Source: an uncultured Spirochaetota bacterium (GTDB taxonomy: Bacteria > Spirochaetota > Spirochaetia > Treponematales > UBA12059). From it: DNA of 61,590 nt. Each line of letters opens with the position of its first letter. Positions within the stretch are counted from its first letter, which is position 1. Below are positions 1 to 61,590 of this stretch, piece after piece. The stretch spans positions 1-61,590 of the forward strand of contig CALMRC010000104.1 in assembly GCA_937873275.1 (NCBI GenBank). Direction: 5' to 3'. The position numbers and the translations under genes were made by a program. The notes below the pieces were generated by a model. That model made no database searches, was not told where the DNA came from, and saw only the letters and a list, made by a program, of their open reading frames with translations.

Positions 1-27
1 AAGGATCTGATCGCCAAGGTACCCTGA
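1..27 (+). CDS. 3' tail of an upstream gene (partial)
   Basis: Frame 1 reads eight codons (KDLIAKVP) and then a TGA stop. This could be the end of a gene that starts outside the window. Nothing about its function can be said, and an open frame this short could be chance. The next 170 bases up to the gene at 198 show no feature I recognise. Confidence 0.3.
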   Translation, partial: KDLIAKVP

Positions 28-197
28 AATCCGCGGGCGAGTCCGCGCCGGGCCGGTTGGATCCGGCCCGGCGGTGCCGAAGCCGGGCTTCGGAGCTCGA
101 ATCCGTCGCCGCGAGCCGGGTCCACCCGGCTCGCGCTATTTTTCGAGGGATCCGGTTTCGATTCCACCGGCGTCCCGTTTCTTCCGAACATCAATGT

Positions 198-896
198 ATG
201 CCCCTCCGCTCCGCCCGTCTTGTACGGATCTCCGTCCTCCTCGCCGGTCTCCTCTCGGCGCGCGCGATCGCGTGCCAGGAAGTCGTTCTTCGGGCGGAGT
301 TCTGGGCGGAATCCGAGCCCGTCGATGTCCTGCCCGCGGAAATCTCGGACACGGCTCCCCGGGTCGTGGTGCCGGACGAGGTGGCGAAGTCCTTGCTGGA
401 GGAGGGACGCCGGGTCTTTTCCGGTATGATCTGGGGTTTCGACTTCCGGTACGTCCCCTTCGACAAGGCCCGGGGGGTGGCGGAGGAACTCGAGATCCTT
501 CCCCGGGGGGAGATACCCTGGGGCGACCCCCGGCTCGCCGCCTCCCAGACTCGGCTGACCGGTACCCAACTCCGGGCCTACCTGGAGTACCGACCGGATC
601 CGGCCGCCGCGGCCCGCAAGGCCGCCTGGGAGCAGGCGACGTACCAGTCCGCCCAGGGCCGGGGGTCGGCGCCCCTGGCGGGGGGACGGGAAGCCCGGAA
701 GGCCGCCCTGGACCAGGCGGCCAAGGAAGCCCTCCGGGAACTGCTCCGGCCGGTGGAGAAGAACAAGCCCCGGGAGATCCGGGGCGTCTTCGCCTACGAC
801 GGTTCCCCCCGGATCGTCATAACCGGGGGGACGTACACGGCGGTCATTCGCATCCGGGTGGAAGTCGCAGAAGTCCGCAAGTATTCGATCTACTGA
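198..896 (+). CDS. hypothetical exported protein, 232 aa
   Basis: Not recognised as a known family. The frame is open from 57, but I start it at the ATG at 198 because this places a signal-peptide-like N terminus (RSARLVRISVLLAGLLSARA) at residue 4 onwards. Cleavage would fall near residue 25 (AIA|CQ). The Cys after it could be a lipidation site, but the lipobox is poor. The mature part is mixed alpha/beta with an Ala/Arg-rich helical stretch near residues 135-185 and a strand-rich C terminus. It converges on the acyltransferase gene with only 30 bases between, so the two may share a termination region. Likely periplasmic or envelope protein; role unknown. Confidence 0.7.
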   Translation: MPLRSARLVRISVLLAGLLSARAIACQEVVLRAEFWAESEPVDVLPAEISDTAPRVVVPDEVAKSLLEEGRRVFSGMIWGFDFRYVPFDKARGVAEELEILPRGEIPWGDPRLAASQTRLTGTQLRAYLEYRPDPAAAARKAAWEQATYQSAQGRGSAPLAGGREARKAALDQAAKEALRELLRPVEKNKPREIRGVFAYDGSPRIVITGGTYTAVIRIRVEVAEVRKYSIY

Positions 897-926
897 TGCC
901 CGGCCGGGGACGTCCTCTCGGTGCGG

Positions 927-1814
927 CTACAGCCGGTCCTTCTCCACGGTATCGTGCATCTCCTCCAGCCGCCGCATGACCGCGTCCACGACGGCCTGCT
1001 TCTTGTCGTCGTTGAAGTGGACGGAGTGCTTGACACGATCCCGGAATTCCCGGCAGTCCAGGACGGGGCTGGCGTCGTAGACCACCTTGTCCGGGCAGAC
1101 CAGGTCCACGTGCATCTGGGGATCCTCGGGATTGATACGGAGCAGGTTGCCGTTGATCGAGACCAGGACCATACGGTCGAAGGACTTCAGGTAGGAATCG
1201 ATCTCCCGGACGCCCTTCTTGGTCCCCGGGTCCCAGGGGCGGTACCGGGTGCCCGCGGGGAAGACCAGGAGGATGCGGCCGGATTTCTTCAGCACCTCCA
1301 GCTCCTTCATCGCGGCGTGGTTGATGCTCCGGCTCTTCATCATCTCCAGGAAGAGTTCCTTGGGGTCCGTCAGGTGGCTCCGGATGATCTCCATGGATCG
1401 GCTGGGGTAGATGACCAGGCGGGAATAGGCCTCCACGATGGTCCGGATCAGGGGATTGTCCTCGTTCAGCTTGATCCCCGCCACCGCCACGATCGCGTGG
1501 GCGAGCTGTTCCCCCTCGGGGCCCTGGTGACGCAGGAGATAGTGGAAGGCGGGGAGGTCCGCGTTGCTGTAGTGTTCCAGGAGGAGCAGGCAGGATTTGC
1601 CCTCCCGGGCCTCCCGCAGCAGGGCCACCAGGTTCTCGAAATGCCGGATCCCGCTGCCGGGCAGGAGGTTTTCCCCGATGATGCGGTCGATGAAGGGAAG
1701 GATCTCCGGGTTGGCCGGCTGGAAGACGTTGTCGTCCGTCACGGTCTCGGGAATCCGGGTATGCTTCATGGCTTCGATGAAGACGTTCCGGTATTTCGCG
1801 CTGATGCTTTCCAT
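927..1814 (-). CDS. glycerolipid acyltransferase (PlsB/PlsC superfamily)
   Basis: Predicted to transfer an acyl chain to glycerol-3-phosphate or a lysophospholipid in membrane lipid synthesis. It carries the HX4D motif of the superfamily as HYSNAD (about residue 82) and the FPxGTR block as FPAGTRYRP (about residue 185). At 295 aa it resembles the soluble or peripheral acyltransferases more than the short PlsC type. An in-frame GTG at 1844 would add ten residues, but the minus-strand -10 box (TATACT, 1849-1854) puts the transcript start near 1842, so the ATG at 1814 with an AAGG ribosome site is preferred. Substrate cannot be told from sequence. Confidence 0.8.
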   Translation of the reverse strand: MESISAKYRNVFIEAMKHTRIPETVTDDNVFQPANPEILPFIDRIIGENLLPGSGIRHFENLVALLREAREGKSCLLLLEHYSNADLPAFHYLLRHQGPEGEQLAHAIVAVAGIKLNEDNPLIRTIVEAYSRLVIYPSRSMEIIRSHLTDPKELFLEMMKSRSINHAAMKELEVLKKSGRILLVFPAGTRYRPWDPGTKKGVREIDSYLKSFDRMVLVSINGNLLRINPEDPQMHVDLVCPDKVVYDASPVLDCREFRDRVKHSVHFNDDKKQAVVDAVMRRLEEMHDTVEKDRL

Positions 1815-1848
1815 CGCCTGGCCTTGGATCAGGATGGGGGACACCTCA

Positions 1849-1878
1849 AGTATAGCCGCCGGGGTTGAAGCCGGTCAA
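1849..1878 (-). promoter_or_regulatory. promoter of the acyltransferase gene
   Basis: On the minus strand TTGACC (1873-1878), an 18-nt spacer and TATACT (1849-1854) form a good sigma-70-type promoter. The predicted start near 1842 gives a leader of about 28 nt to the ATG at 1814. The -35 box lies at the edge of the repeat element that follows. Confidence 0.6.
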
Positions 1879-1889
1879 CGTCGGCGGGC

Positions 1890-2004
1890 GGTATACTGCG
1901 GACGGAAGCCTCCACTCGGCGCGGCCGCCGCCTGTGTTTCTGCGCGGCGCGCGGCCGATTTTCCGGTGCCGTTCCGGACCGCCGTCCACTGTCAACCGTT
2001 CACC
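1890..2004. repeat. heptamer-arm structured element, degenerate left arm
   Basis: The right arm (1983-2004) is three heptamers; on the minus strand they read GGTGAAC GGTTGAC AGTGGAC. The left arm (1890-1908) is a decayed copy in the same register, GGTATAC TGCGGAC GGAAG. Between them is a very G+C-rich core with GCGGCCGC and GCGCGCGGCC segments that can pair. The TGA stop of the transglutaminase-like gene (2000-2002) lies in the outermost GGTGAAC unit. It belongs to the same family as the elements at 42.7, 57.4, 58.0 and 60.2 kb. Confidence 0.6.
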
Positions 2005-3211
2005 TCGGGAACTCCACCGCCAGCCAGTCCGCGGGGTCCGCCATGGCCGCGTCGATGAGGCCCAGGCCCACCTGGTCCGTGGTCTCCCCGACCAGCCATC
2101 CCTTGTCCCCGAGGGGGAACCGGGCTCCCGGGCCCGGCAGGTCGAAGGCCGCCAGGGCGTGGGAATGCTTGACCGACAGCAGGAGGATGGCGTCCCGGTT
2201 GTCGTGTCGGGCCAGGATGGCCAGGAGGACGGCCCGGGAGTCGCAGTCGCCCCGGCCCTCGAAGGCGGCGGTCAGGGGATTCACCACGTCGCTGCCCTCG
2301 GGATTCCGCTCGTACCGGAATCCCTGGGTCCAGGCGAGCAGGCGCTCCGTCCGGGAGCGGTCGTCCGGCTCCCCCGAGAGTTCCCGCTGGAGCACCAGGG
2401 ACAGGAAATCCAGGCGATGGAAGGTCTCCCGGTAGATCATCCGGTAGAACCGGGTCCACGCCGCTGCGGCGAGGTCCGGGGCGGAGTCGGCGTAGACGGT
2501 GAAGACCTGGAACTCCCGCTCCACCGTGTCCTGGGCCGCACGGCCCTCCCGGGGGTCGTAGGGCACCCGGAGGGTCCGGCCCCCGAACCGGAGGTCCGCG
2601 GGCTTCCGCGCCTGGGGATCCCAGGGAAGGTTGAACTGGCTGACCGGGCCCGGGTAGAGCCGGGCTTCCTCGTCCGCGGAGAATCCGTCCAGGCAGGAAA
2701 GGATGAAGGGGAGGTAGGCCTCGTACCGATCCGCGGGAACGTAGGCCAGGAGGGCGATGTCCTTCTCGGGCTTGCCCGCGGCGTTCCGCGGGGCGCCCTC
2801 CAGGAAGAGGCCCCAGCCCCGGTGGGGCCGGCCGGAGAGGGTGAACGAGAGGTCCGCCATCACCGCCGGCCGGCGCTGGTAGGTGAACGCCTCGGAGTCC
2901 GCGGTCGCGCCGAGTTTGTTCCGGATGTCCGCGAAGAGGGCCGGGGCCCCGGTGTACCGGTCCGGCTCGTACAGGAAGATCTGGAACAGGAGGACTCCCG
3001 AGGGATCGAGGAAGGAAAACCTCGTGCTTCCGTCCCCGTCGTTCAGGGAAAAGCCCTCCGGGAGCTCCAGGAAGAAGCCCGAGTCGGAATAGAGCTCCTC
3101 CGCCGGGGCGCCGGCGGGTATCGAGAGGGCCAGGGCCAGGGAAAGGGCGAGGGCCGGGATCCGGAAGGACGGGGTCGGGACACGGCGGTCGGAAGGGCGG
3201 TCACTTCGCAT
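2000..3211 (-). CDS. exported transglutaminase-like (cysteine protease fold) protein
   Basis: A 403-aa protein with an N-terminal signal sequence (hydrophobic stretch near residues 18-33, cleavage near AGAPA|EE). The C-terminal third has a transglutaminase-like core: GRGDCDSRAVLL supplies the catalytic Cys, VKHSHALAAFD the His, and an acidic residue in WLVGETTD may complete the triad. Such domains act as envelope peptidases or amidases; the substrate is unknown. GAGGAAA precedes the ATG at good spacing. The start overlaps the end of the upstream 149-aa gene by 11 bases, so the two are co-transcribed. The last codons and TGA run into a heptamer repeat, so the natural C terminus may have been altered by insertion. 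Confidence 0.75.
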   Translation of the reverse strand: MRSDRPSDRRVPTPSFRIPALALSLALALSIPAGAPAEELYSDSGFFLELPEGFSLNDGDGSTRFSFLDPSGVLLFQIFLYEPDRYTGAPALFADIRNKLGATADSEAFTYQRRPAVMADLSFTLSGRPHRGWGLFLEGAPRNAAGKPEKDIALLAYVPADRYEAYLPFILSCLDGFSADEEARLYPGPVSQFNLPWDPQARKPADLRFGGRTLRVPYDPREGRAAQDTVEREFQVFTVYADSAPDLAAAAWTRFYRMIYRETFHRLDFLSLVLQRELSGEPDDRSRTERLLAWTQGFRYERNPEGSDVVNPLTAAFEGRGDCDSRAVLLAILARHDNRDAILLLSVKHSHALAAFDLPGPGARFPLGDKGWLVGETTDQVGLGLIDAAMADPADWLAVEFPR

Positions 3212-3650
3212 GGGGTTTCCTCGGGGGCTTGGTCTTGGCGTCCTCGGCGGGGCCGCCGCCGGTTCCGGTCCGCCGGGTTCGGGATCCTCCGCGGGGTCCG
3301 GAGGGGGGTGCCGCGGGGGGCAAGCGCCGTCCCGCCTCCTCCAGGGCCCGGGCCCGGAACTCGTCGAAGGGAGGCTCCAGCTCGTACCGGTACGCGACGA
3401 TCCGATCCCGAAAGTCCTCCACGGTCAGGATGTACTCCCCCAGGATGTCGGATTCCAGGTTCACCGCCAGGGCCGGGGCCCGGGCGGAGGGCTCGAACAC
3501 GAAGGCGCGGTACCGGTACCGCTCCAGGTGCCGCTCCTTGGTGGGCGGTATCGCGACGAAGACCACCGCGAACCCCGGCCTCTCCACCCTCTCGGCGGGG
3601 GGCCCGGTCAAGAGGTACCGCATCCAGGTTAGATCCCGCAGGGGTTCCAC
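3201..3650 (-). CDS. hypothetical protein, 149 aa, operon partner of the transglutaminase-like gene
   Basis: Not recognised. It starts with GTG at 3650, chosen because AGGAGG lies seven bases upstream. There is no signal peptide or membrane helix. The first 105 residues look like a compact alpha/beta domain (strands FAVVFVAI, YRYRAFVFE, ALAVNLE), and the tail is a basic Pro/Gly/Arg-rich linker ending KPPRKPHAK. It overlaps the downstream gene by 11 bases, suggesting translational coupling. A strong promoter precedes it at 3675-3703. Confidence 0.65.
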   Translation of the reverse strand: MEPLRDLTWMRYLLTGPPAERVERPGFAVVFVAIPPTKERHLERYRYRAFVFEPSARAPALAVNLESDILGEYILTVEDFRDRIVAYRYELEPPFDEFRARALEEAGRRLPPAAPPSGPRGGSRTRRTGTGGGPAEDAKTKPPRKPHAK

Positions 3651-3674
3651 CCGTTCCCTCCTAGCTTCCCCTTA

Positions 3675-3703
3675 AGTATATCGGCAGAGGACGCCGAGGG
3701 CAA
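3675..3703 (-). promoter_or_regulatory. promoter of the 149-aa/transglutaminase-like operon
   Basis: Minus strand: TTGCCC (3698-3703), exactly 17 nt, TATACT (3675-3680). It matches the pattern repeated at many genes in this window. Confidence 0.75.
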
Positions 3704-3763
3704 ACGGGGAGTCTTGGCGGCGCCGACCCTTCGAGGCCCGGGAAGGTTCGTCCCGGGGCGTCA

Positions 3764-3792
3764 TTGCAACGATCCGTTCCGGGCGCTATACT
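3764..3792 (+). promoter_or_regulatory. corA promoter
   Basis: TTGCAA (3764-3769), a 17-nt spacer and TATACT (3787-3792) give a near-ideal promoter. It lies about 240 nt upstream of the corA start codon, leaving a long leader that contains a short ORF and a hairpin over the ribosome site. Confidence 0.75.
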
Positions 3793-3897
3793 TGCGGCAG
3801 ATGCAGATCGGCCCGTCGAACCCGGCGGATTCCGATCGGACCCGGCGCCCTGTGGGGCGGCCATTCCGACGCGCGAGCGTCAAGAAGGGGGAAGCGA

Positions 3898-3990
3898 ATG
3901 GATCCCGACGGTAGTTGTCCGTCACCAATCTCGTTCCTACGCTGGCCCCCGAGAACCGGGTCCCCCGCCTTCCGACAGCCTTCCCGATAG
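3898..3990 (+). CDS. possible leader peptide ORF in the corA 5' region (30 codons)
   Basis: ATG at 3898 is preceded by AAGGGGGAAG, a plausible ribosome site, and the frame runs 30 codons to TAG. The predicted peptide starts MDPDGSCPSPIS and ends PSR; it resembles no known protein. Its position inside the transcribed leader, ending 20 nt before the hairpin that covers the corA ribosome site, is what makes it notable. A second open frame (3801-3914) overlaps it and begins just after the transcript start without a ribosome site. In G+C-rich DNA such short frames arise by chance, so this is tentative. Confidence 0.35.
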   Translation: MDPDGSCPSPISFLRWPPRTGSPAFRQPSR

Positions 3991-4009
3991 CCGTCGAATC
4001 GCGCGCGAT

Positions 4010-4027
4010 CCTCCCGGGGGCGGGAGG
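4010..4027 (+). promoter_or_regulatory. hairpin sequestering the corA ribosome binding site
   Basis: CCTCCCG (4010-4016), a GGGG loop and CGGGAGG (4021-4027) form a perfect 7-bp stem. The right arm is the Shine-Dalgarno sequence for the ATG at 4036, so folding would block translation initiation. Confidence 0.6.
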
Positions 4028-4035
4028 GTATTCCC

Positions 4036-5043
4036 ATGATTCGAATCTGGAAACAAGAGGAGGGGGTCCTGGTCCCGGCCCGGGCCGCCGGACCCGGAAC
4101 CTGGGTGGACGCCCGGTGGGCTTCCCCGGAGGACCTGTCCGTCCTAGAGAAGGACTACGGGATCCTGGCGGAGCACCTCCAGGATATCGTGGACGCCGAC
4201 GAGCAGTCCCGCCTGGAGAAGGAGGACGAATACACCCTGCTGATCGTCCGCCTCCCGGTGCACGACAGCCGGTACGAACCGACCTTCTTCACCGCCCCGC
4301 TGGGCATCGTCCTCTTCCCGGACCGGGTGGTCACGGTGTGCTGGGCGGACTCGGAGGTCCTCACGGACATCGCGGAGCGGAGGGTGCGGGGCCTGTCCCT
4401 GGAAAACCAGAACGCCTTCGTCCTCCGGCTCCTGGGCCGGGCGGCGGTGGTCTACCTCCGGCACCTCAAGGTGCTGAACCGCAGGACCGGGGCGATCGAG
4501 CGGGAGCTCCAGAAATCCGTACGCAACACGGAGCTCGTCCAGCTCCTGACCATCGAAAAGTCCCTGGTCTACTTCACCACCAGCCTCAAGTCCAACGAGC
4601 TCGTCCTGGAGAAGCTCCTGAAGAGCCGCCTGCTTCGGTTCCGGGAGGAGGAGACCGAGCTGCTGGAGGACGTGGAGATCGACAACCGACAGGCCATCGC
4701 CATGGCCAACATCCACAGCGACATCCTGTCCGGGATGATGGACGCCTTCGCCTCGGTCATCTCGAACAACCTGAACATCGTGATGAAGCGGCTCACGGTG
4801 ATCTCCCTGGTGCTCATGATCCCGACCTTCATCGTGAGCGCCTTCGGGATGAACGTGCCCCTGCCCTGGCACGACAGCGGGAACGCCCTCCTCTATATCG
4901 GGGGGCTCTGCGCCGTCAGCGCCCTGGGGGGCGCGATCGCCCTGACCCGGGACCGAAAGGTGATCCGCAGGGGCCGGGCCCCCGTGCCCGCCACTTTGGT
5001 GGCCCAGACATCGGTCCTCGGTCTGCCCCGGGCGTCGGACTAG
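4036..5043 (+). CDS. corA: CorA-type magnesium/divalent cation channel
   Basis: A 335-aa inner-membrane channel that admits Mg2+ (possibly Co2+ or Ni2+) as a pentamer. The family signature GMN is at residues 271-273 in FGMNVPLP, at the end of the first membrane helix (about residues 253-270). The second helix follows near 285-303, and a long cytoplasmic helical domain precedes them, as in the family. The usual acidic periplasmic loop after GMN reads VPLPWHDSG here. After the stop, GGCCGGTCC and GGGCCGGCC (about 5050-5078) can pair, perhaps as a weak terminator. Expression is probably controlled in the leader (see hairpin and short ORF). Confidence 0.92.
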   Translation: MIRIWKQEEGVLVPARAAGPGTWVDARWASPEDLSVLEKDYGILAEHLQDIVDADEQSRLEKEDEYTLLIVRLPVHDSRYEPTFFTAPLGIVLFPDRVVTVCWADSEVLTDIAERRVRGLSLENQNAFVLRLLGRAAVVYLRHLKVLNRRTGAIERELQKSVRNTELVQLLTIEKSLVYFTTSLKSNELVLEKLLKSRLLRFREEETELLEDVEIDNRQAIAMANIHSDILSGMMDAFASVISNNLNIVMKRLTVISLVLMIPTFIVSAFGMNVPLPWHDSGNALLYIGGLCAVSALGGAIALTRDRKVIRRGRAPVPATLVAQTSVLGLPRASD

Positions 5044-5103
5044 GAGGGGACGGCCGGTCCGCCGGGGCGGGCCGGCCGGACTGAGGGGCTCGGCCGTTCG
5101 GCC

Positions 5104-5132
5104 TTGCCATTGCGGGCCCCGGGCACTATTCT
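5104..5132 (+). promoter_or_regulatory. promoter giving a leaderless rluA-type transcript
   Basis: TTGCCA (5104-5109), a 17-nt spacer and TATTCT (5127-5132). The ATG of the next gene begins at 5140, seven bases after the -10 box, so the transcript should start at or next to the start codon. No Shine-Dalgarno is present. Confidence 0.65.
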
Positions 5133-5139
5133 TCGCCGC

Positions 5140-5847
5140 ATGCTCGAGGTGCTCTACCGGAACGAGGATATTCTCATCCTGGACAAACCGCCCGGGCTGG
5201 CCGTCCAGCCCGGGGCGGGCATCCGGACCAGCCTCGTGGAGACGGTGGAGAAACAGTTCGGGTTCCGGCCCTTCCTGATCCACCGGCTGGACCGGGACAC
5301 CTCGGGTTGCATCGTCCTGGGGACCGGTCCGCAGGCGGCCTCCCGGTATTCCGAGATCCTGTCGGACAAGGCCCGGTGCCGGAAGGTCTACCGGGCCGTG
5401 GTCGCCGGGATACCGGATACGGGGGACGGGGTCATCCGGGACGAGATCCGGACACCCTCGGGGCCCCGCCGGGCCGAGACCCGGTGGCGGCTCCTGGCCT
5501 CCGTCCCGGGGTTCTCCCTCCTGGAGCTGGAGCTCGGAACGGGGCGCATGCATCAGATCCGTATCCACCTCGCGGGCCGGGGACATCCCATCCTGGGGGA
5601 CGACCGGCACGGGGATTTCGCCCTCAACAAGCGCCTGGCCAAGGAGCACGGCCTCAAGCGGCTGCTCCTCTACGCGGCCCGGCTCGAGCTGCGCACGGAA
5701 CCGCCGATACGGGTCTCGGCGCCTCCGCCTCCGCACTTCCGGGCCTTCGCGGCGTCCCTCGGGGCGGTCCTCGGGGACTCCGCCCTGGCGGAAGCCCTCG
5801 GGGTCCCGCGGCCCCGGGATACCGGAGCGGACGGAGGCGGCGCATGA
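5140..5847 (+). CDS. RluA-family pseudouridine synthase
   Basis: Converts specific uridines in rRNA or tRNA to pseudouridine. The catalytic Asp is Asp51 in HRLDRDTSG, and downstream motifs KVYRAVV and GRMHQIRIHLA fit the RluA family. At 235 aa it lacks an N-terminal S4 domain, so it is the minimal catalytic form. I start at the ATG at 5140 rather than the in-frame upstream codon because the promoter leaves no room for anything earlier. Its stop overlaps the next gene (ATGA), so the two are translationally coupled. The exact target RNA is unknown; a second family member sits at 25.7 kb. Confidence 0.87.
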   Translation: MLEVLYRNEDILILDKPPGLAVQPGAGIRTSLVETVEKQFGFRPFLIHRLDRDTSGCIVLGTGPQAASRYSEILSDKARCRKVYRAVVAGIPDTGDGVIRDEIRTPSGPRRAETRWRLLASVPGFSLLELELGTGRMHQIRIHLAGRGHPILGDDRHGDFALNKRLAKEHGLKRLLLYAARLELRTEPPIRVSAPPPPHFRAFAASLGAVLGDSALAEALGVPRPRDTGADGGGA

Positions 5848-6260
5848 CCGCGGAGGAGTCCCCGGAAGCCCTCCCGCCCTGGAGCTTCCGGCACGGCGCG
5901 AGCTGGCTGGCCGAGGGCGGCGTCGTGCTTCCCGTCCCGGGCTTCCACGACGAATGGATCCGGTCCCACCCCGAGCTGGTCCCCGGCTGTTCGAACGTCT
6001 GCGACGTGGTGATCCGCAAACGCTGGATCAGCGTCTCGGTCTTTTCGGAGGGGTACGTGGAGCTCCTGGTCCCCGGCCGGAGCGACGGGGAGTGCATGGA
6101 ACGCTGCCGGGAGTTTTTGGCCCGGGCGACCGGACGGTGGTCCCACGCCCTGCTCATGACCATGGACGAGGAAGGCTATATCCGCCTTTCCCCGGCGGAC
6201 TCGACGAACCCACAGTCCTTCCGGGAGCGGGTCGGCACGGGGGAGGTCTACCGGCTCTGA
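5844..6260 (+). CDS. hypothetical protein, 138 aa, coupled to the pseudouridine synthase
   Basis: Not recognised. The ATG overlaps the stop of the pseudouridine synthase gene by ATGA, which supports the start and co-expression. There is no signal peptide or membrane segment, so it is probably cytoplasmic. The sequence is a compact mixed alpha/beta domain (KRWISVSVFSEGYVELLVPG, then a helix ECMERCREFLAR) with three Cys residues in the first 80 positions. The function is unknown; the coupling suggests a link to RNA modification or simply a shared transcript. Confidence 0.65.
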   Translation: MTAEESPEALPPWSFRHGASWLAEGGVVLPVPGFHDEWIRSHPELVPGCSNVCDVVIRKRWISVSVFSEGYVELLVPGRSDGECMERCREFLARATGRWSHALLMTMDEEGYIRLSPADSTNPQSFRERVGTGEVYRL

Positions 6261-6496
6261 GCCGGGATTTCCGGTATCCCTTTCGTCCTGCCGGTCCGAC
6301 CTCCGAACCGAGTTCCCGCGCGGCGGGTGCGGAACGTCTTTCCCTCTACCGCGAAATATTTTCCCCGATCCTGGATTTCCTGACCGCCATCTCCTACAAT
6401 TTCCGCGAGGACCGGCCTGTAGTGGGTCGAAGCAAGTTCATTTTATATAATTAAATAGGTCATATTATTAAATCAAGATAATTTCATATAGGATAA

Positions 6497-6513
6497 TTGG
6501 CATATAAATTGCT
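6497..6513 (+). promoter_or_regulatory. sigma-54 (-24/-12) promoter
   Basis: TTGGCAT-N5-TTGCT: GG at 6499-6500 and GC at 6511-6512 are separated by exactly 10 nt, the defining spacing of sigma-54 promoters. The predicted start near 6523 lies just before the AGGAGG ribosome site (6529-6534). The sequence from about 6430 to 6510 is sharply A+T-rich in a G+C-rich chromosome and would be the place for activator binding. The 260-nt gap 6261-6539 holds no gene I can support. Confidence 0.7.
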
Positions 6514-6539
6514 TTACGAAGGTGCAACAGGAGGTTCCC

Positions 6540-7388
6540 ATGCGAAAAACAACGGCGATCCGGTGGGTCCGGCGGGGCGTGCAGGTCTTCTTCTTCGCCC
6601 TGGTGGCCCTGATCTCGGTCAACCGCACCCTGGCGGAGAGCGGGAAGGCGATTCCCTGGTTGGCCGGGGCCAGTCTGCACTCCATCTGTCCCTTCGGCGG
6701 CGTGGAGTCCCTATGGAGCGCGATCACCGGGGCGCCCCTGGTGAAGAAGGTGCACGAGTCAACCTTCGTCCTTCTGTGGATCGCCCTCGGGCTGTCCCTG
6801 ATCGCGGGACCCGTGGTCTGCGGCTGGGTCTGCCCCCTTGGGAGTCTCCAGGAATGGGTGGGCAAGCTGGGCCGCCGGCTCTTCCCCAAGCGGTACAACC
6901 GTTTCGTCCCCCCGAGGCTGGACAGGGCCCTGCGGTATCTCCGGTACGCCGTGCTGGCCATCGTCGTCTACGCCACGACCCGGGCGGGAACCCTGGTGTT
7001 CGAATCCTGGGATCCCTACTACGCCCTGTTCAATTTCTGGTCCCCCGAGATCACCCTGTCCGCGATCGTGGTCCTGGTGCTGGTCCTGGTCCTGGCCCTG
7101 TTCGTGGAGCGGCCGTTCTGCAAGTACGCCTGCCCCTTCGGCGCGGTCCAGGGGGTGTTCAACCTGTTCCGGATCTTCGGCATACGCCGCAACGTCCCCA
7201 CCTGCATAAACTGCAAGGCTTGCGACCGGGCCTGCCCCATGAACATCCAGGTCTCCACGGCCGGCCGGGTGCGGGACCACCAGTGCATCACCTGCCTGGA
7301 GTGCACCAGCGAGGCGTCCTGCCCGGTGGCGGACACCGTGGACCTGGCGGCCTTCGAGAAGTCCGCGGCCGCCGCGGCGGCGAAATGA
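6540..7388 (+). CDS. NapH/YccM-like 4Fe-4S membrane protein
   Basis: A 282-aa inner-membrane electron-transfer protein. About five hydrophobic helices carry two CxxxC-P clusters at helix ends (CGWVCPLG and CKYACPFG), typical of the NapH/NosR/RnfX-like polyferredoxin family. The C-terminal cytoplasmic part has two ferredoxin-like Cys motifs (CINCKACDRACP and CITCLECTSEASCP). It probably moves electrons between the quinone pool and a periplasmic or cytoplasmic partner. The ATG at 6540 follows AGGAGG; the frame is open further upstream but unsupported. It is driven by a likely sigma-54 promoter and is followed 10 nt later by its partner gene. The actual terminal enzyme is not in the window. Confidence 0.82.
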   Translation: MRKTTAIRWVRRGVQVFFFALVALISVNRTLAESGKAIPWLAGASLHSICPFGGVESLWSAITGAPLVKKVHESTFVLLWIALGLSLIAGPVVCGWVCPLGSLQEWVGKLGRRLFPKRYNRFVPPRLDRALRYLRYAVLAIVVYATTRAGTLVFESWDPYYALFNFWSPEITLSAIVVLVLVLVLALFVERPFCKYACPFGAVQGVFNLFRIFGIRRNVPTCINCKACDRACPMNIQVSTAGRVRDHQCITCLECTSEASCPVADTVDLAAFEKSAAAAAAK

Positions 7389-7398
7389 GGAGCCGAGT

Positions 7399-8289
7399 AT
7401 GAAGATCAAGATCGTACCCTTGGCGGCCCTCATCCTGGCCGCCTTTACCTTCGGGATCGCCGGGGCCTCGGCCCTGGGATACTGGATCACGGAGTCGAAG
7501 AAGGAACCCGCCAAGGTCGCCTCCGGGGAGTTCGCCGGGCAGGCGGACCCGGGGGACATCCGGGGTTCCTACACCTTCGGGGACATCGAGAAGGCCTTCG
7601 GGGTTCCCGCGGCCGTGCTGGCCGAGGCCTTCGGGTTCACGGACCGGCCCGCGGCGGAGGTGAAGGCCAAGGACCTGGAGGAAACCTACGCGGGCAAGAC
7701 GGGCGCCCTGGAAGTGGGAACCGACGCGGTGCGGCTGTTCACCGCCGCCTGGATCGGCATGCCCTACGAGCCGGAGCCCGACACGGGGCTTCCCGCCCGG
7801 GCGGTGGAGCTCCTGGAGGGCCGATCCCTGCACCCCGCGACCGCGGCCCTGGTCCGCTCCCGGGTCGTCGGCGCGGAGCCGTCGATCGGGACCTTGAGCG
7901 CGGCGCCCGCTTCGCCCGCTCCGACGGAGGGCTCCGTCGCGGCTCCGGCTCCGGCCCCCTCGAGCCCGGCGCCGGGAAGTCCGGCCGCCCCGGCGGCGAC
8001 TCCGGTTCCGTCGGCCCCGGCGGCCGCGGCCGCCCCGCCGTCCGGGACGGGCACGGCGGAGTCCCACACCACCACCGCGGCCGCGGCCCGGGAGGTGAAG
8101 GGAAGCACGACCTTCGGCGATCTCACCGGCTGGGGACTCACCCGGGCCCAGGTCAAGGAAGCCCTGGGCGGCCGGGATCCCGGAGCGCCCACGGAAAAGG
8201 TACGGGACTTCTGCACCGCCGCGGGGGTGGAGTTCTCCTCGGTCAAGACCAAGCTTCAGGAGATGGCGAACGCCCTGCCGAAGCCGTAG
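7399..8289 (+). CDS. membrane-anchored protein with two SLOG-like short repeats flanking a Pro/Ala linker
   Basis: A 296-aa protein with one N-terminal membrane anchor (residues 6-27). Two related short domains are visible: IRGSYTFGDIEKAFGVP near residue 54 and VKGSTTFGDLTGWGLTR near residue 233, each followed by a helix ending in a Leu/Phe-Gly. Between them is an Ala/Pro/Ser-rich linker (about residues 165-225). Similar small IRGS(M/T)T-type domains are often encoded beside NapH-like ferredoxins, from memory. I do not know their function; scaffold or electron-transfer accessory is plausible. GAGGAG precedes the ATG and the gene is in the same operon as the 6540 gene, ending at a strong terminator. 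The domain label is descriptive only, not a family assignment. Confidence 0.65.
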   Translation: MKIKIVPLAALILAAFTFGIAGASALGYWITESKKEPAKVASGEFAGQADPGDIRGSYTFGDIEKAFGVPAAVLAEAFGFTDRPAAEVKAKDLEETYAGKTGALEVGTDAVRLFTAAWIGMPYEPEPDTGLPARAVELLEGRSLHPATAALVRSRVVGAEPSIGTLSAAPASPAPTEGSVAAPAPAPSSPAPGSPAAPAATPVPSAPAAAAAPPSGTGTAESHTTTAAAAREVKGSTTFGDLTGWGLTRAQVKEALGGRDPGAPTEKVRDFCTAAGVEFSSVKTKLQEMANALPKP

Positions 8290-8322
8290 TCCTCGGCCGG
8301 ATCCTCCGACAGGATCGACCCG

Positions 8323-8355
8323 CCGGCCCGGGACATCCCGGGCCGGTTTTCTTTT
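8323..8355 (+). terminator. intrinsic terminator of the NapH-like operon
   Basis: A perfect 10-bp stem (CCGGCCCGGG 8323-8332 / CCCGGGCCGG 8337-8346) with an ACAT loop, followed by TTTTCTTTT. Confidence 0.9.
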
Positions 8356-8396
8356 CGTCCGAAGGACACCCGAACGTCCCGGAATTCAAAAAATGC

Positions 8397-8471
8397 TTGC
8401 GCAATTTCCGGAAACGGGCTTACACTATCCCTGATGATGAAATGAAGTTCCACGATGTGGAACATTTCATC
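8397..8471 (+). promoter_or_regulatory. TRAP operon promoter and operator-like palindrome
   Basis: TTGCGC (8397-8402), 18 nt, TACACT (8421-8426) form the promoter. Immediately downstream GATGAAATG..GTTCCAC (8436-8453), a GAT spacer and GTGGAACATTTCATC (8457-8471) form a long dyad with a 3-nt bulge; its centre GTTCCAC-GAT-GTGGAAC is a perfect 7-3-7 palindrome. Placement just after the transcription start suggests a repressor operator, and the RNA would fold into a stable 5' hairpin ending just before the AAGGAGG ribosome site. Confidence 0.65.
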
Positions 8472-8485
8472 TCAAGGAGGCAATC

Positions 8486-9466
8486 ATGAAACGTTTTCTA
8501 GCCTGCGCCGTCATCGCCGCGGTGCTTCTGGCCGGAGTCGCGGCCCAGAAGACCGTCGAACTCAAGTTCGGTCACTACTCCGTCGAAACCCACCCCGCGC
8601 ACCAGGCGGCCCTGATGTTCGCGGAGGCCGTGAGCGCCCGGACGAACGGAACGGTCAAGGTCACGATCTTCCCGAACAGCAAGCTCGGCAGTTCCCAGGA
8701 AATGGTCGAGCAGACGGTCCTCGGGGCGATCGACCTGGTCATCCCGACGGAGCCGGCCCTCGCCAAGTACTCCCCGAAGTTCAACCTCGTCGGAGGCCCC
8801 TTCGCGTTCAAGGACTACGCCGCGACGGACCGGTTCTTCGCCGGCGACTTCCTGAAGTGGGTGGGACCGGACCTGGAAAAGGCCGGACTGCAGTACCTGG
8901 CCCGGTGGGAATGGGGATTCCGGACCTACACGAATTCCAAGAAACCGATCGAGAAACCCGAGGACATGAAGGGCCTGAAGATCCGGACCCCTCCCGACTT
9001 CGTGAACCAGGAAACCGTCCGGGCCCTCGGCGGGATCGCCCAGACCATCGCCTTCGCGGAGTTGCCCCTCGCCCTGAAGCAGGGGGTGGTCGACGGGCAG
9101 GAGAACCCGATCGGGGTCATCTATTCGGGCAAGATGTACGAAACCCAGAAATACCTGTCGGTCCTCAACTACACCTACGTCGCGACCCACCTGGTCATGA
9201 ACCGGGCGAAGTTCCGGTCCCTGACGGCGGCCCAGCAGAAGATCCTGGTGGAGGAAGCCAAGAAGGCCGGGGAATTCATGATGAAATCCGTCCGCGAACA
9301 GGAGGCGGGCCAGATCGCCGAGATGAAGAAGCTCGGCATGGAGGTCAACTATCCGGACGTCGCGCCCTTCCAGGCGGCGACCGTCTCCGTGTGGGACAAG
9401 CTGAAGGCCCAGGTCGGCGATGCGGACTACAAGAAATTCCAGGATCTCCTGGCGAAGAGCCGGTGA
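8486..9466 (+). CDS. dctP: TRAP transporter substrate-binding protein
   Basis: A 326-aa periplasmic binding protein of the DctP family, with a signal peptide (MKRFLACAVIAAVLLAGVAA). It captures an organic acid ligand and delivers it to the membrane subunits. The family core is clear: NSKLGSSQEMVEQTVLGAID near residue 70, and the carboxylate-binding Arg region PEDMKGLKIRTPP near residue 160. The following GQENPIGVIYSGKMYETQKY segment also fits. AAGGAGG precedes the ATG. It is first in the operon, behind a promoter and palindrome, and is separated from the membrane genes by a hairpin that may favour its higher expression. The ligand cannot be predicted with confidence (sugar acid or dicarboxylate are common). 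Confidence 0.9.
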   Translation: MKRFLACAVIAAVLLAGVAAQKTVELKFGHYSVETHPAHQAALMFAEAVSARTNGTVKVTIFPNSKLGSSQEMVEQTVLGAIDLVIPTEPALAKYSPKFNLVGGPFAFKDYAATDRFFAGDFLKWVGPDLEKAGLQYLARWEWGFRTYTNSKKPIEKPEDMKGLKIRTPPDFVNQETVRALGGIAQTIAFAELPLALKQGVVDGQENPIGVIYSGKMYETQKYLSVLNYTYVATHLVMNRAKFRSLTAAQQKILVEEAKKAGEFMMKSVREQEAGQIAEMKKLGMEVNYPDVAPFQAATVSVWDKLKAQVGDADYKKFQDLLAKSR

Positions 9467-9516
9467 TGTCCGGGGTCCCGCCGATCGCGGAACGGGGCCC
9501 GTAGAATGGAACCTCC

Positions 9517-9543
9517 GGGGGCGGCGTGCAAGGCGCCGCCCCC
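9517..9543 (+). other. intercistronic hairpin between dctP and dctM
   Basis: GGGGGCGGCG (9517-9526) and CGCCGCCCCC (9534-9543) form a perfect 10-bp stem with a 7-nt loop, and no T run follows. It ends 18 nt before the dctM start. It looks like a processing or 3'-protecting structure that lets dctP mRNA accumulate above the membrane genes. Confidence 0.6.
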
Positions 9544-9561
9544 GATCTTGCGGAGCGTGCC

Positions 9562-10863
9562 ATGCTGACTTTCGCGGTATTCGCCGTGCTCGTCCTGTTG
9601 ATCCTCCTGAACCTCCCGATATTCGTCGCGATCGGCTCGACCGCGGCCCTCTTCTTCGCCGGCCTCGGACAGGGCAATTTCCTGGCCATGCTTCCCCAGA
9701 GGATGTACGCGGGAACGACGGGATTCACACTCCTCGCCATCCCCTTCTTCATACTCGCGGGGAACCTCATGAACACGGGGGGGATCACGAACCGGATCTT
9801 CCGGTTCGCCCGGGCCCTGGTGGGTCACGTCCCGGGGGGGCTCGGCCAGGTCTCCGTGATCTCCTCCATGATCTTTTCCGGCATGTCCGGATCCGCGGTG
9901 GCGGACGCCGCGGGCCTGGGGCAGATCCAGCACAAGGCCATGGTCGACAACGGATACGCGCCCGTCGTCTCGGCGTCCATCGTCGCGGCGGCCTCCACGA
10001 TCGGTCCCGTGATCCCGCCCTCGATCCCCTTCGTGCTCTACGGCGCCCTGACCTCGGTGTCCGTCGCCCGCCTGTTCCTCGCGGGCTTCGTCCCCGGCGT
10101 GATCATGGGCCTTGCCCTCATGGCGGTGATCGCGGTTATGGCCAAGCCCCGGGGCTTTCCCCGGTCCGCCCGGGCCTCCCTGCGGGAGTCGGCCGTCCGT
10201 TTCCGGGAGGCCTTCCTTCCCCTCCTGGCACCGGTCATCATCATCGGCGGGATCCTGTCCGGGATCTTCACGCCCACCGAGGCGTCCGTCGTCGTCTGCC
10301 TCTACGCGCTTTTCCTGGGATTCCTCTACCGGGATCTCCGGATCCGGGACCTGCCCGGGATCTTCTGGACCTCCATACGCCAGTCCGTGGGACTGCTCCT
10401 CATCATGGCGGCCGCCAATTTCTTCGGCTGGTTCACCATTTTCCAGCAGATTCCGGACAACATCATCTCGGCCCTGACCTCCCTCTCCGCGGGAGGCGCG
10501 GGGGTCATGGCGATGATCGTCGTCATCGTGCTGGTCCTGGGATGCTTCATCGAGGGGAACGCCATCTTCCTCATCACCATCCCGATCTTCCTGCCCGTGG
10601 CGCGGCAGTACGGGTTCGACCTGGTGAACCTGGGGGTCGTCATGACCCTCCTCATCATGATCGGAAACCTGACGCCCCCCCTGGGCATGTGCCTGTTCGC
10701 GGTTTCGAGCTTCAGCGGGATCGGCATCGGGGACCTGGCCCGGGAATCCTGGCCCTACATCCTGGGTATCCTGCTCATCACCCTGCTGATCGCCTACGTG
10801 CCGGAAATCGCCACATACCTTCCGAACCTTCTCATGGGTCCGGAATCGGGAGTCATGCCATGA
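9562..10863 (+). CDS. dctM: TRAP transporter large membrane subunit
   Basis: A 433-aa protein with about 12 membrane helices, the ion-coupled translocation subunit of a TRAP transporter. Family features include GNLMNTGGITNRIF near residue 70, SGSAVADAAGLG near residue 112 and the conserved GNLTPPLGMCLF near the C terminus. Translation probably starts at the ATG at 9562 (MLTFAVFAVL), since the in-frame upstream codon lies inside the intercistronic hairpin. Its stop overlaps the dctQ start by ATGA. In most TRAP operons the order is P-Q-M; here the large subunit precedes the small one. Confidence 0.9.
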   Translation: MLTFAVFAVLVLLILLNLPIFVAIGSTAALFFAGLGQGNFLAMLPQRMYAGTTGFTLLAIPFFILAGNLMNTGGITNRIFRFARALVGHVPGGLGQVSVISSMIFSGMSGSAVADAAGLGQIQHKAMVDNGYAPVVSASIVAAASTIGPVIPPSIPFVLYGALTSVSVARLFLAGFVPGVIMGLALMAVIAVMAKPRGFPRSARASLRESAVRFREAFLPLLAPVIIIGGILSGIFTPTEASVVVCLYALFLGFLYRDLRIRDLPGIFWTSIRQSVGLLLIMAAANFFGWFTIFQQIPDNIISALTSLSAGGAGVMAMIVVIVLVLGCFIEGNAIFLITIPIFLPVARQYGFDLVNLGVVMTLLIMIGNLTPPLGMCLFAVSSFSGIGIGDLARESWPYILGILLITLLIAYVPEIATYLPNLLMGPESGVMP

Positions 10864-11360
10864 AATTCCTGGAACGCCTCGACGCGGCCGTGCTGGCCGC
10901 CCTGAAGGTGCTGACGATCGTCCTGTTCTCCGCCCTGATGCTGATCCTTACGGCGAACGTCTTCGTCCGCTTCGTCCCCGTCCTGTCCCTGCACTGGCTG
11001 GACGAGATCGTGGAGCTTCTGTTCGCGGCCTTGGTGTTCTACGGCTCCGCCGCCCTGTGGATCCTGGAGGGACATTTCCAGGCGGGGGAATGGCTCGCGA
11101 AGAGCCTGAAGAACCCCCGCCTTGCGTCCGCGCTGAGGCTGGCGGTGGATCTCGGCTCCCTGGCGTTCCTGGCCGTCTTCTTCCGGTATTCCTTCCAGCT
11201 CGTGCGGCGTTCCATGGAAGTGACGGCGGTCTTCCTGATTCCGAAGAAGGCTCTGTACTCCTGCATGCCCGTGTCCTCGGCGATCATGCTCTTCTATTCC
11301 GTTCGCTTCGTTCTCCGGGACATCCGTGCCCTCGCCCGTCCGACCCAGACCAAAGAGTAG
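10860..11360 (+). CDS. dctQ: TRAP transporter small membrane subunit
   Basis: A 166-aa protein with four predicted membrane helices, the DctQ subunit that partners DctM. The HWLDEIVELLFAALVFYGSA segment near residue 44 is typical of the family. The ATG overlaps the dctM stop by ATGA, so the two membrane subunits are translationally coupled, as expected for a stoichiometric complex. It is the last gene in the operon and is followed within 16 nt by a strong hairpin. Confidence 0.88.
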   Translation: MKFLERLDAAVLAALKVLTIVLFSALMLILTANVFVRFVPVLSLHWLDEIVELLFAALVFYGSAALWILEGHFQAGEWLAKSLKNPRLASALRLAVDLGSLAFLAVFFRYSFQLVRRSMEVTAVFLIPKKALYSCMPVSSAIMLFYSVRFVLRDIRALARPTQTKE

Positions 11361-11375
11361 CGCGAGGGGGCGCAA

Positions 11376-11402
11376 GGAACGGGCCGCACCGCGGCCCGTT
11401 CC
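11376..11402. terminator. shared hairpin between convergent dctQ and spoIIE-type genes
   Basis: GGAACGGGCCGC (11376-11387), ACC loop, GCGGCCCGTTCC (11391-11402) is a perfect 12-bp stem between two convergent genes. There is no long T run on either side, so termination efficiency is uncertain. Confidence 0.65.
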
Positions 11403-11407
11403 CGGCG

Positions 11408-14400
11408 CTATTTCCGCTTTATCGCCATCAGGGTCAGGTCGTCGTACTGGTCGTCTTCCCGGATGCCCGCGTAGACCCGGTACTCCGGATGCTCCTTGTC
11501 CGGATTGTCCCGGCGCTTGTCCTTGAGGAGGATCCGGTACTGGTCGAAGTGCTTTTCCAGGAAGTCGTCGATCTTGGCGTCCACCAGGACGAGGTCCTTC
11601 TCGGTCGCCCGGGGATCCGGGTACATCCGGAAGAGCTTTTCCGCGGAAATGAGGGCCAGGACGACTTCCTCCAGGGTGCCCTCGCAGGAGGAGTAGTCGA
11701 AGGTGATCACCTGGTCCGGCACGGGATTCCCTTCCTTGACCAGCCGGTATCGACCCCGGTCGAGGACCGCCTCGACGATGTCCCCGACGCGGTCGTTTCC
11801 GAAGGCGTCCTCCAGCTTTTGGACCTGTTCCGCTCCGTCCTTCAGAGCCACGGTCTTTTCCAGGATCCGGAAATCCGGACCCCGCTGGAACCACTTCGCC
11901 TCCTCGATGCCGTCCGTGTACAGGAGGAAGATGTCCCCTTTCTCCAGCTTGAGGCTCGTCTGCTTGTAGGGGCTCTTCATCTCCACGAGGAAATTCGGGA
12001 AGCTCCCGCAGGGAGGGGTGTCCGGCAGGTCGTGGACCCGGATCTTCCGGCTCCGGGCCTCGTAGATCCGCTGGGTCTTGTCCCCCGCGTGGCAGAGTTG
12101 CGCGGTCCCGGTCTTGCCGTCCAGCACTCCCATGGTCAGGGCCGCGAATTTCCCCTTGAAGCCCCGGCCTTCGACCATGTCGTTGATCTGGTAGGCCAGG
12201 GCGTCCAGATGGATGCCCTTGTCCCGGCTCCAGCCCGTGAAGTGGTTCAGGAAGAGGGTCGCCACCTCGACGGAAATGATGGCCGCGGGAATGCCCTTCC
12301 CGGCGGCGTCGCACTTGATGAAGGCGTAGTACCGGTCGTCGAGCTTGAGGAAGTTGAAGAAGTCTCCGGAAACGCCCTTGGCTCCTTCGTAGTATCCGAA
12401 GAAGGAGACGTCCGGGGTTTCCTCGCTTCCCGTCGACAGTTTTTCCCCCCGTTCGTTCTTGTGGAGGGGAAGGAACATCTTCTGGGTTTCCTTTCCCACC
12501 GTGAGGTCCTTGCTGGCCGCGGCGGCCTTGACCAGGCCTTCCGTCAGGGTGTTCACGGCGCTCGCCAATTCGTAGAGTTCGTCCCGGGTCGACACCTCGA
12601 TCCGTTCGCCCTTGAGCTGTTCCTTGTCCTCGGTGTCGCGGATCCGTTCGATCGCCGCCACGAGCTTCCGGATCGGGCTGACGATGTACCAGGCCAGCAG
12701 GGCCGCGCCGCCCACTCCCACCGCAAGGACCAGGAGGGCGATGGATCCGGTGATGCGGACCAGGTTGACCGTGGCGCTCCGGAGCTCCTGGTTGATCAGG
12801 TCCGTGGAGACCGCCAGGCGGACCATGCCGCGGTAGTAGATGCCGTCCTGGCCCTGGCGGTAGACGACGGGCTTGTAGAAGACGTACTCCGTCGTGCCGG
12901 GGGCTAGGGCCTGGGCGTCGTAGGCGGGTTCGGATCCCATGATTTCCCGGGCGATGACCTGGAGGCGCTCGTTCAGGGTACGTTCCAGGTCCCGGGTAGC
13001 CGCGGCGATCTGGGAGAGTTTCGCCTCGTTTTCCGGGGTAAGCCGGACGGCCAGGGTCCGGGCCTCCTCCTGGAGCCGGGCCAGGGTTTCCGCCACGGCT
13101 CCGACCTCCTCGGCGGCGCGCTTGTCCACCGCCGCGGCGATCTCCGGGATCCGCGGGGACAGGGAATCGGTAAACCGGCTCCGGCCGGGTCGGAACTCCG
13201 GTCCGTCCAGTTTGGCCAGGACGTCCGGATCGTTGGAAGCCCAGACCATGTCGGGATTCGTGGAGCGGTCCCGGTCGTCCCGGGTCCCGTAGCCGGTGAT
13301 GGTGACGAATTTCGCTTCCGCCAGGGCCTGGACCTGCTGGGGCAGGAAGCCCAACTCCAGGACGTTCTCCGCGGGCAGGTAGGTCCGGGCTCCCTGGGCC
13401 AGGCTCTCCAGGAGCACCTGGGCCTTCTGCTCGAGTCCCCGGGCCAGGTTCTGGCCCTGGGTCCTCACCTGGAAGACCCCCAGGGGAACGGACACCATGG
13501 CGGTCACGAAAAGGACCAAAAGGCCGATCACGAGGGTGAACTTGAATCCCAGGTTGAGGCCCCGGGTCTTGAGCTTCCGGACCTCCACCTTCTTTCGGGC
13601 CGTGGGCATGGGGCCTCCTTCCAGCAGGGCCGCGACCTCCAGGCGGACGACCGCGCCGTCCCGTACGACGGCGGCCGCCCGGCGGAGGGTCGCCAGGATG
13701 CCGACGGCCCCGAAGGCCGCGGCCAGGACCGCGAACAGGTCCCAGAAGGATATCCGGTACTTCGCGGAGGGACGGAAGGTCCACACCGGTTCGTACCGGG
13801 CGGAGAAGTCTCCGAACTTGACCGTCCCCGCCGCGTCGAAGGCCAGTGGGGACCGGGCCCAGTACCAGCCCCGGGCGGGGTGCAGGAGGCCGAGGCGGTA
13901 CTCCCCTTCCTCGACGTCCTGGGCGACCAAGCCACCCAAAGACCGGTCGGAATCCACCCGGTAGGCCCCTGCGGAGAGGTCGAAGGAATAATCGTAGGGC
14001 GCCCGGCCGTCCCGGTCCAGGACGACCCGGGAGACGACGCCGTCCTCCCGGAAGCCCCGGCCCAGGATGCGGATCGTGGCGACCCCGAAATCGTCCCGGG
14101 CCAGGAGGACGTCGGACACCAGGGTGAAGGGGACGAACTTGTCCGCCCGGAGCAGGGTCCGCACCGCGGGACCGATGTTCCCGACCTCGTCGACGGCGGC
14201 CACGGAAAAGATGTAGTACCCGTCGTCCACGTTGGGGAACCCCGCGGTGGTCCCGGGACCCCGGGAGGCGGGCGGAGGATTCGTCTCCCCCGCTCGGCCG
14301 GCGAGCTCCCGCTCGTAGTCCGTGGCGGGCTCGAAGGAGTAGGGGACGGCAGACGCCGTTCCGGCGGCCGAGGTTTGCGCGGAACCGTCCCCGGTCCCCG

Positions 14401-16099
14401 GCGTGGCTGCCGGAGGGCGCTTCCGGGCCGGCAGGCGGTCCAGGGGGCCGATGTACCGCAGGGTCCAGGTGTAGCCCGCCACGTCGGGATCCGCGGGCGG
14501 GTCCCAGAGGACGTTGAAGGTGTTGGACGTGAGGAATCCGTCCGGCCCCGCCGCGGGCGGCCGGAGAGAGGGGGGTCCCGGCGGAGTCGTGTCCCGGACG
14601 AACTCGATGCGGGCGGGCGCGGACCAGTTGCCCGCGTAGTCTACGGCCCGGATGGAGAACCACCAGGAGCCGTCCCGGTCCGCCGTGAAGGCGGCCCGGT
14701 TGACGGTCTCCAGGGCCGTGAGGGTCTCCGGGGGCGTCTCGTCCGGGTTCCGGCCCCAGGTGTAGGAGTATCCCGCGATGCCCGAAGAATCCTCCGGAGT
14801 CGACCAACGCAGGGCGGCGGAATCCCGGCGGATCCGTCGGCCCGGGGCGAAGTCCGCGGCCGCCACCTCGGGGGGGCGGACCGTGGTGTCCGGCTCCAGG
14901 GTCGTGATCCGGGGACCCCCGGCGGCGGGCTGGGTCTGCCAGAAGGCCCAGACCCGGCCGTTCCGGTACACGGCCCGTCCGAAGGTCGCCTCTCCCAGGC
15001 CGATGCCCGAGAGGTCGCGCTCCCGCCACAGGAGGCCTTCCCGGAACGCCAGGTAGACCCGGTTGCGTCCCCGCCGGTTGTCGAACCATACGACCCCGGG
15101 CTTACCCCCGGCGTCGACCAGCCGGGGTTCCCCGGCGGTGCCGGACCCCAGGTTCAGACGCTCCGCGGTACCGGGTACGTAGGCCCCCGAGGAATCCAGC
15201 TCCGCGAAGTAGGCCTGGGGCGAACCTCCCCGGGGCGTCCGTTCCCACACCATCCGGAGCTTCCCGCCTATGAAGGCGAGGTGGGGGCGCTGGTTCTGGA
15301 AGGTGTCGGAGGCCGCCCCGGAGGCGTCGTCCCCGAAGGTCGTCACCCGGGCGGCGGGGCTCCATGTCGCTCCGCCGTCCACGGAGCGTTTTGCGAATAC
15401 CTGGAATGTCGGACGCTCGCTCCCGGCCAGAGCCTGGAACACGACTACGTCCGCCCCGGGGATTATCGCCGCGGAGGGCAGGAAGGAAAGGGAAAAATCG
15501 TTCCCCCCGTTGACGAAGGGCTGGAAGTCGGTCCAGGTCCTTCCATCCGGGGTGCGGGCGTAATAGATGGTGAGGGAGTCCTCCCGTCCCCGGGCGGCGA
15601 AGAGGTACCAGCCCCCGCCGGACCGGGGAAAGATCCGGGGGGCGGAGATGGCCAGGTCCGAGGCCACCGCGGAGGTCTCCGGAAACGAGAGCCCCCCGTC
15701 CCGGGAGACCAGGACCGTGGCCTCCCGCTCACCGGAGAGAACGGCCACGGCCAGGCTCCCGGAGACGGAGGAGGCGGCGGAGAAGAGGACCGGCTCGTCC
15801 CCCCGGAAGGGATAGGGGCCCGCGAAGCGGAGGCGCAGGATGTCCGGCTGTCCGTCCCGGAGCAAGGCCAGGGAAAGGAAGGCTTCCCCGGATCCCGATC
15901 CTGTGGATCGGGACTCCTGCCAGACCACGGCGATGCCCCCGGGCACCTCCAGGGCTACGGGGTATCGGGCGGAGGGGGCCGAGAGGAATCGGGGGTTCTC
16001 CCAGTAGTAATCCTGGGCGGCCGCCTCCGCCGCCCGGAAAACCGAGGCGGCCGTCAGGAGAAGGGCGGCCGCGTACCTGGAAAACCCGCGTCGAGCCAT
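11408..16099 (-). CDS. SpoIIE-type PP2C phosphatase with sialidase-like ectodomain and HAMP
   Basis: A 1563-aa membrane sensor. After a signal peptide comes a periplasmic domain (about 30-420) with Asp-box motifs such as SVDGGATWS and SRDGGLSF, indicating a sialidase-like beta-propeller. Fibronectin-like segments with RDTTPPGPPS linkers follow. Membrane helices lie near 790-812 and 850-875, a second sensor segment with coiled coil spans about 880-1105, and a third helix leads to a HAMP linker (SPIRKLVAAIERIRD). The C terminus (about 1230-1563) is a SpoIIE/RsbU phosphatase: GVSGDFFNF, CDAAGKGIPAA and the final DDLTLMAI supply metal-binding Asp residues. It probably dephosphorylates an anti-sigma-factor antagonist in response to an envelope signal. 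It starts 4 nt after the upstream gene. Confidence 0.88.
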   Translation of the reverse strand: MARRGFSRYAAALLLTAASVFRAAEAAAQDYYWENPRFLSAPSARYPVALEVPGGIAVVWQESRSTGSGSGEAFLSLALLRDGQPDILRLRFAGPYPFRGDEPVLFSAASSVSGSLAVAVLSGEREATVLVSRDGGLSFPETSAVASDLAISAPRIFPRSGGGWYLFAARGREDSLTIYYARTPDGRTWTDFQPFVNGGNDFSLSFLPSAAIIPGADVVVFQALAGSERPTFQVFAKRSVDGGATWSPAARVTTFGDDASGAASDTFQNQRPHLAFIGGKLRMVWERTPRGGSPQAYFAELDSSGAYVPGTAERLNLGSGTAGEPRLVDAGGKPGVVWFDNRRGRNRVYLAFREGLLWRERDLSGIGLGEATFGRAVYRNGRVWAFWQTQPAAGGPRITTLEPDTTVRPPEVAAADFAPGRRIRRDSAALRWSTPEDSSGIAGYSYTWGRNPDETPPETLTALETVNRAAFTADRDGSWWFSIRAVDYAGNWSAPARIEFVRDTTPPGPPSLRPPAAGPDGFLTSNTFNVLWDPPADPDVAGYTWTLRYIGPLDRLPARKRPPAATPGTGDGSAQTSAAGTASAVPYSFEPATDYERELAGRAGETNPPPASRGPGTTAGFPNVDDGYYIFSVAAVDEVGNIGPAVRTLLRADKFVPFTLVSDVLLARDDFGVATIRILGRGFREDGVVSRVVLDRDGRAPYDYSFDLSAGAYRVDSDRSLGGLVAQDVEEGEYRLGLLHPARGWYWARSPLAFDAAGTVKFGDFSARYEPVWTFRPSAKYRISFWDLFAVLAAAFGAVGILATLRRAAAVVRDGAVVRLEVAALLEGGPMPTARKKVEVRKLKTRGLNLGFKFTLVIGLLVLFVTAMVSVPLGVFQVRTQGQNLARGLEQKAQVLLESLAQGARTYLPAENVLELGFLPQQVQALAEAKFVTITGYGTRDDRDRSTNPDMVWASNDPDVLAKLDGPEFRPGRSRFTDSLSPRIPEIAAAVDKRAAEEVGAVAETLARLQEEARTLAVRLTPENEAKLSQIAAATRDLERTLNERLQVIAREIMGSEPAYDAQALAPGTTEYVFYKPVVYRQGQDGIYYRGMVRLAVSTDLINQELRSATVNLVRITGSIALLVLAVGVGGAALLAWYIVSPIRKLVAAIERIRDTEDKEQLKGERIEVSTRDELYELASAVNTLTEGLVKAAAASKDLTVGKETQKMFLPLHKNERGEKLSTGSEETPDVSFFGYYEGAKGVSGDFFNFLKLDDRYYAFIKCDAAGKGIPAAIISVEVATLFLNHFTGWSRDKGIHLDALAYQINDMVEGRGFKGKFAALTMGVLDGKTGTAQLCHAGDKTQRIYEARSRKIRVHDLPDTPPCGSFPNFLVEMKSPYKQTSLKLEKGDIFLLYTDGIEEAKWFQRGPDFRILEKTVALKDGAEQVQKLEDAFGNDRVGDIVEAVLDRGRYRLVKEGNPVPDQVITFDYSSCEGTLEEVVLALISAEKLFRMYPDPRATEKDLVLVDAKIDDFLEKHFDQYRILLKDKRRDNPDKEHPEYRVYAGIREDDQYDDLTLMAIKRK

Positions 16100-16103
16100 G
16101 GCG

Positions 16104-19100
16104 TCAGTATCCCCTGGCGACCAGGCGCGCGTCCAGGTCCGACGCCTTCTGCACCCTGCGGGCCTGAGGATAGGACTCGTACAGCCGGGAGAGGCGGATC
16201 CGGGCGTTCAGGTAGTCCCCGTTCTGGAAGAAGGTGACGGCCTCGTTGAAGAGGGTCTCCCCGGCGCTGGGCAGGACAACGACGGCGGTTCCGCCCACGT
16301 AGGTGAGGATCCGGTCCTTCAGGGAGCTGGCGGTCTGGTTGTTCGGATCCAGCTCCAGGGCCCGGTTGAGCTGGGCCAGGGCGACAGTGAACTGGGACAC
16401 GTTCCGGGCGTCCCAGACCCGTTGGGCCGCGGTCGTCAAGGTTCGGGCTTCCGCCAGGGCCCGGGGATCCGGCGGGGGCAGGCGGATCCCGATCAGGATC
16501 TCCAGGCGCTCGATCAGGGCGGCCAGGCCCGGGTACTTGGGATCGATCGTCTGGAGATCCAGCAGGTCGCTGTACACCTCCGGGAGGTTCTGGCGGGCGT
16601 CGATCCGGGTTCGGGCCTGGGTCACCAGCCGGGCGAACTCGCGGTTGAACGCGTCCGGATCCGATACCTGGTTGATCCGGAGCTCCAGGACCCGGGCTTC
16701 CTGGTTCAGGGGGAAGACCAGTTTGACCTCGGCGATGCGCTTCCGGGCCTGGTCGAAGGATTGGAGGGCGCTCACCCGGTCCCGGCGGTCCAGGGCCGCC
16801 CGGCCTTCCTCGTAGTTCTTCCGGGCCAGACTGAGGAGTTGGCTCATCTCCGGGTAGAGCGGGGCCGTCTGCGGGATGTCCCGGCCGGTCTTGACGGAGA
16901 GGGCCGTCTGGACCAGGCGGAGCCAGTTTTCCACCTCCGGTTCGGGCTCGCTCGGATTCGTCACCCTCCACCTTGCCCGGGCTTGCAGGAGGGCTTCCTC
17001 CGCCCGGGCGAAGTCCCCGGAGTTGTACAGGGCCTTCCCCTCCGTCAGGAGGCGCCGGGTATCCCGGACCACCCGGTCGTTCTCGGCCCGGACGATCTGG
17101 GTGCCCAGGGACTCGAGGTCCGCGTCGCTCCGGCTTCGCAGGGCCGGGTCGTCCTCGAAGGAGAGGGAGGCCAGGTACCGCTCCCGGGCCCGTTCCAGGC
17201 GTTCCCGGGCCGTGTCGAAGTCTTCCCGGGTCAAGGCCGACCGGGCTTCCGCCAGGCGGCGGTCCGCCTCCAGCCGGTTGCTCTGGGCCTGCCGCTGCCG
17301 GTCCCGGGCGGTTTCGGCCAGGGCCTGCCCTTCGGACGCGAGCCCGGCGGCCCGGGCGTCCAGGGCCCGGGCCCGCTCGAGCTGGGCGGTCACGGAGGGG
17401 GCGGAGGAGAAGGCCGGGGGTTCCCCGGAATACCGGGACACGATGGCCGCTGCGTCCCGCCGGAGGGCCGCCAGGAGGCGGTCCGATTCGGCGAGAACCT
17501 GGAGGCTTCGGCTGGGGTAGGCCAGGAGCGGGGATCCCTCGGGCGCGCCCTCCGGGACCGCGCCCTCCGCGAGTCGCCGGGCCCGGGCCAGGTCGTCGGT
17601 CCGGGATGTCAGGCGGTATTCCTGGATGTCCACCTCCGCCTTGGCCGCCAAGGCCACGGTCCGAACCTCGAAGGCCGCCGCGGACTCCGAGGATCCGGCG
17701 ATCCGGGCTTCGAAGGCCGCCTGGAGCTCCGGGGCTCCCCGGGCCTCGAACCCCGCCCCGGCCAGCCGGGTCAGTTCGGCTCCCCGGGCCCGGGTCGCGG
17801 AGTCCAGGTCGGCGATTCCCTTCCGAAGTTCCTGGACCCGGGTCCGGAGCCCCCGGAACAGGGTGATCCCGTCCCCCAGGGCCGCCTCGGGGGAGACGAT
17901 TCCCGCCAGGGCGGCGTTCAGGGCGGCGGTAGCCTCCCGCTCCCGGGTTTCCTGGGCCGCCAGCTCGGTCCGCAGGACCGCCAGGTCCACGGAGGACTGG
18001 GCGGTGTCCCGGAGGTGCTGGAGCCGGAGATAGTCCGTTCCCCGCTGTGCGACCAGGTTCCGGCCGAAGGCCCTCGGCGGGTCCGTGATGTCCGTAGGCA
18101 GGAAGAGGCTCCAGAGTCCCTGGAACCGGAGGGCCCGGTCGGCGGCGGCCTTCGCGGTCCGGTATCCCGTTTCCGCGGCCGGGAAGCGTCCCTCCGCGAA
18201 GGCCGAGTCCGCGTCCGCCAGCTGGCGGGCCAAGGCGGTATCCGCGGCGCCCGCGGCGGAGTCGAAGAGGGCGGCCCACTGGGAGGCCATGGCGCCGGCC
18301 ACGCCCTCGGGCTTGTCCGTATCGGCACGGCCCAGGATGAAGCGGTATGCGAAGGGGAGGAAGGAGTCGTCCGTCAGGGTGGGATCGGCTTTCCGGAACA
18401 GCTCGAACTGGGCCTTCAGGGCCTCCCCGGCCGCCAGGGTTTCGGCGCGCAGGCCGGCCAGGGCGGACAGGGCTTCCTCCGCGGCCGGCAGGGCGGCGTC
18501 GACCCGTGCCGGATCGCCGGAGGCGAAGGCGTCCCGCAGGCTTGCCGAGGCGGAGTTCAGGGAGGCCTGGGACGCCTCGAAGCGCCCGATCCGGGTCTGC
18601 ACGTCCGCGATCCGGTCGAAGGCCGCCCGGACGGTGATGGGATCGTAGCCCCCGAACTCGAATTCCGGGCGGTAGAGCTCGAAGCCTCCGGTGTATCGGC
18701 GGGCGGCCTCGGCGTACCTTCCCTGACCGGCCAAGGCCTGCCCTTCCTCCATGATCCTTTCCAGTTGGACCCGGTTCTTGGTGAACAGGATGGCCAGCTT
18801 CGTCTGTTCCACGAACGCCTGGACTTCCGGGCTCGGGTTCCGCTCCATCTCCTCGAGCTTCCGGATCAGTCGCAGGTGGAGATCCTCGTTTCCGGGATCC
18901 TCGACCAGGGCCTTCAGGAGGAGGTTGGCCTCCTTGTTGTAGGCGTTCCGGATCTCCACGATCCTCCGAAGTCGGCGTTGGGCCTGGTCGAACCGGTCCG
19001 GGTTGTCCCGGATGTAGGCTGTCAGGACCTCCACGGCCTCGTTGTACTTCTGCTGTTCGATCAGGGAGTCCGCCACGGCCAAGGGGTTCTCCCGGGAACC

Positions 19101-19187
19101 CATGGCGTGGACCTGGATCGGGACGGTGAGGAGGAGGATAGGGAGGAGCAGGGCTCCCAGGGCGATGCGGGACGGTTGGCGCGCCAT
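16104..19187 (-). CDS. large exported helical-repeat (TPR-like/coiled-coil) protein
   Basis: A 1027-aa, mostly helical, Ala/Arg/Glu-rich protein with a signal peptide (hydrophobic residues 9-26, cleavage near VHA|MG), so probably periplasmic. TPR-like units are visible at both ends: ADSLIEQQKYNEAVEVLTAY near residue 38 and LFNEAVTFFQNGDYLNARIR near residue 980. The middle is long coiled coil. I use the ATG at 19187; AAGGAGG lies 15 nt upstream, a long spacing. It ends 4 nt before the SpoIIE-type gene, so the two form an operon, and it may present or transduce a signal to that sensor. From memory, treponemes keep similar genes near UPF0164 genes, as here. Confidence 0.75.
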   Translation of the reverse strand: MARQPSRIALGALLLPILLLTVPIQVHAMGSRENPLAVADSLIEQQKYNEAVEVLTAYIRDNPDRFDQAQRRLRRIVEIRNAYNKEANLLLKALVEDPGNEDLHLRLIRKLEEMERNPSPEVQAFVEQTKLAILFTKNRVQLERIMEEGQALAGQGRYAEAARRYTGGFELYRPEFEFGGYDPITVRAAFDRIADVQTRIGRFEASQASLNSASASLRDAFASGDPARVDAALPAAEEALSALAGLRAETLAAGEALKAQFELFRKADPTLTDDSFLPFAYRFILGRADTDKPEGVAGAMASQWAALFDSAAGAADTALARQLADADSAFAEGRFPAAETGYRTAKAAADRALRFQGLWSLFLPTDITDPPRAFGRNLVAQRGTDYLRLQHLRDTAQSSVDLAVLRTELAAQETREREATAALNAALAGIVSPEAALGDGITLFRGLRTRVQELRKGIADLDSATRARGAELTRLAGAGFEARGAPELQAAFEARIAGSSESAAAFEVRTVALAAKAEVDIQEYRLTSRTDDLARARRLAEGAVPEGAPEGSPLLAYPSRSLQVLAESDRLLAALRRDAAAIVSRYSGEPPAFSSAPSVTAQLERARALDARAAGLASEGQALAETARDRQRQAQSNRLEADRRLAEARSALTREDFDTARERLERARERYLASLSFEDDPALRSRSDADLESLGTQIVRAENDRVVRDTRRLLTEGKALYNSGDFARAEEALLQARARWRVTNPSEPEPEVENWLRLVQTALSVKTGRDIPQTAPLYPEMSQLLSLARKNYEEGRAALDRRDRVSALQSFDQARKRIAEVKLVFPLNQEARVLELRINQVSDPDAFNREFARLVTQARTRIDARQNLPEVYSDLLDLQTIDPKYPGLAALIERLEILIGIRLPPPDPRALAEARTLTTAAQRVWDARNVSQFTVALAQLNRALELDPNNQTASSLKDRILTYVGGTAVVVLPSAGETLFNEAVTFFQNGDYLNARIRLSRLYESYPQARRVQKASDLDARLVARGY

Positions 19188-19317
19188 CGGACGCGGGGGG
19201 ATCCTCCTTCCACCGGACAATATACCCCGATACCGGCGGTTCCGCGGGAGTCGGGGCGGTCTGGCCCCTTTCATTGTCGGCAGGACGGAGGGGGCTATGT
19301 AGACGCAAGCGGCGGCG

Positions 19318-19346
19318 TGGAAATGCCGATACGACTATAGTATACT
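19318..19346 (+). promoter_or_regulatory. promoter of the UPF0164 gene
   Basis: TGGAAA (19318-19323), exactly 17 nt, TATACT (19341-19346). The ATG is at 19357, 10 nt beyond the -10 box, so the transcript has almost no leader. The same TGGAAA-17-TATACT arrangement occurs before the cyclic-nucleotide-binding/TPR gene and the PEGA gene. Confidence 0.7.
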
Positions 19347-19356
19347 TGAGATACAG

Positions 19357-20616
19357 ATGAAGCGTATCCGCGTCCTGGCAGTTTCCCTCCTCGCCGTCCT
19401 GGCTCCCGTCCTGTCCGGAGCCCAGGCCCTGCCGTCGGTCTACGACTCCATCGCCTCCCTCTTCGACATCGACCTCAACGCGGGGCTCACCCGCATGCTG
19501 ATCACCCGCATCCCCATGGGGGGCCTCGCGGAGGGCATGGGCATGGCCTACACCGCCGTGGCCGCGGATTCCTCCTTCCTCGAGTTGAATCCTTCCGCCA
19601 GCGCCGTACAGGACTTCACGGAACTCTCCCTGTACCACAACAACTGGATCGCGGACACCCGGATCGAGGGTGCCGTCTACACCCTGAGATTCGGACGGAC
19701 GGGCTTCTCCCTCGGCGGGAAATGGCTCTACCTGCCCTTCACGGAGTACAACGACTACGGGGACCGCCTGTCCTCGGGGTACTACTCCGAGGCTCTCCTG
19801 ATCGGCAACGCCTCGGTGCACCTCTTCCCGGGGTATTACTTTTACGGGATCGCCGTGGGCGCCAACGTCAAGCTAGCCTACCAGTCCTTCCCGGACTTCG
19901 CCGACCAGAACGGGGTCGTGCAGGCCGGTTCGGGGTTCTCCCAGTCCGCCCTGGCGGTCATGGCGGACTTCGGCCTCCTGACCAAGTTCAACCTCCTCAA
20001 GTACTACGCCTCCCGGAAGAAGAACGTGTCCGTGGGCCTGGCCCTCAAGAACCTGGGCCCCCCCGTCCAGGGGGATCCCCTGCCCACCGTGGCCACCCTG
20101 GGCCTGGCCTATTCCCCCCTGCGGCCCGTCACGATCTCCTCGGATCTCTCGGTGCCCATCAACCTGGTGGACTTCTCCAAGAGCGAGAATCCCTACTGGT
20201 CCGTGGGGACCCAGTTCGTCCTGACGGACTTCCTCTCCATGCAGGCGGGGCTCCAGGTCAAGGGCTCCAACCCCCGGCTCTCGGTGGGAACCGCGGTGGA
20301 CTTCAATCCCCTGACCCTCTTCGTGAACTACACCCTGGACCTGACCACCCAGCTCACCTCCCTGAACCACCTGTCCGTCCAGGCCCGGTTCCGGCTGGGG
20401 GACATGGGGCGGGCCGCCAAGGCGGCCAAGGTGGACGAACTCTACGCCGCGGGGCTGGAGGCCTACGCCCGCGGGGAGATCGAGCGGGCCGTCTCGTACT
20501 GGACCGAGGTCCTCGCCCTGGATTCTTCCTTCGATCCCGCCCGGGACGCGCTTCGGGCGGCCCAGTCCACCCTGCAGTTGAAGCAGGACGTGCTGGACAT
20601 CCGCCGTCTGGATTGA
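19357..20616 (+). CDS. UPF0164/PorV-like outer-membrane beta-barrel with C-terminal TPR
   Basis: A 419-aa outer-membrane protein of the UPF0164 family, which is characteristic of treponemes and relatives and is related to FadL/PorV barrels. A signal peptide covers residues 1-23. The conserved N-terminal part IPMGGLAEGMGMAYTAVAADSSFLELNPSA (seen here from residue 50) is followed by barrel strands. The last 50 residues form one TPR-like unit (AAGLEAYARGEIERAVSYWTE). It probably transports hydrophobic compounds or supports surface assembly. It is divergent from the helical-repeat/SpoIIE operon, with both promoters in a 169-nt region, and is followed closely by yggT. Confidence 0.85.
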   Translation: MKRIRVLAVSLLAVLAPVLSGAQALPSVYDSIASLFDIDLNAGLTRMLITRIPMGGLAEGMGMAYTAVAADSSFLELNPSASAVQDFTELSLYHNNWIADTRIEGAVYTLRFGRTGFSLGGKWLYLPFTEYNDYGDRLSSGYYSEALLIGNASVHLFPGYYFYGIAVGANVKLAYQSFPDFADQNGVVQAGSGFSQSALAVMADFGLLTKFNLLKYYASRKKNVSVGLALKNLGPPVQGDPLPTVATLGLAYSPLRPVTISSDLSVPINLVDFSKSENPYWSVGTQFVLTDFLSMQAGLQVKGSNPRLSVGTAVDFNPLTLFVNYTLDLTTQLTSLNHLSVQARFRLGDMGRAAKAAKVDELYAAGLEAYARGEIERAVSYWTEVLALDSSFDPARDALRAAQSTLQLKQDVLDIRRLD

Positions 20617-20652
20617 CGCGGGCTAACTCCCTATCACCGAAAGGACTTTGAC

Positions 20653-21246
20653 ATGGCGCTTTCCGTCATTCTTCGACTGCTGGCCGCGGCCGCGTCCCTC
20701 TACATGCTGCTCCTCATGGCCCGGATCATACTGACCTGGTTTCCCACGGCCCTGGAGGGCCGCCCCCTCCAGCTCCTGGCCTCGGCGACGGATCCCTACC
20801 TGAATCTCTTCCGGGGCATAACCTTCCTCCGGTCCGGAGCCATGGACTTCTCCCCCCTGGCCGCCCTGGCGGTCCTCTCGGTGGTCACCCAGATCCTGTC
20901 CACCGCCGCCGCCTACGGCCGGATCAGCCTGGGGATCGTGCTGGCCCTGGTGCTTCGTGCGGCATGGTCGATCTTCGCCTTCTTCTTCGGGTTCCTGGGC
21001 CTGGCCATGGCCGCCCGCCTGGTGGCCTATCTGGCCCGATGGAATTCCCTGCATCCGGTCTGGAGGGTCGTGGACGCCCTGATAAATCCGGTCATGTTCC
21101 GGCTCAACCGGGCGATCTACCGGGACCGGATCGTGAACTTCCGGCAGGGACTGCTTACGGGAATCATCGTCCTGTTCGGTCTGCGGATCCTCGGGGGCAT
21201 CCTCGTGGGAACCCTGGCGGGGCTTCTCGTTCGGCTGCCCTTCTAG
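20653..21246 (+). CDS. YggT-family membrane protein with duplicated domain
   Basis: A 197-aa inner-membrane protein made of two YggT-like halves. The first half (about 1-95) has the LLMARIILTWFP motif and the ATDPYLNLFRGI segment; the second (about 100-197) repeats the pattern with VVDALINPVMFRLNRAIY. YggT proteins are implicated in envelope maintenance, ion homeostasis or division, but their biochemistry is poorly known. The gene lies 36 nt after the UPF0164 gene and may share its transcript. It converges on the MFS-HEAT gene; CCCCGGGA/TCCCGGGG in the 36-nt gap could form a shared hairpin. Confidence 0.8.
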   Translation: MALSVILRLLAAAASLYMLLLMARIILTWFPTALEGRPLQLLASATDPYLNLFRGITFLRSGAMDFSPLAALAVLSVVTQILSTAAAYGRISLGIVLALVLRAAWSIFAFFFGFLGLAMAARLVAYLARWNSLHPVWRVVDALINPVMFRLNRAIYRDRIVNFRQGLLTGIIVLFGLRILGGILVGTLAGLLVRLPF

Positions 21247-21282
21247 GGTCCCCGGGAATCCCCGTCCGGTAGTCCCGGGGCG

Positions 21283-23460
21283 TCAGACAGCCAGGGCGGC
21301 CAGGACCGCGAGGAGGAACCGGAATCCCCCGTGGCCGCTCAAGCCGGGATCCACCGCCGCCTCCGCCAGAACCGCCGCCGCCCGGGGATCCAGGCGTTCC
21401 GCCTTCAGAAGGACCCGGGCCGTCTCGGCGCCCCGGGGCGGGTCCGAGAGCATGTCCTCCACGGCCCGTGCGCGGCCCCCTCCCGATCTTGAGGCCTCCT
21501 CCAGGGCGTCCTGGAGCAGGGCCCGGCCCCGGTCCGGGTCCGCGGTCCATTCCCGGTACATCGGATAGAACCGGTCGAAGACGCCCAGGACCCCCGCCAG
21601 CGACAGGACGACCTCGTCCCGGACGAAATCCGGCGTGCCTTCCTTGCGGAGGACCTCCACCAGGATCGGGATCGAGGAGGAACTGCCCAGGAGTTCCAGG
21701 GCGTAGGCCCCCTGGATGACGAGCCGGGGATTGTCCGAGGAGGACACGATCTCCTCGATGGCCGGAAGCGAGGTCCGATCCCCGAGCCGGGCCAGGGCCA
21801 CCATGGCGGCCCCCTGGAACATGTAGTCCTCGGAGCCGAGGGCTTCCCGCAGGGCGGGAACCACGGAGTCGTTGCCGGCCTTTCCCAGGACCCGGGCCGA
21901 CAGGTAGGCGGTGGTGTAGGGATGTCCCCGCATCTCCTGGGTCACCGCTTCCAGGGTCGCGGGGGTCAGGGTCCGGAGGTTGCCCAGGGCCGTGAGGGCC
22001 TCCATACGCACGTCGAACCGGGGGGACCGCAGGTAGGGGAGGAGGTCCCGCTGGGCGACCGGGCGCTCCGACCGGCCGATCTCCCGGATGATACCGATCT
22101 CCTCGTCCGGCCGGCGGGACCGGTCCAGGCGGTCCAGGAGGCCGATGGCCCGGAGGTCCCGGAGGCTGAAGAGGATGCCCAGGGATTCCCGCACCGAGGA
22201 GGCTCCCAGCCGGATCAGGACCGGGGTCCGGGCCAGGGCCGCGGCCAACAGGAGGAAGAGACCGCCGAAGAGGATCCGGTACGCCCCCGCGGGGGCGACC
22301 CCCAGGACGGAAAGCCCGTCCAGGACGAGCCCGCCCGCGGCGGAACCCAGGGCGCCCGCGAACCCGTACACGAGGTAGTAGACGATCGCGAGGTCCAGGG
22401 TCCGGTTGGCGGGAATCAGGGCGAAATAGTAGGTCTGGGCGGCGTTCTCCTGGCCCGCAAGCCCGAATCCCGAGGCGAAATTGACGGCGAACAGGAAGAG
22501 GAAGACCGGGAGGGGGGAGGCGAAGCCCGGGGAGACCAGGACCGGCAGGATGGAGAGGGCGGAGACGGCGATGAAGATCCCGTACAGGGGCTTGGCCCCC
22601 AGGCGGTCCACCAGTTTACGGGTGAGCATCCCCATGGCCACGGCTCCCAGGCTGGCGGCCAGGGTGAAGATCATGACGTCCCCGTCTCCGGAGGCGTAGA
22701 CGGCCCGGGGATAGACCACCAGGAAGGTCCGGGCCGTTCCGGCGACGAAGGAGATGAGGGCGAACACGTAGAAATAGTCCCGGATCGGCTTGGTCCGGAC
22801 GGCTTCCCGGAAGGCGGCGGGCCAGGAGGAGGTCCGGGCCGGCCGGTACTCCTCCGGTTCGGGGATCCGGAATAGCAGCAGGGACCCGACCATACCCACC
22901 GCGATGCCCGAACCCAGGAAGAGGGCGTAGCGGACCAGGGAGGCGCTCCGGCCCAGGAGGAGGGCGACGGCCAGGAAGGTCGCGATGCTGACCAGGGAGT
23001 TGATGATCTGGACGTTGGAGAGGAAGGCTCCCCGGTCCCGTTCCCCCCCAAGGAAGGCCAGGACCGGATTGTTTCCGATCAGGCCCACACCCCGGAAGAA
23101 GTTGAACGCCGCCGCCGAGGCCAGTACCAGGGCCAGCGCCGCGTCGGCCCGTCCCCGGTCCGCCAGGAAGGGGGCGGCCAGGACCGGTAGCATGAACACG
23201 TACCGGAGAATCCACCCCCAGCCGAAGGCGTCGACCATCCGGATCCGGGAGATGAGGATGCGGCCCAGGGGCATGAACAGGAAGGTCACGAATCCGAAGG
23301 CGTTGAGGGCGCCGATCGCGGTTCCCGAGGCCCCCAGCCGGAGAGCGAACAGGGTGATCACGCTCCCGGATACCAGGCTGAAGGAAAAGGCGTTCAGGGC
23401 GGTGAAGATATACCAGGTTTCCCGCAGGCGGCGGAGGCGGCCCGGGGTGATCGGACTCAT
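21283..23460 (-). CDS. MFS transporter fused to a C-terminal HEAT-repeat domain
   Basis: A 725-aa protein. Residues about 1-420 form a 12-helix major facilitator domain (ISRIRMVDAFGWGWILRY, FLSNVQIINSLVSIATF). After a linker, residues about 450-680 are HEAT-like repeats: RFDVRMEALTALGNL, TTAYLSARVLGKAGNDSVVPAL, YMFQGAAMVALARLGDRTSL and LVIQGAYALELLGSSSSIPI. Such a cytosolic solenoid on a transporter suggests a regulatory or partner-binding role. The ATG overlaps the stop of the MATE gene (ATGA), so the two transporters are co-translated. The substrate is unknown. Confidence 0.82.
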   Translation of the reverse strand: MSPITPGRLRRLRETWYIFTALNAFSFSLVSGSVITLFALRLGASGTAIGALNAFGFVTFLFMPLGRILISRIRMVDAFGWGWILRYVFMLPVLAAPFLADRGRADAALALVLASAAAFNFFRGVGLIGNNPVLAFLGGERDRGAFLSNVQIINSLVSIATFLAVALLLGRSASLVRYALFLGSGIAVGMVGSLLLFRIPEPEEYRPARTSSWPAAFREAVRTKPIRDYFYVFALISFVAGTARTFLVVYPRAVYASGDGDVMIFTLAASLGAVAMGMLTRKLVDRLGAKPLYGIFIAVSALSILPVLVSPGFASPLPVFLFLFAVNFASGFGLAGQENAAQTYYFALIPANRTLDLAIVYYLVYGFAGALGSAAGGLVLDGLSVLGVAPAGAYRILFGGLFLLLAAALARTPVLIRLGASSVRESLGILFSLRDLRAIGLLDRLDRSRRPDEEIGIIREIGRSERPVAQRDLLPYLRSPRFDVRMEALTALGNLRTLTPATLEAVTQEMRGHPYTTAYLSARVLGKAGNDSVVPALREALGSEDYMFQGAAMVALARLGDRTSLPAIEEIVSSSDNPRLVIQGAYALELLGSSSSIPILVEVLRKEGTPDFVRDEVVLSLAGVLGVFDRFYPMYREWTADPDRGRALLQDALEEASRSGGGRARAVEDMLSDPPRGAETARVLLKAERLDPRAAAVLAEAAVDPGLSGHGGFRFLLAVLAALAV

Positions 23461-24827
23461 GTAGCCTCGGCCTCCACGGGGTCCGCTACCGCGGGCCCCC
23501 GGACCACGGCCTTCGTCTTCCATTTTCCCGTCCGGTAGTACCAGGAGGAGAAGACCGCCCCCATGAGCCACCCCGCGGGAATGCTCCACCAGATCCCGTC
23601 CGGCCCCATCCGGGCCGACAGGGCGACGGCGGTCGGGATCCGGACGATCCACAGGGCCAGGAGGGTGTTGACCATGGGGACCATGACGTCTCCGGCCCCT
23701 CGGAGGACCCCGTTGTTGACGAACATGATCGTGAACAGGGAATAGAAGGCCCCCACGATCAGGAGGTAGCGGGCGCCGATCCGGATGACCTCCCCGTCCC
23801 GGGTGAAGAGGCGGACCATCCCGGGCCCGCCGAAAACCATGACGGCCCCGATGACCAGGGAGATGCCCAGGCCCACAAGGAGGGCCGAGGAATGGCCCCG
23901 CCGCACCCGCTCCGGCTTGCCGGCCCCCAGGTTTTGCCCGGTGAAGGTGGAAACCGCCATGCCCAGGTTCATGGTGGGCATCATGGCGAAGGTGTCCAGG
24001 CGGCTGGCCGCGGAAAAGCCCGCCATCACGTCGGTGCCGAAGGCGTTGACCACCCGGGTCAGGACCATCATGCCCGCGGCCACCAGGGTTTGCTGGATTC
24101 CCGAGGGGATGCCGAGCTTCAGGCTGAGGCGGAACATCTCGGGATCGAACCGGAGTTCCCGTACCGAGAGCCGGACCACCTCGTTGCGCTTGTTGAGCAG
24201 CACCAGGGCGCCCAGGAAGGAGGCGGCCTGGGAGATGATGGTGGCCCAGGCGACGCCCGCGACCCCCCACCCGAAGGCGACGACGAACAGGAGGTCCAGG
24301 GCGATGTTCAGGAAGGAAGCGGCGATGAGAAGGTACAGGGGGGTCTTGGAATCCCCGATACCCCTCAGGATGGCCGCCACGCCGTTGTACCCGAAGGTGG
24401 CCAGGGATCCCGCGAAGAGGATCCGGAGGTAGGTCCCGGCCTCCGGGGCGACGTCCGCCGGAACCCGCAGGAGCTTCAGGATGAGGGGCACCGCCAAGAC
24501 CCCGACGACGGACAGGACGAGGGCGGACCAGAAGAGGACGATGTAGGCCGTATCCACCACCGCCCGGACCTTGACCTTGTCCCGGGCTCCGAAGTACTGG
24601 GCGATCAGGATCGTGAAGCCCATCGTGACGCCCATGATCAGGGCGATCATCAGGAAGAGCACCGCGAAGCTTGAACCGACGGCGGCCAGGGCCTGTTTCC
24701 CCACGAACTGCCCCACCACGATGGAATCCACCATGTTGTAGAGCTGCTGGAAGACGTTTCCGATCAACATGGGCAGGGCGAACAGGATGATTTCCTTGGT
24801 CTCGTTGCCTTCGGTCAGGTTTCGCAT
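23457..24827 (-). CDS. MATE-family efflux transporter
   Basis: A 456-aa inner-membrane antiporter with 12 predicted helices, of the MATE (NorM/DinF) group. Characteristic segments are LFALPMLIGNVFQQLYNMVDSIVVGQFVG near the start and IPSGIQQTLVAAGMMVLTRVVN near the middle (each listed only in part). It exports cationic drugs or metabolites using Na+ or H+. The frame extends further upstream, but the ATG at 24827 follows AAGGATC and places the first helix correctly. It is divergent from the phosphoglycerate mutase-like gene and coupled to the MFS-HEAT gene. Confidence 0.87.
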   Translation of the reverse strand: MRNLTEGNETKEIILFALPMLIGNVFQQLYNMVDSIVVGQFVGKQALAAVGSSFAVLFLMIALIMGVTMGFTILIAQYFGARDKVKVRAVVDTAYIVLFWSALVLSVVGVLAVPLILKLLRVPADVAPEAGTYLRILFAGSLATFGYNGVAAILRGIGDSKTPLYLLIAASFLNIALDLLFVVAFGWGVAGVAWATIISQAASFLGALVLLNKRNEVVRLSVRELRFDPEMFRLSLKLGIPSGIQQTLVAAGMMVLTRVVNAFGTDVMAGFSAASRLDTFAMMPTMNLGMAVSTFTGQNLGAGKPERVRRGHSSALLVGLGISLVIGAVMVFGGPGMVRLFTRDGEVIRIGARYLLIVGAFYSLFTIMFVNNGVLRGAGDVMVPMVNTLLALWIVRIPTAVALSARMGPDGIWWSIPAGWLMGAVFSSWYYRTGKWKTKAVVRGPAVADPVEAEAT

Positions 24828-24902
24828 CTGGGATCCTTGGGGTGGTGTGATTCTATAATAAGGATTTCCGCATACAATGAACAGGGGAGACCCCCGCCGG
24901 AC

Positions 24903-24932
24903 TTTACCCGGCCCCGGGACCGCCGGTATACT
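24903..24932 (+). promoter_or_regulatory. promoter for a leaderless phosphoglycerate mutase-like gene
   Basis: TTTACC (24903-24908), 18 nt, TATACT (24927-24932); the ATG is at 24941, eight bases later. No Shine-Dalgarno can fit on the transcript. Confidence 0.6.
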
Positions 24933-24940
24933 CCCGACCC

Positions 24941-25645
24941 ATGGACGGAACACCCTCGGCCGCGGACTCGGCCTTCTTCTCGGACCTCTCCCGGGAGACC
25001 CACTTCTACCTCGTCCGTCACGGGGAGAGCGAGGGCAACGCCGCTCTGATCATGCAGGGCCGCCTCGACCTCCCCTTGAACGCCCGGGGGGAAGCCCAGG
25101 CCTCGGCCGCGGGGGCCTGGCTGGCCGACAAGGGCGTGACCCGCCTGTACACGTCCCCGCTCCGGCGGGCCTTCCGCACCGCCGAGATCCTGGCGGCCCG
25201 GGCGGGCCTCCCCGAACCCCTGCCCGTGCCGGAGTTCACGGAGCTGGATACCGGGGAGTTCACGGGGCTGTCCGTGGAGGAGATCCGGGAAAAATTTCCC
25301 GCCGTCTACGAGGAGTTCCGGTGGAAGAGCTGGGACGCCGTGCCGGGGGCGGAAAGCTCGGCTTCCCTGTACGCCCGGGCCCTCCGGGGCTGGGAGTTCC
25401 TGAAGGCCCGGGCCCGGGAGACCGAGGGCGCCCTGGCCGTGGTGTCCCACGGGGGCTGCCTCCAGTGGATGGTCCGGGCGACTTTCGGCTGCCGGTCCTG
25501 GATGCCCCTCCTGCCCACCGGAAACTGCGGCGTCTTCCACCTGACGGTCCTGCCGACCTCGCCCGGGAAGCCCGTCTACCTCCAGTGGAGGCTCCTGAAC
25601 AGTCAGCCCGCCTTCGAGGGAGCCGCGACTCCCCCCGTTTTCTAG
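24941..25645 (+). CDS. histidine phosphatase (phosphoglycerate mutase-like)
   Basis: A 234-aa cytoplasmic enzyme of the histidine phosphatase superfamily. The RHGE motif (residues 26-29, His27 as the phospho-acceptor) is near the start, TSPLRRAFRTAEI follows near residue 68, and the second catalytic His is in VVSHGGCLQWM near residue 170. It is either a cofactor-independent-of-glycolysis phosphatase (nucleotide, sugar phosphate or cobalamin precursor) or a mutase; sequence alone does not decide. The N-terminal 20 residues precede the usual domain. It is probably translated from a leaderless mRNA. Confidence 0.82.
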   Translation: MDGTPSAADSAFFSDLSRETHFYLVRHGESEGNAALIMQGRLDLPLNARGEAQASAAGAWLADKGVTRLYTSPLRRAFRTAEILAARAGLPEPLPVPEFTELDTGEFTGLSVEEIREKFPAVYEEFRWKSWDAVPGAESSASLYARALRGWEFLKARARETEGALAVVSHGGCLQWMVRATFGCRSWMPLLPTGNCGVFHLTVLPTSPGKPVYLQWRLLNSQPAFEGAATPPVF

Positions 25646-25681
25646 GCGGCCGCCGACCCCGCGGGACGGGGGTTCGCGCGG

Positions 25682-26422
25682 CTAGGGAGAGGCATCCCCC
25701 GGGAAGGCCTCCCACAGGGATTCCCCGGGAGGGCAGGGCGCCGTCAGGAGGATCCTCTCCCCCGTTCCGGGGTGCTCGAACTCCAGGGACCGTGCGTGGA
25801 GCAGGATGAGGCCGTTCCGGGAGGATCGGCGGGCCCCGTACTTGAGGTCCCCCCGGATGGGGCAGCCCGCGGCCGCGAGCTGGGCCCGGATCTGGTGGGT
25901 CCGCCCGGTCCAGGGCCGGATTTCCAGGAGGTCGTACCGATCCCCGCGTCCGAGGATCCGGTAGTCCAGGACTGCCAGGTCCGGGCTCAGGTCCTCCGCC
26001 GGGATCGGGGCGCCGATCCGGGATCGCCAAGGCTCGGGGTCTCCTTTCAGGGGGACGGCCAGGGTGCGGTTTCTCCGGGGGTCCCGGACGAGGCGGTGGG
26101 ACAGACGGGCTTCCGGGACCGAGGGGGAGCGGTCCGGGACGGCCCAGTAGAGTTTCCGGATCCGGCGGTTCCGGAAGGCGGCGTCCAGGGCGGAGACGGC
26201 CTTGCGGCTCTTCCCGAAAAGGATCACGCCGCTGGTCCGGCGGTCCAGGCGGTGGGTAGCTTCGAGGAAGACCGTCCGGCCGTCCCGCTCCGCCAGAAGC
26301 TCCGACAACCGTCCCTGGAGCGAGGGATCCCCGGTGGCGTCCGGCTGGACGGGCAGGGGGCCCAGCTTGGCGACGGCCAGGATGCCGTCGTCCTCGAAGA
26401 GTATCTCGAAATCTTGGGGCAT
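25682..26422 (-). CDS. RluA-family pseudouridine synthase (second copy)
   Basis: A 246-aa enzyme that isomerises uridine in structured RNA. Catalytic Asp60 is in HRLDRRTSG; GRTHQIRAQLAAAGCPIRGDLKYG is the conserved C-terminal motif region (seen from about residue 180). It lacks an S4 domain. It differs clearly from the 5.1 kb paralogue, so the two probably have different target sites. No Shine-Dalgarno is apparent before the ATG, and the transcript may be leaderless. It is divergent from deoD and converges on the histidine phosphatase gene. Confidence 0.85.
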   Translation of the reverse strand: MPQDFEILFEDDGILAVAKLGPLPVQPDATGDPSLQGRLSELLAERDGRTVFLEATHRLDRRTSGVILFGKSRKAVSALDAAFRNRRIRKLYWAVPDRSPSVPEARLSHRLVRDPRRNRTLAVPLKGDPEPWRSRIGAPIPAEDLSPDLAVLDYRILGRGDRYDLLEIRPWTGRTHQIRAQLAAAGCPIRGDLKYGARRSSRNGLILLHARSLEFEHPGTGERILLTAPCPPGESLWEAFPGDASP

Positions 26423-26565
26423 GATTCCAGGCTACCATGGACGGCGGGTGCGCAGGAAGTCCGCGACGGCCGGGTTTACCGGCCGCGAAACCTGGGGTAC
26501 TCTTGTAGCCCCGGTTCCGGACGAGGTCCCGGCGCCGGGCCATTCCTCGCGCGGAAGGAGCCGAC

Positions 26566-27273
26566 ATGAGCATCCATATCGAGGCCGCCCCCGGCCAGAT
26601 CGCCCCGGACATCCTGCTTCCCGGGGATCCCCTCCGGGCCAAGTACATCGCGGAAACCCTGCTGGAAGGGTCGGTCCAGTTCAACCGGGTCCGGAACATG
26701 TTCGGGTACACCGGGGCCTGGAAGGGCCGGAAGGTTTCCGTCATGGGTACGGGAATGGGGCAGCCCTCCCTCTCGATCTACGTGAACGAGCTCCTGCGGG
26801 AGTACGGGGTCAAGCGGTTGATCCGGGTGGGGACCTGCGGAAGTCTGCGGAAGGAGATCGCCGTACGGGACCTGGTCCTGGCCCTCTCGGCCTGCACGGA
26901 TTCGGCGGTCAACCGCATCCGGTTCCGGGGCATGGACTACGCCCCCGCCGCCTCCTTCCCCCTGCTCCTGTCCGCACACCGGGCGGCCCGGGCCAAGGGG
27001 TTTTCCGTCCAGGCCGGACCCGTGATCTCCAGCGATTCCTTCTACACCGAGGATCCCGACCAGTGGAAGCTCTGGGCCCGGTTCGGGGTCCTGGCCGTGG
27101 AGATGGAGACCGCGGAACTCTATACCCTGGCCGCCAAGTTCGGGGCCCAGGCCCTCTCGGTCCTGACGGTCAGCGACAACCTGGTCACCGGCGGGGACAC
27201 GACCAGCGCCGAGCGGGAGACCACCTTCCGGGCCATGGCCGAGCTGGCCCTGGACGCCCTGAACGAGGAATAA
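26566..27273 (+). CDS. deoD: purine nucleoside phosphorylase, DeoD type
   Basis: A 235-aa cytoplasmic enzyme that cleaves purine (deoxy)nucleosides with phosphate to base and (deoxy)ribose-1-phosphate in salvage. The family features are complete: [14 protein letters not shown] at the start, the phosphate-binding GTGMGQPS near residue 64, VGTCGSL near residue 90, the nucleoside-binding VEMETAELY near residue 178 and SDN near residue 204. GGAAGGAG precedes the ATG. Length and motifs match the hexameric bacterial type. A 9-nt-period repeat element starts 15 nt after the stop. Confidence 0.95.
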
Positions 27274-27287
27274 GATTTTATTGGACT

Positions 27288-27481
27288 CACCACGGAGCAC
27301 ACGGAGGAAGAAAAAAGGAAGGGAGAAAGGGACAGGATAACAGGATACCGGGATCAACAGGATTATGAGCTATCGTGTTTCGGGACAGAATGTCTCGGAT
27401 ACTATCCTGATCATCCTCGAATTCCTGTTTTTCAGTCTTTTTCTATGCTTTTTCTCCGTGTCCTCCGTGAACTCCGTGGTG
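27288..27481. repeat. nested inverted-repeat element with 9-nt-period arms
   Basis: Outer arms: CACCACGGAGCACACGGAG on the left (from 27288) and CTCCGTGTCCTCCGTG..CTCCGTGGTG on the right (27454-27481), units of 9 nt. Inner arms: ACAGGATA ACAGGATACC GGGATCAAC AGGAT (27330-27364) and TATCCTGAT CATCCTCGA ATTCCTG (27402-27427), again near 9 nt. The centre holds a GACA-GAA-TGTC hairpin. It fills the gap between deoD and the SpiroCoCo gene; no protein gene is supported inside. Confidence 0.75.
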
Positions 27482-27493
27482 AATTCCCGAGAA

Positions 27494-30400
27494 CTATTGC
27501 GAGCTCAGCTCCAGGATCAGCTCCACCTCGCCCCGGGAGAGCTTGACCGCCCGGGCGATCTCCTCCACTTTCCAGCCCTGGTGGGCCAGCTTGCGGACCG
27601 TCTCCTGGGCGGACAGGGAGGGGGCGCCGGGTTCCTTCCGGGCTCCGCCGGCCTCCTGCTTGAGCAGGGTGCCCAGGAGCTTGAGCTGGTCCTGGGCCTG
27701 CTTGTTGAGCTCCTCCAGACGGGTCTCGGTCCGGGCCAGCCATTCCCGGGCCTTCTGGACCTTCTCGATCCGGGTTTCCGTCTCCTCCAGGTCCTTGTCC
27801 AGGTCGGCCAGGCGGGAAACGGCCTGGTCCACCCGGTCCCGGTCCTTTTCCAGGGCATCCAGGGCGGCCCGAAGTTCCGCGGTGCGGTCCGTCAGGGGCC
27901 GAACGCGCTGTTCGAGGTCCTTGACCTCCTGCTCGACGGCCCGGAGGGCCTCGAAGCTCTTGTCCACCCCGTCCGCGGTGGTGTCCAGGAGGGGGCTCTT
28001 CTTCTCCAGCCGGTCGAATTTCGTGCCCGCCTCGTCGGCCAGGCCGGATAGCCGGCGGAATTCCGCCTGAAGGTCCGTGAGGGAGTCCCGGCTCTCCGTT
28101 ACCGACGCCAGCTTGCGGTCCACTTCCTGGGAAAGGCCCAGGAGGCGCTGGAAGTCCTCTTCCAGGGTGTCGATGCGGCGCTTTTCCGCCAGGAACCGGC
28201 TGACCTTCTGTTCCGTCTCGTCCTCTAGACGCTTGATCCGCTGGAACTGGGTTTCCAGCTCCGCGATCTCGCCCTTCCGGGCTTCCAGCCGGGCCAGGTC
28301 GCCCTTGAGGGTCTCGATGGTGGTGCGAAGATTGTTCTGGAGCTCGTCGGCCCGCTCGAAGAGCTTGGTCTGGGCGGCGAAGGCCTTGACCCGGGCGTCG
28401 ATGTCCGCCAGGACCCGGGCCCGCTCCGCGGATTCCCGCTCGAAGCGCTCGGCGAAGCGCTTGGCCTCGGTCTCCGTCTTTCCCGCGTAGTCCTCGGCGG
28501 AGCGCTGGAAGGCCTGGAGGGCCTGGTCCATCTCCGCGGCCAGTTCCCGGCTCCGGCGCTGGGAATCCGCGGACATCGCCTCGTAGGACCGGCCGAAGCC
28601 CTCCAGGGCCTGGGCGATCTTCTGGGTGAGCTCCTGCCGGAACCGGGCGGCCTCGGCCTGGGCGGCCTGGGTCTCCCGGGACAGGCTCTCCCGGAATTCC
28701 TTTCCTTCCCGGGAAGCCGCGTCGGAGGATTCCGAGAGGGCCCGGAGACGGGTTTCCAGGTCCCGGGCGGCTTCCTTGATCCGTTCCCGGCCGTCCACCT
28801 GGAAGCGCTCCAGCTCGGCCCGCACGAAGGCGTCCGCCGCCGCCCGGGCCTCCTGGAGGTCCGTCCGGACGGACTCCCGCAGGGAGGCCAGGGATCCGTC
28901 CGCGGCTTCCATCTGGTCCGTCACGCCGTCCCGGAAGGCCTGGGCCTGGGCGGAGAGCTTTCCCATCTGGTCGAACAGGGTGGTCTGGAGGGCCCCCAGG
29001 GCCGTCCGGAGCTCCTCCGCCGTCTCCTTGGCGGCCTCCCGGTTGGCGGCCCGGGCCTCCTCGGACAGTCCCGCGAGCTTGGTCTCCAGGTCCCCCTGCC
29101 ATTCCGCGAGTCGTTCCTCGATGGTCTCGCTCCGGGCCTTGAGATCCGCGAAGAACTCGTCCTCGAACACCTTGAGCTTCTCGGAGACGCTCTGGTAGGC
29201 CGAGGACTTGAGCACGTTGATCTCCTTCTCCACGGCCTCCATGTTCCCCCGGACCCGGGACGCCTCGGCCAGGATCTCGGTCTCGAAGGCCGCCTGCCGG
29301 GACGCCAGGTCCTTGCCGAAGAGGGCGAAATCCTCCTCCACCCGACGCTCCGTGCCCGCCATGGCGGCCCGGAGGGTTTCCTCCATCCGCTGGATGTCCA
29401 TGTTGGACTCGGAAAGCCGCTCGAACTTGAAGTCCACCTCCGCCCGGTATTCCTCCACCCGGCGGCTGAAGTCCTCGAAGGTCTTCTTTTCCAGGGCCGC
29501 GGCCTCCCGGACCATCTTCTCGTGGATCCCCGCCAGGACGGTTCGGATCTCCTTCTCCATCTCCTTGCCCGAGGCGTCGTATTTGGAAAGCTCCGCCCGA
29601 ATCTCCGCCTGCCGGGCGGCCAGTTCGTCCTGATGGGCCTTGAGCTGGTCCTTGATCTTGGCCTGCAGGGCCTGGGCCAGCTCCAGGGCCCGGGCCTCGA
29701 TCTTGTCGAACCGGGCCGCGGCGATGCCCTCGGCCTTTTCGGCACGGGTCTCGAGCTCGTCGATGCGGGCGGCCAGGATCTCGGCCTGCCCGGATATCTC
29801 GGACCGGGAGGCCTCGAGGAGCTCCCGGGCCTCCTTCTGCCACTCCGCCTTGAAGCCCTTCACCAGGCCCTGGGTTTCCAGGACCTTCTCCTTCGCGGCT
29901 TCCTGTATGGTCTTGAGCTTGCCGTCCAGGGCTTCCTTGAGGCGCTCTCCCCGGGTCTCGATCTGCTCCCGGAACTTCTCGTACGTCGAGTCCTCCAGGC
30001 GCTCCGCCTCGTCCTGGGCCTTGCGGAAGGCGGCGGCCAGGAGCTTCTCCAGCTCCACGTACCGGGCCTTGGCCTGCTCGTTGGCGTCCCGGTAGAAGGC
30101 GGCCACCTGCTCCCGCCGCTGCTCCGTCTCTTCCCGGAGGGCCTCGACCTCCTCCACCGTGGCGTCCAGGCGGTCCCGGGCCTCCGCCACGAGTCCCTCC
30201 CGGGCGGCTTCCAGGGCCTTCCGGGCGTCCTCGGCGAAGCGATCCCGGAGGGCCGGGACCTCCGCGTCGATCCGGGCCAGGGCCTCCTCGGAATCCTTGA
30301 GCTTCCGGGCCAACTGGTCCGCGAAGAGGCTCTCCTCGTGGATGCGCTTGAGGTTCTCGTCCACCCGGGCGGTCATGTCCGCGAGGCGGGTCAGGACGCC

Positions 30401-30706
30401 GTCGTATTCCGAAAGGCGGTTTCCCATGGAGTCCAGGGTATCCGAGCGGGATTCCAGCTCGTCCTGGGCTTCCTTGACGCGCTTCAGGATCTCCTTGGCG
30501 GCCTTGGAGCGGACGTCGAGTTCGATGCCGTAGGACTTGAGGTCCTCGGACCTCTGGTCCACGTAGGCGGCCAGGTCCTCCCGGATGCGGTCCGTGAATT
30601 TCTTCACCTTCTCCAGGGACCGGTTGTCCCGGTCCAGGAATCGGTACACCGCCAGGATGATGGCCACGATGGCGAGGGTTATGAGATTGCCCGGGTCGAA
30701 CAGCAT
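27494..30706 (-). CDS. SpiroCoCo-type long coiled-coil protein with C-terminal helix-turn-helix
   Basis: A 1070-aa protein with an N-terminal membrane anchor (LITLAIVAIILAVYRFL, residues 8-24) followed by almost continuous coiled coil rich in Glu, Ala, Arg and Lys. The last 45 residues (ETVRKLAHQGWKVEEIARAV plus LSRGEVELILEL) look like a small helix-turn-helix. This layout matches the SpiroCoCo family reported only in spirochaetes. It is probably cytoplasmic, tethered to the membrane, and structural (cell shape or flagellar/cytoskeletal filament spacing), with an unknown binding partner for the HTH-like end. The ATG at 30706 follows GGGAG. It stands alone between two repeat elements. Confidence 0.85.
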   Translation of the reverse strand: MLFDPGNLITLAIVAIILAVYRFLDRDNRSLEKVKKFTDRIREDLAAYVDQRSEDLKSYGIELDVRSKAAKEILKRVKEAQDELESRSDTLDSMGNRLSEYDGVLTRLADMTARVDENLKRIHEESLFADQLARKLKDSEEALARIDAEVPALRDRFAEDARKALEAAREGLVAEARDRLDATVEEVEALREETEQRREQVAAFYRDANEQAKARYVELEKLLAAAFRKAQDEAERLEDSTYEKFREQIETRGERLKEALDGKLKTIQEAAKEKVLETQGLVKGFKAEWQKEARELLEASRSEISGQAEILAARIDELETRAEKAEGIAAARFDKIEARALELAQALQAKIKDQLKAHQDELAARQAEIRAELSKYDASGKEMEKEIRTVLAGIHEKMVREAAALEKKTFEDFSRRVEEYRAEVDFKFERLSESNMDIQRMEETLRAAMAGTERRVEEDFALFGKDLASRQAAFETEILAEASRVRGNMEAVEKEINVLKSSAYQSVSEKLKVFEDEFFADLKARSETIEERLAEWQGDLETKLAGLSEEARAANREAAKETAEELRTALGALQTTLFDQMGKLSAQAQAFRDGVTDQMEAADGSLASLRESVRTDLQEARAAADAFVRAELERFQVDGRERIKEAARDLETRLRALSESSDAASREGKEFRESLSRETQAAQAEAARFRQELTQKIAQALEGFGRSYEAMSADSQRRSRELAAEMDQALQAFQRSAEDYAGKTETEAKRFAERFERESAERARVLADIDARVKAFAAQTKLFERADELQNNLRTTIETLKGDLARLEARKGEIAELETQFQRIKRLEDETEQKVSRFLAEKRRIDTLEEDFQRLLGLSQEVDRKLASVTESRDSLTDLQAEFRRLSGLADEAGTKFDRLEKKSPLLDTTADGVDKSFEALRAVEQEVKDLEQRVRPLTDRTAELRAALDALEKDRDRVDQAVSRLADLDKDLEETETRIEKVQKAREWLARTETRLEELNKQAQDQLKLLGTLLKQEAGGARKEPGAPSLSAQETVRKLAHQGWKVEEIARAVKLSRGEVELILELSSQ

Positions 30707-30848
30707 GAGGCGCTCCCTGCTGGGGTCGGGTTCGGCCGAGCCCGGTCCGCATGAGCCGCCGCTCGGCTCGGACCGTCCGCCCGTCCACGCCGAAGTATAT
30801 ACCATGCGGGCCGGCAAATGAAGAACCGATCGGCGATTCCAGGACTTT

Positions 30849-30991
30849 ACCACGGAGAGCGCGAGTCTGAAGTTCGTCAGACTCGCGGCGACGAAGCCCT
30901 TCGGTCTTCGTCGATGTAGCTGCAAAAAATCGCCGAAGCTTGCTTCGGCGCCGTCAGGATGGCACAGCCATCCTGACGCGCGCTCCGTGGT
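30849..30991. repeat. multi-hairpin element with CCACGGAG terminal inverted repeats
   Basis: Terminal arms ACCACGGAG-A-GCGCG (30849-30863) and CGCGC-G-CTCCGTGGT (30977-30991) pair at 14 of 15 positions. Inside are four hairpins: GCGAGTCTGA/TCAGACTCGC (30861-30886, 10 bp), CGACGAAG/CTTCGTCG (30889-30913), CGCCGAAGC-TT-GCTTCGGCG (30931-30950) and GTCAGGATGGC-ACA-GCCATCCTGAC (30953-30977, 11 bp). Nearly every base is paired. The third hairpin recurs at 48379-48399. It lies in a 300-nt gap between SpiroCoCo and proC that has no supported gene. Confidence 0.8.
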
Positions 30992-31008
30992 TTATTCCAG
31001 CAAACTCG

Positions 31009-31875
31009 TCAGGCGCTGATTTCGCGGCTGCGGCGGGCGGCGGCGTCCACGGCGTCCATGACGATGGACCGGAAGGCCCGGCGCTCCATGACGTGGATGC
31101 CCGCGATCGTGGTTCCCGCCGGGGAGGCGACGATGTCCTTGAGTTCCCCGGGATGCATGCCCGATTCCAGGATGATCCGAGCCGCACCCTGGAGGGTCTG
31201 GGCGGCGAATTCGTAGGCCGCCTCCCGGCTCATTCCGTTCAGGACCGCCCCGTCCGCCAGGGACTCGATGAAGAGGAACACGAAGGCCGGCCCGGACCCG
31301 GACAGGGCGGTGACCGTGTCCAGCCAGTCCTCCTCGACCAGCCGCGCCCGGCCGGCCCGGCGGAAGATACCGAGAACCTCCTCCACCTCCTCGGGGCTCA
31401 CCCCCTCGTCGGCGCAGACCGCCGTCATTCCCAGTCCCACGGACAGGGCGATGTTCGGCATGATGCGGATGATCCGGGGCGGGGTGGCGAAGAAGCTGCG
31501 CAGCCGGGCGATGGAGACCCCCGCGGCCATGGATATCAGGAGCGTGTCCGGGGACATGCCCGGGGCGGCCTGGGTCAGCACCGAGGCCACCGCCTTGGGC
31601 TTGACGGCCAGGAGTACCCGGTCCGCGTTCCGGGCGAGGTCCTCCGGGGTTTCCTGGACCGCCAGGCCGTGGCGTTCCGCCAGGCGCTCCGCCCGGGGCC
31701 GGGAACGGTTCCAGATGAGGCCCCGGCCTTCCCCGATGGCGGGTCCCAGGGAGTCCAGCAGGATCTCGACGATGCGTCCGGCCCCCATGAAGCCGAAGGT
31801 CCGGGAGGAATCCGATATGTCCATGTCCGGGAGGATAAAGAATTCCGGCCCGATGGGGAAGGCGAGCCAATTCAT
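31009..31875 (-). CDS. proC: pyrroline-5-carboxylate reductase
   Basis: A 288-aa cytoplasmic enzyme that reduces pyrroline-5-carboxylate to proline with NAD(P)H. The Rossmann motif FGFMGAGRI is near residue 27, VKPKAV near residue 91, and the C-terminal signature VTALSGSGPAFVFLFIESLADG near residue 187 with SPAGTTIAG near residue 255 matches ProC closely. The N terminus is about 17 residues longer than usual; I keep the ATG at 31875 because AAGGAG lies 10 nt upstream, but the ATG at 31824 is possible. The stop is 18 nt from the multi-hairpin element. Confidence 0.92.
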   Translation of the reverse strand: MNWLAFPIGPEFFILPDMDISDSSRTFGFMGAGRIVEILLDSLGPAIGEGRGLIWNRSRPRAERLAERHGLAVQETPEDLARNADRVLLAVKPKAVASVLTQAAPGMSPDTLLISMAAGVSIARLRSFFATPPRIIRIMPNIALSVGLGMTAVCADEGVSPEEVEEVLGIFRRAGRARLVEEDWLDTVTALSGSGPAFVFLFIESLADGAVLNGMSREAAYEFAAQTLQGAARIILESGMHPGELKDIVASPAGTTIAGIHVMERRAFRSIVMDAVDAAARRSREISA

Positions 31876-31977
31876 ATATCAGATGCTCCTTGCGAACCCC
31901 GTCCCGGGGGCATAGAATCAAAGGGGCCGGGGTGGTCCCGTGACGGCAAAGTCTGAAGCCCCGGGGGGAAGTGCGAC

Positions 31978-33636
31978 GTGTCCGATGAAATAGATCCCGA
32001 AATAGCGGCGCTCTTGGGTACGGATTCCGGTTCCAAGCCTTCCGGGGCCGGGGCCTCGTCCGCCTCCATGACCCCGGACTTCGACTCCCTCTTCGGGGGC
32101 GCCGGGGTGGTGATGGAGGAGGGCGGCAAGGCGGAGTTCGACGTCGACCTCTCCCGGGCCCGGATCGCCCCGGTCGAGAAGGATCAGGAGACCGTCCCCA
32201 ACGAGTTCTTCTCCGACCCGGATTATTACCGCAAGGCCCTGGCCGCGGAGGGGGAGGAATCCCAGAAACTCCACGCCCTGCTGTCGAAATATCTGCAGAC
32301 CAAGGATCCCAAGGACCGGGGGGTCTACCGCCAGCAGCTGATCCCGGCCTACTGGAACCTCCTGCACCGGGTGGCCCTGAAGTGCGCCTCCCCGGGCTTT
32401 CCCACGCCGAAGCAGGTCCTCCTCCGGTACGGCGTCCTCCTGCCCACCCTCCTCTCGCCGGAGCAGCAGGACATGATCCAGCGGGTGGTCCACAAGAAGG
32501 AGCTGGACGAGCCCTTCTACTACCTGGACGAGTGGCTCCGGGCCGTGGCCCTGGGGCAGGTGGGTCAGAGCGCCACGGACGAGATCAAGTCCCGGTCCGG
32601 GGACGAACGATCCCGGTTCAACGCCATCCTCCAGCGCGCCCAGGGCAAGAAGGATACGGCGGAAAGCCTCCTGAAGGCCAAGGCCGATTCCCGCAGGACC
32701 CTGGAGGGGCTTCTTCGGGAGCGCCTGGACCAGATCGCCCAGCACGACTCGGTACCGGGGTTCTATCATGTCCCGGCCCCGTACACCGAAGCCCAGAAGA
32801 AGATCATGACCGAATTCCAGGAGATCTTCCGCCACATGCTCCAGGCGGACAAGGAGCTCGGGTCCTCCATCGAGGCTTTCAAGGACGCCACCGAGGAGCT
32901 GGAATCGGTGCGGCAGAAGATGGAGGGCCTGGAGGAGGACGTGAAGGCGAACTTCCAGGCCTTGGCCCAGGAATTCGAGACCGCCCGGCAGATGACCAAG
33001 CTCTGCGTGGGCCGCCAGGGCAACCACTTCCCGATCCTGACCCGGGAATACTTCCACGGAGGCCCTCGGGACATCGGTTCCCGGGAGAACGTCGCCCGTC
33101 TGCTGGCCTGGATCGAAAGCATCGACGTGCAGGCCTTCTGCCGACCCTACAAGAACACCCTGAACCGCATCGTTCCCTACATCGTGATTCTTCCGACCTA
33201 CGGGGATTTCGGGATCTGCTGGGAGCCCTTCGACAAGTTCAACCGGGCCACCAGCCGGGGCCGGGTGGCCATCCCCATGTTCCCCAAGAGCCTCCAGCTG
33301 GCGGTGGTCACCGCCGTGGCGGACCTCCGGTGGCAGGTCGCCAAGGAAAAGGCCTCCTACTACTGGATGGAGGAGGGCCTGACCGGTAACTATTACCAGT
33401 GGTTCACGTCCAAGAAGATGAAGGGGGACGTCAAGGAATTCTTCATCCAGGACTACATCCTGTGGATCACCAAGGAGAGCGAGGGCATCCAGAAGCTGGA
33501 CAAGGAGATCCGGGGGGTGTTCTGGCGATACATGCCCTTCTCCCAGGAGATCAAGGACAAGCTCAAGACCCGGAGCTACGTCTACCAGGAGCTCTACCAG
33601 AAGGACATCAACCGCTCGATGTCCGACGGGTACTGA
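31978..33636 (+). CDS. conserved hypothetical protein, 552 aa (probably spirochaete-specific)
   Basis: Not recognised by domain. It begins with GTG at 31978 behind a purine-rich site. It has no signal peptide or membrane helix. Residues 1-45 are disordered (Ser/Gly/Ala-rich), about 95-300 are helical with a run of charged heptads, 300-360 a coiled coil, and about 365-540 a compact domain with many aromatic residues (REYFHGGPRDIGSRENVARL, RIVPYIVILPTYGDFGICWE). From memory, treponemal genomes carry similar unnamed proteins. Its end overlaps the eamA end by 29 bases, tail to tail. Confidence 0.75.
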   Translation: MSDEIDPEIAALLGTDSGSKPSGAGASSASMTPDFDSLFGGAGVVMEEGGKAEFDVDLSRARIAPVEKDQETVPNEFFSDPDYYRKALAAEGEESQKLHALLSKYLQTKDPKDRGVYRQQLIPAYWNLLHRVALKCASPGFPTPKQVLLRYGVLLPTLLSPEQQDMIQRVVHKKELDEPFYYLDEWLRAVALGQVGQSATDEIKSRSGDERSRFNAILQRAQGKKDTAESLLKAKADSRRTLEGLLRERLDQIAQHDSVPGFYHVPAPYTEAQKKIMTEFQEIFRHMLQADKELGSSIEAFKDATEELESVRQKMEGLEEDVKANFQALAQEFETARQMTKLCVGRQGNHFPILTREYFHGGPRDIGSRENVARLLAWIESIDVQAFCRPYKNTLNRIVPYIVILPTYGDFGICWEPFDKFNRATSRGRVAIPMFPKSLQLAVVTAVADLRWQVAKEKASYYWMEEGLTGNYYQWFTSKKMKGDVKEFFIQDYILWITKESEGIQKLDKEIRGVFWRYMPFSQEIKDKLKTRSYVYQELYQKDINRSMSDGY

Positions 33637-34495
33637 TCCCCGTAGCCAGGTAGACCCCGCAGACCACCACGGCCCCCCCCGCCAACTGGAGGCACGAGAG
33701 GCGCTCCCCCAGGAGCACGAAGGACGCCGCCACGGATACGACGGGGATCAGGTTGATGTGGACGTTCACGATCCCGGGCCCCAGGACGTTGAGCCCGGTG
33801 ACGTAGAACAGGGTGGCCAGGGCGGAGCCGAAGACCCCCAGGAAGAGGACGTTCAGGCCGACGCCCCACCCGAAGGCGTCCCAGGCCACGGTCTCGAACA
33901 GGGCGAAGGGAACGAAGCCCGCCATGCCGAAGGCGCTCTGCCAGAAGGTGATCTCCAGGCGGTCGTACCGCCCCAGGAGGGGCTGGGTCAGGAAGCCGTA
34001 CCCGACCCACGCGAAGGCGGCCAGGAGCATGAAGAGGTAGCCCGCGGGCTCCCGGCTGAGCCGGAAGGATTCGGCCACGATCATTCCGATCCCCGCCACG
34101 CTCAGGGCCGCTCCGAAGCCCTTGCGCGGGGTGAGCCGGTCCCGGAGGAGGGCACTCTCCGCCAGCAGGGTGAACACGGGAATGGTGGCGGTGACCAGGC
34201 TGGCCTCGGAGGCCGAGATCCGGAGGATGCCGTTGTTCTCGAAGAAGAAATAGGCCGTCACCCCCACCAGGCCGCTGGCGGCCATCCGGGCGGCGTCCCG
34301 CCGGGCCAGCCGGGGCAGCCGCCCCCGGGCCGCCAGCAGGGTCGCCAGGAGGACCCCGGCCACGGCGAACCGGGCGAGCCCCAGGCTCATGGGGGGCAGG
34401 GCGCCCAGGGCGACCTTGATGCTCAGGAAGGTGAAGCCCCAGATGAAGGAGGCCGTCAGGGAGGAAAGGACGGCGATCCGGCGGGATACGGCCAC
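33608..34495 (-). CDS. EamA/DMT-family transporter
   Basis: A 295-aa inner-membrane protein with ten predicted helices in two five-helix EamA repeats (SFIWGFTFLSIKVALG in the first, LAAFAWVGYGFLTQPLLGRY opening the second). Family members export amino acids, nucleosides or other metabolites; the substrate is unknown here. It starts 4 nt after the mazG stop, so it is co-transcribed with mazG. The last 29 bases overlap the convergent 552-aa gene, an unusually tight arrangement that may cause mutual interference. Confidence 0.86.
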   Translation of the reverse strand: MAVSRRIAVLSSLTASFIWGFTFLSIKVALGALPPMSLGLARFAVAGVLLATLLAARGRLPRLARRDAARMAASGLVGVTAYFFFENNGILRISASEASLVTATIPVFTLLAESALLRDRLTPRKGFGAALSVAGIGMIVAESFRLSREPAGYLFMLLAAFAWVGYGFLTQPLLGRYDRLEITFWQSAFGMAGFVPFALFETVAWDAFGWGVGLNVLFLGVFGSALATLFYVTGLNVLGPGIVNVHINLIPVVSVAASFVLLGERLSCLQLAGGAVVVCGVYLATGISTRRTSSG

Positions 34496-34499
34496 GCCC

Positions 34500-35303
34500 C
34501 TAGCCCGTCGGGCGTCCGCGGCCTTCCCCGGCCTTCGCCTCGTTCCAGAGGGCGTCCATCCGGGCCATGTTGTCGGCCCGGAGGGGCAGGCCGTCCCGGG
34601 CCATGCCCTTCTCGACGTGCCGGAACCGCCGGGAGAACCGTTCCACCGCCCCGTGGAGGGCTACGGCGGGGTCCACCCCCAGGACCCGGGAGAGGTTGAC
34701 CGCCGAGAAGAGGATGTCCCCGATCTCCGCCTCGATCTCCGCCGGATCCCCGGATCCCCGGGCCTCCTCGGTCTCCTCGATCTCCTCCCGGAGCTTGGCG
34801 AAGACGTCCCGGACGTCGGTCCAGTCGAATCCGGCCTTGGCGGCCTTCTTCTGGAGCTTGTAGGCCCGCTCCAGGGGCGGCAGGGCCCGGGAGACCGAGT
34901 CCAACACCGAGTCCTTGGGCCTCCGGCCTTCCACGGTCTCCTTGATCTCGTTCCACTGACGGATCACCGCGTCCGGGGTGGACGCGTCGCTGTCCGCGAA
35001 GACATGGGGGTGCCGGCGGACGAGCTTGTCCGAGATCGACTCCAGGCTATCGGCGACCGTGAAGTCCCCGTGTTCCTCGTACATGTGGGCGATCATGGTC
35101 ACCAGGAGGTAGAGGTCCCCGGCCTCCTCCCGCACGTGGGCGGGGTCCTTCTCGTCGATGGCCTCCACGAGTTCGTAGGCCTCCTCCAGCAGGTTCCCCC
35201 GGAGGCTTTCCGGGGTCTGTTCCCGGTCCCAGGGACAACCCTCCGGGGAGCGGAGGGTGCGAATGATGTCGTGGAGGCGCTCGAAGGCGGCGGGGCTGCT
35301 CAT
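34500..35303 (-). CDS. mazG: nucleoside triphosphate pyrophosphohydrolase MazG
   Basis: A 267-aa cytoplasmic enzyme that hydrolyses NTPs or dNTPs to the monophosphate and pyrophosphate, clearing damaged nucleotides or modulating the stringent response. Both halves of the tandem MazG fold are present: the first with CPWDREQTPESLRGNLLEEA and REEAGDLYLLV (EExxE and ExxD metal ligands, residues 23-65), the second with ELETEEARG-like acidic stretch and AEIGDILFSAVNLSR near residue 190. Its length matches E. coli MazG. It starts at the ATG at 35303 and precedes eamA in the same operon. Confidence 0.92.
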   Translation of the reverse strand: MSSPAAFERLHDIIRTLRSPEGCPWDREQTPESLRGNLLEEAYELVEAIDEKDPAHVREEAGDLYLLVTMIAHMYEEHGDFTVADSLESISDKLVRRHPHVFADSDASTPDAVIRQWNEIKETVEGRRPKDSVLDSVSRALPPLERAYKLQKKAAKAGFDWTDVRDVFAKLREEIEETEEARGSGDPAEIEAEIGDILFSAVNLSRVLGVDPAVALHGAVERFSRRFRHVEKGMARDGLPLRADNMARMDALWNEAKAGEGRGRPTG

Positions 35304-35326
35304 GGTCCCACTCTGCCGTAAAGCGG

Positions 35327-35351
35327 GCCGGGGAGGCAAGGCCTCCCCGGC
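35327..35351 (-). terminator. hairpin between the lipoprotein gene and mazG
   Basis: GCCGGGGAGGC (35327-35337), 3-nt loop, GCCTCCCCGGC (35341-35351): perfect 11-bp stem downstream of the lipoprotein gene on the minus strand, followed there by CCGCTTTAC. The T run is short, so it may be a partial terminator. Confidence 0.6.
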
Positions 35352-35362
35352 AGCGCGGGCTC

Positions 35363-37198
35363 CTAGAAGAGGTCCAACCCCTTCTCCCGGCCTTCCGGAA
35401 CCAGGCCGGCCAGGGCCCGGACGTCCCCGGAGCCCAGGAAGAGGCCCGTCTCCAGGCGTCCCGGGGCGACCGCGTAATACCCGTACAGGCGATCCAGTCC
35501 TTCGGAGGGAAGCTTGCCCTTGTCCTTCGAGAAGGCGGCCGCGAGTCCGAAGATCTTCTTCAGGGAAATGTAGTACACGCCCCGGGTCTCCTTGGGTAGG
35601 TCCGCCGCGAAGGCTTTGTACGCGGCGTCCCCGCCCAGGGGCCGGGCGGCCCCGTCCCGTCGGACCGCCCCCGGCAGCTTCCCCGGATCCCCGAGGACCA
35701 TGAAATACCGGTCCTTGGTGTAGCCCGCATAGACGGTGATCTTGTCCAGGAGGGCGTCCAGGACAGCTTGGGCGGTGGGATCGGACCCGAGGCCCTCCCC
35801 CCCGAGTTTCACCCGGATCGAGTCGTAGTCGATCCCGTCGACCGTGCCGGACCCCACGGCCAGGTCCAGGGTCACCCCCGAGGATCCCAGGAGGTCCCGG
35901 AAGGCCTCGCCGAAGATTTCCCCCTTCCCCAGGCGTCCCAGGGAGGATCGGTAGAGTCCCCGGTCCCGGAGGGATCCGGCCCCGGTCGCCTCGATGGCGA
36001 AGGATCGCCCCAGGAGGTCGGAGATCTCCTCGGGGCTCTGGATTCGCTCGGCTTTGGCCAGGAAGTCGGGGTCCACGCTCACGTCGAAGGAGAAGGCGCT
36101 GTCCGCCCCCGCCGAGGCGTACAGGGAGTCCAGAAGCTCGAAGTACCCGGGACCCAGGAGCTTCTCCATGCCCAGGGCCTGGACGTACAGCTTCGCGAAG
36201 TCGCCCAGGGCGCTTGGATCGAGGGAGGCGGCCCCGCCCAGCAGCGCGTCGGCTTCCAGGTACTTCAGGAAGGGGATGCCCCGTGCGGGTCCCGCGGCGG
36301 ACGCGAAGTCGTCCAGGGCCCGTCCGGGCCGGGGGACGACGCCGGCCCGGACGTACACGCCCCGACCGTCCGCCCCGAGGGCGAAATCCAGGGTCGAGAG
36401 GTTTTCCGCGGCCTTCCGGAGGAGGTCCTCCGGGTCCGCGCCGCCGAGCAGACCCGTGCCGGGCAGGTCCGGGCCGCCGGATTCCCGTTCGTACTCGTCC
36501 CAGTCGAAGTGCCGCTCGTTGTAGTTGTACGGCCCCTCCGGGTCCTCCCCGACGTCGCCCTGGATGTCCAGGACGGGGCCTTCCCCCCGGGAGGCCCGGA
36601 AGGCGTCCTTCAGGGCGGAGTCCCAGTCGTCCGCGAAATCCGACCGCAGGGCCTCCACGTTGATCCAGGCCTTCAGGGAATCGGCGGGATAGGCGGAGAG
36701 CCGGGCCAGGTCCGCGGTCCGGGAGGGAAGGGAGGAAGGCGCGGGACCTTCCAGGCCCAGGGCCGCGTAGCCCCCCACGAAGGCCGCCTCCCCCTCGAAT
36801 CCGGTCATGGAGGACCGGAGCCGGTCGAAGGCGTCCTTGTCCTTTTTCAAGGGCAGCCAAAGCACGACCCCCGTCCCGGGTTCCGCCCCGCTCCGGTCCG
36901 GCAGGATCGTCAGGACGATGGGACGTCCGAAGTCGAGGACCTCGACGGCGTCCAGGAAGGATTCCCGGCCTCCGGCCTCGTCCCGGAACATCTCCTGGAG
37001 GGTCTTCCCCCCGGTGAAGCGGTCCAGGCCGGCCGCCTGGACGAAGGACTCCGCGGACTTGAACAGGCCCGCGGGGGAGTCCACCACCAGGGCGGCGTAG
37101 GCGTCCTCGGGGACGAGGCGGGCGGCGTCCCCGCCGGAGGACACGCAGGATACCAGGAGCGCCGCGACGGCGGCCGCCGCTAGAAGGATCCGTCTCAT
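35363..37198 (-). CDS. hypothetical lipoprotein, 611 aa
   Basis: A lipoprotein: residues 4-17 are hydrophobic and end in the lipobox LVSC, so Cys18 should be lipidated. The mature part begins with a DAYAALVVDSPAGLFKSAESF pattern, seen in some DUF3352-like periplasmic proteins, but I cannot assign a family with confidence. Strand-turn segments such as GRPIVLTILPDR and YAGYTKDRYFMVLG recur. An acidic stretch (NYNERHFDWDEYERE) is near residue 227. The ATG follows the MCP stop codon directly with no spacing, so the two are in one operon. The lipoprotein could be a ligand-binding or envelope partner, but that is a guess. Confidence 0.7.
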   Translation of the reverse strand: MRRILLAAAAVAALLVSCVSSGGDAARLVPEDAYAALVVDSPAGLFKSAESFVQAAGLDRFTGGKTLQEMFRDEAGGRESFLDAVEVLDFGRPIVLTILPDRSGAEPGTGVVLWLPLKKDKDAFDRLRSSMTGFEGEAAFVGGYAALGLEGPAPSSLPSRTADLARLSAYPADSLKAWINVEALRSDFADDWDSALKDAFRASRGEGPVLDIQGDVGEDPEGPYNYNERHFDWDEYERESGGPDLPGTGLLGGADPEDLLRKAAENLSTLDFALGADGRGVYVRAGVVPRPGRALDDFASAAGPARGIPFLKYLEADALLGGAASLDPSALGDFAKLYVQALGMEKLLGPGYFELLDSLYASAGADSAFSFDVSVDPDFLAKAERIQSPEEISDLLGRSFAIEATGAGSLRDRGLYRSSLGRLGKGEIFGEAFRDLLGSSGVTLDLAVGSGTVDGIDYDSIRVKLGGEGLGSDPTAQAVLDALLDKITVYAGYTKDRYFMVLGDPGKLPGAVRRDGAARPLGGDAAYKAFAADLPKETRGVYYISLKKIFGLAAAFSKDKGKLPSEGLDRLYGYYAVAPGRLETGLFLGSGDVRALAGLVPEGREKGLDLF

Positions 37199-39397
37199 CT
37201 ATTCCCCTTTCAGCCGGAAATTCCGGAGGTTGTCGGCGACTCTTCCCGCGTTGGAGCGGTTGTTCTCCGCCAGGGTCGAGGTCCTGGTGTACGCGGACCG
37301 GAGGACGCCCCCGTTCGAGCGCACCGCTTCGATGGAGGACTGGATGTCCTCGGAGTACCGGTTCAGGTCCTCCATCTCCCCGGCGATCCGGCCGGACAGG
37401 GCCGATACCGCGGCGGCCTCCCGGTCCATCTCCGCGGAGGCGGTCTTCATGCCGTCCAGGGAGGCCAGGACCTGGTTGGATCCCGCGCTCTGCTCCTCCA
37501 TCGCCAGCTTGACCTCCTCCTCCAGGCGCGTGATCGTCCGGATGAGGGTCTGGATCTCCCCGAAGTTCTCCCCGGCCCGTCGGGAGGAGTCCGCGATGGA
37601 GCGGATGGCCCCGGCGACCTCCCCGAGCATGGCCTCCACGGCCTTGGACTGTTCCGCGGCGTTCTCCGCCAGCTTGCGGATCTCGTCCGCGACGACCGCG
37701 AAGCCCTTTCCGGCCTCCCCCGCGTGGGCGGCCTCGATGGCGGCGTTCATGGACAGGAGGTTCGTCTGGGAGGCTATGTTTGCGATGACGGTGTTCGTCT
37801 CCAGGAGGGCTTCCGACCGGGACAGGACATGCTGGGTCCGTTCGATGACCTCGGAGAGGAGCTCCTCCCCCCGGGCGGAGGATTCGTTCAGCCGGCCGTA
37901 TTGCTCGCTGGCCTTCACCACGCTGCCGGTCACGGAGCGGATGTTGGCCAGGATCTCCTCGATGGCGGCCACGGACTGGAGGATCATCTCGGATTCGCTC
38001 CGGGACCGGGCTTCCAGGCTCCGGATGTTCTCCTGGATGTCGTCCACCGAGGCGGTCACCGTCTTGATCTCCCGGTCGATGTCGGCTCCGCGGCGTACGA
38101 CGGTTTCCACCGATTGGTCCGTCCCCGCCAGGGCCGCCTCCGTGCGGGCCATCTCGGAAGCGAGGTCCCCCGCGTCGTATTCCAGGGCGCCCAGGGCGGA
38201 CTTGAGATCTCCCAGGACCTCGTTCAGGCGTTCGGTCAGGCGGTTGAACCCCGCGGCCAGACGTCCCGTCTCGTCCTTCCCCCGGACGACCGCCACCGGC
38301 CGGAGATCCCCCGAGGCGATGACGTCGAAGGTCCCCGTCAGGTCCACCAGGGGACGGCTGATCCGCCGGGAGACGGCCACGATGAGGACCGTCAGGAGGG
38401 CCAGGACGGCCGCCTCGGCGACGCTGAGTTCCAGGAAGATGCGCCGGGGGATCGCGAGGGTCTTCTCCTTGGGCTGGGAGACGATGAAGATCCAGGGATC
38501 CAGGCTCTCGTGGAGGCGGACGCTCTCCATCAGCTGGAGAACCGTCTCGCCGCCGATCTCGGTCTCCACCACGGAGGCCCGGGCGGCGTCCCCCCGGGTC
38601 AGCTCGGAGGCGGCGGAAACGGTGTCCGCCGATTGGGATTCGGAGAGATATTCCCCCTCCCCCGCGGCCAGGGTATCCGCCAGGATCCGGCCCGTGTAGT
38701 TGGCGATGGTGGACGCTCCCCCGCTCCGTCCGTCCACCTCCTTGAGGACCCCCTCCAGGAAATCCAGGGAAAAGTCGATGCCCGCCACTCCCAGGGGCGT
38801 GCCGTCGCCGTCCTCGATCCGGCGGGCCAGGGTGATCATGCGAACCGTGCGGCCTTCCTCGACCTCCTCGTCGTAGGGTTCGCTGAGCCAGAGGCCGGAC
38901 CGGGAGAAGGGTTCGGCGTAGTAATCCTCCCCGTAGGCTTCCTCCGCCCAGGCCTCCTCGGAGAGCACCGGCGAGCCGTCCTCCGCACGGTACGCCCAGA
39001 CGGCGAAGGCTCCCGGGTCGTCCGGACCGAGGCTCCCCGCGAACCGGGCGTCCCGGCCGTCCCAGGCGTCGGGTTCAAAGAGGATCCAGGCCGCGAAGAC
39101 CGAGTCGTGGGACCGGAGGTCGTCCAGGAACACCGCCGGAAGCAGGGTCCGGTCCGTCCGGCCTTCCCGTTTCAGGGTCTCCGTCAGCCGGACCGTGTCC
39201 TCGAACATGTTCAAGGGTTCCCGGAACCGGCGCTCCGCAAGGGACGCCCCCTCCCGGGCGTACTGCGCGGCCGCTCGGTACGCGTAGTCCGTGATCGTCC
39301 CGGAGGTGTCGTAGCCGAGGAAGGCCACGGCCCCGGTGAACAGGGCGAAGGTGCCCGGGATGAGGAGGAGGAGCATTTTCGCCTGGATGGATCTCAT
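37199..39397 (-). CDS. methyl-accepting chemotaxis protein with periplasmic Cache-like domain
   Basis: A 732-aa chemoreceptor. The first membrane helix is at residues 8-30, then a periplasmic region of about 280 residues with a Cache-like pattern ([48 protein letters not shown] and [14 protein letters not shown]). The second helix is near 318-340, followed by a HAMP linker ([15 protein letters not shown]) and a signalling domain. The hairpin tip [20 protein letters not shown] is intact. No C-terminal CheR-binding pentapeptide is seen. It probably senses small organic ligands and controls flagellar rotation via CheA. I start at the ATG at 39397. Confidence 0.92.
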
Positions 39398-39468
39398 GGA
39401 GGGAAACCGCCTTGAAGCACAGGATGGATTACCTCTAAGAATATGACGCGAGCCCGGGATTTCAAATG

Positions 39469-39506
39469 AAAAGGGCATCCGGCGGACGGTTTTCCGCAGG
39501 ATGCCC
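39469..39506 (-). terminator. intrinsic terminator of the KaiC/RecA-like ATPase gene
   Basis: On the minus strand GGGCATCC..GCGGA pairs with TCCGC..GGATGCCC (39473-39506), with one unpaired base, and is followed by TTTTC. It separates the ATPase gene from the MCP/lipoprotein operon. Confidence 0.75.
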
Positions 39507-39529
39507 CTCGGTCAGGCCGGGACCGGCCC

Positions 39530-40234
39530 TCAGGTCTCCGCGATGAGCAGGGTCTTGGCGTCCAGCTTGATGGAGAGATCCTCGGGATTCATGCGCTCGT
39601 GGTCCTTGACCACCAGGAAATGGATGTACTCTGCCTCGGGCTCCAGGACGATGAGGACCGAGATGCTGTCCAGGAACTCCCGGAGGATCATCGGGACGTT
39701 GCGCTTGTCCGTCAGGGGTTCCTCCCCGACCATGGTGCAGGAGTACCAGACCTCCAGGTTCATCCGGGCGGCGAACTCCTTGACCTTGGCCAGGTGGTCC
39801 GGGGCGGAACGGGTGAAGTCGAACCCGTCGATGATGATGGAATCGGCCTTGAAGCCTCCGTCCACGATCATGGCGCTCAGGGACCGGAGGATCTGCTCGG
39901 TGGAGATGCCTTCCTGGTTGAAGTTCATGATGACCCGGTTCTTCACGAGGTCGTCATGGATGTCGTCCATGTTCTCCAGGTTCCGCCTGCGGGTGAGCTC
40001 GGTGAATATATTTTCATACCAGGAAATTACATAGCTGGTATGGGTGGTGAAGGATACGTGCACGACCTTCTTCCCCTGGAGGAGCTTGTCCAGGGCCAGC
40101 TGGACGAGCACGCTGGTCTTGCCGATGCCCTTCCGGCTGGCGATCACGCCGATGTTTCCGCTTTTCAGTCCGCCCTCGATGCCCCGTTCGAGGATGCGGA
40201 CGGGACTCTTCTTGATAAGTTCCTCTTTCAGCAT
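39530..40234 (-). CDS. RecA/KaiC-like ATPase
   Basis: A 234-aa cytoplasmic protein with a RecA/DnaB-C-like ATPase fold. The P-loop is ASRKGIGKTS (residues 32-41), lacking the usual first Gly, and the Walker B-like strand is DSIIIDGFDF near residue 116. The sequence KVVHVSFTTHTSYVISWYEN after the P-loop resembles the strand following Walker A in DnaB/RadA domains. There is no helicase N-terminal domain. I start at the ATG at 40234 because AAAGGAG precedes it; the frame extends 18 codons more but those look like leader. Its role is unknown; it has its own promoter and terminator next to fusA. Confidence 0.72.
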   Translation of the reverse strand: MLKEELIKKSPVRILERGIEGGLKSGNIGVIASRKGIGKTSVLVQLALDKLLQGKKVVHVSFTTHTSYVISWYENIFTELTRRRNLENMDDIHDDLVKNRVIMNFNQEGISTEQILRSLSAMIVDGGFKADSIIIDGFDFTRSAPDHLAKVKEFAARMNLEVWYSCTMVGEEPLTDKRNVPMILREFLDSISVLIVLEPEAEYIHFLVVKDHERMNPEDLSIKLDAKTLLIAET

Positions 40235-40294
40235 GGGAACTCCTTTCCCGGTAAAGGTGGCCGCGGCGGCCGTGCCGCCCGGCCTCATAGCTTA

Positions 40295-40323
40295 AGTATA
40301 GGTCCAGTCCCGCGGTCGGGCAA
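40295..40323 (-). promoter_or_regulatory. promoter of the RecA/KaiC-like ATPase gene
   Basis: Minus strand: TTGCCC (40318-40323), 17 nt, TATACT (40295-40300). The leader is about 55 nt. Confidence 0.75.
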
Positions 40324-40353
40324 CGGTAAACCGTCGCCCGGCGGCCGGCTGGT

Positions 40354-42444
40354 CTAGCGTCCCTGTTCCTTCCTGCGCTTTTCCAGGTAGTCCTTGCGGA
40401 GCTGCTCGGAGACGCTGGTCGGGACCTTCGCGTACTTCAGGAACTCCATGGAGAACTCCGCCTTGCCCTGGGTCAGGGATCGGAGCACCGTGGAATAGCC
40501 GAACATCTCGGCCAGGGGAACCTCGGCCTCGACGCGGCAGAAGGAGGCCTCCTCCGTGCTGGCCGCGATGATGCCCCGCCGCTGGTTGATGGAGGCGAAG
40601 ATGTTGCCCTGGAACTCCGTCGGCCCCTCGACGACCACCTTCATGATGGGCTCGAGGATGACCGGCTTGGCCTTCTCGTAGGCCTCCCGGAAGGCTCCGA
40701 TGGCCGCCAGCTGGAAGGCGATGTCGGAGGAGTCCACGGCGTGGCTCTGGCCGTCGTTGATCACGCAGCGGACGTTGACGATGGGGAACCCGATCAGGGT
40801 GCCCTTCTTCATGGACTCCTTGAAGCCCTTGTCGCAGCTGGGGATGAATTCCGTCGGGATGGCCCCGCCCTTCACCATGTCCACGAAGTCGTAGACCTTT
40901 TCCTCGCAGGGCTCCATGTACCCGGCCACCCGGCCGTACTGGCCGGAGCCTCCGGTCTGCTTCTTGTGGGTGTAGTTGAAGTCCGCGCGCTGGCTGATGG
41001 CTTCCCGGTAGGCCACCTGGGGCATCCCGGTCTCCACTTCGCACTTGTACTCCCGCTTCATCCGCTCGATGTAGACGTCCAGGTGGAGTTCGCCCATGCC
41101 CTTGATGATGGTCTGGTTGGACTCGGGATCCACGTAGGTCTGGAAGGTGGGATCCTCCTTCGTGAAGCGGTTCAAGGCCTTGGCCATCTGGTCCGCGCTC
41201 TTCTTGTCCTTGGGCTCGATGGCCAGGGAGATGACCGGGTCCGGGACGAACATGCTGGTCATGGCGTAGTTGAGCTTGGGATCGCAGAAGGTGTCCCCCG
41301 AGGCGCACTCGATCCCGAAGAGGGCCACGATGTCCCCGTTCTGACCCTCCGCGATGTCCTCCATGGAGTTGGCGTGCATGCGCACAAGGCGGCCGATCTT
41401 GAACTTCTTCCGGGCCCGGGTGTTGAAGAGCTCGTCGCCCTTCTTGATCATCCCCTGGTAGATGCGCACGTAGGTGAGCTGGCCGTACTGCCCGTCCTCC
41501 AGCTTGAAGGCCAAGGCGACCGTCGGGGCCGCGGGATCGGCCTTGAGGACCATGGGCTCCTCGTTCTTGTCCAGGTCCAGGGCGACGTTCTTGACCTCCG
41601 TGGGATCCGGGAGGTAGCGGATCACCCCGTCCAGGAGGACCTGGACCGCCTTGTTCTTGTAGGCGGAGCCCACGAACACGGGCACCATCTGCTCCGCGAT
41701 CGTGCCGGCCCGGACCGCCGAAATGATCATCTCCGGGGTTTCCGCGCCCTCCAGGTAGGCTTCCGCGAGCTCGTCGGAGAACATGGACGCCGTGTCCAGG
41801 AGCTCCTCCCGGTACTTGGCGGCGTCCGCGGCCATGTGGGCCGGGATCTCGGCGTACCGGATATCCTCCCCGTTGGGGCCGTCGAAGTACACGGCCTTCA
41901 TGTCCACCAGGTCCACGATTCCTTCGAATTTGTCTTCCAGCCCGATCGGGAGGGTCAGGAAGGCGGCGTTCAGGCCGAGCTTCTCCACGATCTGGCTCTT
42001 GACCCGGTAGGGATTGGAGCCCACCCGGTCGCACTTGTTGATGAACGCGAGGCGGGGGACATGGTAGCGCTTGAGCTGGCGGTCCACCGTGAGGGTCTGG
42101 GACTGCACCCCGCCCACCGCGCAGAGGACCAGGACGGCCCCGTCCAGGACCCGGAGGGCCCGCTCGACCTCGATGGTGAAGTCCACGTGGCCGGGGGTGT
42201 CGATCAGGTTGATCGGGTAGTCCTTCCAGGTCACGTTCGTGGCCGCGGACTGGATCGTGATCCCCCGCTCCTTCTCCAGTTCCATGAAGTCCATGGTGGC
42301 TCCCGCGGCGTCCTTGCCGCGGACCTCGTGGATCGCGTGGATCTTCTGGCAGTAGAACAGGATCCGTTCGGAAAGGGTCGTCTTGCCCGAGTCGATGTGG
42401 GCACTGATGCCGATATTCCGCATTTTCTTCACGTCGAAAGCCAT
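40354..42444 (-). CDS. fusA: elongation factor G, spdEFG1-like
   Basis: A 696-aa translational GTPase that moves tRNA and mRNA through the ribosome. The G1 loop reads AHIDSGKTT (residues 15-23), as in mitochondrial EFG1 and the spdEFG1 group of spirochaetes and planctomycetes, not the AHVDAGKTT of standard bacterial EF-G. Switch II is DTPGHVDFT (about residue 81), and G4 is NKCDRVG (about 135). The five EF-G domains appear complete, to the C-terminal [15 protein letters not shown]. The spirochaete lineage carries two spdEFG paralogues, one for translocation and one for recycling; this one looks like the translocase. GAGGAAGAG precedes the ATG. It is monocistronic. Confidence 0.92.
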
Positions 42445-42641
42445 GCTCTTCCTCTACCTCGCAGTATGGGGTTCTATCGTACGGGCCCGTCTCCGAGCGG
42501 CCCCGGCTCCTTGCGTCCAACGGAACTTTGGGGGGATGAAATCGCACTCTATGTTGCAGATCTTGCGGTTTTCCGTAATATCATGGAAAAACCGTAACCC
42601 GTCCGCAGTGTATAGAGGATGGGGAGAAGTTTCAAGTAGGA

Positions 42642-42756
42642 GGTGGACGGTGGACAGTGGTCGGAAACGAAGCGACCGTACGGTCGAAGCTACTCGCTAC
42701 AGCGTTGTCTCCAACCGTTTAGATACCTGTCTTCTGTCCACCGTCCACCGTTCACC
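42642..42756. repeat. heptamer-arm structured element
   Basis: Left arm GGTGGAC GGTGGAC AGTGGTC GGAA (42642-42666). Right arm (42734-42756) read on the minus strand: GGTGAAC GGTGGAC GGTGGAC AG. Sixteen bases of the arms are perfect inverted repeats. The core has the palindrome CGACCGTACGGTCG (42673-42686), a CGC-TACA-GCG hairpin followed by TTGTCTCC, and ACGGT/ACCGT that can close around it. The osmC stop TGA (42752-42754) is inside the outermost GGTGAAC. The rest of the gap to fusA (42445-42641) shows nothing else I recognise. Confidence 0.8.
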
Positions 42757-43168
42757 GATACACGATCTCCCACTCCACCGGGATGGCCTTCTTCAATAGA
42801 GCGTTGACGCCGCAGTACTTGTCCTGGGACAGGGTCACGGCCTTGCGGACGTTGGCGTCCGAAAGACCGTCGGAGGCCTTGAACTCGTAGGTTATTTTGA
42901 CGGACGTATAGTACTTGGGGTGCTCCTCCGTGAGGTCCCCGCTGACCTTCATGTCGAACCAGGAGACGGGCTCCCGCATCTTCTTGAGGATGGACACCAC
43001 GTCCATGCCGGAGCATCCCGCCAGGGCGACCAGGACCAGGGGCTTCGGACGGGGGCCGGAATCCTTTCCGCCCACGCTTTCCTCGGCGTCCACCCGGATC
43101 GTATGTCCCGAAACCGCAGCTTCGAAGGCCATGTCCCCGGCCCAGGTGCAGGTGATCTCGTGCTTCAT
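42752..43168 (-). CDS. OsmC/Ohr-family redox protein
   Basis: A 138-aa cytoplasmic protein of the OsmC/YhfA group. It has the first reactive Cys in LVALAGCSGMDVVSILKKM (Cys56) and a second in QDKYCGVNALL near residue 122, the pair used to reduce organic hydroperoxides. The YhfA-like subgroup is less well characterised, so peroxidase activity is likely but not certain. AAGGAG precedes the ATG, and a TTGCCG-17-TATACT promoter lies at 43201-43229. The stop codon is provided by the repeat element that follows. Confidence 0.87.
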   Translation of the reverse strand: MKHEITCTWAGDMAFEAAVSGHTIRVDAEESVGGKDSGPRPKPLVLVALAGCSGMDVVSILKKMREPVSWFDMKVSGDLTEEHPKYYTSVKITYEFKASDGLSDANVRKAVTLSQDKYCGVNALLKKAIPVEWEIVYR

Positions 43169-43200
43169 GCTGTTCTCCTTGAACGGTCCTTATACGGACA

Positions 43201-43229
43201 AGTATACGGAACCCCGCCCCCGGCGGCAA
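43201..43229 (-). promoter_or_regulatory. promoter of the osmC-type gene
   Basis: Minus strand: TTGCCG (43224-43229), 17 nt, TATACT (43201-43206), about 27 nt upstream of the ATG. Confidence 0.75.
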
Positions 43230-43271
43230 ATGCCGGACGGCGCGAAACCCGCGGTGGTCGGGAAGGGAGGA

Positions 43272-43352
43272 TTGACGGGAGGGGCCGGTCGGGATGTAGA
43301 ATGCGGGTGCCTTGATTCGAAGCCTTTCGGGGCTCGGGCCCCCCGGGGCCCA
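43272..43352 (+). promoter_or_regulatory. promoter and alternative hairpins of the ABC exporter leader
   Basis: TTGACG (43272-43277), 19 nt, TAGAAT (43297-43302) is a probable promoter. Downstream two stems overlap and exclude each other: GGGGC-TCGG-GCCCC (43329-43342) and GGGCCCC-CC-GGGGCCC (43336-43351). The second ends immediately before AAAGGAG, the ribosome site of the short leader ORF. Confidence 0.5.
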
Positions 43353-43367
43353 AAGGAGCGATATGCG

Positions 43368-43427
43368 ATGAGGAACGGTTACAGTGTGTCGGTCGGCGCG
43401 GGCATCCTCCGCGCCCGCCGGGCCTGA
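43368..43427 (+). CDS. short leader ORF upstream of the ABC exporter (19 codons)
   Basis: ATG at 43368, nine bases after a good AAAGGAG site, encodes MRNGYSVSVGAGILRARRA and ends TGA. It overlaps a two-codon mini-ORF (ATG CGA TGA, 43363-43371) that shares the same ribosome site. The peptide resembles no known protein, but a short well-initiated ORF with an Arg-rich end, 200 nt ahead of an efflux-type ABC gene, is the layout of ribosome-mediated attenuation. The 200 nt after it are rich in hairpins (for example GGAGGC/GCCTCC near 43460-43477 and CCGCC/GGCGG near 43602-43613). Confidence 0.5.
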   Translation: MRNGYSVSVGAGILRARRA

Positions 43428-43628
43428 CAGACCGGATTCTCGCCGTCCGATCCGGAGGCCCCGGCCTCCCTCGGCGTCCGACCGGTAATCCGTCCCAGGC
43501 TCGGCCCTCCCCGGGTCCGGAGTCCCGCCAGCGGGCTCCCAAGCCCTCGTCCCCCCGTCGGGGCGGGATGAGTCATCGGATACCCGGTTCCCCCCGGCAT
43601 CCGCCGAGGCGGAACCCTTGGACGCTAC

Positions 43629-45413
43629 ATGAACACCAAGAACAAGGCCCCCGGCGCGGTCCTCCTGCGCCTCCTGCCGTACTATCGACCCTACGCCCTC
43701 ATCCTGGCCGCCGATCTCCTGGCGGTCCTGGGGATTGCCGCCCTGTCCCTGGCCCTGCCCATGATCCTCCGGTCCCTGGTGGACGAGGTGATCCCCTCCG
43801 GGGACGTCCGCCGCCTCGCGACGCTCTCCGCCCTGGCGCTGGGCCTGGCCCTGGCCAAGTTCGCCGCGAACTTCTACACCCTCTACGCGGGGCACGCCTA
43901 CGCGGTGGCGATGGAGCGGGATCTCCGCCGGGACTTCTTCGCCAAGCTCACCGGGATGTCCCATTCCTTCTTCGACGAGCGCAAGACCGGGGAGCTCATG
44001 TCCCGGATGTCCAACGACATCAACAAGGTCTCCGACGCGGTGAACCACGTCCCCGAGGACGTCCTCCTGACCCTGGCGACCACCGCCGGGGCCTTCGCGA
44101 TCCTGGCTTCCCTGGATCCCGCCCTGGCCCTCATCTCCTTCCTGCCGATCCCCCTGGCCGCCTTCTATTCCGGCCCCCTGGGGGGGCGGATCCTCTCGGG
44201 ATTCGAACGGGCCAACGACGCCGTGGCCGGGGTGAGCGTCAAGATGGAATCCGTGGTCTCGGGCATGCGGACGGTCCAGGCCTTCACCCGGGAACCCCAG
44301 GAGATCCGGCGCTTCGGGGACTTGAATCGGGCCATCTACGAGGCATGGCGGGGGGTGCTCCTCTCCCTGGGCCTCTTCTTCGGGGGAGCGGACTTCCTGA
44401 AGGACGCCGCCCGGCTGGTGGTCACCGCCGCGGGGGGCTGGTTCGCGCTGAAGGGGCGGATCAGCCCGGGCACCCTGGTGGCATTCCTCTTCTACGCCAA
44501 CCTCATTCTGGAGCCCGTGGACCGGCTGACCCGCACGGTGGAGGCGTCCCAGCGCCTGGCCGCGGGGCTCAAGAATTTCTTCGAGATCCTGGACGAGGAG
44601 CCGGCGATCCGGGACCGGCCCGACGCCGTCCCCCTGGACCGGCCCGAGGGGAGCATCGTCTTCGAGAACGTGACCTTCGGGTACGCCCGGGGCCGGCACG
44701 TCTTCCGGGGCCTGCACGCGGTCATCACCCCGGGCTCGACGGTGGCCCTGGTGGGACCCTCCGGGGCGGGCAAGACCACCTTCTGCAGTCTGATCCCCCG
44801 GTTCTACGAACCCCTGGAGGGCCGGGTCCTCCTGGACGGACGGGACGTCCGGGACTATCGGCTGGCCGACCTCCGGAGGGCCGTGGGCATCGTCCAGCAG
44901 GACGTCTTCCTCTTCCCGGGCACGGTACGGGAGAACATCCGCTACGGTCGGCCGGAAGCCTCCGAGTCGGAGGTGGAGGCCGCGGCCCGGGCGGCCAACG
45001 CCCACGACTTCATCCGGGACCTGCCGGACGGGTACGAAACGGACATCGGGGAGCGGGGGATCAAGCTCTCGGGGGGTCAGAAGCAGCGGCTGTCCATAGC
45101 CCGGGCCTTCCTGAAGGATCCCGCGGTCCTCATCCTGGACGAGGCGACCAGCTCCCTGGACGTACGCAGCGAGCGGGCCGTCCAGGAGGCCCTCCGTCGG
45201 CTCGCCGTCGGGCGCACCACCCTGATCATAGCCCACCGGCTCTCCACGATCCGGTCCGCGGACGAGATCCTGGTGCTCACCGAGGAGGGGATCGTCCAGC
45301 GGGGCGGCCACGACGAGCTTCTGGCCTCGGGGGGCGTGTACGCGGATCTCTACGCCCTCCAGACGTCGGGCTTCGCGACGGAGGAGGAGGAAAACTCGGA
45401 ACTCGGGGCGTGA
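43629..45413 (+). CDS. ABC exporter (fused permease and ATPase, MsbA/multidrug type)
   Basis: A 594-aa half-transporter. Six membrane helices fill about residues 18-300, then the ATPase domain carries Walker A GPSGAGKTT (about 376-384), Q-loop IVQQDVFLFPGT, signature KLSGGQKQR (about 480), Walker B VLILDEATSSLD (about 497-508) and the H-loop IAHRLST. It should act as a homodimer, exporting lipids or hydrophobic drugs. The ATG at 43629 has no clear ribosome site, and the gene sits behind a 325-nt leader with a short ORF, which suggests regulated translation or transcription. It converges on the 338-aa unknown gene. Confidence 0.92.
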   Translation: MNTKNKAPGAVLLRLLPYYRPYALILAADLLAVLGIAALSLALPMILRSLVDEVIPSGDVRRLATLSALALGLALAKFAANFYTLYAGHAYAVAMERDLRRDFFAKLTGMSHSFFDERKTGELMSRMSNDINKVSDAVNHVPEDVLLTLATTAGAFAILASLDPALALISFLPIPLAAFYSGPLGGRILSGFERANDAVAGVSVKMESVVSGMRTVQAFTREPQEIRRFGDLNRAIYEAWRGVLLSLGLFFGGADFLKDAARLVVTAAGGWFALKGRISPGTLVAFLFYANLILEPVDRLTRTVEASQRLAAGLKNFFEILDEEPAIRDRPDAVPLDRPEGSIVFENVTFGYARGRHVFRGLHAVITPGSTVALVGPSGAGKTTFCSLIPRFYEPLEGRVLLDGRDVRDYRLADLRRAVGIVQQDVFLFPGTVRENIRYGRPEASESEVEAAARAANAHDFIRDLPDGYETDIGERGIKLSGGQKQRLSIARAFLKDPAVLILDEATSSLDVRSERAVQEALRRLAVGRTTLIIAHRLSTIRSADEILVLTEEGIVQRGGHDELLASGGVYADLYALQTSGFATEEEENSELGA

Positions 45414-45447
45414 GGCTCCCCGTACTCACCGGCCCCGCGGAGCCGGA

Positions 45448-46464
45448 TCAGGATTCCCGCCGGTAGGGGGGCAGGCCCGAACCCCCGCTCCACCGGTCCA
45501 CGAGGTCCCGGAATCCGGCGCCGAAGGGCTCGGTCAGGTCGTCCAGGGTCCGCCAGGAGCCGGACAGTCCGCGGCGCAGGAATTCCTTCCCGGGGTCCAG
45601 GCCGTATTCCCCGAGAAGCCAGGCGCCGAAGTCGTGACAAGCCGCGTACCAGTCCGCGTCCCGCCGGGGGGGCGGGACGGCCAGGGTCTCCCGAAGGGCC
45701 ATCTCGGCGCGGACCGGACCCCCGGGGCCGAACCGCGCGGCGCCGGAGGGACCGTACCCGGCGGCCGCCTCGACCAGTTTTCCCGGATCCCCGCCGGACA
45801 GGGAATAGAGCCCCTCGGCCAGGAGGGCGGCGGTTTCCTGGAGGAACTCCCAGCCCCGGGCGTCCTCCGGGGAAAAGAGGTCGGGATCCTCCCCTGCCCG
45901 CACCCGGGCCCGGGCCTCGGGGCCCAGGGATCCGACCATCCGGGCATGGGCCAGGGCGTGGATCCAGGAGGGTTCCCAGGGGGCCCGGGCGTCCAGGAAG
46001 ACGTAGCGCCCGTCCGAGGAGATGTTGGACCGGGAAACCGGCTCGTTGGCGAAAAAATCCCGGGCCATCCGGGCCAGCAGGAGGAGGTCGGCGGAGGCCT
46101 TGTCCGAGAGCTTCCGGGACACCACGGGGTCGTCCGCCGCAAGGGCCCCGTACCCTCCGTCCGCGGCGATCACGACGAGGTCCCGGTCCGCGATACTTGC
46201 GGGGCCCAGACCCAGGCCGGCGAGGAATGCGTCCGTGCGGGGGACCCTGTCCCGTCGGATCTCGTCGCGGCGGGATTTCGGCAGGTCCTTGTCCAGGAAC
46301 ACGAGGTTCCGGCCCTCCCGGTAGGAGAGGAAGCGGCTCTGGGTTTCGGGACGCCGCAGGATCCCGACGAAGGCCAGGGCCGCCAGGACGGCGGCGGCCA
46401 GGAGGAACGCCTTCCGGGGCGTGGGATTCCCCTCCCGGGAAGGGGCTCGGTTCGACGCGGGCAT
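45448..46464 (-). CDS. hypothetical membrane-anchored protein, possibly a degenerate MA-type peptidase
   Basis: A 338-aa protein with one N-terminal anchor (AFLLAAAVLAALAFVGILR, about residues 18-37). The rest is probably extracytoplasmic. The pattern WIHALAHARMVG (about residue 178), then a helix with EGLYSLSGG, then YAACHDFGAWLLGEYG and a final FGAGFRDLVDRWSGG, follows the layout of MA-like zinc peptidases. The zinc motif HExxH, however, is HALAH here, so it is likely inactive or misjudged. GGGGAGG precedes the ATG at 46464. It is divergent from the MFS gene. Confidence 0.6.
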   Translation of the reverse strand: MPASNRAPSREGNPTPRKAFLLAAAVLAALAFVGILRRPETQSRFLSYREGRNLVFLDKDLPKSRRDEIRRDRVPRTDAFLAGLGLGPASIADRDLVVIAADGGYGALAADDPVVSRKLSDKASADLLLLARMARDFFANEPVSRSNISSDGRYVFLDARAPWEPSWIHALAHARMVGSLGPEARARVRAGEDPDLFSPEDARGWEFLQETAALLAEGLYSLSGGDPGKLVEAAAGYGPSGAARFGPGGPVRAEMALRETLAVPPPRRDADWYAACHDFGAWLLGEYGLDPGKEFLRRGLSGSWRTLDDLTEPFGAGFRDLVDRWSGGSGLPPYRRES

Positions 46465-46537
46465 GTGGAGCCTCCCCCTCCAGTATACTCCCGGGCAGGA
46501 CCCCCGTCGATGGAAGGTTTTCGGGGGCCGGCCCGGA

Positions 46538-46566
46538 TTGCCGCGATCGCGCCGGAGGGATACACT
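46538..46566 (+). promoter_or_regulatory. promoter of the 46.6 kb MFS gene
   Basis: TTGCCG (46538-46543), 17 nt, TACACT (46561-46566). The ATG is 17 nt after the -10 box, and no Shine-Dalgarno is present, so the leader is about 10 nt. Confidence 0.65.
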
Positions 46567-46582
46567 GGCGCCCAGATACACC

Positions 46583-47845
46583 ATGCGATCCTGGAAACGA
46601 TCCTTCTACGTCATCTGGTTTGCCGAACTGATCGCCATCGCCGGATTCAGCACCACGACTCCCATCATACCCCTCTTCCTTCGGGACCTGGGCGTTACGG
46701 ACCCGGGGCGCCTGAACTACTGGAACGGCCTCTCCCAGTCGGCCTCCGCCCTGGCTTTGGCCCTCCTGGCCCCCGTCTGGGGTAGCCTGGCGGACGGGTA
46801 CGGCCGGAAGCCCATGATCCTGCGGGCCATGCTCGGCGGCGCGGTCCTGATCAGCCTGATGGCCCTGACCACCTCCCCCTGGCAGGTATTCGTCCTGAGG
46901 ACCCTGCAGGGCTGCGTCACCGGGACCGTCGCGGCCGCGACGGTCTACGTGGCGGCCCTGGTTCCCAAGGAGGAGGCCGGGTACCGGCTGGGTCTCCTCC
47001 AGATGGCCATATTCCTGGGCAGCTCCGTCGGTCCCCTGTTCGGGGGCATCGTCGCGGACGCCGCGGGACCCCGGATGAACTTCCTGGCTACCGGGGCCAT
47101 CCTGGCCTTCTCGGGATTCCTGGTGCTCCGCTTCGCGGAGGAGGAGTTCGTACCCAGCCCCCGGCCCGGATCCCTCCTCCGGAACGCCGTGCCCGACCTG
47201 TCCCCGGCCCTGCGGAACCCGGCCTTGGCGGCCCTCCTCCTGGTGACCTTCTCGGTCCAGTTCGCCAGCGCCATCGCCGTGCCCATCCTGCCCCTGGTGA
47301 TCCTGCACATGGCCGGCCCGGAGTCCGGAGTGGGCACCCTGAGCGGACTGATCATCGGGGCGGGGTCCCTGGCGGCGGCCCTGGCCGCCGCGGCGGTGGG
47401 CCGGGTGTCCGGAAGGGTGGGGTACGGGCGGACCCTCCTGGGATGCGTGGGGGGAGCCTTCGTGTTCTACATACTCCAGGGATTCGCCCGGAGCCCGACC
47501 GAGCTGCTGTGGTTCCGGACCGGCGCCGGCATATTCCTGGGCGGGACCCTTCCGTCCGTGAACGCCCTGATCGCCCGGCTCTGCGACCCGGGAAAGCAGG
47601 GATCCACCTACGGTCTATCCAGCTCCGTGTCCAGCGCCGGGATGGCCTTGGGCCCCGCGGTGGGCGCCGTGGTCGCCTCCTCCGCCGGGTATCCCTTCGT
47701 ATTCTTCACCGCCGCGGTTATACTGATGGGCACGGGCCTGATCGTGGTCCGGGCCTCGGCCCACGGAATCACGTTCTCCCCGGGATCCCCGTCCGGGGAT
47801 CCTCCCCGGACCGGGCCCGCTCCATCGGGGCCCGACGGGGCCTAG
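46583..47845 (+). CDS. MFS transporter (drug/metabolite efflux type)
   Basis: A 420-aa inner-membrane protein with 12 predicted helices. The loop 2-3 motif GSLADGYGRKPM (about residue 72) and the motif-C-like segment GSSVGPLFGGIVAD (about 155) place it among H+-coupled drug exporters (TetA/MdtG-like). Many Gly residues in the second half (VGTLSGLIIGAGSLAAALAA) fit the family. The start at 46583 is set by the close promoter. It is followed 10 nt later by the fliL-like gene, so they may be co-transcribed although their functions look unrelated. The substrate is unknown. Confidence 0.87.
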   Translation: MRSWKRSFYVIWFAELIAIAGFSTTTPIIPLFLRDLGVTDPGRLNYWNGLSQSASALALALLAPVWGSLADGYGRKPMILRAMLGGAVLISLMALTTSPWQVFVLRTLQGCVTGTVAAATVYVAALVPKEEAGYRLGLLQMAIFLGSSVGPLFGGIVADAAGPRMNFLATGAILAFSGFLVLRFAEEEFVPSPRPGSLLRNAVPDLSPALRNPALAALLLVTFSVQFASAIAVPILPLVILHMAGPESGVGTLSGLIIGAGSLAAALAAAAVGRVSGRVGYGRTLLGCVGGAFVFYILQGFARSPTELLWFRTGAGIFLGGTLPSVNALIARLCDPGKQGSTYGLSSSVSSAGMALGPAVGAVVASSAGYPFVFFTAAVILMGTGLIVVRASAHGITFSPGSPSGDPPRTGPAPSGPDGA

Positions 47846-47854
47846 GAGGCGCGG

Positions 47855-48349
47855 ATGGATCGAGACGGATCGGCGGACGGTGTTCCCCCGGCGCGGAGCG
47901 GCCTGGAAAAGGTGCTTCGGGCGATCATCCTTCTACTGGCGGCCGTGCTGGTCCTGGGAACCGCGTACGCCCTGGCGGCGGGCACCCGGAGCCGGTCCGA
48001 CCGGTCCGACCCCGGCCCCCGGGTCGAGGTGCCCCGGGAGGGGGAGGCGGTCTATTCCCGCCTGGGAACCATCCGGGCCTCCACCCGGGACGATCCCCCC
48101 GCGGTCGTGGCGGTCAGCATCGCCTTTCCGTATCCCGCCGGGGACCGGGCCTTCAAGGAGGAGCTGGACGACAAGGCGACCCGCCTCCGGGAGACCTGTA
48201 CCGCCTTCTTCGCGGGGAAGAGCGCGGAGAGCCTTCATCCCGCCTTCGAGGGAGCCCTGAAGTCGGAGCTCCGGGACCGCCTAAACGCCCAGCTCTCCCT
48301 GGGCCGCATCCGGGAACTCTGGTTCGGCGACTTCGCGGTCGTCCGTTGA
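47855..48349 (+). CDS. FliL-like flagellar basal-body protein
   Basis: A 164-aa inner-membrane protein. One helix near residues 21-43 anchors a periplasmic domain; the C-terminal FliL pattern is visible as FKEELDDKATRLRETCTAFF, then a Ser-rich turn and ELRDRLNAQLSLGRIRELWF, ending FGDFAVVR. FliL proteins sit at the flagellar stator and support torque. The spirochaete context (periplasmic flagella) fits, but no other flagellar gene is near, so it may be a second, diverged FliL. The TGA stop lies inside the left arm of the hairpin that follows. Confidence 0.75.
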   Translation: MDRDGSADGVPPARSGLEKVLRAIILLLAAVLVLGTAYALAAGTRSRSDRSDPGPRVEVPREGEAVYSRLGTIRASTRDDPPAVVAVSIAFPYPAGDRAFKEELDDKATRLRETCTAFFAGKSAESLHPAFEGALKSELRDRLNAQLSLGRIRELWFGDFAVVR

Positions 48350-48399
48350 AGGGCGGGCTTGCGACCCGCCCTTCAACGCGCCGAAGCCTCGCTTCGGCG
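48344..48399. repeat. double hairpin after fliL, shares a stem with the 30.9 kb element
   Basis: CGTTGAAGGGCGGG (48344-48357) and CCCGCCCTTCAACG (48365-48378) form a perfect 14-bp stem that contains the fliL stop codon. It is followed by CGCCGAAGC-CTC-GCTTCGGCG (48379-48399), the same stem as in the 30.9 kb element (30931-30950) with a different loop. It lies between convergent genes and may act as a terminator, but has no T run. Confidence 0.75.
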
Positions 48400-48431
48400 A
48401 TTCTATCGGAGTTAGGCCGGGCGCGGGCGCG

Positions 48432-49892
48432 CTACATCCCCTTCAGGAGCTCGAAGTAGAAGAGGGCGCAGCGGCGGACGTTCTCGACGGAGATCCTCTC
48501 GTCGGGACCGTGGACCCCCGCCAGGTCCCGGGAGGTCTGGCGGATCGGAGCGATCCGGTAGACCGCCTGGACGATGTCCGCGTAGTGCTTGGAGTCCGTG
48601 CCCGCGCTGAACAGGAAGGGGACCACCGCCGCCTCCGGATGGGCGGCCTCCAGGGCCGAGCGTACCGCCCGGTACCCGTCGTGGTCCGTCGGGGACTCCG
48701 GCAGGGGCTCCACCGCCAGTCCCTCGTGGGCCGGGCGGGCCGTGACCCCCTCCGGGGCGACCACCGCCGAGATCCGGGCCAGGACCCCCGCCACGGTCTC
48801 GCCGGGGAGGATCCTCACGTTGATGATCGCCCGGGCTCGGTCGGGCAGGACGTTCTCCTTGTCGCTCCCGGACAGCATCGTAGCGGCCTGGGTGGTCCGC
48901 ACCAGGGCGTTGGTCGTGGGCGCCGCGGAAAAGGCCTTGATCAGGGCGAAGGACGCGAGCCCGGGGCTCCGGAACAGGAGACGGACGGGGAAGGGCACGT
49001 AGGGCGATAGATCCGAGAGGAAGCTGCGGACCGTATAGGTCAGGCGGGCCGGGAAGGGCCGGGACTCCAGGCGGGCGATCGCCCGGGCCAGGGTGCCCGC
49101 CGCGGTGCTCCGGGGCGGCATGGACGCGTGACCCCCGGCGCCCTTGGCCTCCAGCTCCACGTCCACGTATCCCTTCTCCGCGATTCCCACCAGGGCCAGG
49201 GGCCGGTCCGCGAAGGGCAGCATCCCGTCCGCCACGATCCCTCCCTCGTCGATCAGGAAGGAGGCCCGCACCCCCCGTTCCCGAAGGGTTCGGGCCAGGA
49301 GGGCCGCCCCCCGGGCGCCGCCGACCTCCTCGTCCCCCCCGAATGCGAGATACACGGTCCGGGGCGGCTGGAAACCCTCCTCCAGGAGGCGCTCCGCCGC
49401 GCCCAGGATCCCCGCCAGAGTGACCTTCGTGTCTTGGGAGCCCCGGCCCCAGACGAATCCCTCCGCGGTCTCCCCGGAGAAGGGAGGCCGGGTCCAGGGG
49501 ATCTCTCCGGGGGGCACCACGTCGTAGTGGGCCATCAGGACGACGGGAGGCAGGGAGGGATCGGTTCCCGGCCATTCGTAGAGGAGGCCCCGGCTTCCCA
49601 CGGAGTCCCGGCGCAACCGGGCGTGGACGACCGGGAACCGCCGTTCCACCTCCCGGGGGAACTCCCGGAAGGGGGCCGGGTCCTCCTGGGTTTCCTCGAA
49701 GCGGGAGACGGTGGGGAGGCGGACCAGGGCGGCGAGCTTGTCCTCGAGCCCCGCGAAGGGGGCCAGGGCGGCCGGGTCCAGGGATCCCGGATCCGGGGCC
49801 CGGGGGGTCCCGAGGGCGCGGACCAGGAGAACGGCCAAGAGCGCCCCGAAGGCTCCGCATATCGCCAGAAGAACGGCCATAATGGGTTGCAC
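48432..49892 (-). CDS. M20-family metallopeptidase (carboxypeptidase S/PM20D1-like)
   Basis: A 486-aa zinc peptidase with an N-terminal membrane anchor (MAVLLAICGAFGALLAVLLVRAL). Metal-binding motifs are in place: LMAHYDVVPPG (about residue 118), GRGSQDTK (about 150) and GGDEEVGG (about 187), plus the late SAGTDSKHYAD His. The anchor and length match the carboxypeptidase S/PM20D1 group, which cleaves or condenses N-acyl and dipeptide bonds. GTG at 49892 is chosen because GGAGGT lies 5 nt upstream; ATG at 49880 is the alternative. It is divergent from a YfcC-type transporter, so both probably handle peptides or amino acids. Confidence 0.88.
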   Translation of the reverse strand: MQPIMAVLLAICGAFGALLAVLLVRALGTPRAPDPGSLDPAALAPFAGLEDKLAALVRLPTVSRFEETQEDPAPFREFPREVERRFPVVHARLRRDSVGSRGLLYEWPGTDPSLPPVVLMAHYDVVPPGEIPWTRPPFSGETAEGFVWGRGSQDTKVTLAGILGAAERLLEEGFQPPRTVYLAFGGDEEVGGARGAALLARTLRERGVRASFLIDEGGIVADGMLPFADRPLALVGIAEKGYVDVELEAKGAGGHASMPPRSTAAGTLARAIARLESRPFPARLTYTVRSFLSDLSPYVPFPVRLLFRSPGLASFALIKAFSAAPTTNALVRTTQAATMLSGSDKENVLPDRARAIINVRILPGETVAGVLARISAVVAPEGVTARPAHEGLAVEPLPESPTDHDGYRAVRSALEAAHPEAAVVPFLFSAGTDSKHYADIVQAVYRIAPIRQTSRDLAGVHGPDERISVENVRRCALFYFELLKGM

Positions 49893-50030
49893 GAACGACC
49901 TCCGGGACGTCACAAGGTTCGTAACACTACCCCGGGAGGCCCCCCGGGTCAACCTCGCCCGCCCGGGGGAGCCGTGGTATACTGCCCCTCCGGCATACGG
50001 CCCCGGAGGCCGGCCGCCTCGGAGAGCCCC

Positions 50031-51431
50031 ATGAAGAACGTTTCCATCGGAGCGAAAGCCTTCGCCGTCTCGGCCTTGATCCTTCTGGGCTTGATGCTGG
50101 TCGCCGGGGCCCTGACCCGGATCGTGCCGGCGGGCTCCTACGAACGGATCCCGGGCGAAACCGGGCCGACCCTGGTGCCGGGTTCCTTCAAGCCCGTGGA
50201 GCGTCCGGACTACCCGGCCTGGCGCTGGCTGACCGCCCCGGTCGAGGTGCTGGGCTCCCCGGACGCCCTCACGGCGGTGGTCATCATCGCCTTCATCGCC
50301 GTGGCGGGGGGCTCCTTCGCGGGGCTGAACGAAGCCCGGGTCCTGGAAGCCGCCGTGGCGGTCCTGGCCGCCCGGTACCGGGCCCGGAGGTTCCGGCTCC
50401 TGGCGGCGGTGTCCCTGTTCGGCATGCTCCTGGGGTCCCTGATGGGGGTGTTCGAGGAATCCGTCCTCCTCGTTCCCCTGGCGTGCGCCTTGGCGGCCAC
50501 CTTCGGGTGGGACGTTCTCACGGGGCTGGGAATGAGCGTCCTGGCGGTGGGATTCGGCTTTTCCGCCGCGGTCTCCAATCCTTTCTCCATTGGCACCGCC
50601 CAGCGCCTGGCGGGGATCCCGGTTTTCTCCGGGGCGCCCTTCCGGATCCTGGTGCTGGGCGCCTGTTACGGCCTCTACGTACTGTTCCTGGTCCGGCACG
50701 CCCGGCGCGTGGAGGCGCGGTCCGGGAAAGGCGGCCCGGATTCCGGGGCGGCCCCGGGTCCGGCCCTTCCCCCGGAGAGCTACCGGGGCGCCCGGGCCTT
50801 CGGCCTGTCCATGGCCGCCCTGTTGGCGGTGGTCCTGGCGGTGACCCTGGTGCCGGGGCTCTCGGACTATTCCCTGCCCGTCATGGCCCTGGCCTTCCTG
50901 GCCGCCGGCCTGGTCTCCGGACTGGCCGCGGGCCTGTCCTTTCCGCGCTGGCTCAAGGCCTTCGGCGGGGGCGCGGCGGGGGTCCTGCCCGCGGGTATCC
51001 TCATCCTGATGGCCCTGAGCGTGAAGCGGATCGTGACGGCCGGGGAGGTCCTGGATACCATCCTCCACGCCGCGGCGGAAGCCGCCCGGGGGATGTCCGG
51101 CTACGGGGCGGCGGCGACGATGTACGGCCTGACCCTGGCCCTGAACTTCTTCATCGGGAGCGCCAGCGCCAAGGCCTTCCTCCTCATGCCCCTCCTGGCG
51201 CCCCTGGCGGACCTGACGGGGCTGTCCCGGCAGGTGGCCGTCCAGGCCTTCGCCTTCGGGGACGGATTCTCCAACATGCTGTACCCCACGAACGCGGTCC
51301 TGCTGATCGCCCTGTCCATCGCGGGGATTTCCTGGACGAAGTACGCGAGGTGGGTCCTGCCCCTCCAGGCCGCGGCCTTCGTCCTGACCATGGGACTGCT
51401 GATGCTTTCCGTCGCCATCGGGTACCGCTAG
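50031..51431 (+). CDS. YfcC/DcuC-type carboxylate or amino-acid transporter
   Basis: A 466-aa inner-membrane protein with about 12 helices in the YfcC family of the DcuC superfamily. The conserved features are TRIVPAGSYER near residue 27, the Gly/Ser-rich SLMGVFEESVLLVPL near residue 137, and NFFIGSASAKAFLLMPLLAPL near residue 370. The last, with GFSNMLYPTNAVLL, is the family signature. It takes up C4-dicarboxylates, arginine/ornithine or peptides in relatives. GGAGAG precedes the ATG; TCGCCC-17-TATACT (49955-49983) is the probable promoter. It is divergent from the M20 peptidase. Confidence 0.88.
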   Translation: MKNVSIGAKAFAVSALILLGLMLVAGALTRIVPAGSYERIPGETGPTLVPGSFKPVERPDYPAWRWLTAPVEVLGSPDALTAVVIIAFIAVAGGSFAGLNEARVLEAAVAVLAARYRARRFRLLAAVSLFGMLLGSLMGVFEESVLLVPLACALAATFGWDVLTGLGMSVLAVGFGFSAAVSNPFSIGTAQRLAGIPVFSGAPFRILVLGACYGLYVLFLVRHARRVEARSGKGGPDSGAAPGPALPPESYRGARAFGLSMAALLAVVLAVTLVPGLSDYSLPVMALAFLAAGLVSGLAAGLSFPRWLKAFGGGAAGVLPAGILILMALSVKRIVTAGEVLDTILHAAAEAARGMSGYGAAATMYGLTLALNFFIGSASAKAFLLMPLLAPLADLTGLSRQVAVQAFAFGDGFSNMLYPTNAVLLIALSIAGISWTKYARWVLPLQAAAFVLTMGLLMLSVAIGYR

Positions 51432-51483
51432 GATGTTTCAGGACTGAACTACGGAGTATTACGGATAGTAGAGCTTGGTAACC

Positions 51484-51602
51484 ATAGATCCAACAAGATT
51501 TACAAGATTAAGAAAGAAGATGAACAAGATATAGATGGAGATTCTTGGTTTTTCTCCATCTTGTTGATCCTGTCCTCATCTTGTTCATCTTGTTGGATCT
51601 AT
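51484..51602. repeat. AACAAGAT-type inverted element with 9-nt period
   Basis: ATAGATCCAACAAGAT (51484-51499) and ATCTTGTTGGATCTAT (51587-51602) are a perfect 16-bp inverted repeat. Further AACAAGAT and CATCTTG units, mostly 9 nt apart, continue inside both arms to the centre at about 51540-51555. The whole 119 nt is A+T-rich compared with its surroundings. It lies between the convergent YfcC and Crp-like genes; no gene is supported in 51432-51611. Confidence 0.8.
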
Positions 51603-51611
51603 ACGGGAACC

Positions 51612-52259
51612 CTATTTTTTCCTGCGGGAATTCACGAACCGCGAGAAGTCGCTGATGTTCCGGACCATCACGCGGTCGGGATAGAGCTCCACCCGGCGCT
51701 GGTTGGCGAAGTGCCCCAGGATGGTCTGGACCTCCGAGGCGCCCATGCCCGCCCAGTGGGCCACGTCCTCGATGGTCACCTTGAATTCCCGCTTCTCCCC
51801 GTCCTGCTCGGCCCCGGCGGTGGCCGCGGCCTGGGTCTCGGCCAGCATCAGGAAGACGTCCGCCACCCGGGCCTGGGGATCCTCCAGGGTCAGGATCATG
51901 AACCGTCGTTTCTGGTCGTAGATCCTCTTGGTGAAGAGCTTGAGCAGCCGCAGGGCGATCTGCGGGTTGCCCATCATGAGGACCTCGAAGTTCGCCCGGT
52001 TGAACTCCAGGACCCGGACCGTGTCCACCGCCACGGCGGTGGCGGAGCGGGGGGTCCCCTCCAGGATGGCCATCTCCCCGAAGATCTCCGGGGGCTGGAG
52101 CACGTCGATGGTCTTCTCGATGTCCCCGACGATCTTGGCGATGCGGACCTTGCCCGACTGGATCAGGTAGAAGGAGTCCCCGGGCTCGTACTCGGAGAAG
52201 ATGATCTCCCCGGCCTGGTAGGTCCGGGCGAATCGGGTGAAGGAGGCGAGATCAGCCAT
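51612..52259 (-). CDS. Crp/Fnr-family transcription regulator
   Basis: A 215-aa cytoplasmic regulator. The cyclic-nucleotide-binding domain spans about 10-120 (the GEMAILEGTPRSATAVA phosphate-binding cassette is near residue 60), and a winged-helix segment follows (VTIEDVAHWAGMGASEVQTIL, about residues 165-185). The GE..RSA core suggests that it can bind cAMP or a related nucleotide. Its ATG overlaps the stop of the upstream cyclic-nucleotide/TPR gene by 8 bases, so the two are coupled and probably act together. The stop is 10 nt from the AACAAGAT element. Confidence 0.87.
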   Translation of the reverse strand: MADLASFTRFARTYQAGEIIFSEYEPGDSFYLIQSGKVRIAKIVGDIEKTIDVLQPPEIFGEMAILEGTPRSATAVAVDTVRVLEFNRANFEVLMMGNPQIALRLLKLFTKRIYDQKRRFMILTLEDPQARVADVFLMLAETQAAATAGAEQDGEKREFKVTIEDVAHWAGMGASEVQTILGHFANQRRVELYPDRVMVRNISDFSRFVNSRRKK

Positions 52260-53316
52260 TCTGGGCCTCCTCCAGGCCGCGCAGGGCCTTCTTGGCTCGG
52301 AGGTAGGTGGAGTTGTCCTCGTCCTTCTCCATGGTCAGGATCTTCCGGAAGAATCCTTTGGCCCGCTCGGCGTCGCCCTTCTTGGAGTAGGACTGCCCCA
52401 GGTAATAGAGGATGTCCGCCAGGTCGGGATGCTTGGGATAGGTCTGGACCATGCGGGTGAAGTGGGCTATGGCCGCGTCGTACTGCCCCAGCATGAACAC
52501 GCTGCGGCCCATGTCGTAGGCCGCCTTGACCACGTACTCGGGGTCCTGGTTGGCCTCCACGATACGCTTGAACTCCCCCAGGGCTTCCTTGTACTTCTCC
52601 TGGGAAAAGAGGCTCACGGCGTTGTAGTACTCCTTGGCCGTGTCCGAGAGGGCCTGGCCGGACGGGGGCCGGAGGGTGTCCGAGGGCTTCGCGGGGGCGG
52701 AGGCCGCGGAGGGTTGGGGCTGGGCCCCGGCGGGTATGCCGGCCACGGAGGGGGAGGGCCCCTTGCCGTCGCCGTACTTGACCATGCAGGTTTCTGCGGT
52801 CTCCAGGTTCTTGCTGGCCGCGTCCGCGAGCTTGCCGGCGGGGTAGTAGGTCAGGTAGCGGCTGAAGACGTACTTGGCCTGGGAATACATCCGGTTCTTG
52901 AGGTAGTACTCCCCCGTGCGGAACAGGCCGATCTCCGGGCTCAGGGCCTCCTGCTTCTCCATCAGGTTCTCGACCTGCTTGTGGATGCGGCGGAGCTGGT
53001 TGGAGAAGACCCGGAGCATCTTGAGGATGATGCGGGTGTTCGCGGAGACGAACTGCTCGAACTCCGGAACCGTGAAGATCAGGACTTGGGAATCCGAGAC
53101 CACCGCGGCGTTCTCTTCCCGGGGATATTTGCCCAGGGCGCTCTTCACCCCGAAGAACTCGCCGGTCTGGATGACCTCCCGGAGGTCCTTGCCGGTTTCG
53201 ATGTCCGTGTAGTTCACCACCACCTGGCCGGATTGGAGGATGTAGATCTTGTCGCTGACCACGTCCCCCTGGAAGTAGATGACCGAGTTTGCGCGGTAGT
53301 TGGCTGCCTTCGGCAT
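52252..53316 (-). CDS. cyclic-nucleotide-binding domain fused to TPR
   Basis: A 354-aa protein. Residues about 5-115 form a cyclic-nucleotide-binding fold (GDVVSDKIYILQSGQVVVN), but the phosphate-binding cassette is altered (GEFFGVKSALGKYPREENAA, lacking the usual R-S/T-A). A disordered Pro/Ala/Ser-rich linker (about 190-225) leads to TPR units (AKEYYNAVSLFSQEKYKEAL, AAIAHFTRMVQTYPKHPDLA). There is no DNA-binding domain. It may sense a ligand and recruit partners. It has a TGGAAA-17-TATACT promoter, and GAGGAG precedes the ATG. The overlap with the Crp-like gene supports a joint function. Similar pairs exist in treponemes, from memory. Confidence 0.8.
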   Translation of the reverse strand: MPKAANYRANSVIYFQGDVVSDKIYILQSGQVVVNYTDIETGKDLREVIQTGEFFGVKSALGKYPREENAAVVSDSQVLIFTVPEFEQFVSANTRIILKMLRVFSNQLRRIHKQVENLMEKQEALSPEIGLFRTGEYYLKNRMYSQAKYVFSRYLTYYPAGKLADAASKNLETAETCMVKYGDGKGPSPSVAGIPAGAQPQPSAASAPAKPSDTLRPPSGQALSDTAKEYYNAVSLFSQEKYKEALGEFKRIVEANQDPEYVVKAAYDMGRSVFMLGQYDAAIAHFTRMVQTYPKHPDLADILYYLGQSYSKKGDAERAKGFFRKILTMEKDEDNSTYLRAKKALRGLEEAQNG

Positions 53317-53358
53317 TGCTCCTCACTCCACTCTCGCCGTCGCGCGGCGTGCGGTAGC

Positions 53359-53387
53359 AGTATAGTGGACGGCCGCGGAGATTTCCA
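53359..53387 (-). promoter_or_regulatory. promoter of the cyclic-nucleotide/TPR-Crp operon
   Basis: Minus strand: TGGAAA (53382-53387), 17 nt, TATACT (53359-53364). Confidence 0.7.
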
Positions 53388-53411
53388 CCGAAACCGCGTC
53401 CCGTTCCGGCG

Positions 53412-54653
53412 TCACGGCTCGAAGGGAAGGTAATCCAGCTTCTTGTCGAAGCCGATCGCCTTCCGGACATCCCGGTAGAGGGCGGCGGGGGAGCCCCGAA
53501 CGTGGACCTTCCGGCCGCCGATCTTGACCGTCTCGTAGCCCTTGGACAGGATCCCCCGGAAGGGTTCCGCCAGGGCGTCCTCCACCAGGAGGGGCACGCC
53601 CTCCAGGGTCAGCAGGCGGATGTCCTTGGGCTCCGCCCGGGCCAGGGCCTCGTAGGGATCCTCGTGGATCGCGGAGAGGACCAGGATGTCCGCGGACTTG
53701 CCGCCATCCAGGGACCCGACGCGGTCCTGCATCCGGAAGGCCTTGGCCGGGTTCACGGTGACCATGCGGTACAGCGTCTTGGCCGACAGATCGTCCCCGT
53801 ACAGGTCCCGGAACACCTTCCGGGCGTACTTCATCTCCGCAAGGAGGTTGGCCGACCCCGTGTGGGTCGAGTCCGTTCCCAGGCAGACGTTGACCCCCGC
53901 CTCCAGGAATTTCCGGATCTTGCAGGTGACGTTGAACATCAGCATGTTCGAGGCGGGGCACCAGGAGATCGAGGCCCCGGCCTTGGCGGTCTTGGCGATG
54001 TCCTCGTCGGAGAAGCCGATGCAGTGTATGAACACGTCGTGGTCGTCCAGGCAGCCCAGGCGCTCCAGGATGCCGATCCCGTCCTGGGACTCCGGGTCGA
54101 ACCCTTCCTCCAGGTGGGTGATGAAGGGCCAATTCCTCTCCACGGCCCGCTTGTGCTCGATCTCGATCCCGTCCCCCCACTTGAGGTCGAAGGAGGAGCA
54201 TTCGTGGGCCAGGGTGTATTCCCCGATCACCCGGATGGGCAGGCGGGGCAGGAAGGGCTCGTTGATCTCGTGGGGGAAGTGGTCGTTGGCGGTGGCCACG
54301 CCGCTGAAGAGGTTCTTGTAGGAGGAGAGGAAGTACATCTGCTCCACCGTGATGTTGGCCCGTTCCTTGTACACCGGGGAGGCCTTGAGGTCGTTGTCCC
54401 AGGGGCCCCAGTTGATGTAGAAGGCGTCTCCCGGGGGGCCCACCTGGGGCACGTAGTTGCCCCGGAAGTGGTCGTGCACGTTCACCAAGGCGGGGTACAG
54501 GAAGGACGACCCGCCCAGGTCGATCTCGGGTCCGGCGGCCTTGCCTTCGGCTATCTTCCCGGCCTGGACGCTCAAGTTCCCGCGTCGGCTTCCGGATTCG
54601 GACACCAGCGCGGCGGCATTGCGTAGGGAATAAGCTTCCACGGTCGTCCTCAT
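53412..54653 (-). CDS. amidohydrolase (TrzA/SsnA-like)
   Basis: A 413-aa metal-dependent hydrolase of the amidohydrolase superfamily. The metal ligands are visible: VHDHFRGN (about residue 59), ITHLEEG (about 178), FIHCIGFSD (about 206) and GTDSTHTGS (about 258). VHDH replaces the more common NxHxH. Members deaminate or hydrolyse purines, pyrimidines, guanidines or imidazolone compounds; the substrate is unknown here. I start at the ATG at 54653 with AGGA nine bases upstream. The 181-nt gap to the GNAT gene holds no supported gene, only G+C-rich dyads. Confidence 0.84.
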   Translation of the reverse strand: MRTTVEAYSLRNAAALVSESGSRRGNLSVQAGKIAEGKAAGPEIDLGGSSFLYPALVNVHDHFRGNYVPQVGPPGDAFYINWGPWDNDLKASPVYKERANITVEQMYFLSSYKNLFSGVATANDHFPHEINEPFLPRLPIRVIGEYTLAHECSSFDLKWGDGIEIEHKRAVERNWPFITHLEEGFDPESQDGIGILERLGCLDDHDVFIHCIGFSDEDIAKTAKAGASISWCPASNMLMFNVTCKIRKFLEAGVNVCLGTDSTHTGSANLLAEMKYARKVFRDLYGDDLSAKTLYRMVTVNPAKAFRMQDRVGSLDGGKSADILVLSAIHEDPYEALARAEPKDIRLLTLEGVPLLVEDALAEPFRGILSKGYETVKIGGRKVHVRGSPAALYRDVRKAIGFDKKLDYLPFEP

Positions 54654-54834
54654 GATTGCGATCCTATCGCTGCGTCGTTCGAGTCTTCCCTTCATTCTCG
54701 GCCGATCCCGTCGAAAAGTACAGAGGCAATCAGGGGATACGGGGAATCCGGCAAACCCGGCCGCCGGTCGGCGGACCCCGGCGTTTCGAGGACTCCGTCC
54801 CGGATTAGCGGGCCGGCGCGCCGTCCGGGCCGGC

Positions 54835-55293
54835 TCAAGTCCGGGAGACCTGCTTCGCGTAGATCCAGTAGTCGTTTCCGGGACCGTAGAAATCGGGGAT
54901 GTGGCCGATGGTCTCGAAGCCCCGGGCCGTGAAAAACCCCGGTTCCACGGCGTTCTCCTTCGTGGAGGACACCTCCACCCGGATCATCGCCGACCGGACG
55001 GAGGACAGGATCTCCTCGGCCAGGAGCTCCAGAAGCTTGTCCGCGGCGCCCTTGCCCCGGTAGTCCCGGCCCACCAGGAAGGTATGGATGTCGAAGGTGG
55101 ATTCCGTGTTGGCCGCGCGCTGGAAGAGGCAGAAACCCGCGGGCACCCGGCTGTCCCGGACTTCCACCAGGGAGTAGGGGCTTCCGGGCCGGGATTTCCA
55201 GGAATCCAGCGTGTCGATGAGGATGTCCAACTCGATGTCCTTGTAGACACCGGACTCCAAGGCCAGCTGTTCGTACTCGCGCGTTTCCATCAT
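54835..55293 (-). CDS. GNAT-family N-acetyltransferase
   Basis: A 152-aa cytoplasmic enzyme with the acetyl-CoA-binding motif A, VGRDYRGKGAADKLLELL (about residue 75), followed by the usual beta-alpha pattern IRVEVSSTKENAVEPGFFTARGFETIG (in part). Small GNATs acetylate amines on metabolites, antibiotics or protein N termini; the substrate cannot be told. A second ATG one codon later is equally possible. A TATACT box (55356-55361, minus) lies about 60 nt upstream without a clear -35. It is followed, after a G+C-rich gap, by the amidohydrolase. Confidence 0.82.
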   Translation of the reverse strand: MMETREYEQLALESGVYKDIELDILIDTLDSWKSRPGSPYSLVEVRDSRVPAGFCLFQRAANTESTFDIHTFLVGRDYRGKGAADKLLELLAEEILSSVRSAMIRVEVSSTKENAVEPGFFTARGFETIGHIPDFYGPGNDYWIYAKQVSRT

Positions 55294-55393
55294 GGATCAA
55301 GAACCCCTGTTCGAATCGTTCGCACACGGCTCGGATTCCGGATCGTTTCGGCAGGAGTATACCATACCACGGCCGCGAGCCGGACTGTCAAAC

Positions 55394-55422
55394 GAAAAAG
55401 GCGTTCCCCGGGGGGAACGCCT
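55394..55422 (-). terminator. intrinsic terminator of the PEGA gene
   Basis: Minus strand: AGGCGTTCCCC..GGGGAACGCCT stem (55399-55422) followed by TTTTTCG. Very strong. Confidence 0.9.
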
Positions 55423-55453
55423 TGCCGATGGCCACGGATTTCCGGGAAACCGC

Positions 55454-56431
55454 CTACCGGGTGTTGAGTCCCAGGAAGGGCTCGAAGGTGTAGGTCTTCC
55501 CCGCCTCGAAGTCGAAGGTCGTCTCGATGGCGAAGGCCCCGGATACCAGCCGGATCGTGTGCCGGCCCGGGGTGACCTGGCCGCGGAAGTCCTTCTGGGC
55601 GGCCCCGTCGATGTACAGGCGGATCTGGCTCCAGGGGTTCCCCTTCATGTCCGGATTCTGGATGCTCGCGGGGATGTTGAAGGTGTAGGACGCGGGCTGG
55701 GGCTGGAAGACCGGGGCGATGGTCTGGGGTGCCGAGGTCCCGACGGTCACCTGGGTGGTGAAGTCCAGGAAGCCGCCCAGGCGGATCGTCAGGGTGTAGG
55801 TGCCCGGGGCGACCTGGGCGGAGAAGGTGGCGGAATTCGCGACCCCGATCCGAGCCCCGTTCAGGAAGATCTCGGCCCCGGGCCGCAGGTTGTTCAGGAC
55901 CAGGGGCACCAGGAGGGCCTGGAGGTTCGCGTTGACCGTCACGGGCCCGGAGATCACCAGGTTCTGGGCGAAGTCCGTGTAGCCCGGGGCGCGCACGATC
56001 AGGGTGTAGGACCCGGGGGCCAAAGCGGCGGAGAAGGGCACCCGCCCGGCGCTTATATTGTTGATGATGACCTCCGCCCCGGCCACGTTGGCGTTGACCT
56101 GGAGGGAGAAGTTCTGGGGCGGGGGAGGCGGCGGCGGGGTGACGACCGCGCCGATCCGCTGGAGGGTAACGTTCAGGGTGATCGGGGAGGTCCCGGCCTT
56201 GACTACGGTCTCGAAGGTCTGGAAGCCTTTCTTGTACACTCTAACTTGTACTGTTCCTTGAGGTACAAGGAACGAAAAATTGGGCGTAGTCTGACCGGCT
56301 AGACGGTTATTAATGTAAACTTCCGCGCCGACCTCGTTGCACTGGATGTTGAGGGAGGTGCGGTTCTGGGCGAAGGCCGGGATCGTGCCCAGGACCAGAA
56401 GGACCAGGAGCACGGCGAATGTCTTTCTCAT
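55454..56431 (-). CDS. exported PEGA-domain protein
   Basis: A 325-aa protein with a signal peptide (MRKTFAVLLVLLVLGTIPAFA, cleaved before QN). Three PEGA-type repeats of about 70 residues follow: CNEVGAEVYINNRLAG, NANVAGAEVIINNISAG and LNNLRPGAEIFLNGARIG, each ending in a PGTYTLTI-like strand. A Pro8 run separates the first and second. The last 80 residues form a different beta domain (IRLYIDGAAQKDFRGQVTPG). PEGA domains occur in surface and S-layer-like proteins, so it is probably on the outer surface or in the periplasm. GGAGG precedes the ATG, the promoter is at 56480-56508, and a strong terminator follows. Confidence 0.88.
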   Translation of the reverse strand: MRKTFAVLLVLLVLGTIPAFAQNRTSLNIQCNEVGAEVYINNRLAGQTTPNFSFLVPQGTVQVRVYKKGFQTFETVVKAGTSPITLNVTLQRIGAVVTPPPPPPPQNFSLQVNANVAGAEVIINNISAGRVPFSAALAPGSYTLIVRAPGYTDFAQNLVISGPVTVNANLQALLVPLVLNNLRPGAEIFLNGARIGVANSATFSAQVAPGTYTLTIRLGGFLDFTTQVTVGTSAPQTIAPVFQPQPASYTFNIPASIQNPDMKGNPWSQIRLYIDGAAQKDFRGQVTPGRHTIRLVSGAFAIETTFDFEAGKTYTFEPFLGLNTR

Positions 56432-56479
56432 CGTTTTCCTCCGTTCGGATTGGGAACGTGCCTCTAGGGCGCAATCCCT

Positions 56480-56508
56480 AGTATACGACGACGGGCCCGG
56501 AGTTTCCA
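56480..56508 (-). promoter_or_regulatory. promoter of the PEGA gene
   Basis: Minus strand: TGGAAA (56503-56508), 17 nt, TATACT (56480-56485). Confidence 0.7.
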
Positions 56509-56729
56509 TGCGGGAATCGGAAAACCGGATCCGCCGCGCCGCTTCCGATAGAAAAGGAGCGAACCCGCCCCGGTGTTACGAAGATTGTGAAATCTCCATT
56601 CTGTCCCGCTTTCCGTCTGGTTTTTTTTGAGAGATGCGCTATAGTATCCTCACGGAAGGCGCGGGCGCAGGAACCGGCCTTCGAGCGCGGACCGAAAGAG
56701 TCCGCCGGACCGAACTAGGAGGTTATCGA

Positions 56730-57362
56730 ATGAACAAGAGAGTTTTCGCGGCGATCGCGATTCTCACGGTCGCGGCCGCGGGCGCCTTCGCGCAGATAGG
56801 CCTGGGGCTCAACGCCGCCATCTACTCGGACACGAAGATGAGCATGAGCGAGTTCTCGAGCCGGCTGCGGGAGGGCGAGGGCGTCTTCTACGGCCCCTTC
56901 ATCGAGCTGGCCCTGGGCAAGACCGCCCTGGGACTCGCGGGGAACTTCTCCTTCTACGAGGAAGACTGGTCCTACGCCCAGGACGGATCATTCCCAGTCC
57001 CAATGGTCGACTTCGACCTCACCCTCTATGCCCAGGGCCATCTGATCAAGTACCGGGCCTTCCTGGACCCCTTCCTGGAGGCGGGCCTGGGGGTCATGGG
57101 CAAGGACTATGCGAGTGATGATCCGTCGGTAGATCCTGACCCGGACAATCCCATCATGGCCACCACCTACTTCCAGGCGGGCGGCGGACTCGGGCTCAAT
57201 TTCGGGGGCCTGGGGATCTTCATCAAGGGCCTCTACCTCTTCCCGCTCGGGACGGTGGAGGGTACCTACTACGACGAATTCGGGGCTCCCCAGACCTATG
57301 ACCTGGCCACCTATCCCCTCCGCCGCCTCAAGCTGATCGCGGGGGCGAAGATTATTCTGTAG
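56730..57362 (+). CDS. small outer-membrane beta-barrel protein
   Basis: A 210-aa exported protein: signal peptide residues 1-21 (cleavage at AFA|QI), then alternating polar/hydrophobic strands ending in aromatic residues, with the final strand LRRLKLIAGAKIIL typical of barrels recognised by BamA. It probably forms an eight-strand barrel in the outer membrane; no specific family is recognised. AGGAGG precedes the ATG. The 300-nt region shared with the divergent PEGA gene contains both promoters and a T8 run at about 56622. Its TAG stop is only two bases from the first GGTGGAC heptamer array. Confidence 0.78.
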   Translation: MNKRVFAAIAILTVAAAGAFAQIGLGLNAAIYSDTKMSMSEFSSRLREGEGVFYGPFIELALGKTALGLAGNFSFYEEDWSYAQDGSFPVPMVDFDLTLYAQGHLIKYRAFLDPFLEAGLGVMGKDYASDDPSVDPDPDNPIMATTYFQAGGGLGLNFGGLGIFIKGLYLFPLGTVEGTYYDEFGAPQTYDLATYPLRRLKLIAGAKIIL

Positions 57363-57364
57363 AC

Positions 57365-57578
57365 GGTGGACGGTGGACAGTAAGCGGAAGTAGGTTTCCG
57401 TATGAGGCCGCTGAACACGCTTAGGCGTGGGAGGCGGCCTTTTCTGTGGTCGGTGGACAGTGGACTGTGGACAGGAGTAGGCTCCCGTGCAGGGCTGGCG
57501 AACACGGATTGGCGGTAGCTCGGCCGCGGAGTGGGCTCACTTCCGACCACTGTTCACTGTCCACTGTCCACTGTCCAC
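57365..57578. repeat. compound heptamer-arm element (two related cores)
   Basis: The left array (57365-57390) reads GGTGGAC GGTGGAC AGTAAGC GGAAG; a second left array at 57452-57474 reads GGTGGAC AGTGGAC TGTGGAC AG. The right array (57545-57578) read in reverse is four GGTGGAC-type units plus GGTC. The two cores align without gaps over about 40 nt and each opens with a TAGG-loop hairpin (GGAAG/TTTCC in the first, GGAG/CTCC in the second). They share GAACACG then GGCG, and GGCCGC/GCGGCC closes the first around CACGC-TTAG-GCGTG. The first core ends in TTTTCT and could terminate transcription. Confidence 0.8.
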
Positions 57579-57619
57579 CCCAACGCAAGCATTTGCCGGT
57601 TTCTCGGCGGTATCCCGGC

Positions 57620-57991
57620 ATGGAAACAACGTCTGTTCAACGGCTGGAAGCCTACAAGCAAGCCCACGCGATAACAGTTAGCCTCTATCGAAGAACCGGA
57701 AAATTTCCACCGACAGAGCGATATGGTTTGTCATCCCAAATCCGGAGGGCGTCGAGCTCCATGGGGGCGAACCTCCTGGAAGGTTCACATCGGGGATCCA
57801 GGACGGAGTTCGCCCGATTCGTATGCATAGCCCGGGGATCCTGCGCTGAACTCAAATACCACCTGCTGTTGTCACGGGATCTATCATATATAGACGAGAA
57901 GGAATATTCATTCTATCTCGAAAAACTGGACAAAATCTCCGCCTTGCTGTATGGGTTGTTCAGGTCGTTGTCGGTGAGCAGTAAACGGTGA
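57620..57991 (+). CDS. four-helix-bundle protein (S23/IVP family)
   Basis: A 123-aa, all-helical protein matching the S23/IVP (23S rRNA intervening-sequence) family. The recognisable pattern is LEAYKQAHAITVSLYRRTGKFP near the start, YGLSSQIRRASSSMGANLLEG in helix 2 and FARFVCIARGSCAELKYHLL in helix 3 (each in part). The family is related to the Avd accessory protein of diversity-generating retroelements and often binds nucleic acid. Here it is not within rRNA. The gene has visibly lower G+C than its neighbours, and heptamer arrays lie on both sides; its last six codons (SVSSKR) and TGA are written in the right-hand array. It was probably acquired with the repeats. Confidence 0.88.
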   Translation: METTSVQRLEAYKQAHAITVSLYRRTGKFPPTERYGLSSQIRRASSSMGANLLEGSHRGSRTEFARFVCIARGSCAELKYHLLLSRDLSYIDEKEYSFYLEKLDKISALLYGLFRSLSVSSKR

Positions 57992-58092
57992 ACGGAAGGA
58001 GGCCGCAGCGGGCGGCCGCCAGCCACAGTTGGCCTAGAATCCGACCGACGTATTGTGTCACTTCCGTCCACTGTCCACCGGCCACTGTCCAC
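57973..58092. repeat. heptamer-arm element downstream of the four-helix-bundle gene
   Basis: The left array GGTGAGC AGTAAAC GGTGAAC GGAAG (57973-57998) overlaps the end of the four-helix-bundle gene and contains its TGA stop. The right array (58061-58092) read in reverse is GTGGACA GTGGCCG GTGGACA GTGGACG GAAG. The core has GGCCGC-AGCGG-GCGGCC. Together with the 57365 array it brackets the gene with inverted arms. The right end stops just before the IclR ribosome site. Confidence 0.78.
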
Positions 58093-58105
58093 TAGGAGTT
58101 CCCGT

Positions 58106-58852
58106 ATGCCCTCTACGAGCATCGAAAAATCGGTCCTCATCCTCAAGCAGCTGGCCGTGCCGCCCTACGAGTACAAGGCCGGGGAGCTGGCCCGGAAGCT
58201 GGGGATGAACCGGTCCTCGGTCTACCGGATCCTCCAGGTCCTGAAGGACTGCGACCTGGTGATCTCCGACAAGGGCGGGGACTACTACAAGGTGGGCCCG
58301 GAGATGTACCACATCGGGACCACCTACCTGTACAACAACAACTTCCACTCGAAGCTCATCGATATCCTCTCGGAGATCTCGGACATCATCAAGGAATCCG
58401 TGGGCATGGCGGTGATGGACGGGGACAAGATCATGTCCCTGATCGAGATCGAGGTCCACCAGCCCATGAAGCTGAACGACGTGCCGGGACGGTACTACCC
58501 TCCCAACAAGGGCAACTACGGGAAGGTCCTCATGGCCTACCAGGACCCGGAGTACATCGAGCGGACCCTCTCCGGCCGGGTCTTCGAGAAGACCTTCTAC
58601 AATACCCTGACCACCAAGGAAGAGCTCCTGGCGGAATACGCCCGGATCCGGGACCGGGGCTACTCCTTCAGCGTGGACGAGCTCGGGATCGACATCCTGG
58701 GGGTCGGGATCCCCATATTCGGCGAGGGCGGCCGGATCAAGGCCTGCGTAGCCGTGGGCTTCTACCGCAGCGAGGGCTGGGAGGACAAGCTCCACCGGGT
58801 CAAGGACATCCTCCTGGGCTATCAGAACCAGATCGCGCGCAACATGCCTTAG
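58106..58852 (+). CDS. IclR-family transcription regulator
   Basis: A 248-aa DNA-binding regulator. A winged helix-turn-helix occupies about residues 5-65 (AGELARKLGMNRSSVYRILQVL), and the C-terminal effector domain shows GKVLMAYQDPEYIERTL and DRGYSFSVDELGIDILGVGIPI, typical of IclR. It probably controls the adjacent kdd operon, repressing or activating in response to a catabolic intermediate. The ATG at 58106 follows TAGGAG, which abuts the repeat element, so its transcript may start inside or upstream of the repeat. Confidence 0.9.
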   Translation: MPSTSIEKSVLILKQLAVPPYEYKAGELARKLGMNRSSVYRILQVLKDCDLVISDKGGDYYKVGPEMYHIGTTYLYNNNFHSKLIDILSEISDIIKESVGMAVMDGDKIMSLIEIEVHQPMKLNDVPGRYYPPNKGNYGKVLMAYQDPEYIERTLSGRVFEKTFYNTLTTKEELLAEYARIRDRGYSFSVDELGIDILGVGIPIFGEGGRIKACVAVGFYRSEGWEDKLHRVKDILLGYQNQIARNMP

Positions 58853-58953
58853 CGGGGGCCGAAGCACTCGATTCTTTTCCCTCTCGACCGTCCGAGATCG
58901 TTCCGCCCCGCCGCCGCACCTCTCCGGAATAGATGGTCCTTTCACTTTACCGG

Positions 58954-59019
58954 TTGCGTATTCGCGAAAATAGTATATAATGTGATTGTATCTTGAACAT
59001 CATGTTTGCATGTTGAACA
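58954..59019 (+). promoter_or_regulatory. kdd operon promoter with operator-like repeats
   Basis: TTGCGT (58954-58959), 16 nt, TATAAT (58976-58981) is the best promoter. Just downstream TTGAACA occurs at 58993-58999 and 59013-59019, exactly 20 bp apart, around AACATCATGTT. This is a likely binding site for the neighbouring IclR regulator. A second dyad, GAAACG-N9-CGTTTC, lies at 59092-59112, next to the ribosome site. The 280-nt gap (58853-59131) is strongly A+T-rich and has no gene I can support. Confidence 0.65.
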
Positions 59020-59131
59020 ATATATAATAAAATATCGTAAATGGATTTGATTCTGCCATGGGTTCAAGCGGGGAAGCCTTCCGCTCTCCCCGAAACGTTT
59101 CGATATCGTTTCCGTTTAAAAGGAGGAACCT

Positions 59132-60172
59132 ATGAGCCTTGGGTGCAAGTACGGTACGCACCGGGTGATCGAACCGGTCGGTGCGATGCCCCAGACCGCG
59201 CAGAAGATCAACAACGACATGTCCGTCCTCTACGACAACGAGATCCTGGTGGACGTGATCGCCCTGAACGTCGACTCCGCCAGCTTTACCCAGATCGAGC
59301 AGGAAGCGGGCGGGGACGTGCAGAAGATCGGCGCCAAGATCCTGGAAATCGTCGCGGCCCGGGGCAAGCAGCAGAACCCCGTCACGGGTTCCGGCGGGAT
59401 GCTCATCGGCAAGGTGGCCAAGATCGGCTCGGCCCTGAAGGACCGGGACCTGAAGGTGGGCGACAAGATCGCCTCCCTGGTGTCCCTTTCCCTGACCCCC
59501 CTGAAGATCAACAAGATCCTCAAGGTCCACCCGGAGATCGACCGGGTCGAGATCGACGGGCAGGCCATCCTCTTCGAGAGCGGAATCTACGCCAAGCTTC
59601 CGGCGGACATGGACGAGGGCCTGGCCCTGGCGGCTCTGGACGTGGCGGGCGCCCCGGCCCAGGCGGCCAAGCTGGTGAAGCCCGGGGACTCGGTGCTGGT
59701 CCTGGGCGCGGGCGGCAAGTCCGGCCTCCTTTGCCTCTACGAGTCCATCAAGCGCGCGGGCCCCACGGGCCGCGTCGTGGCCAACATCCACTCCGAGCGC
59801 TCCCGGAAGGTCATCCAGGACCTCAAGCTGGCCCACGAGATCGTGGTCGGGGACGCCACCAAACCCGTGGAGTTGATGAACGCGGTCCTCAAGGCGAACA
59901 AGGGCCGGGAGTTCGACATCGCCATCACCTGCGTGAACATCGCGGGCTGCGAGATGGCCAGCATCCTCCCGGTCCGGGACGGCGGCACGGTCTACTTCTT
60001 CAGCATGGCCACCAGCTTCACCCGGGCCGCCCTGGGGGCCGAGGGGATCGGCAAGGACGTGAACATGATTATCGGCAACGGCTACACCAAGGACCACGCC
60101 GAGATCACCCTCTGGGAGCTCCGGGAAAACCCGGCGCTGAGGAAAGTATTCGAAGAGAACTACGTTAAGTGA
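59132..60172 (+). CDS. kdd: L-erythro-3,5-diaminohexanoate dehydrogenase
   Basis: A 346-aa cytoplasmic NAD-dependent dehydrogenase of the lysine fermentation pathway, which oxidises 3,5-diaminohexanoate to 3-keto-5-aminohexanoate. The start MSLGCKYGTHRVIEPVGAMP, the central VLVLGAGGKSGLLC nucleotide-binding motif (about residue 189) and the C-terminal MIIGNGYTKDHAEITLWELR segment are characteristic of Kdd; its length is also usual. AAAGGAGG precedes the ATG. It is downstream of an IclR regulator and upstream of an aminotransferase; the mutases and cleavage enzyme expected in the pathway must lie outside the window. Its TGA stop is the start of a GTGAATA array. Confidence 0.93.
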   Translation: MSLGCKYGTHRVIEPVGAMPQTAQKINNDMSVLYDNEILVDVIALNVDSASFTQIEQEAGGDVQKIGAKILEIVAARGKQQNPVTGSGGMLIGKVAKIGSALKDRDLKVGDKIASLVSLSLTPLKINKILKVHPEIDRVEIDGQAILFESGIYAKLPADMDEGLALAALDVAGAPAQAAKLVKPGDSVLVLGAGGKSGLLCLYESIKRAGPTGRVVANIHSERSRKVIQDLKLAHEIVVGDATKPVELMNAVLKANKGREFDIAITCVNIAGCEMASILPVRDGGTVYFFSMATSFTRAALGAEGIGKDVNMIIGNGYTKDHAEITLWELRENPALRKVFEENYVK

Positions 60173-60298
60173 ATAGGTGAATAGTGAATGGGTGAATAGA
60201 GGCGATTCGAGAGTCGCGGCCGTATCCCACGCAATAGCGTAGTCTCCGGCCGCTTCCTTAGCCATCCTATTCACTTATTCACCCATTCACCAATTCAC
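60169..60298. repeat. GTGAATA-type heptamer-arm element between kdd and the aminotransferase gene
   Basis: Left arm: four GTGAATA/G units, 60169-60198, spaced 7-8 nt, the first containing the kdd stop TGA (60170-60172). Right arm: four TATTCAC-type units, 60268-60298; GTGAATGGGTGAATA (60184-60198) has a perfect partner at 60276-60290. The core has GCGATTC/GAGTCGC and GCGGCCG (60216-60222) / CGGCCGC (60247-60253) closing around ACGC-AATA-GCGT, followed by AGTCTCC. The 3' end stops 4 nt before the AAGGAG of the next gene, so the element is a complete intercistronic insert. Confidence 0.85.
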
Positions 60299-60313
60299 CC
60301 ACAAGGAGCCACC

Positions 60314-61590
60314 ATGCCCGCCAGCGAATTTCCGAAACTGAAACTCGACAAGTCCATGGCCATGTTCGAGGAGGCCCAGAGGCTCTCCCCGGGCGGCGTC
60401 ATGGGCATCCGCCGGCCCTACAATTTCATCCAGGGGGAGTACCCCATCTTCATCGACCGGGGCTACGGGGGCCACATCGTCGACGTGGACGGCAACGACT
60501 ACATCGACATGCTCTGCGCCTACGGCCCGGTCATCCTGGGCTACGACGAGAAGGAGATCAACGACGCGGTCAAGCGCCAGATGGACGAGCGGGGCTTCTG
60601 CTTCAGCCTGGTCCAGCCGGCCCAGAACCAGCTCGAGCAGGCCGTCATCGACGTCGTGCCCTGCGCCGAGAAGGTGATCCCCGTCAAGACCGGCTCCGAC
60701 GCCACGACCCTGGCGGTCCGGATTGCCCGGGGCTACACGGACCGGCCCATGGTCCTGCGCTGCGGTTACCACGGCTGGCACGACTGGTGCGTGGAGAACC
60801 ACGGCGGCGTCCCCGAGGAGACCCTGGCGCTCACGGACGAGTTCGAGTACGGGTCCCTCCCGGCCCTGGAGGCCAAGCTCAAGGAGCACGCCGGCAAGGT
60901 GGCCTGCGTCATCGTTACCCCCGTCGGGCACCCCCTGGCCAAGCCGGTCATGGCCCCGCCCAAGGGTTACCTGGAGGGGGTCAAGGAGCTGGTCAAGAAG
61001 CACGGCGCCGTCCTCGTGTTCGACGAGATCCGCACGGGCTTCCGGGCCGCCCTGGGGGGAGCCCAGGAGCGGTACGGGGTCACCCCGGACCTGGGCACCT
61101 TCGGCAAGGCCCTGGCCAACGGCTACGCCATCTCCTGCGTGGCGGGCAAGGCCGAGATCATGGACGTCTGCCAGTCCAAGGTCTTCGTCTCCTCCACCTT
61201 CTTCCCGAACTCCCTGGAGATGGTGGCGGCCCTCAAGTGCCTGGAGATCCTCAAGCGCGAGGACGTCCCGAACTCGATCTGGGCCCGGGGCACCAAGTTC
61301 CTGGAGCGCCTGCGGAAGGTCGTCGCGGACTCGGGCTGCCCCGCCACGGTCAGCGGCATCCCCCCCATGCCCTTCGTGACCTTCGACAAGGCCCCGGGGG
61401 ACGAGGAGAAGGCCTACAAGGCCCGGCGGGAGTACTTCTACACCCAGACCATCCGCCGCGGGCTCTTCATCCAGCCCTTCCATCACTGGTACATCGCCCA
61501 TCGGCACACGGACGCGGACCTCGACAAGGCCCTGTGGGCCATCGGCGAGTCCCTGGAGCTGACCATGAAGAAGTACCCGGTGGGGAAGGC
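60314..61590 (+). CDS. class III aminotransferase (GSA-aminomutase-like), 3' end missing
   Basis: A PLP-dependent class III aminotransferase, at least 425 residues, running off the window. It has the fold signature ETFRTG-like segment VFDEIRTGFRAALGG (about residue 236) and the Schiff-base Lys in LGTFGKALANGYAISCVAG (about residue 270). Overall it is closest to glutamate-1-semialdehyde aminomutase-like enzymes, but the position after kdd suggests a catabolic transaminase acting on an amino acid of the lysine pathway. AAGGAG precedes the ATG, directly after the repeat element, so it is probably co-transcribed with kdd. Substrate specificity cannot be assigned. Confidence 0.88.
   Translation, partial: MPASEFPKLKLDKSMAMFEEAQRLSPGGVMGIRRPYNFIQGEYPIFIDRGYGGHIVDVDGNDYIDMLCAYGPVILGYDEKEINDAVKRQMDERGFCFSLVQPAQNQLEQAVIDVVPCAEKVIPVKTGSDATTLAVRIARGYTDRPMVLRCGYHGWHDWCVENHGGVPEETLALTDEFEYGSLPALEAKLKEHAGKVACVIVTPVGHPLAKPVMAPPKGYLEGVKELVKKHGAVLVFDEIRTGFRAALGGAQERYGVTPDLGTFGKALANGYAISCVAGKAEIMDVCQSKVFVSSTFFPNSLEMVAALKCLEILKREDVPNSIWARGTKFLERLRKVVADSGCPATVSGIPPMPFVTFDKAPGDEEKAYKARREYFYTQTIRRGLFIQPFHHWYIAHRHTDADLDKALWAIGESLELTMKKYPVGK

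Follow-up and report, generated by a model that had tools for sequence, protein, structure and literature searches.

The S23 gene and its inverted heptamer arrays

The window, the whole stretch of 61,590 nucleotides that we analysed, is contig C104 of a 3.6-Mb genome in 200 contigs (G000). A gene at 57620–57991 on the + strand encodes a protein of 123 amino acids, which we assign to the S23/IVP family because its profile scores exceed the curated cut-offs (PF05635, 113.2 bits against 33.8, E = 8.5e-33; TIGR02436, 104.8 bits against 24) and because it has the S23-type four-helix-bundle fold of 2GSC. The neighbouring genes, both on the + strand and used here as site markers, encode an outer-membrane-like protein on the left (56730–57362) and an IclR-type regulator on the right (58106–58852). 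Between them, the S23 gene is flanked by inverted arrays of the heptamer GTGGACN, spanning 57359 to 58093.

The element is modular, with a left half-module followed by a complete inverted pair, the S23 gene, and a second inverted pair. The outer left array (57359–57379, + strand) begins where the upstream gene ends, at its stop codon, and consists of the degenerate unit GTAGACG followed by GTGGACG and GTGGACA; the rest of the half-module (57380–57445, + strand), compared with the gene-less consensus given below, contains an inner palindrome, GCCGC...ACACGCTTAGGCGTG...GCGGC. The complete module at 57446–57579 consists of a + array (57453–57473) and a − array (57552–57579) and resembles the dispersed gene-less copies. 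In the right module (57981–58093), the first + units (57981–57994) encode the C-terminal codons of S23, AGC AGT AAA CGG, and the stop TGA, and the last − array (58066–58093) closes the element. The S23 gene has a G+C content of 0.511, the window one of 0.670, and only 0.65% of 372-bp windows are equally low. Runs of at least three units occur five times in the window, compared with a mean of 0.0 in 30 order-2 Markov simulations. An earlier note on this DNA had described a gene of low G+C between arrays of opposite orientation that make up its last codons and stop, and each of these points is confirmed in the window sequence.

Like insertion sequences and MITEs, the window element has terminal inverted repeats, although these are periodic rather than unique in sequence. 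PF05635 is the only domain in the element, and no recognised transposase was found in it. Rfam gave no match in the window at gathering thresholds, hence no rRNA, and only chance miRNA matches at relaxed thresholds, and PADLOC matched nothing. The copy is intergenic and is not a 23S rRNA intervening sequence.

Gene-less copies and genome-specific expansion of the units

The pattern GTGGACNGTGGACN has 110 matches throughout the G000 genome, against one for the reversed control pattern. Many of these matches are gene-free inverted pairs about 90–115 bp apart, such as the MITE-like copy with the GTGGACN unit at 42643–42756 of the window. An alignment of 26 such copies gave the arrangement (GTGGACN)3-4 GGAAGTGA ... 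CGG ... CGCTNNAGCG ... CCG ... TCACTTCC (GTCCACN)3-4. Single copies fold as one long, interrupted, imperfect hairpin with a mean z of only −0.83, which argues little for structure beyond the arrays; RNAalifold recovered the array stem and nothing further from the 26 copies, because their inner parts are too diverged for alignment.

A second unit family in G000, GTGAATN, has 15 matches, among them the gene-less copy at 60169–60299 of the window, whose first unit provides the TGA stop of a dehydrogenase-like gene. Three S23 genes are present in G000, and each adjoins a different repeat type: besides the window gene, one copy (L003) has GTGAATN repeats and a reading frame broken by TAA at codon 12, and another (L005) has GGATGAA-type repeats that are clear on one side. 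GTGGACN matches number 110, 24, and 55 in the three genomes of the genus (g1), and at most two in 56 other genomes; GTGAGGN has 118 matches in genome G023, where the S23 gene is flanked by GTGAGGG, and none in 11 other genomes. Judged from these counts, the unit that flanks an S23 gene has expanded in a genome-specific manner. The genome with 55 GTGGACN matches (G002) yielded no S23 gene; its assembly is fragmented, and the absence may reflect gene loss or this fragmentation.

Inverted arrays at S23 genes in about 20 phyla

We surveyed 80 S23 loci from a collection with one genome per species, picked by the protein only, of which 78 were testable; as the best matches to the query, they may over-represent one branch of PF05635, and distant members may differ. 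In the 250 bp on either side of the S23 domain, inverted matches were scored at a threshold of at least 12 and the best tandem period was determined for each side. Inverted arrays accompanied 65 of the 78 S23 genes, from about 20 phyla, compared with 18 of 254 other ORFs of the same loci (Fisher p = 6e-39) and 23 of 533 random positions. The best period was 7 on both sides in 58/78 S23 genes, against 14/254 control ORFs and 15/533 random positions. The architecture seen in the window is therefore established, at the level of sequence, in about 20 phyla, and S23 genes elsewhere do have such arrays, contrary to one of the outcomes that the earlier note named as refuting. The unit sequence differs in almost every element (GTAATCA, AGCCGGA, CAGCGAT, TCGGTTA, and others) and the period stays at about 7. 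The G-rich strand is usual in the 5' array (skew above 0 in 42/51), the 3' array is C-rich, and in 17 of 54 cases the 3' array reaches into the end of the S23 gene.

In a second sample, drawn from viral contigs, inverted arrays were found at 20 of 22 S23 genes, with period 7 on both sides in 16 and mostly period 8 in the others. A search of phage records for S23 found none. Among 12 Avd genes above the NCBIfam cut-off, none had period 7 on both sides; therefore, the arrays accompany S23 and not its retroelement cousin Avd. A run of about 300 bp of alternating GGTGACA and GGGAACA heptamers lies upstream of S23 in Anabaena sp. 90 (L241, 2600–2900), so the arrays are capable of strong one-sided expansion.

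Occupied, gene-less, and empty sites

One insertion lies in a conjugation operon of cyanobacterial plasmids. Inside this operon, an S23 element with units of the TCAGAAT type is present in plasmid C of Trichormus variabilis and in a plasmid of Scytonema, while the same site is bare in plasmids of Aulosira, Tolypothrix, and Nostoc carneum (97–98% identity). The empty site reads AAAAAGTAATTAACAAATAA and the occupied site reads AAAAAGTAAT[AAATCAGAATTC...S23...GAGTTCTTCTTT]GTAATTAACAAATAA, with an exact 5-bp target duplication, GTAAT. At the same GTAAT site, a truncated copy is found in Nostoc C052 and a gene-less copy with a related unit in Brasilonema. In Nostoc ATCC 53789, S23 occupies one gap of an operon in plasmid pNsp_a and another gap of that operon in pNsp_c, so that each provides the empty site of the other; their comparison gives an exact target duplication, TTCTA, and that of pNsp_c with C052_B gives a near-exact one, TAATG/TTATG. 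A site at the TraM gene exists in all three states: C057 has the empty site, C052 a full one, and pNsp_c a gene-less (MITE) one. The target duplications, two exact and one mismatched, are 5 bp long, short duplications being a feature of insertion sequences and MITEs as well, and all are at related elements; the junctions at L122, L144, and in Calothrix are too diverged for a target duplication to be read. Comparison of sequences thus documents occupied, MITE, and empty versions with 5-bp duplications, and bears out the idea in the earlier note that gene and arrays form one mobile unit, as do the arrays at 65 of the 78 S23 genes; the other refuting outcome named in the note, a lack of empty sites in close relatives, likewise did not occur. 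The insertions lie in gaps beside stop codons, and at least one, described below, lies in 23S rRNA.

Picosynechococcus PCC 7003 has S23 between cmr2 and cmr3, and PCC 7002 lacks S23 there. S23 elements occur within cyanobacterial CRISPR operons, in the orders cas6-S23-cas4 (type I-D) and cas10-S23-cmr3 (type III-B) (L241, L240); S23 is probably an insertion in these operons and not a CRISPR component. In G000, TATAC stands on both sides of a gene-less element (L116, 1440–1620), and G001 has TATACTATAC without an element at this place (L281, 195–220); the latter is what a precise excision would leave as a footprint, but it could also be an ancestral repeat, and is ambiguous.

Repeated use of the same gaps in sister species

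In the sister species G001, the same neighbour genes as in the window enclose a different S23 element with GTGAATN arrays. The right flank is 94.5% identical to that of the window and the left flank 81%. The G001 element is 82% identical over 654 bp to the G000 element on contig C4, but only a 137-bp stretch of it can be aligned with the window S23 gene, at 67%. No clean empty sister site was found for the window S23 copy. We located 15 gene-less G000 sites in G001, where arrays are absent from 5 and present in 10. Two of the 10 occupied sites carry the same array family as in G000 and eight a different one (GTGAATN in six, a nonamer of the CACGGAG type in one, and another heptamer in one; L118, L119, L126, L133, L137, L140, L143, and L146). 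The site at 60169–60299 of the window holds three different array families in G000, G001, and G002. Orthologous gaps are used repeatedly, as if sites were re-used or elements replaced one another, and the presence of different families at one spot in G000 and G001 goes beyond what a simple insertion model explains.

One gene-less GTGAATN element (L150 in G000, L288 in G001) is 100% identical together with its flanks, compared with differences of several percent at other flanks, and may have been transferred recently or be strongly conserved. In other genera of the family, the intergenic region downstream of the dehydrogenase-like gene contains, at a distance of about 350 bp, a conserved sequence that looks structured, GGCGAGCCGG...GGGGGCAGTCCG...CCCCGGGGGCTCCCCGTCCCCGGCGCGG (L083–L090); array elements take its place in the genus of the window. 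A reading of this sequence as a riboswitch was dropped, as Rfam gave no match.

The S23 protein and its relation to Avd

S23 proteins were crystallised in 2006–2007 with no function assigned. The AlphaFold2 model of the window protein has a mean pLDDT of 94.6, and Foldseek ranked 2GSC first (TM 0.89), then 2RLD, and then Avd (4DWL), with no transposase among the matches. An alignment of 79 S23 proteins shows no variation at Y23, N51, E54, S74, or E77 and hardly any at E33; the stretch from Q40 to S47 is also invariant or nearly so, a value biased by its having belonged to the search pattern. The conserved residues may make up an active site or a network with a structural role.

The kinship of S23 with Avd of diversity-generating retroelements (DGRs), named in the earlier note, is upheld by the shared pentameric four-helix-bundle fold (4DWL) and by a weak match to the Avd profile NF033474. 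However, this match, at 21 bits, stays below the cut-off of 80, so the window protein does not classify as a DGR Avd, and aligned Avd sequences do not retain N51, E54, and S74. In addition, true Avd genes lack the arrays, and the S23 element contains no RT, TR, or VR. No RVT_1 gene was found anywhere in G000 or G001, so that a nearby reverse transcriptase, as in a DGR, is absent.

rRNA intervening sequences and known repeat families

An insertion of the same architecture was found inside a full-length 23S rRNA match on plasmid AZO_p2 of Azospirillum lipoferum (L242), where an S23 frame is accompanied by inverted heptamers GGACGGATGACAGAGGAC / GTCCTCTGTCTTCTGTCATCC. The 23S intervening sequence of Coxiella burnetii is reported to have an S23p ORF within terminal inverted repeats, a terminal stem of 28 bp, and GACAGAT heptamers in tandem (PMC4990558), and so shares S23 ORF, heptamers, and inverted ends with the S23 elements; earlier authors cited in the same paper suspected the rRNA intervening sequence to be a transposition remnant. 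The Azospirillum and Coxiella heptamers together make insertion of an S23 element the simplest account, and S23-coding rRNA intervening sequences look like insertions of this single-gene element. The Coxiella system differs in being described only as an rRNA insertion, whereas the window copy is intergenic, has gene-less relatives throughout its genome, and belongs to a class that spans about 20 phyla and varies in its units.

G-rich heptameric repeats are known from Xanthomonas and Nostoc (PMC4692102) and TAACTGA repeats from Beggiatoaceae (PMC4679880). These are likewise dispersed intergenic heptamer arrays, with 70 inverted pairs in Xcc, and the Xcc genome has both heptamer repeats and an S23 protein, XCC0516 (2GSC). 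S23 is unmentioned in both papers, and no general association of the Xanthomonas and Nostoc repeats with mobile elements was found (PMC4692102). Each of the three, heptamer repeats, S23 proteins, and rRNA intervening sequences, is known already, but among the open-licence papers searched we found none that joins them or that connects S23 with heptamer arrays in general. Compared with insertion sequences and MITEs, the S23 elements share inverted termini, short target duplications, and non-autonomous gene-free copies, but their termini are periodic arrays of variable units, and no domain of a transposase or recombinase is recognised in their only gene. A further resemblance is to REP/BIME repeats with RAYT (TnpA-REP), in which dispersed palindromic repeats also go with one cognate protein gene; unlike the S23 elements, REPs are not 7-bp arrays, and RAYT is a Y1 nuclease. 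No known element matches the architecture of the S23 element.

Proposed mechanism and alternative explanations

We favour, and consider probable, the reading that this segment is one member of a widespread family of insertion elements that have a single gene and whose S23 protein acts on its own heptamer ends. From the sequence comparisons, the S23 gene and the inverted arrays very probably constitute mobile units; that S23 is the mobility factor of its element is fairly likely, and that S23 itself cuts DNA is doubtful. Insertion at the DNA level is indicated by the empty sites, the 5-bp duplications, and the gene-less derivatives. We propose that S23 recognises the arrays and directs insertion because it is the sole gene of the element and the arrays expand with it. 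As a homologue of the pentameric 2GSC and Avd, S23 would bind the repeat ends of its own family, in the form of duplex arrays or of long hairpins folded from them, bring these ends together, and direct insertion through a 5-bp staggered break; either S23 itself or a nuclease or recombinase of the host would do the cutting. The conserved period and free unit sequence suggest recognition of repeat spacing or structure, and the unit would co-evolve with its S23. The known rRNA intervening sequences would be copies that had inserted into helix 45 of 23S rRNA. This reading is tempered by the apparent lack of a recognised catalytic domain in S23 and of a transposase among the structural matches of its model.

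The same lack of a catalytic motif speaks for a rather unlikely alternative, in which host replication or repair, or an unrelated transposase acting in trans, moves and amplifies the arrays and S23 is cargo or an RNA-binding partner that rides along without driving the movement. The gene-less copies are indeed far more numerous than the S23 copies, G002 retains many arrays with S23 undetected, and one G000 S23 copy is a pseudogene. However, it would be unexpected for cargo to come from a single family across about 20 phyla whose units differ independently, and a unit has expanded only where the genome, or a congener, holds an S23 gene with that unit. We regard as quite improbable a retrotransposition, one of the routes considered in the earlier note, in which the reverse transcriptase is supplied in trans and a transcript hairpin and S23 act in a manner similar to Avd in DGRs. 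The fold and weak profile similarity shared with Avd and the ability of the element transcript to form a hairpin agree with it, but a search of 12 genomes found no RVT_1 gene in 10, including G000, G001 (98% complete), and seven other S23-bearing genomes, some of them complete, which makes a retro mechanism unlikely, and the array-free Avd genes and the 5-bp target duplications also stand against it. The least probable explanation, that the arrays are selected regulatory or transcript-end hairpins with S23 as their RNA-binding regulator, draws on their placement beside stop codons, their hairpin potential, and the report that for 90% of the Xcc repeats the enclosing ORFs are the same in Xac (PMC4692102), but conflicts with the precise empty sites and the target duplications seen among close relatives, the lineage-specific expansions, and the insertions into 23S rRNA and conjugation operons.

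The insertion-element reading offers a common explanation for the function of S23, the origin of S23-coding 23S intervening sequences, and the over-representation of heptamers in many bacteria; it connects several repeat families that had no explanation and suggests a so far undescribed route of DNA movement. If S23 drives the movement, it would differ from every known fold class of transposition proteins, the ends of its element being set by periodicity and not by fixed sequence, and would bear on how Avd joined reverse transcriptases. More tentatively, S23 proteins could be a new class of DNA-mobility proteins, a pentameric four-helix bundle with an invariant polar set of E33, N51, E54, S74, and E77 that reads the spacing or structure of heptamer arrays and mobilises its own element and MITEs across bacteria, in which rRNA intervening sequences would be special cases, Avd would have lost the role, and a superclass would unite the class with the nonamer elements of GxxExxY genes.

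A candidate parallel nonamer family

At 30 loci of GxxExxY genes (PF13366, PDDEXK-like) from the same phylum (L251–L280), we found inverted arrays with a period of 9, for example CACAGAGGACACAGAG. The best period was 9 upstream in 16/30 and downstream in 14/30, and 19/30 had an inverted score of at least 12. A search for PF13366 genes found none in G000; G001 and G002 carry nonamer arrays, and in both genomes nonamer array elements occupy gaps common to the heptamer family. As a lead from these sequences, GxxExxY genes with nonamer arrays are a candidate second family of single-gene elements with periodic ends. Nonamer arrays of the CACAGAGNA type are also seen at GxxExxY genes in L081 (4640–4770) and L082 (680–870).
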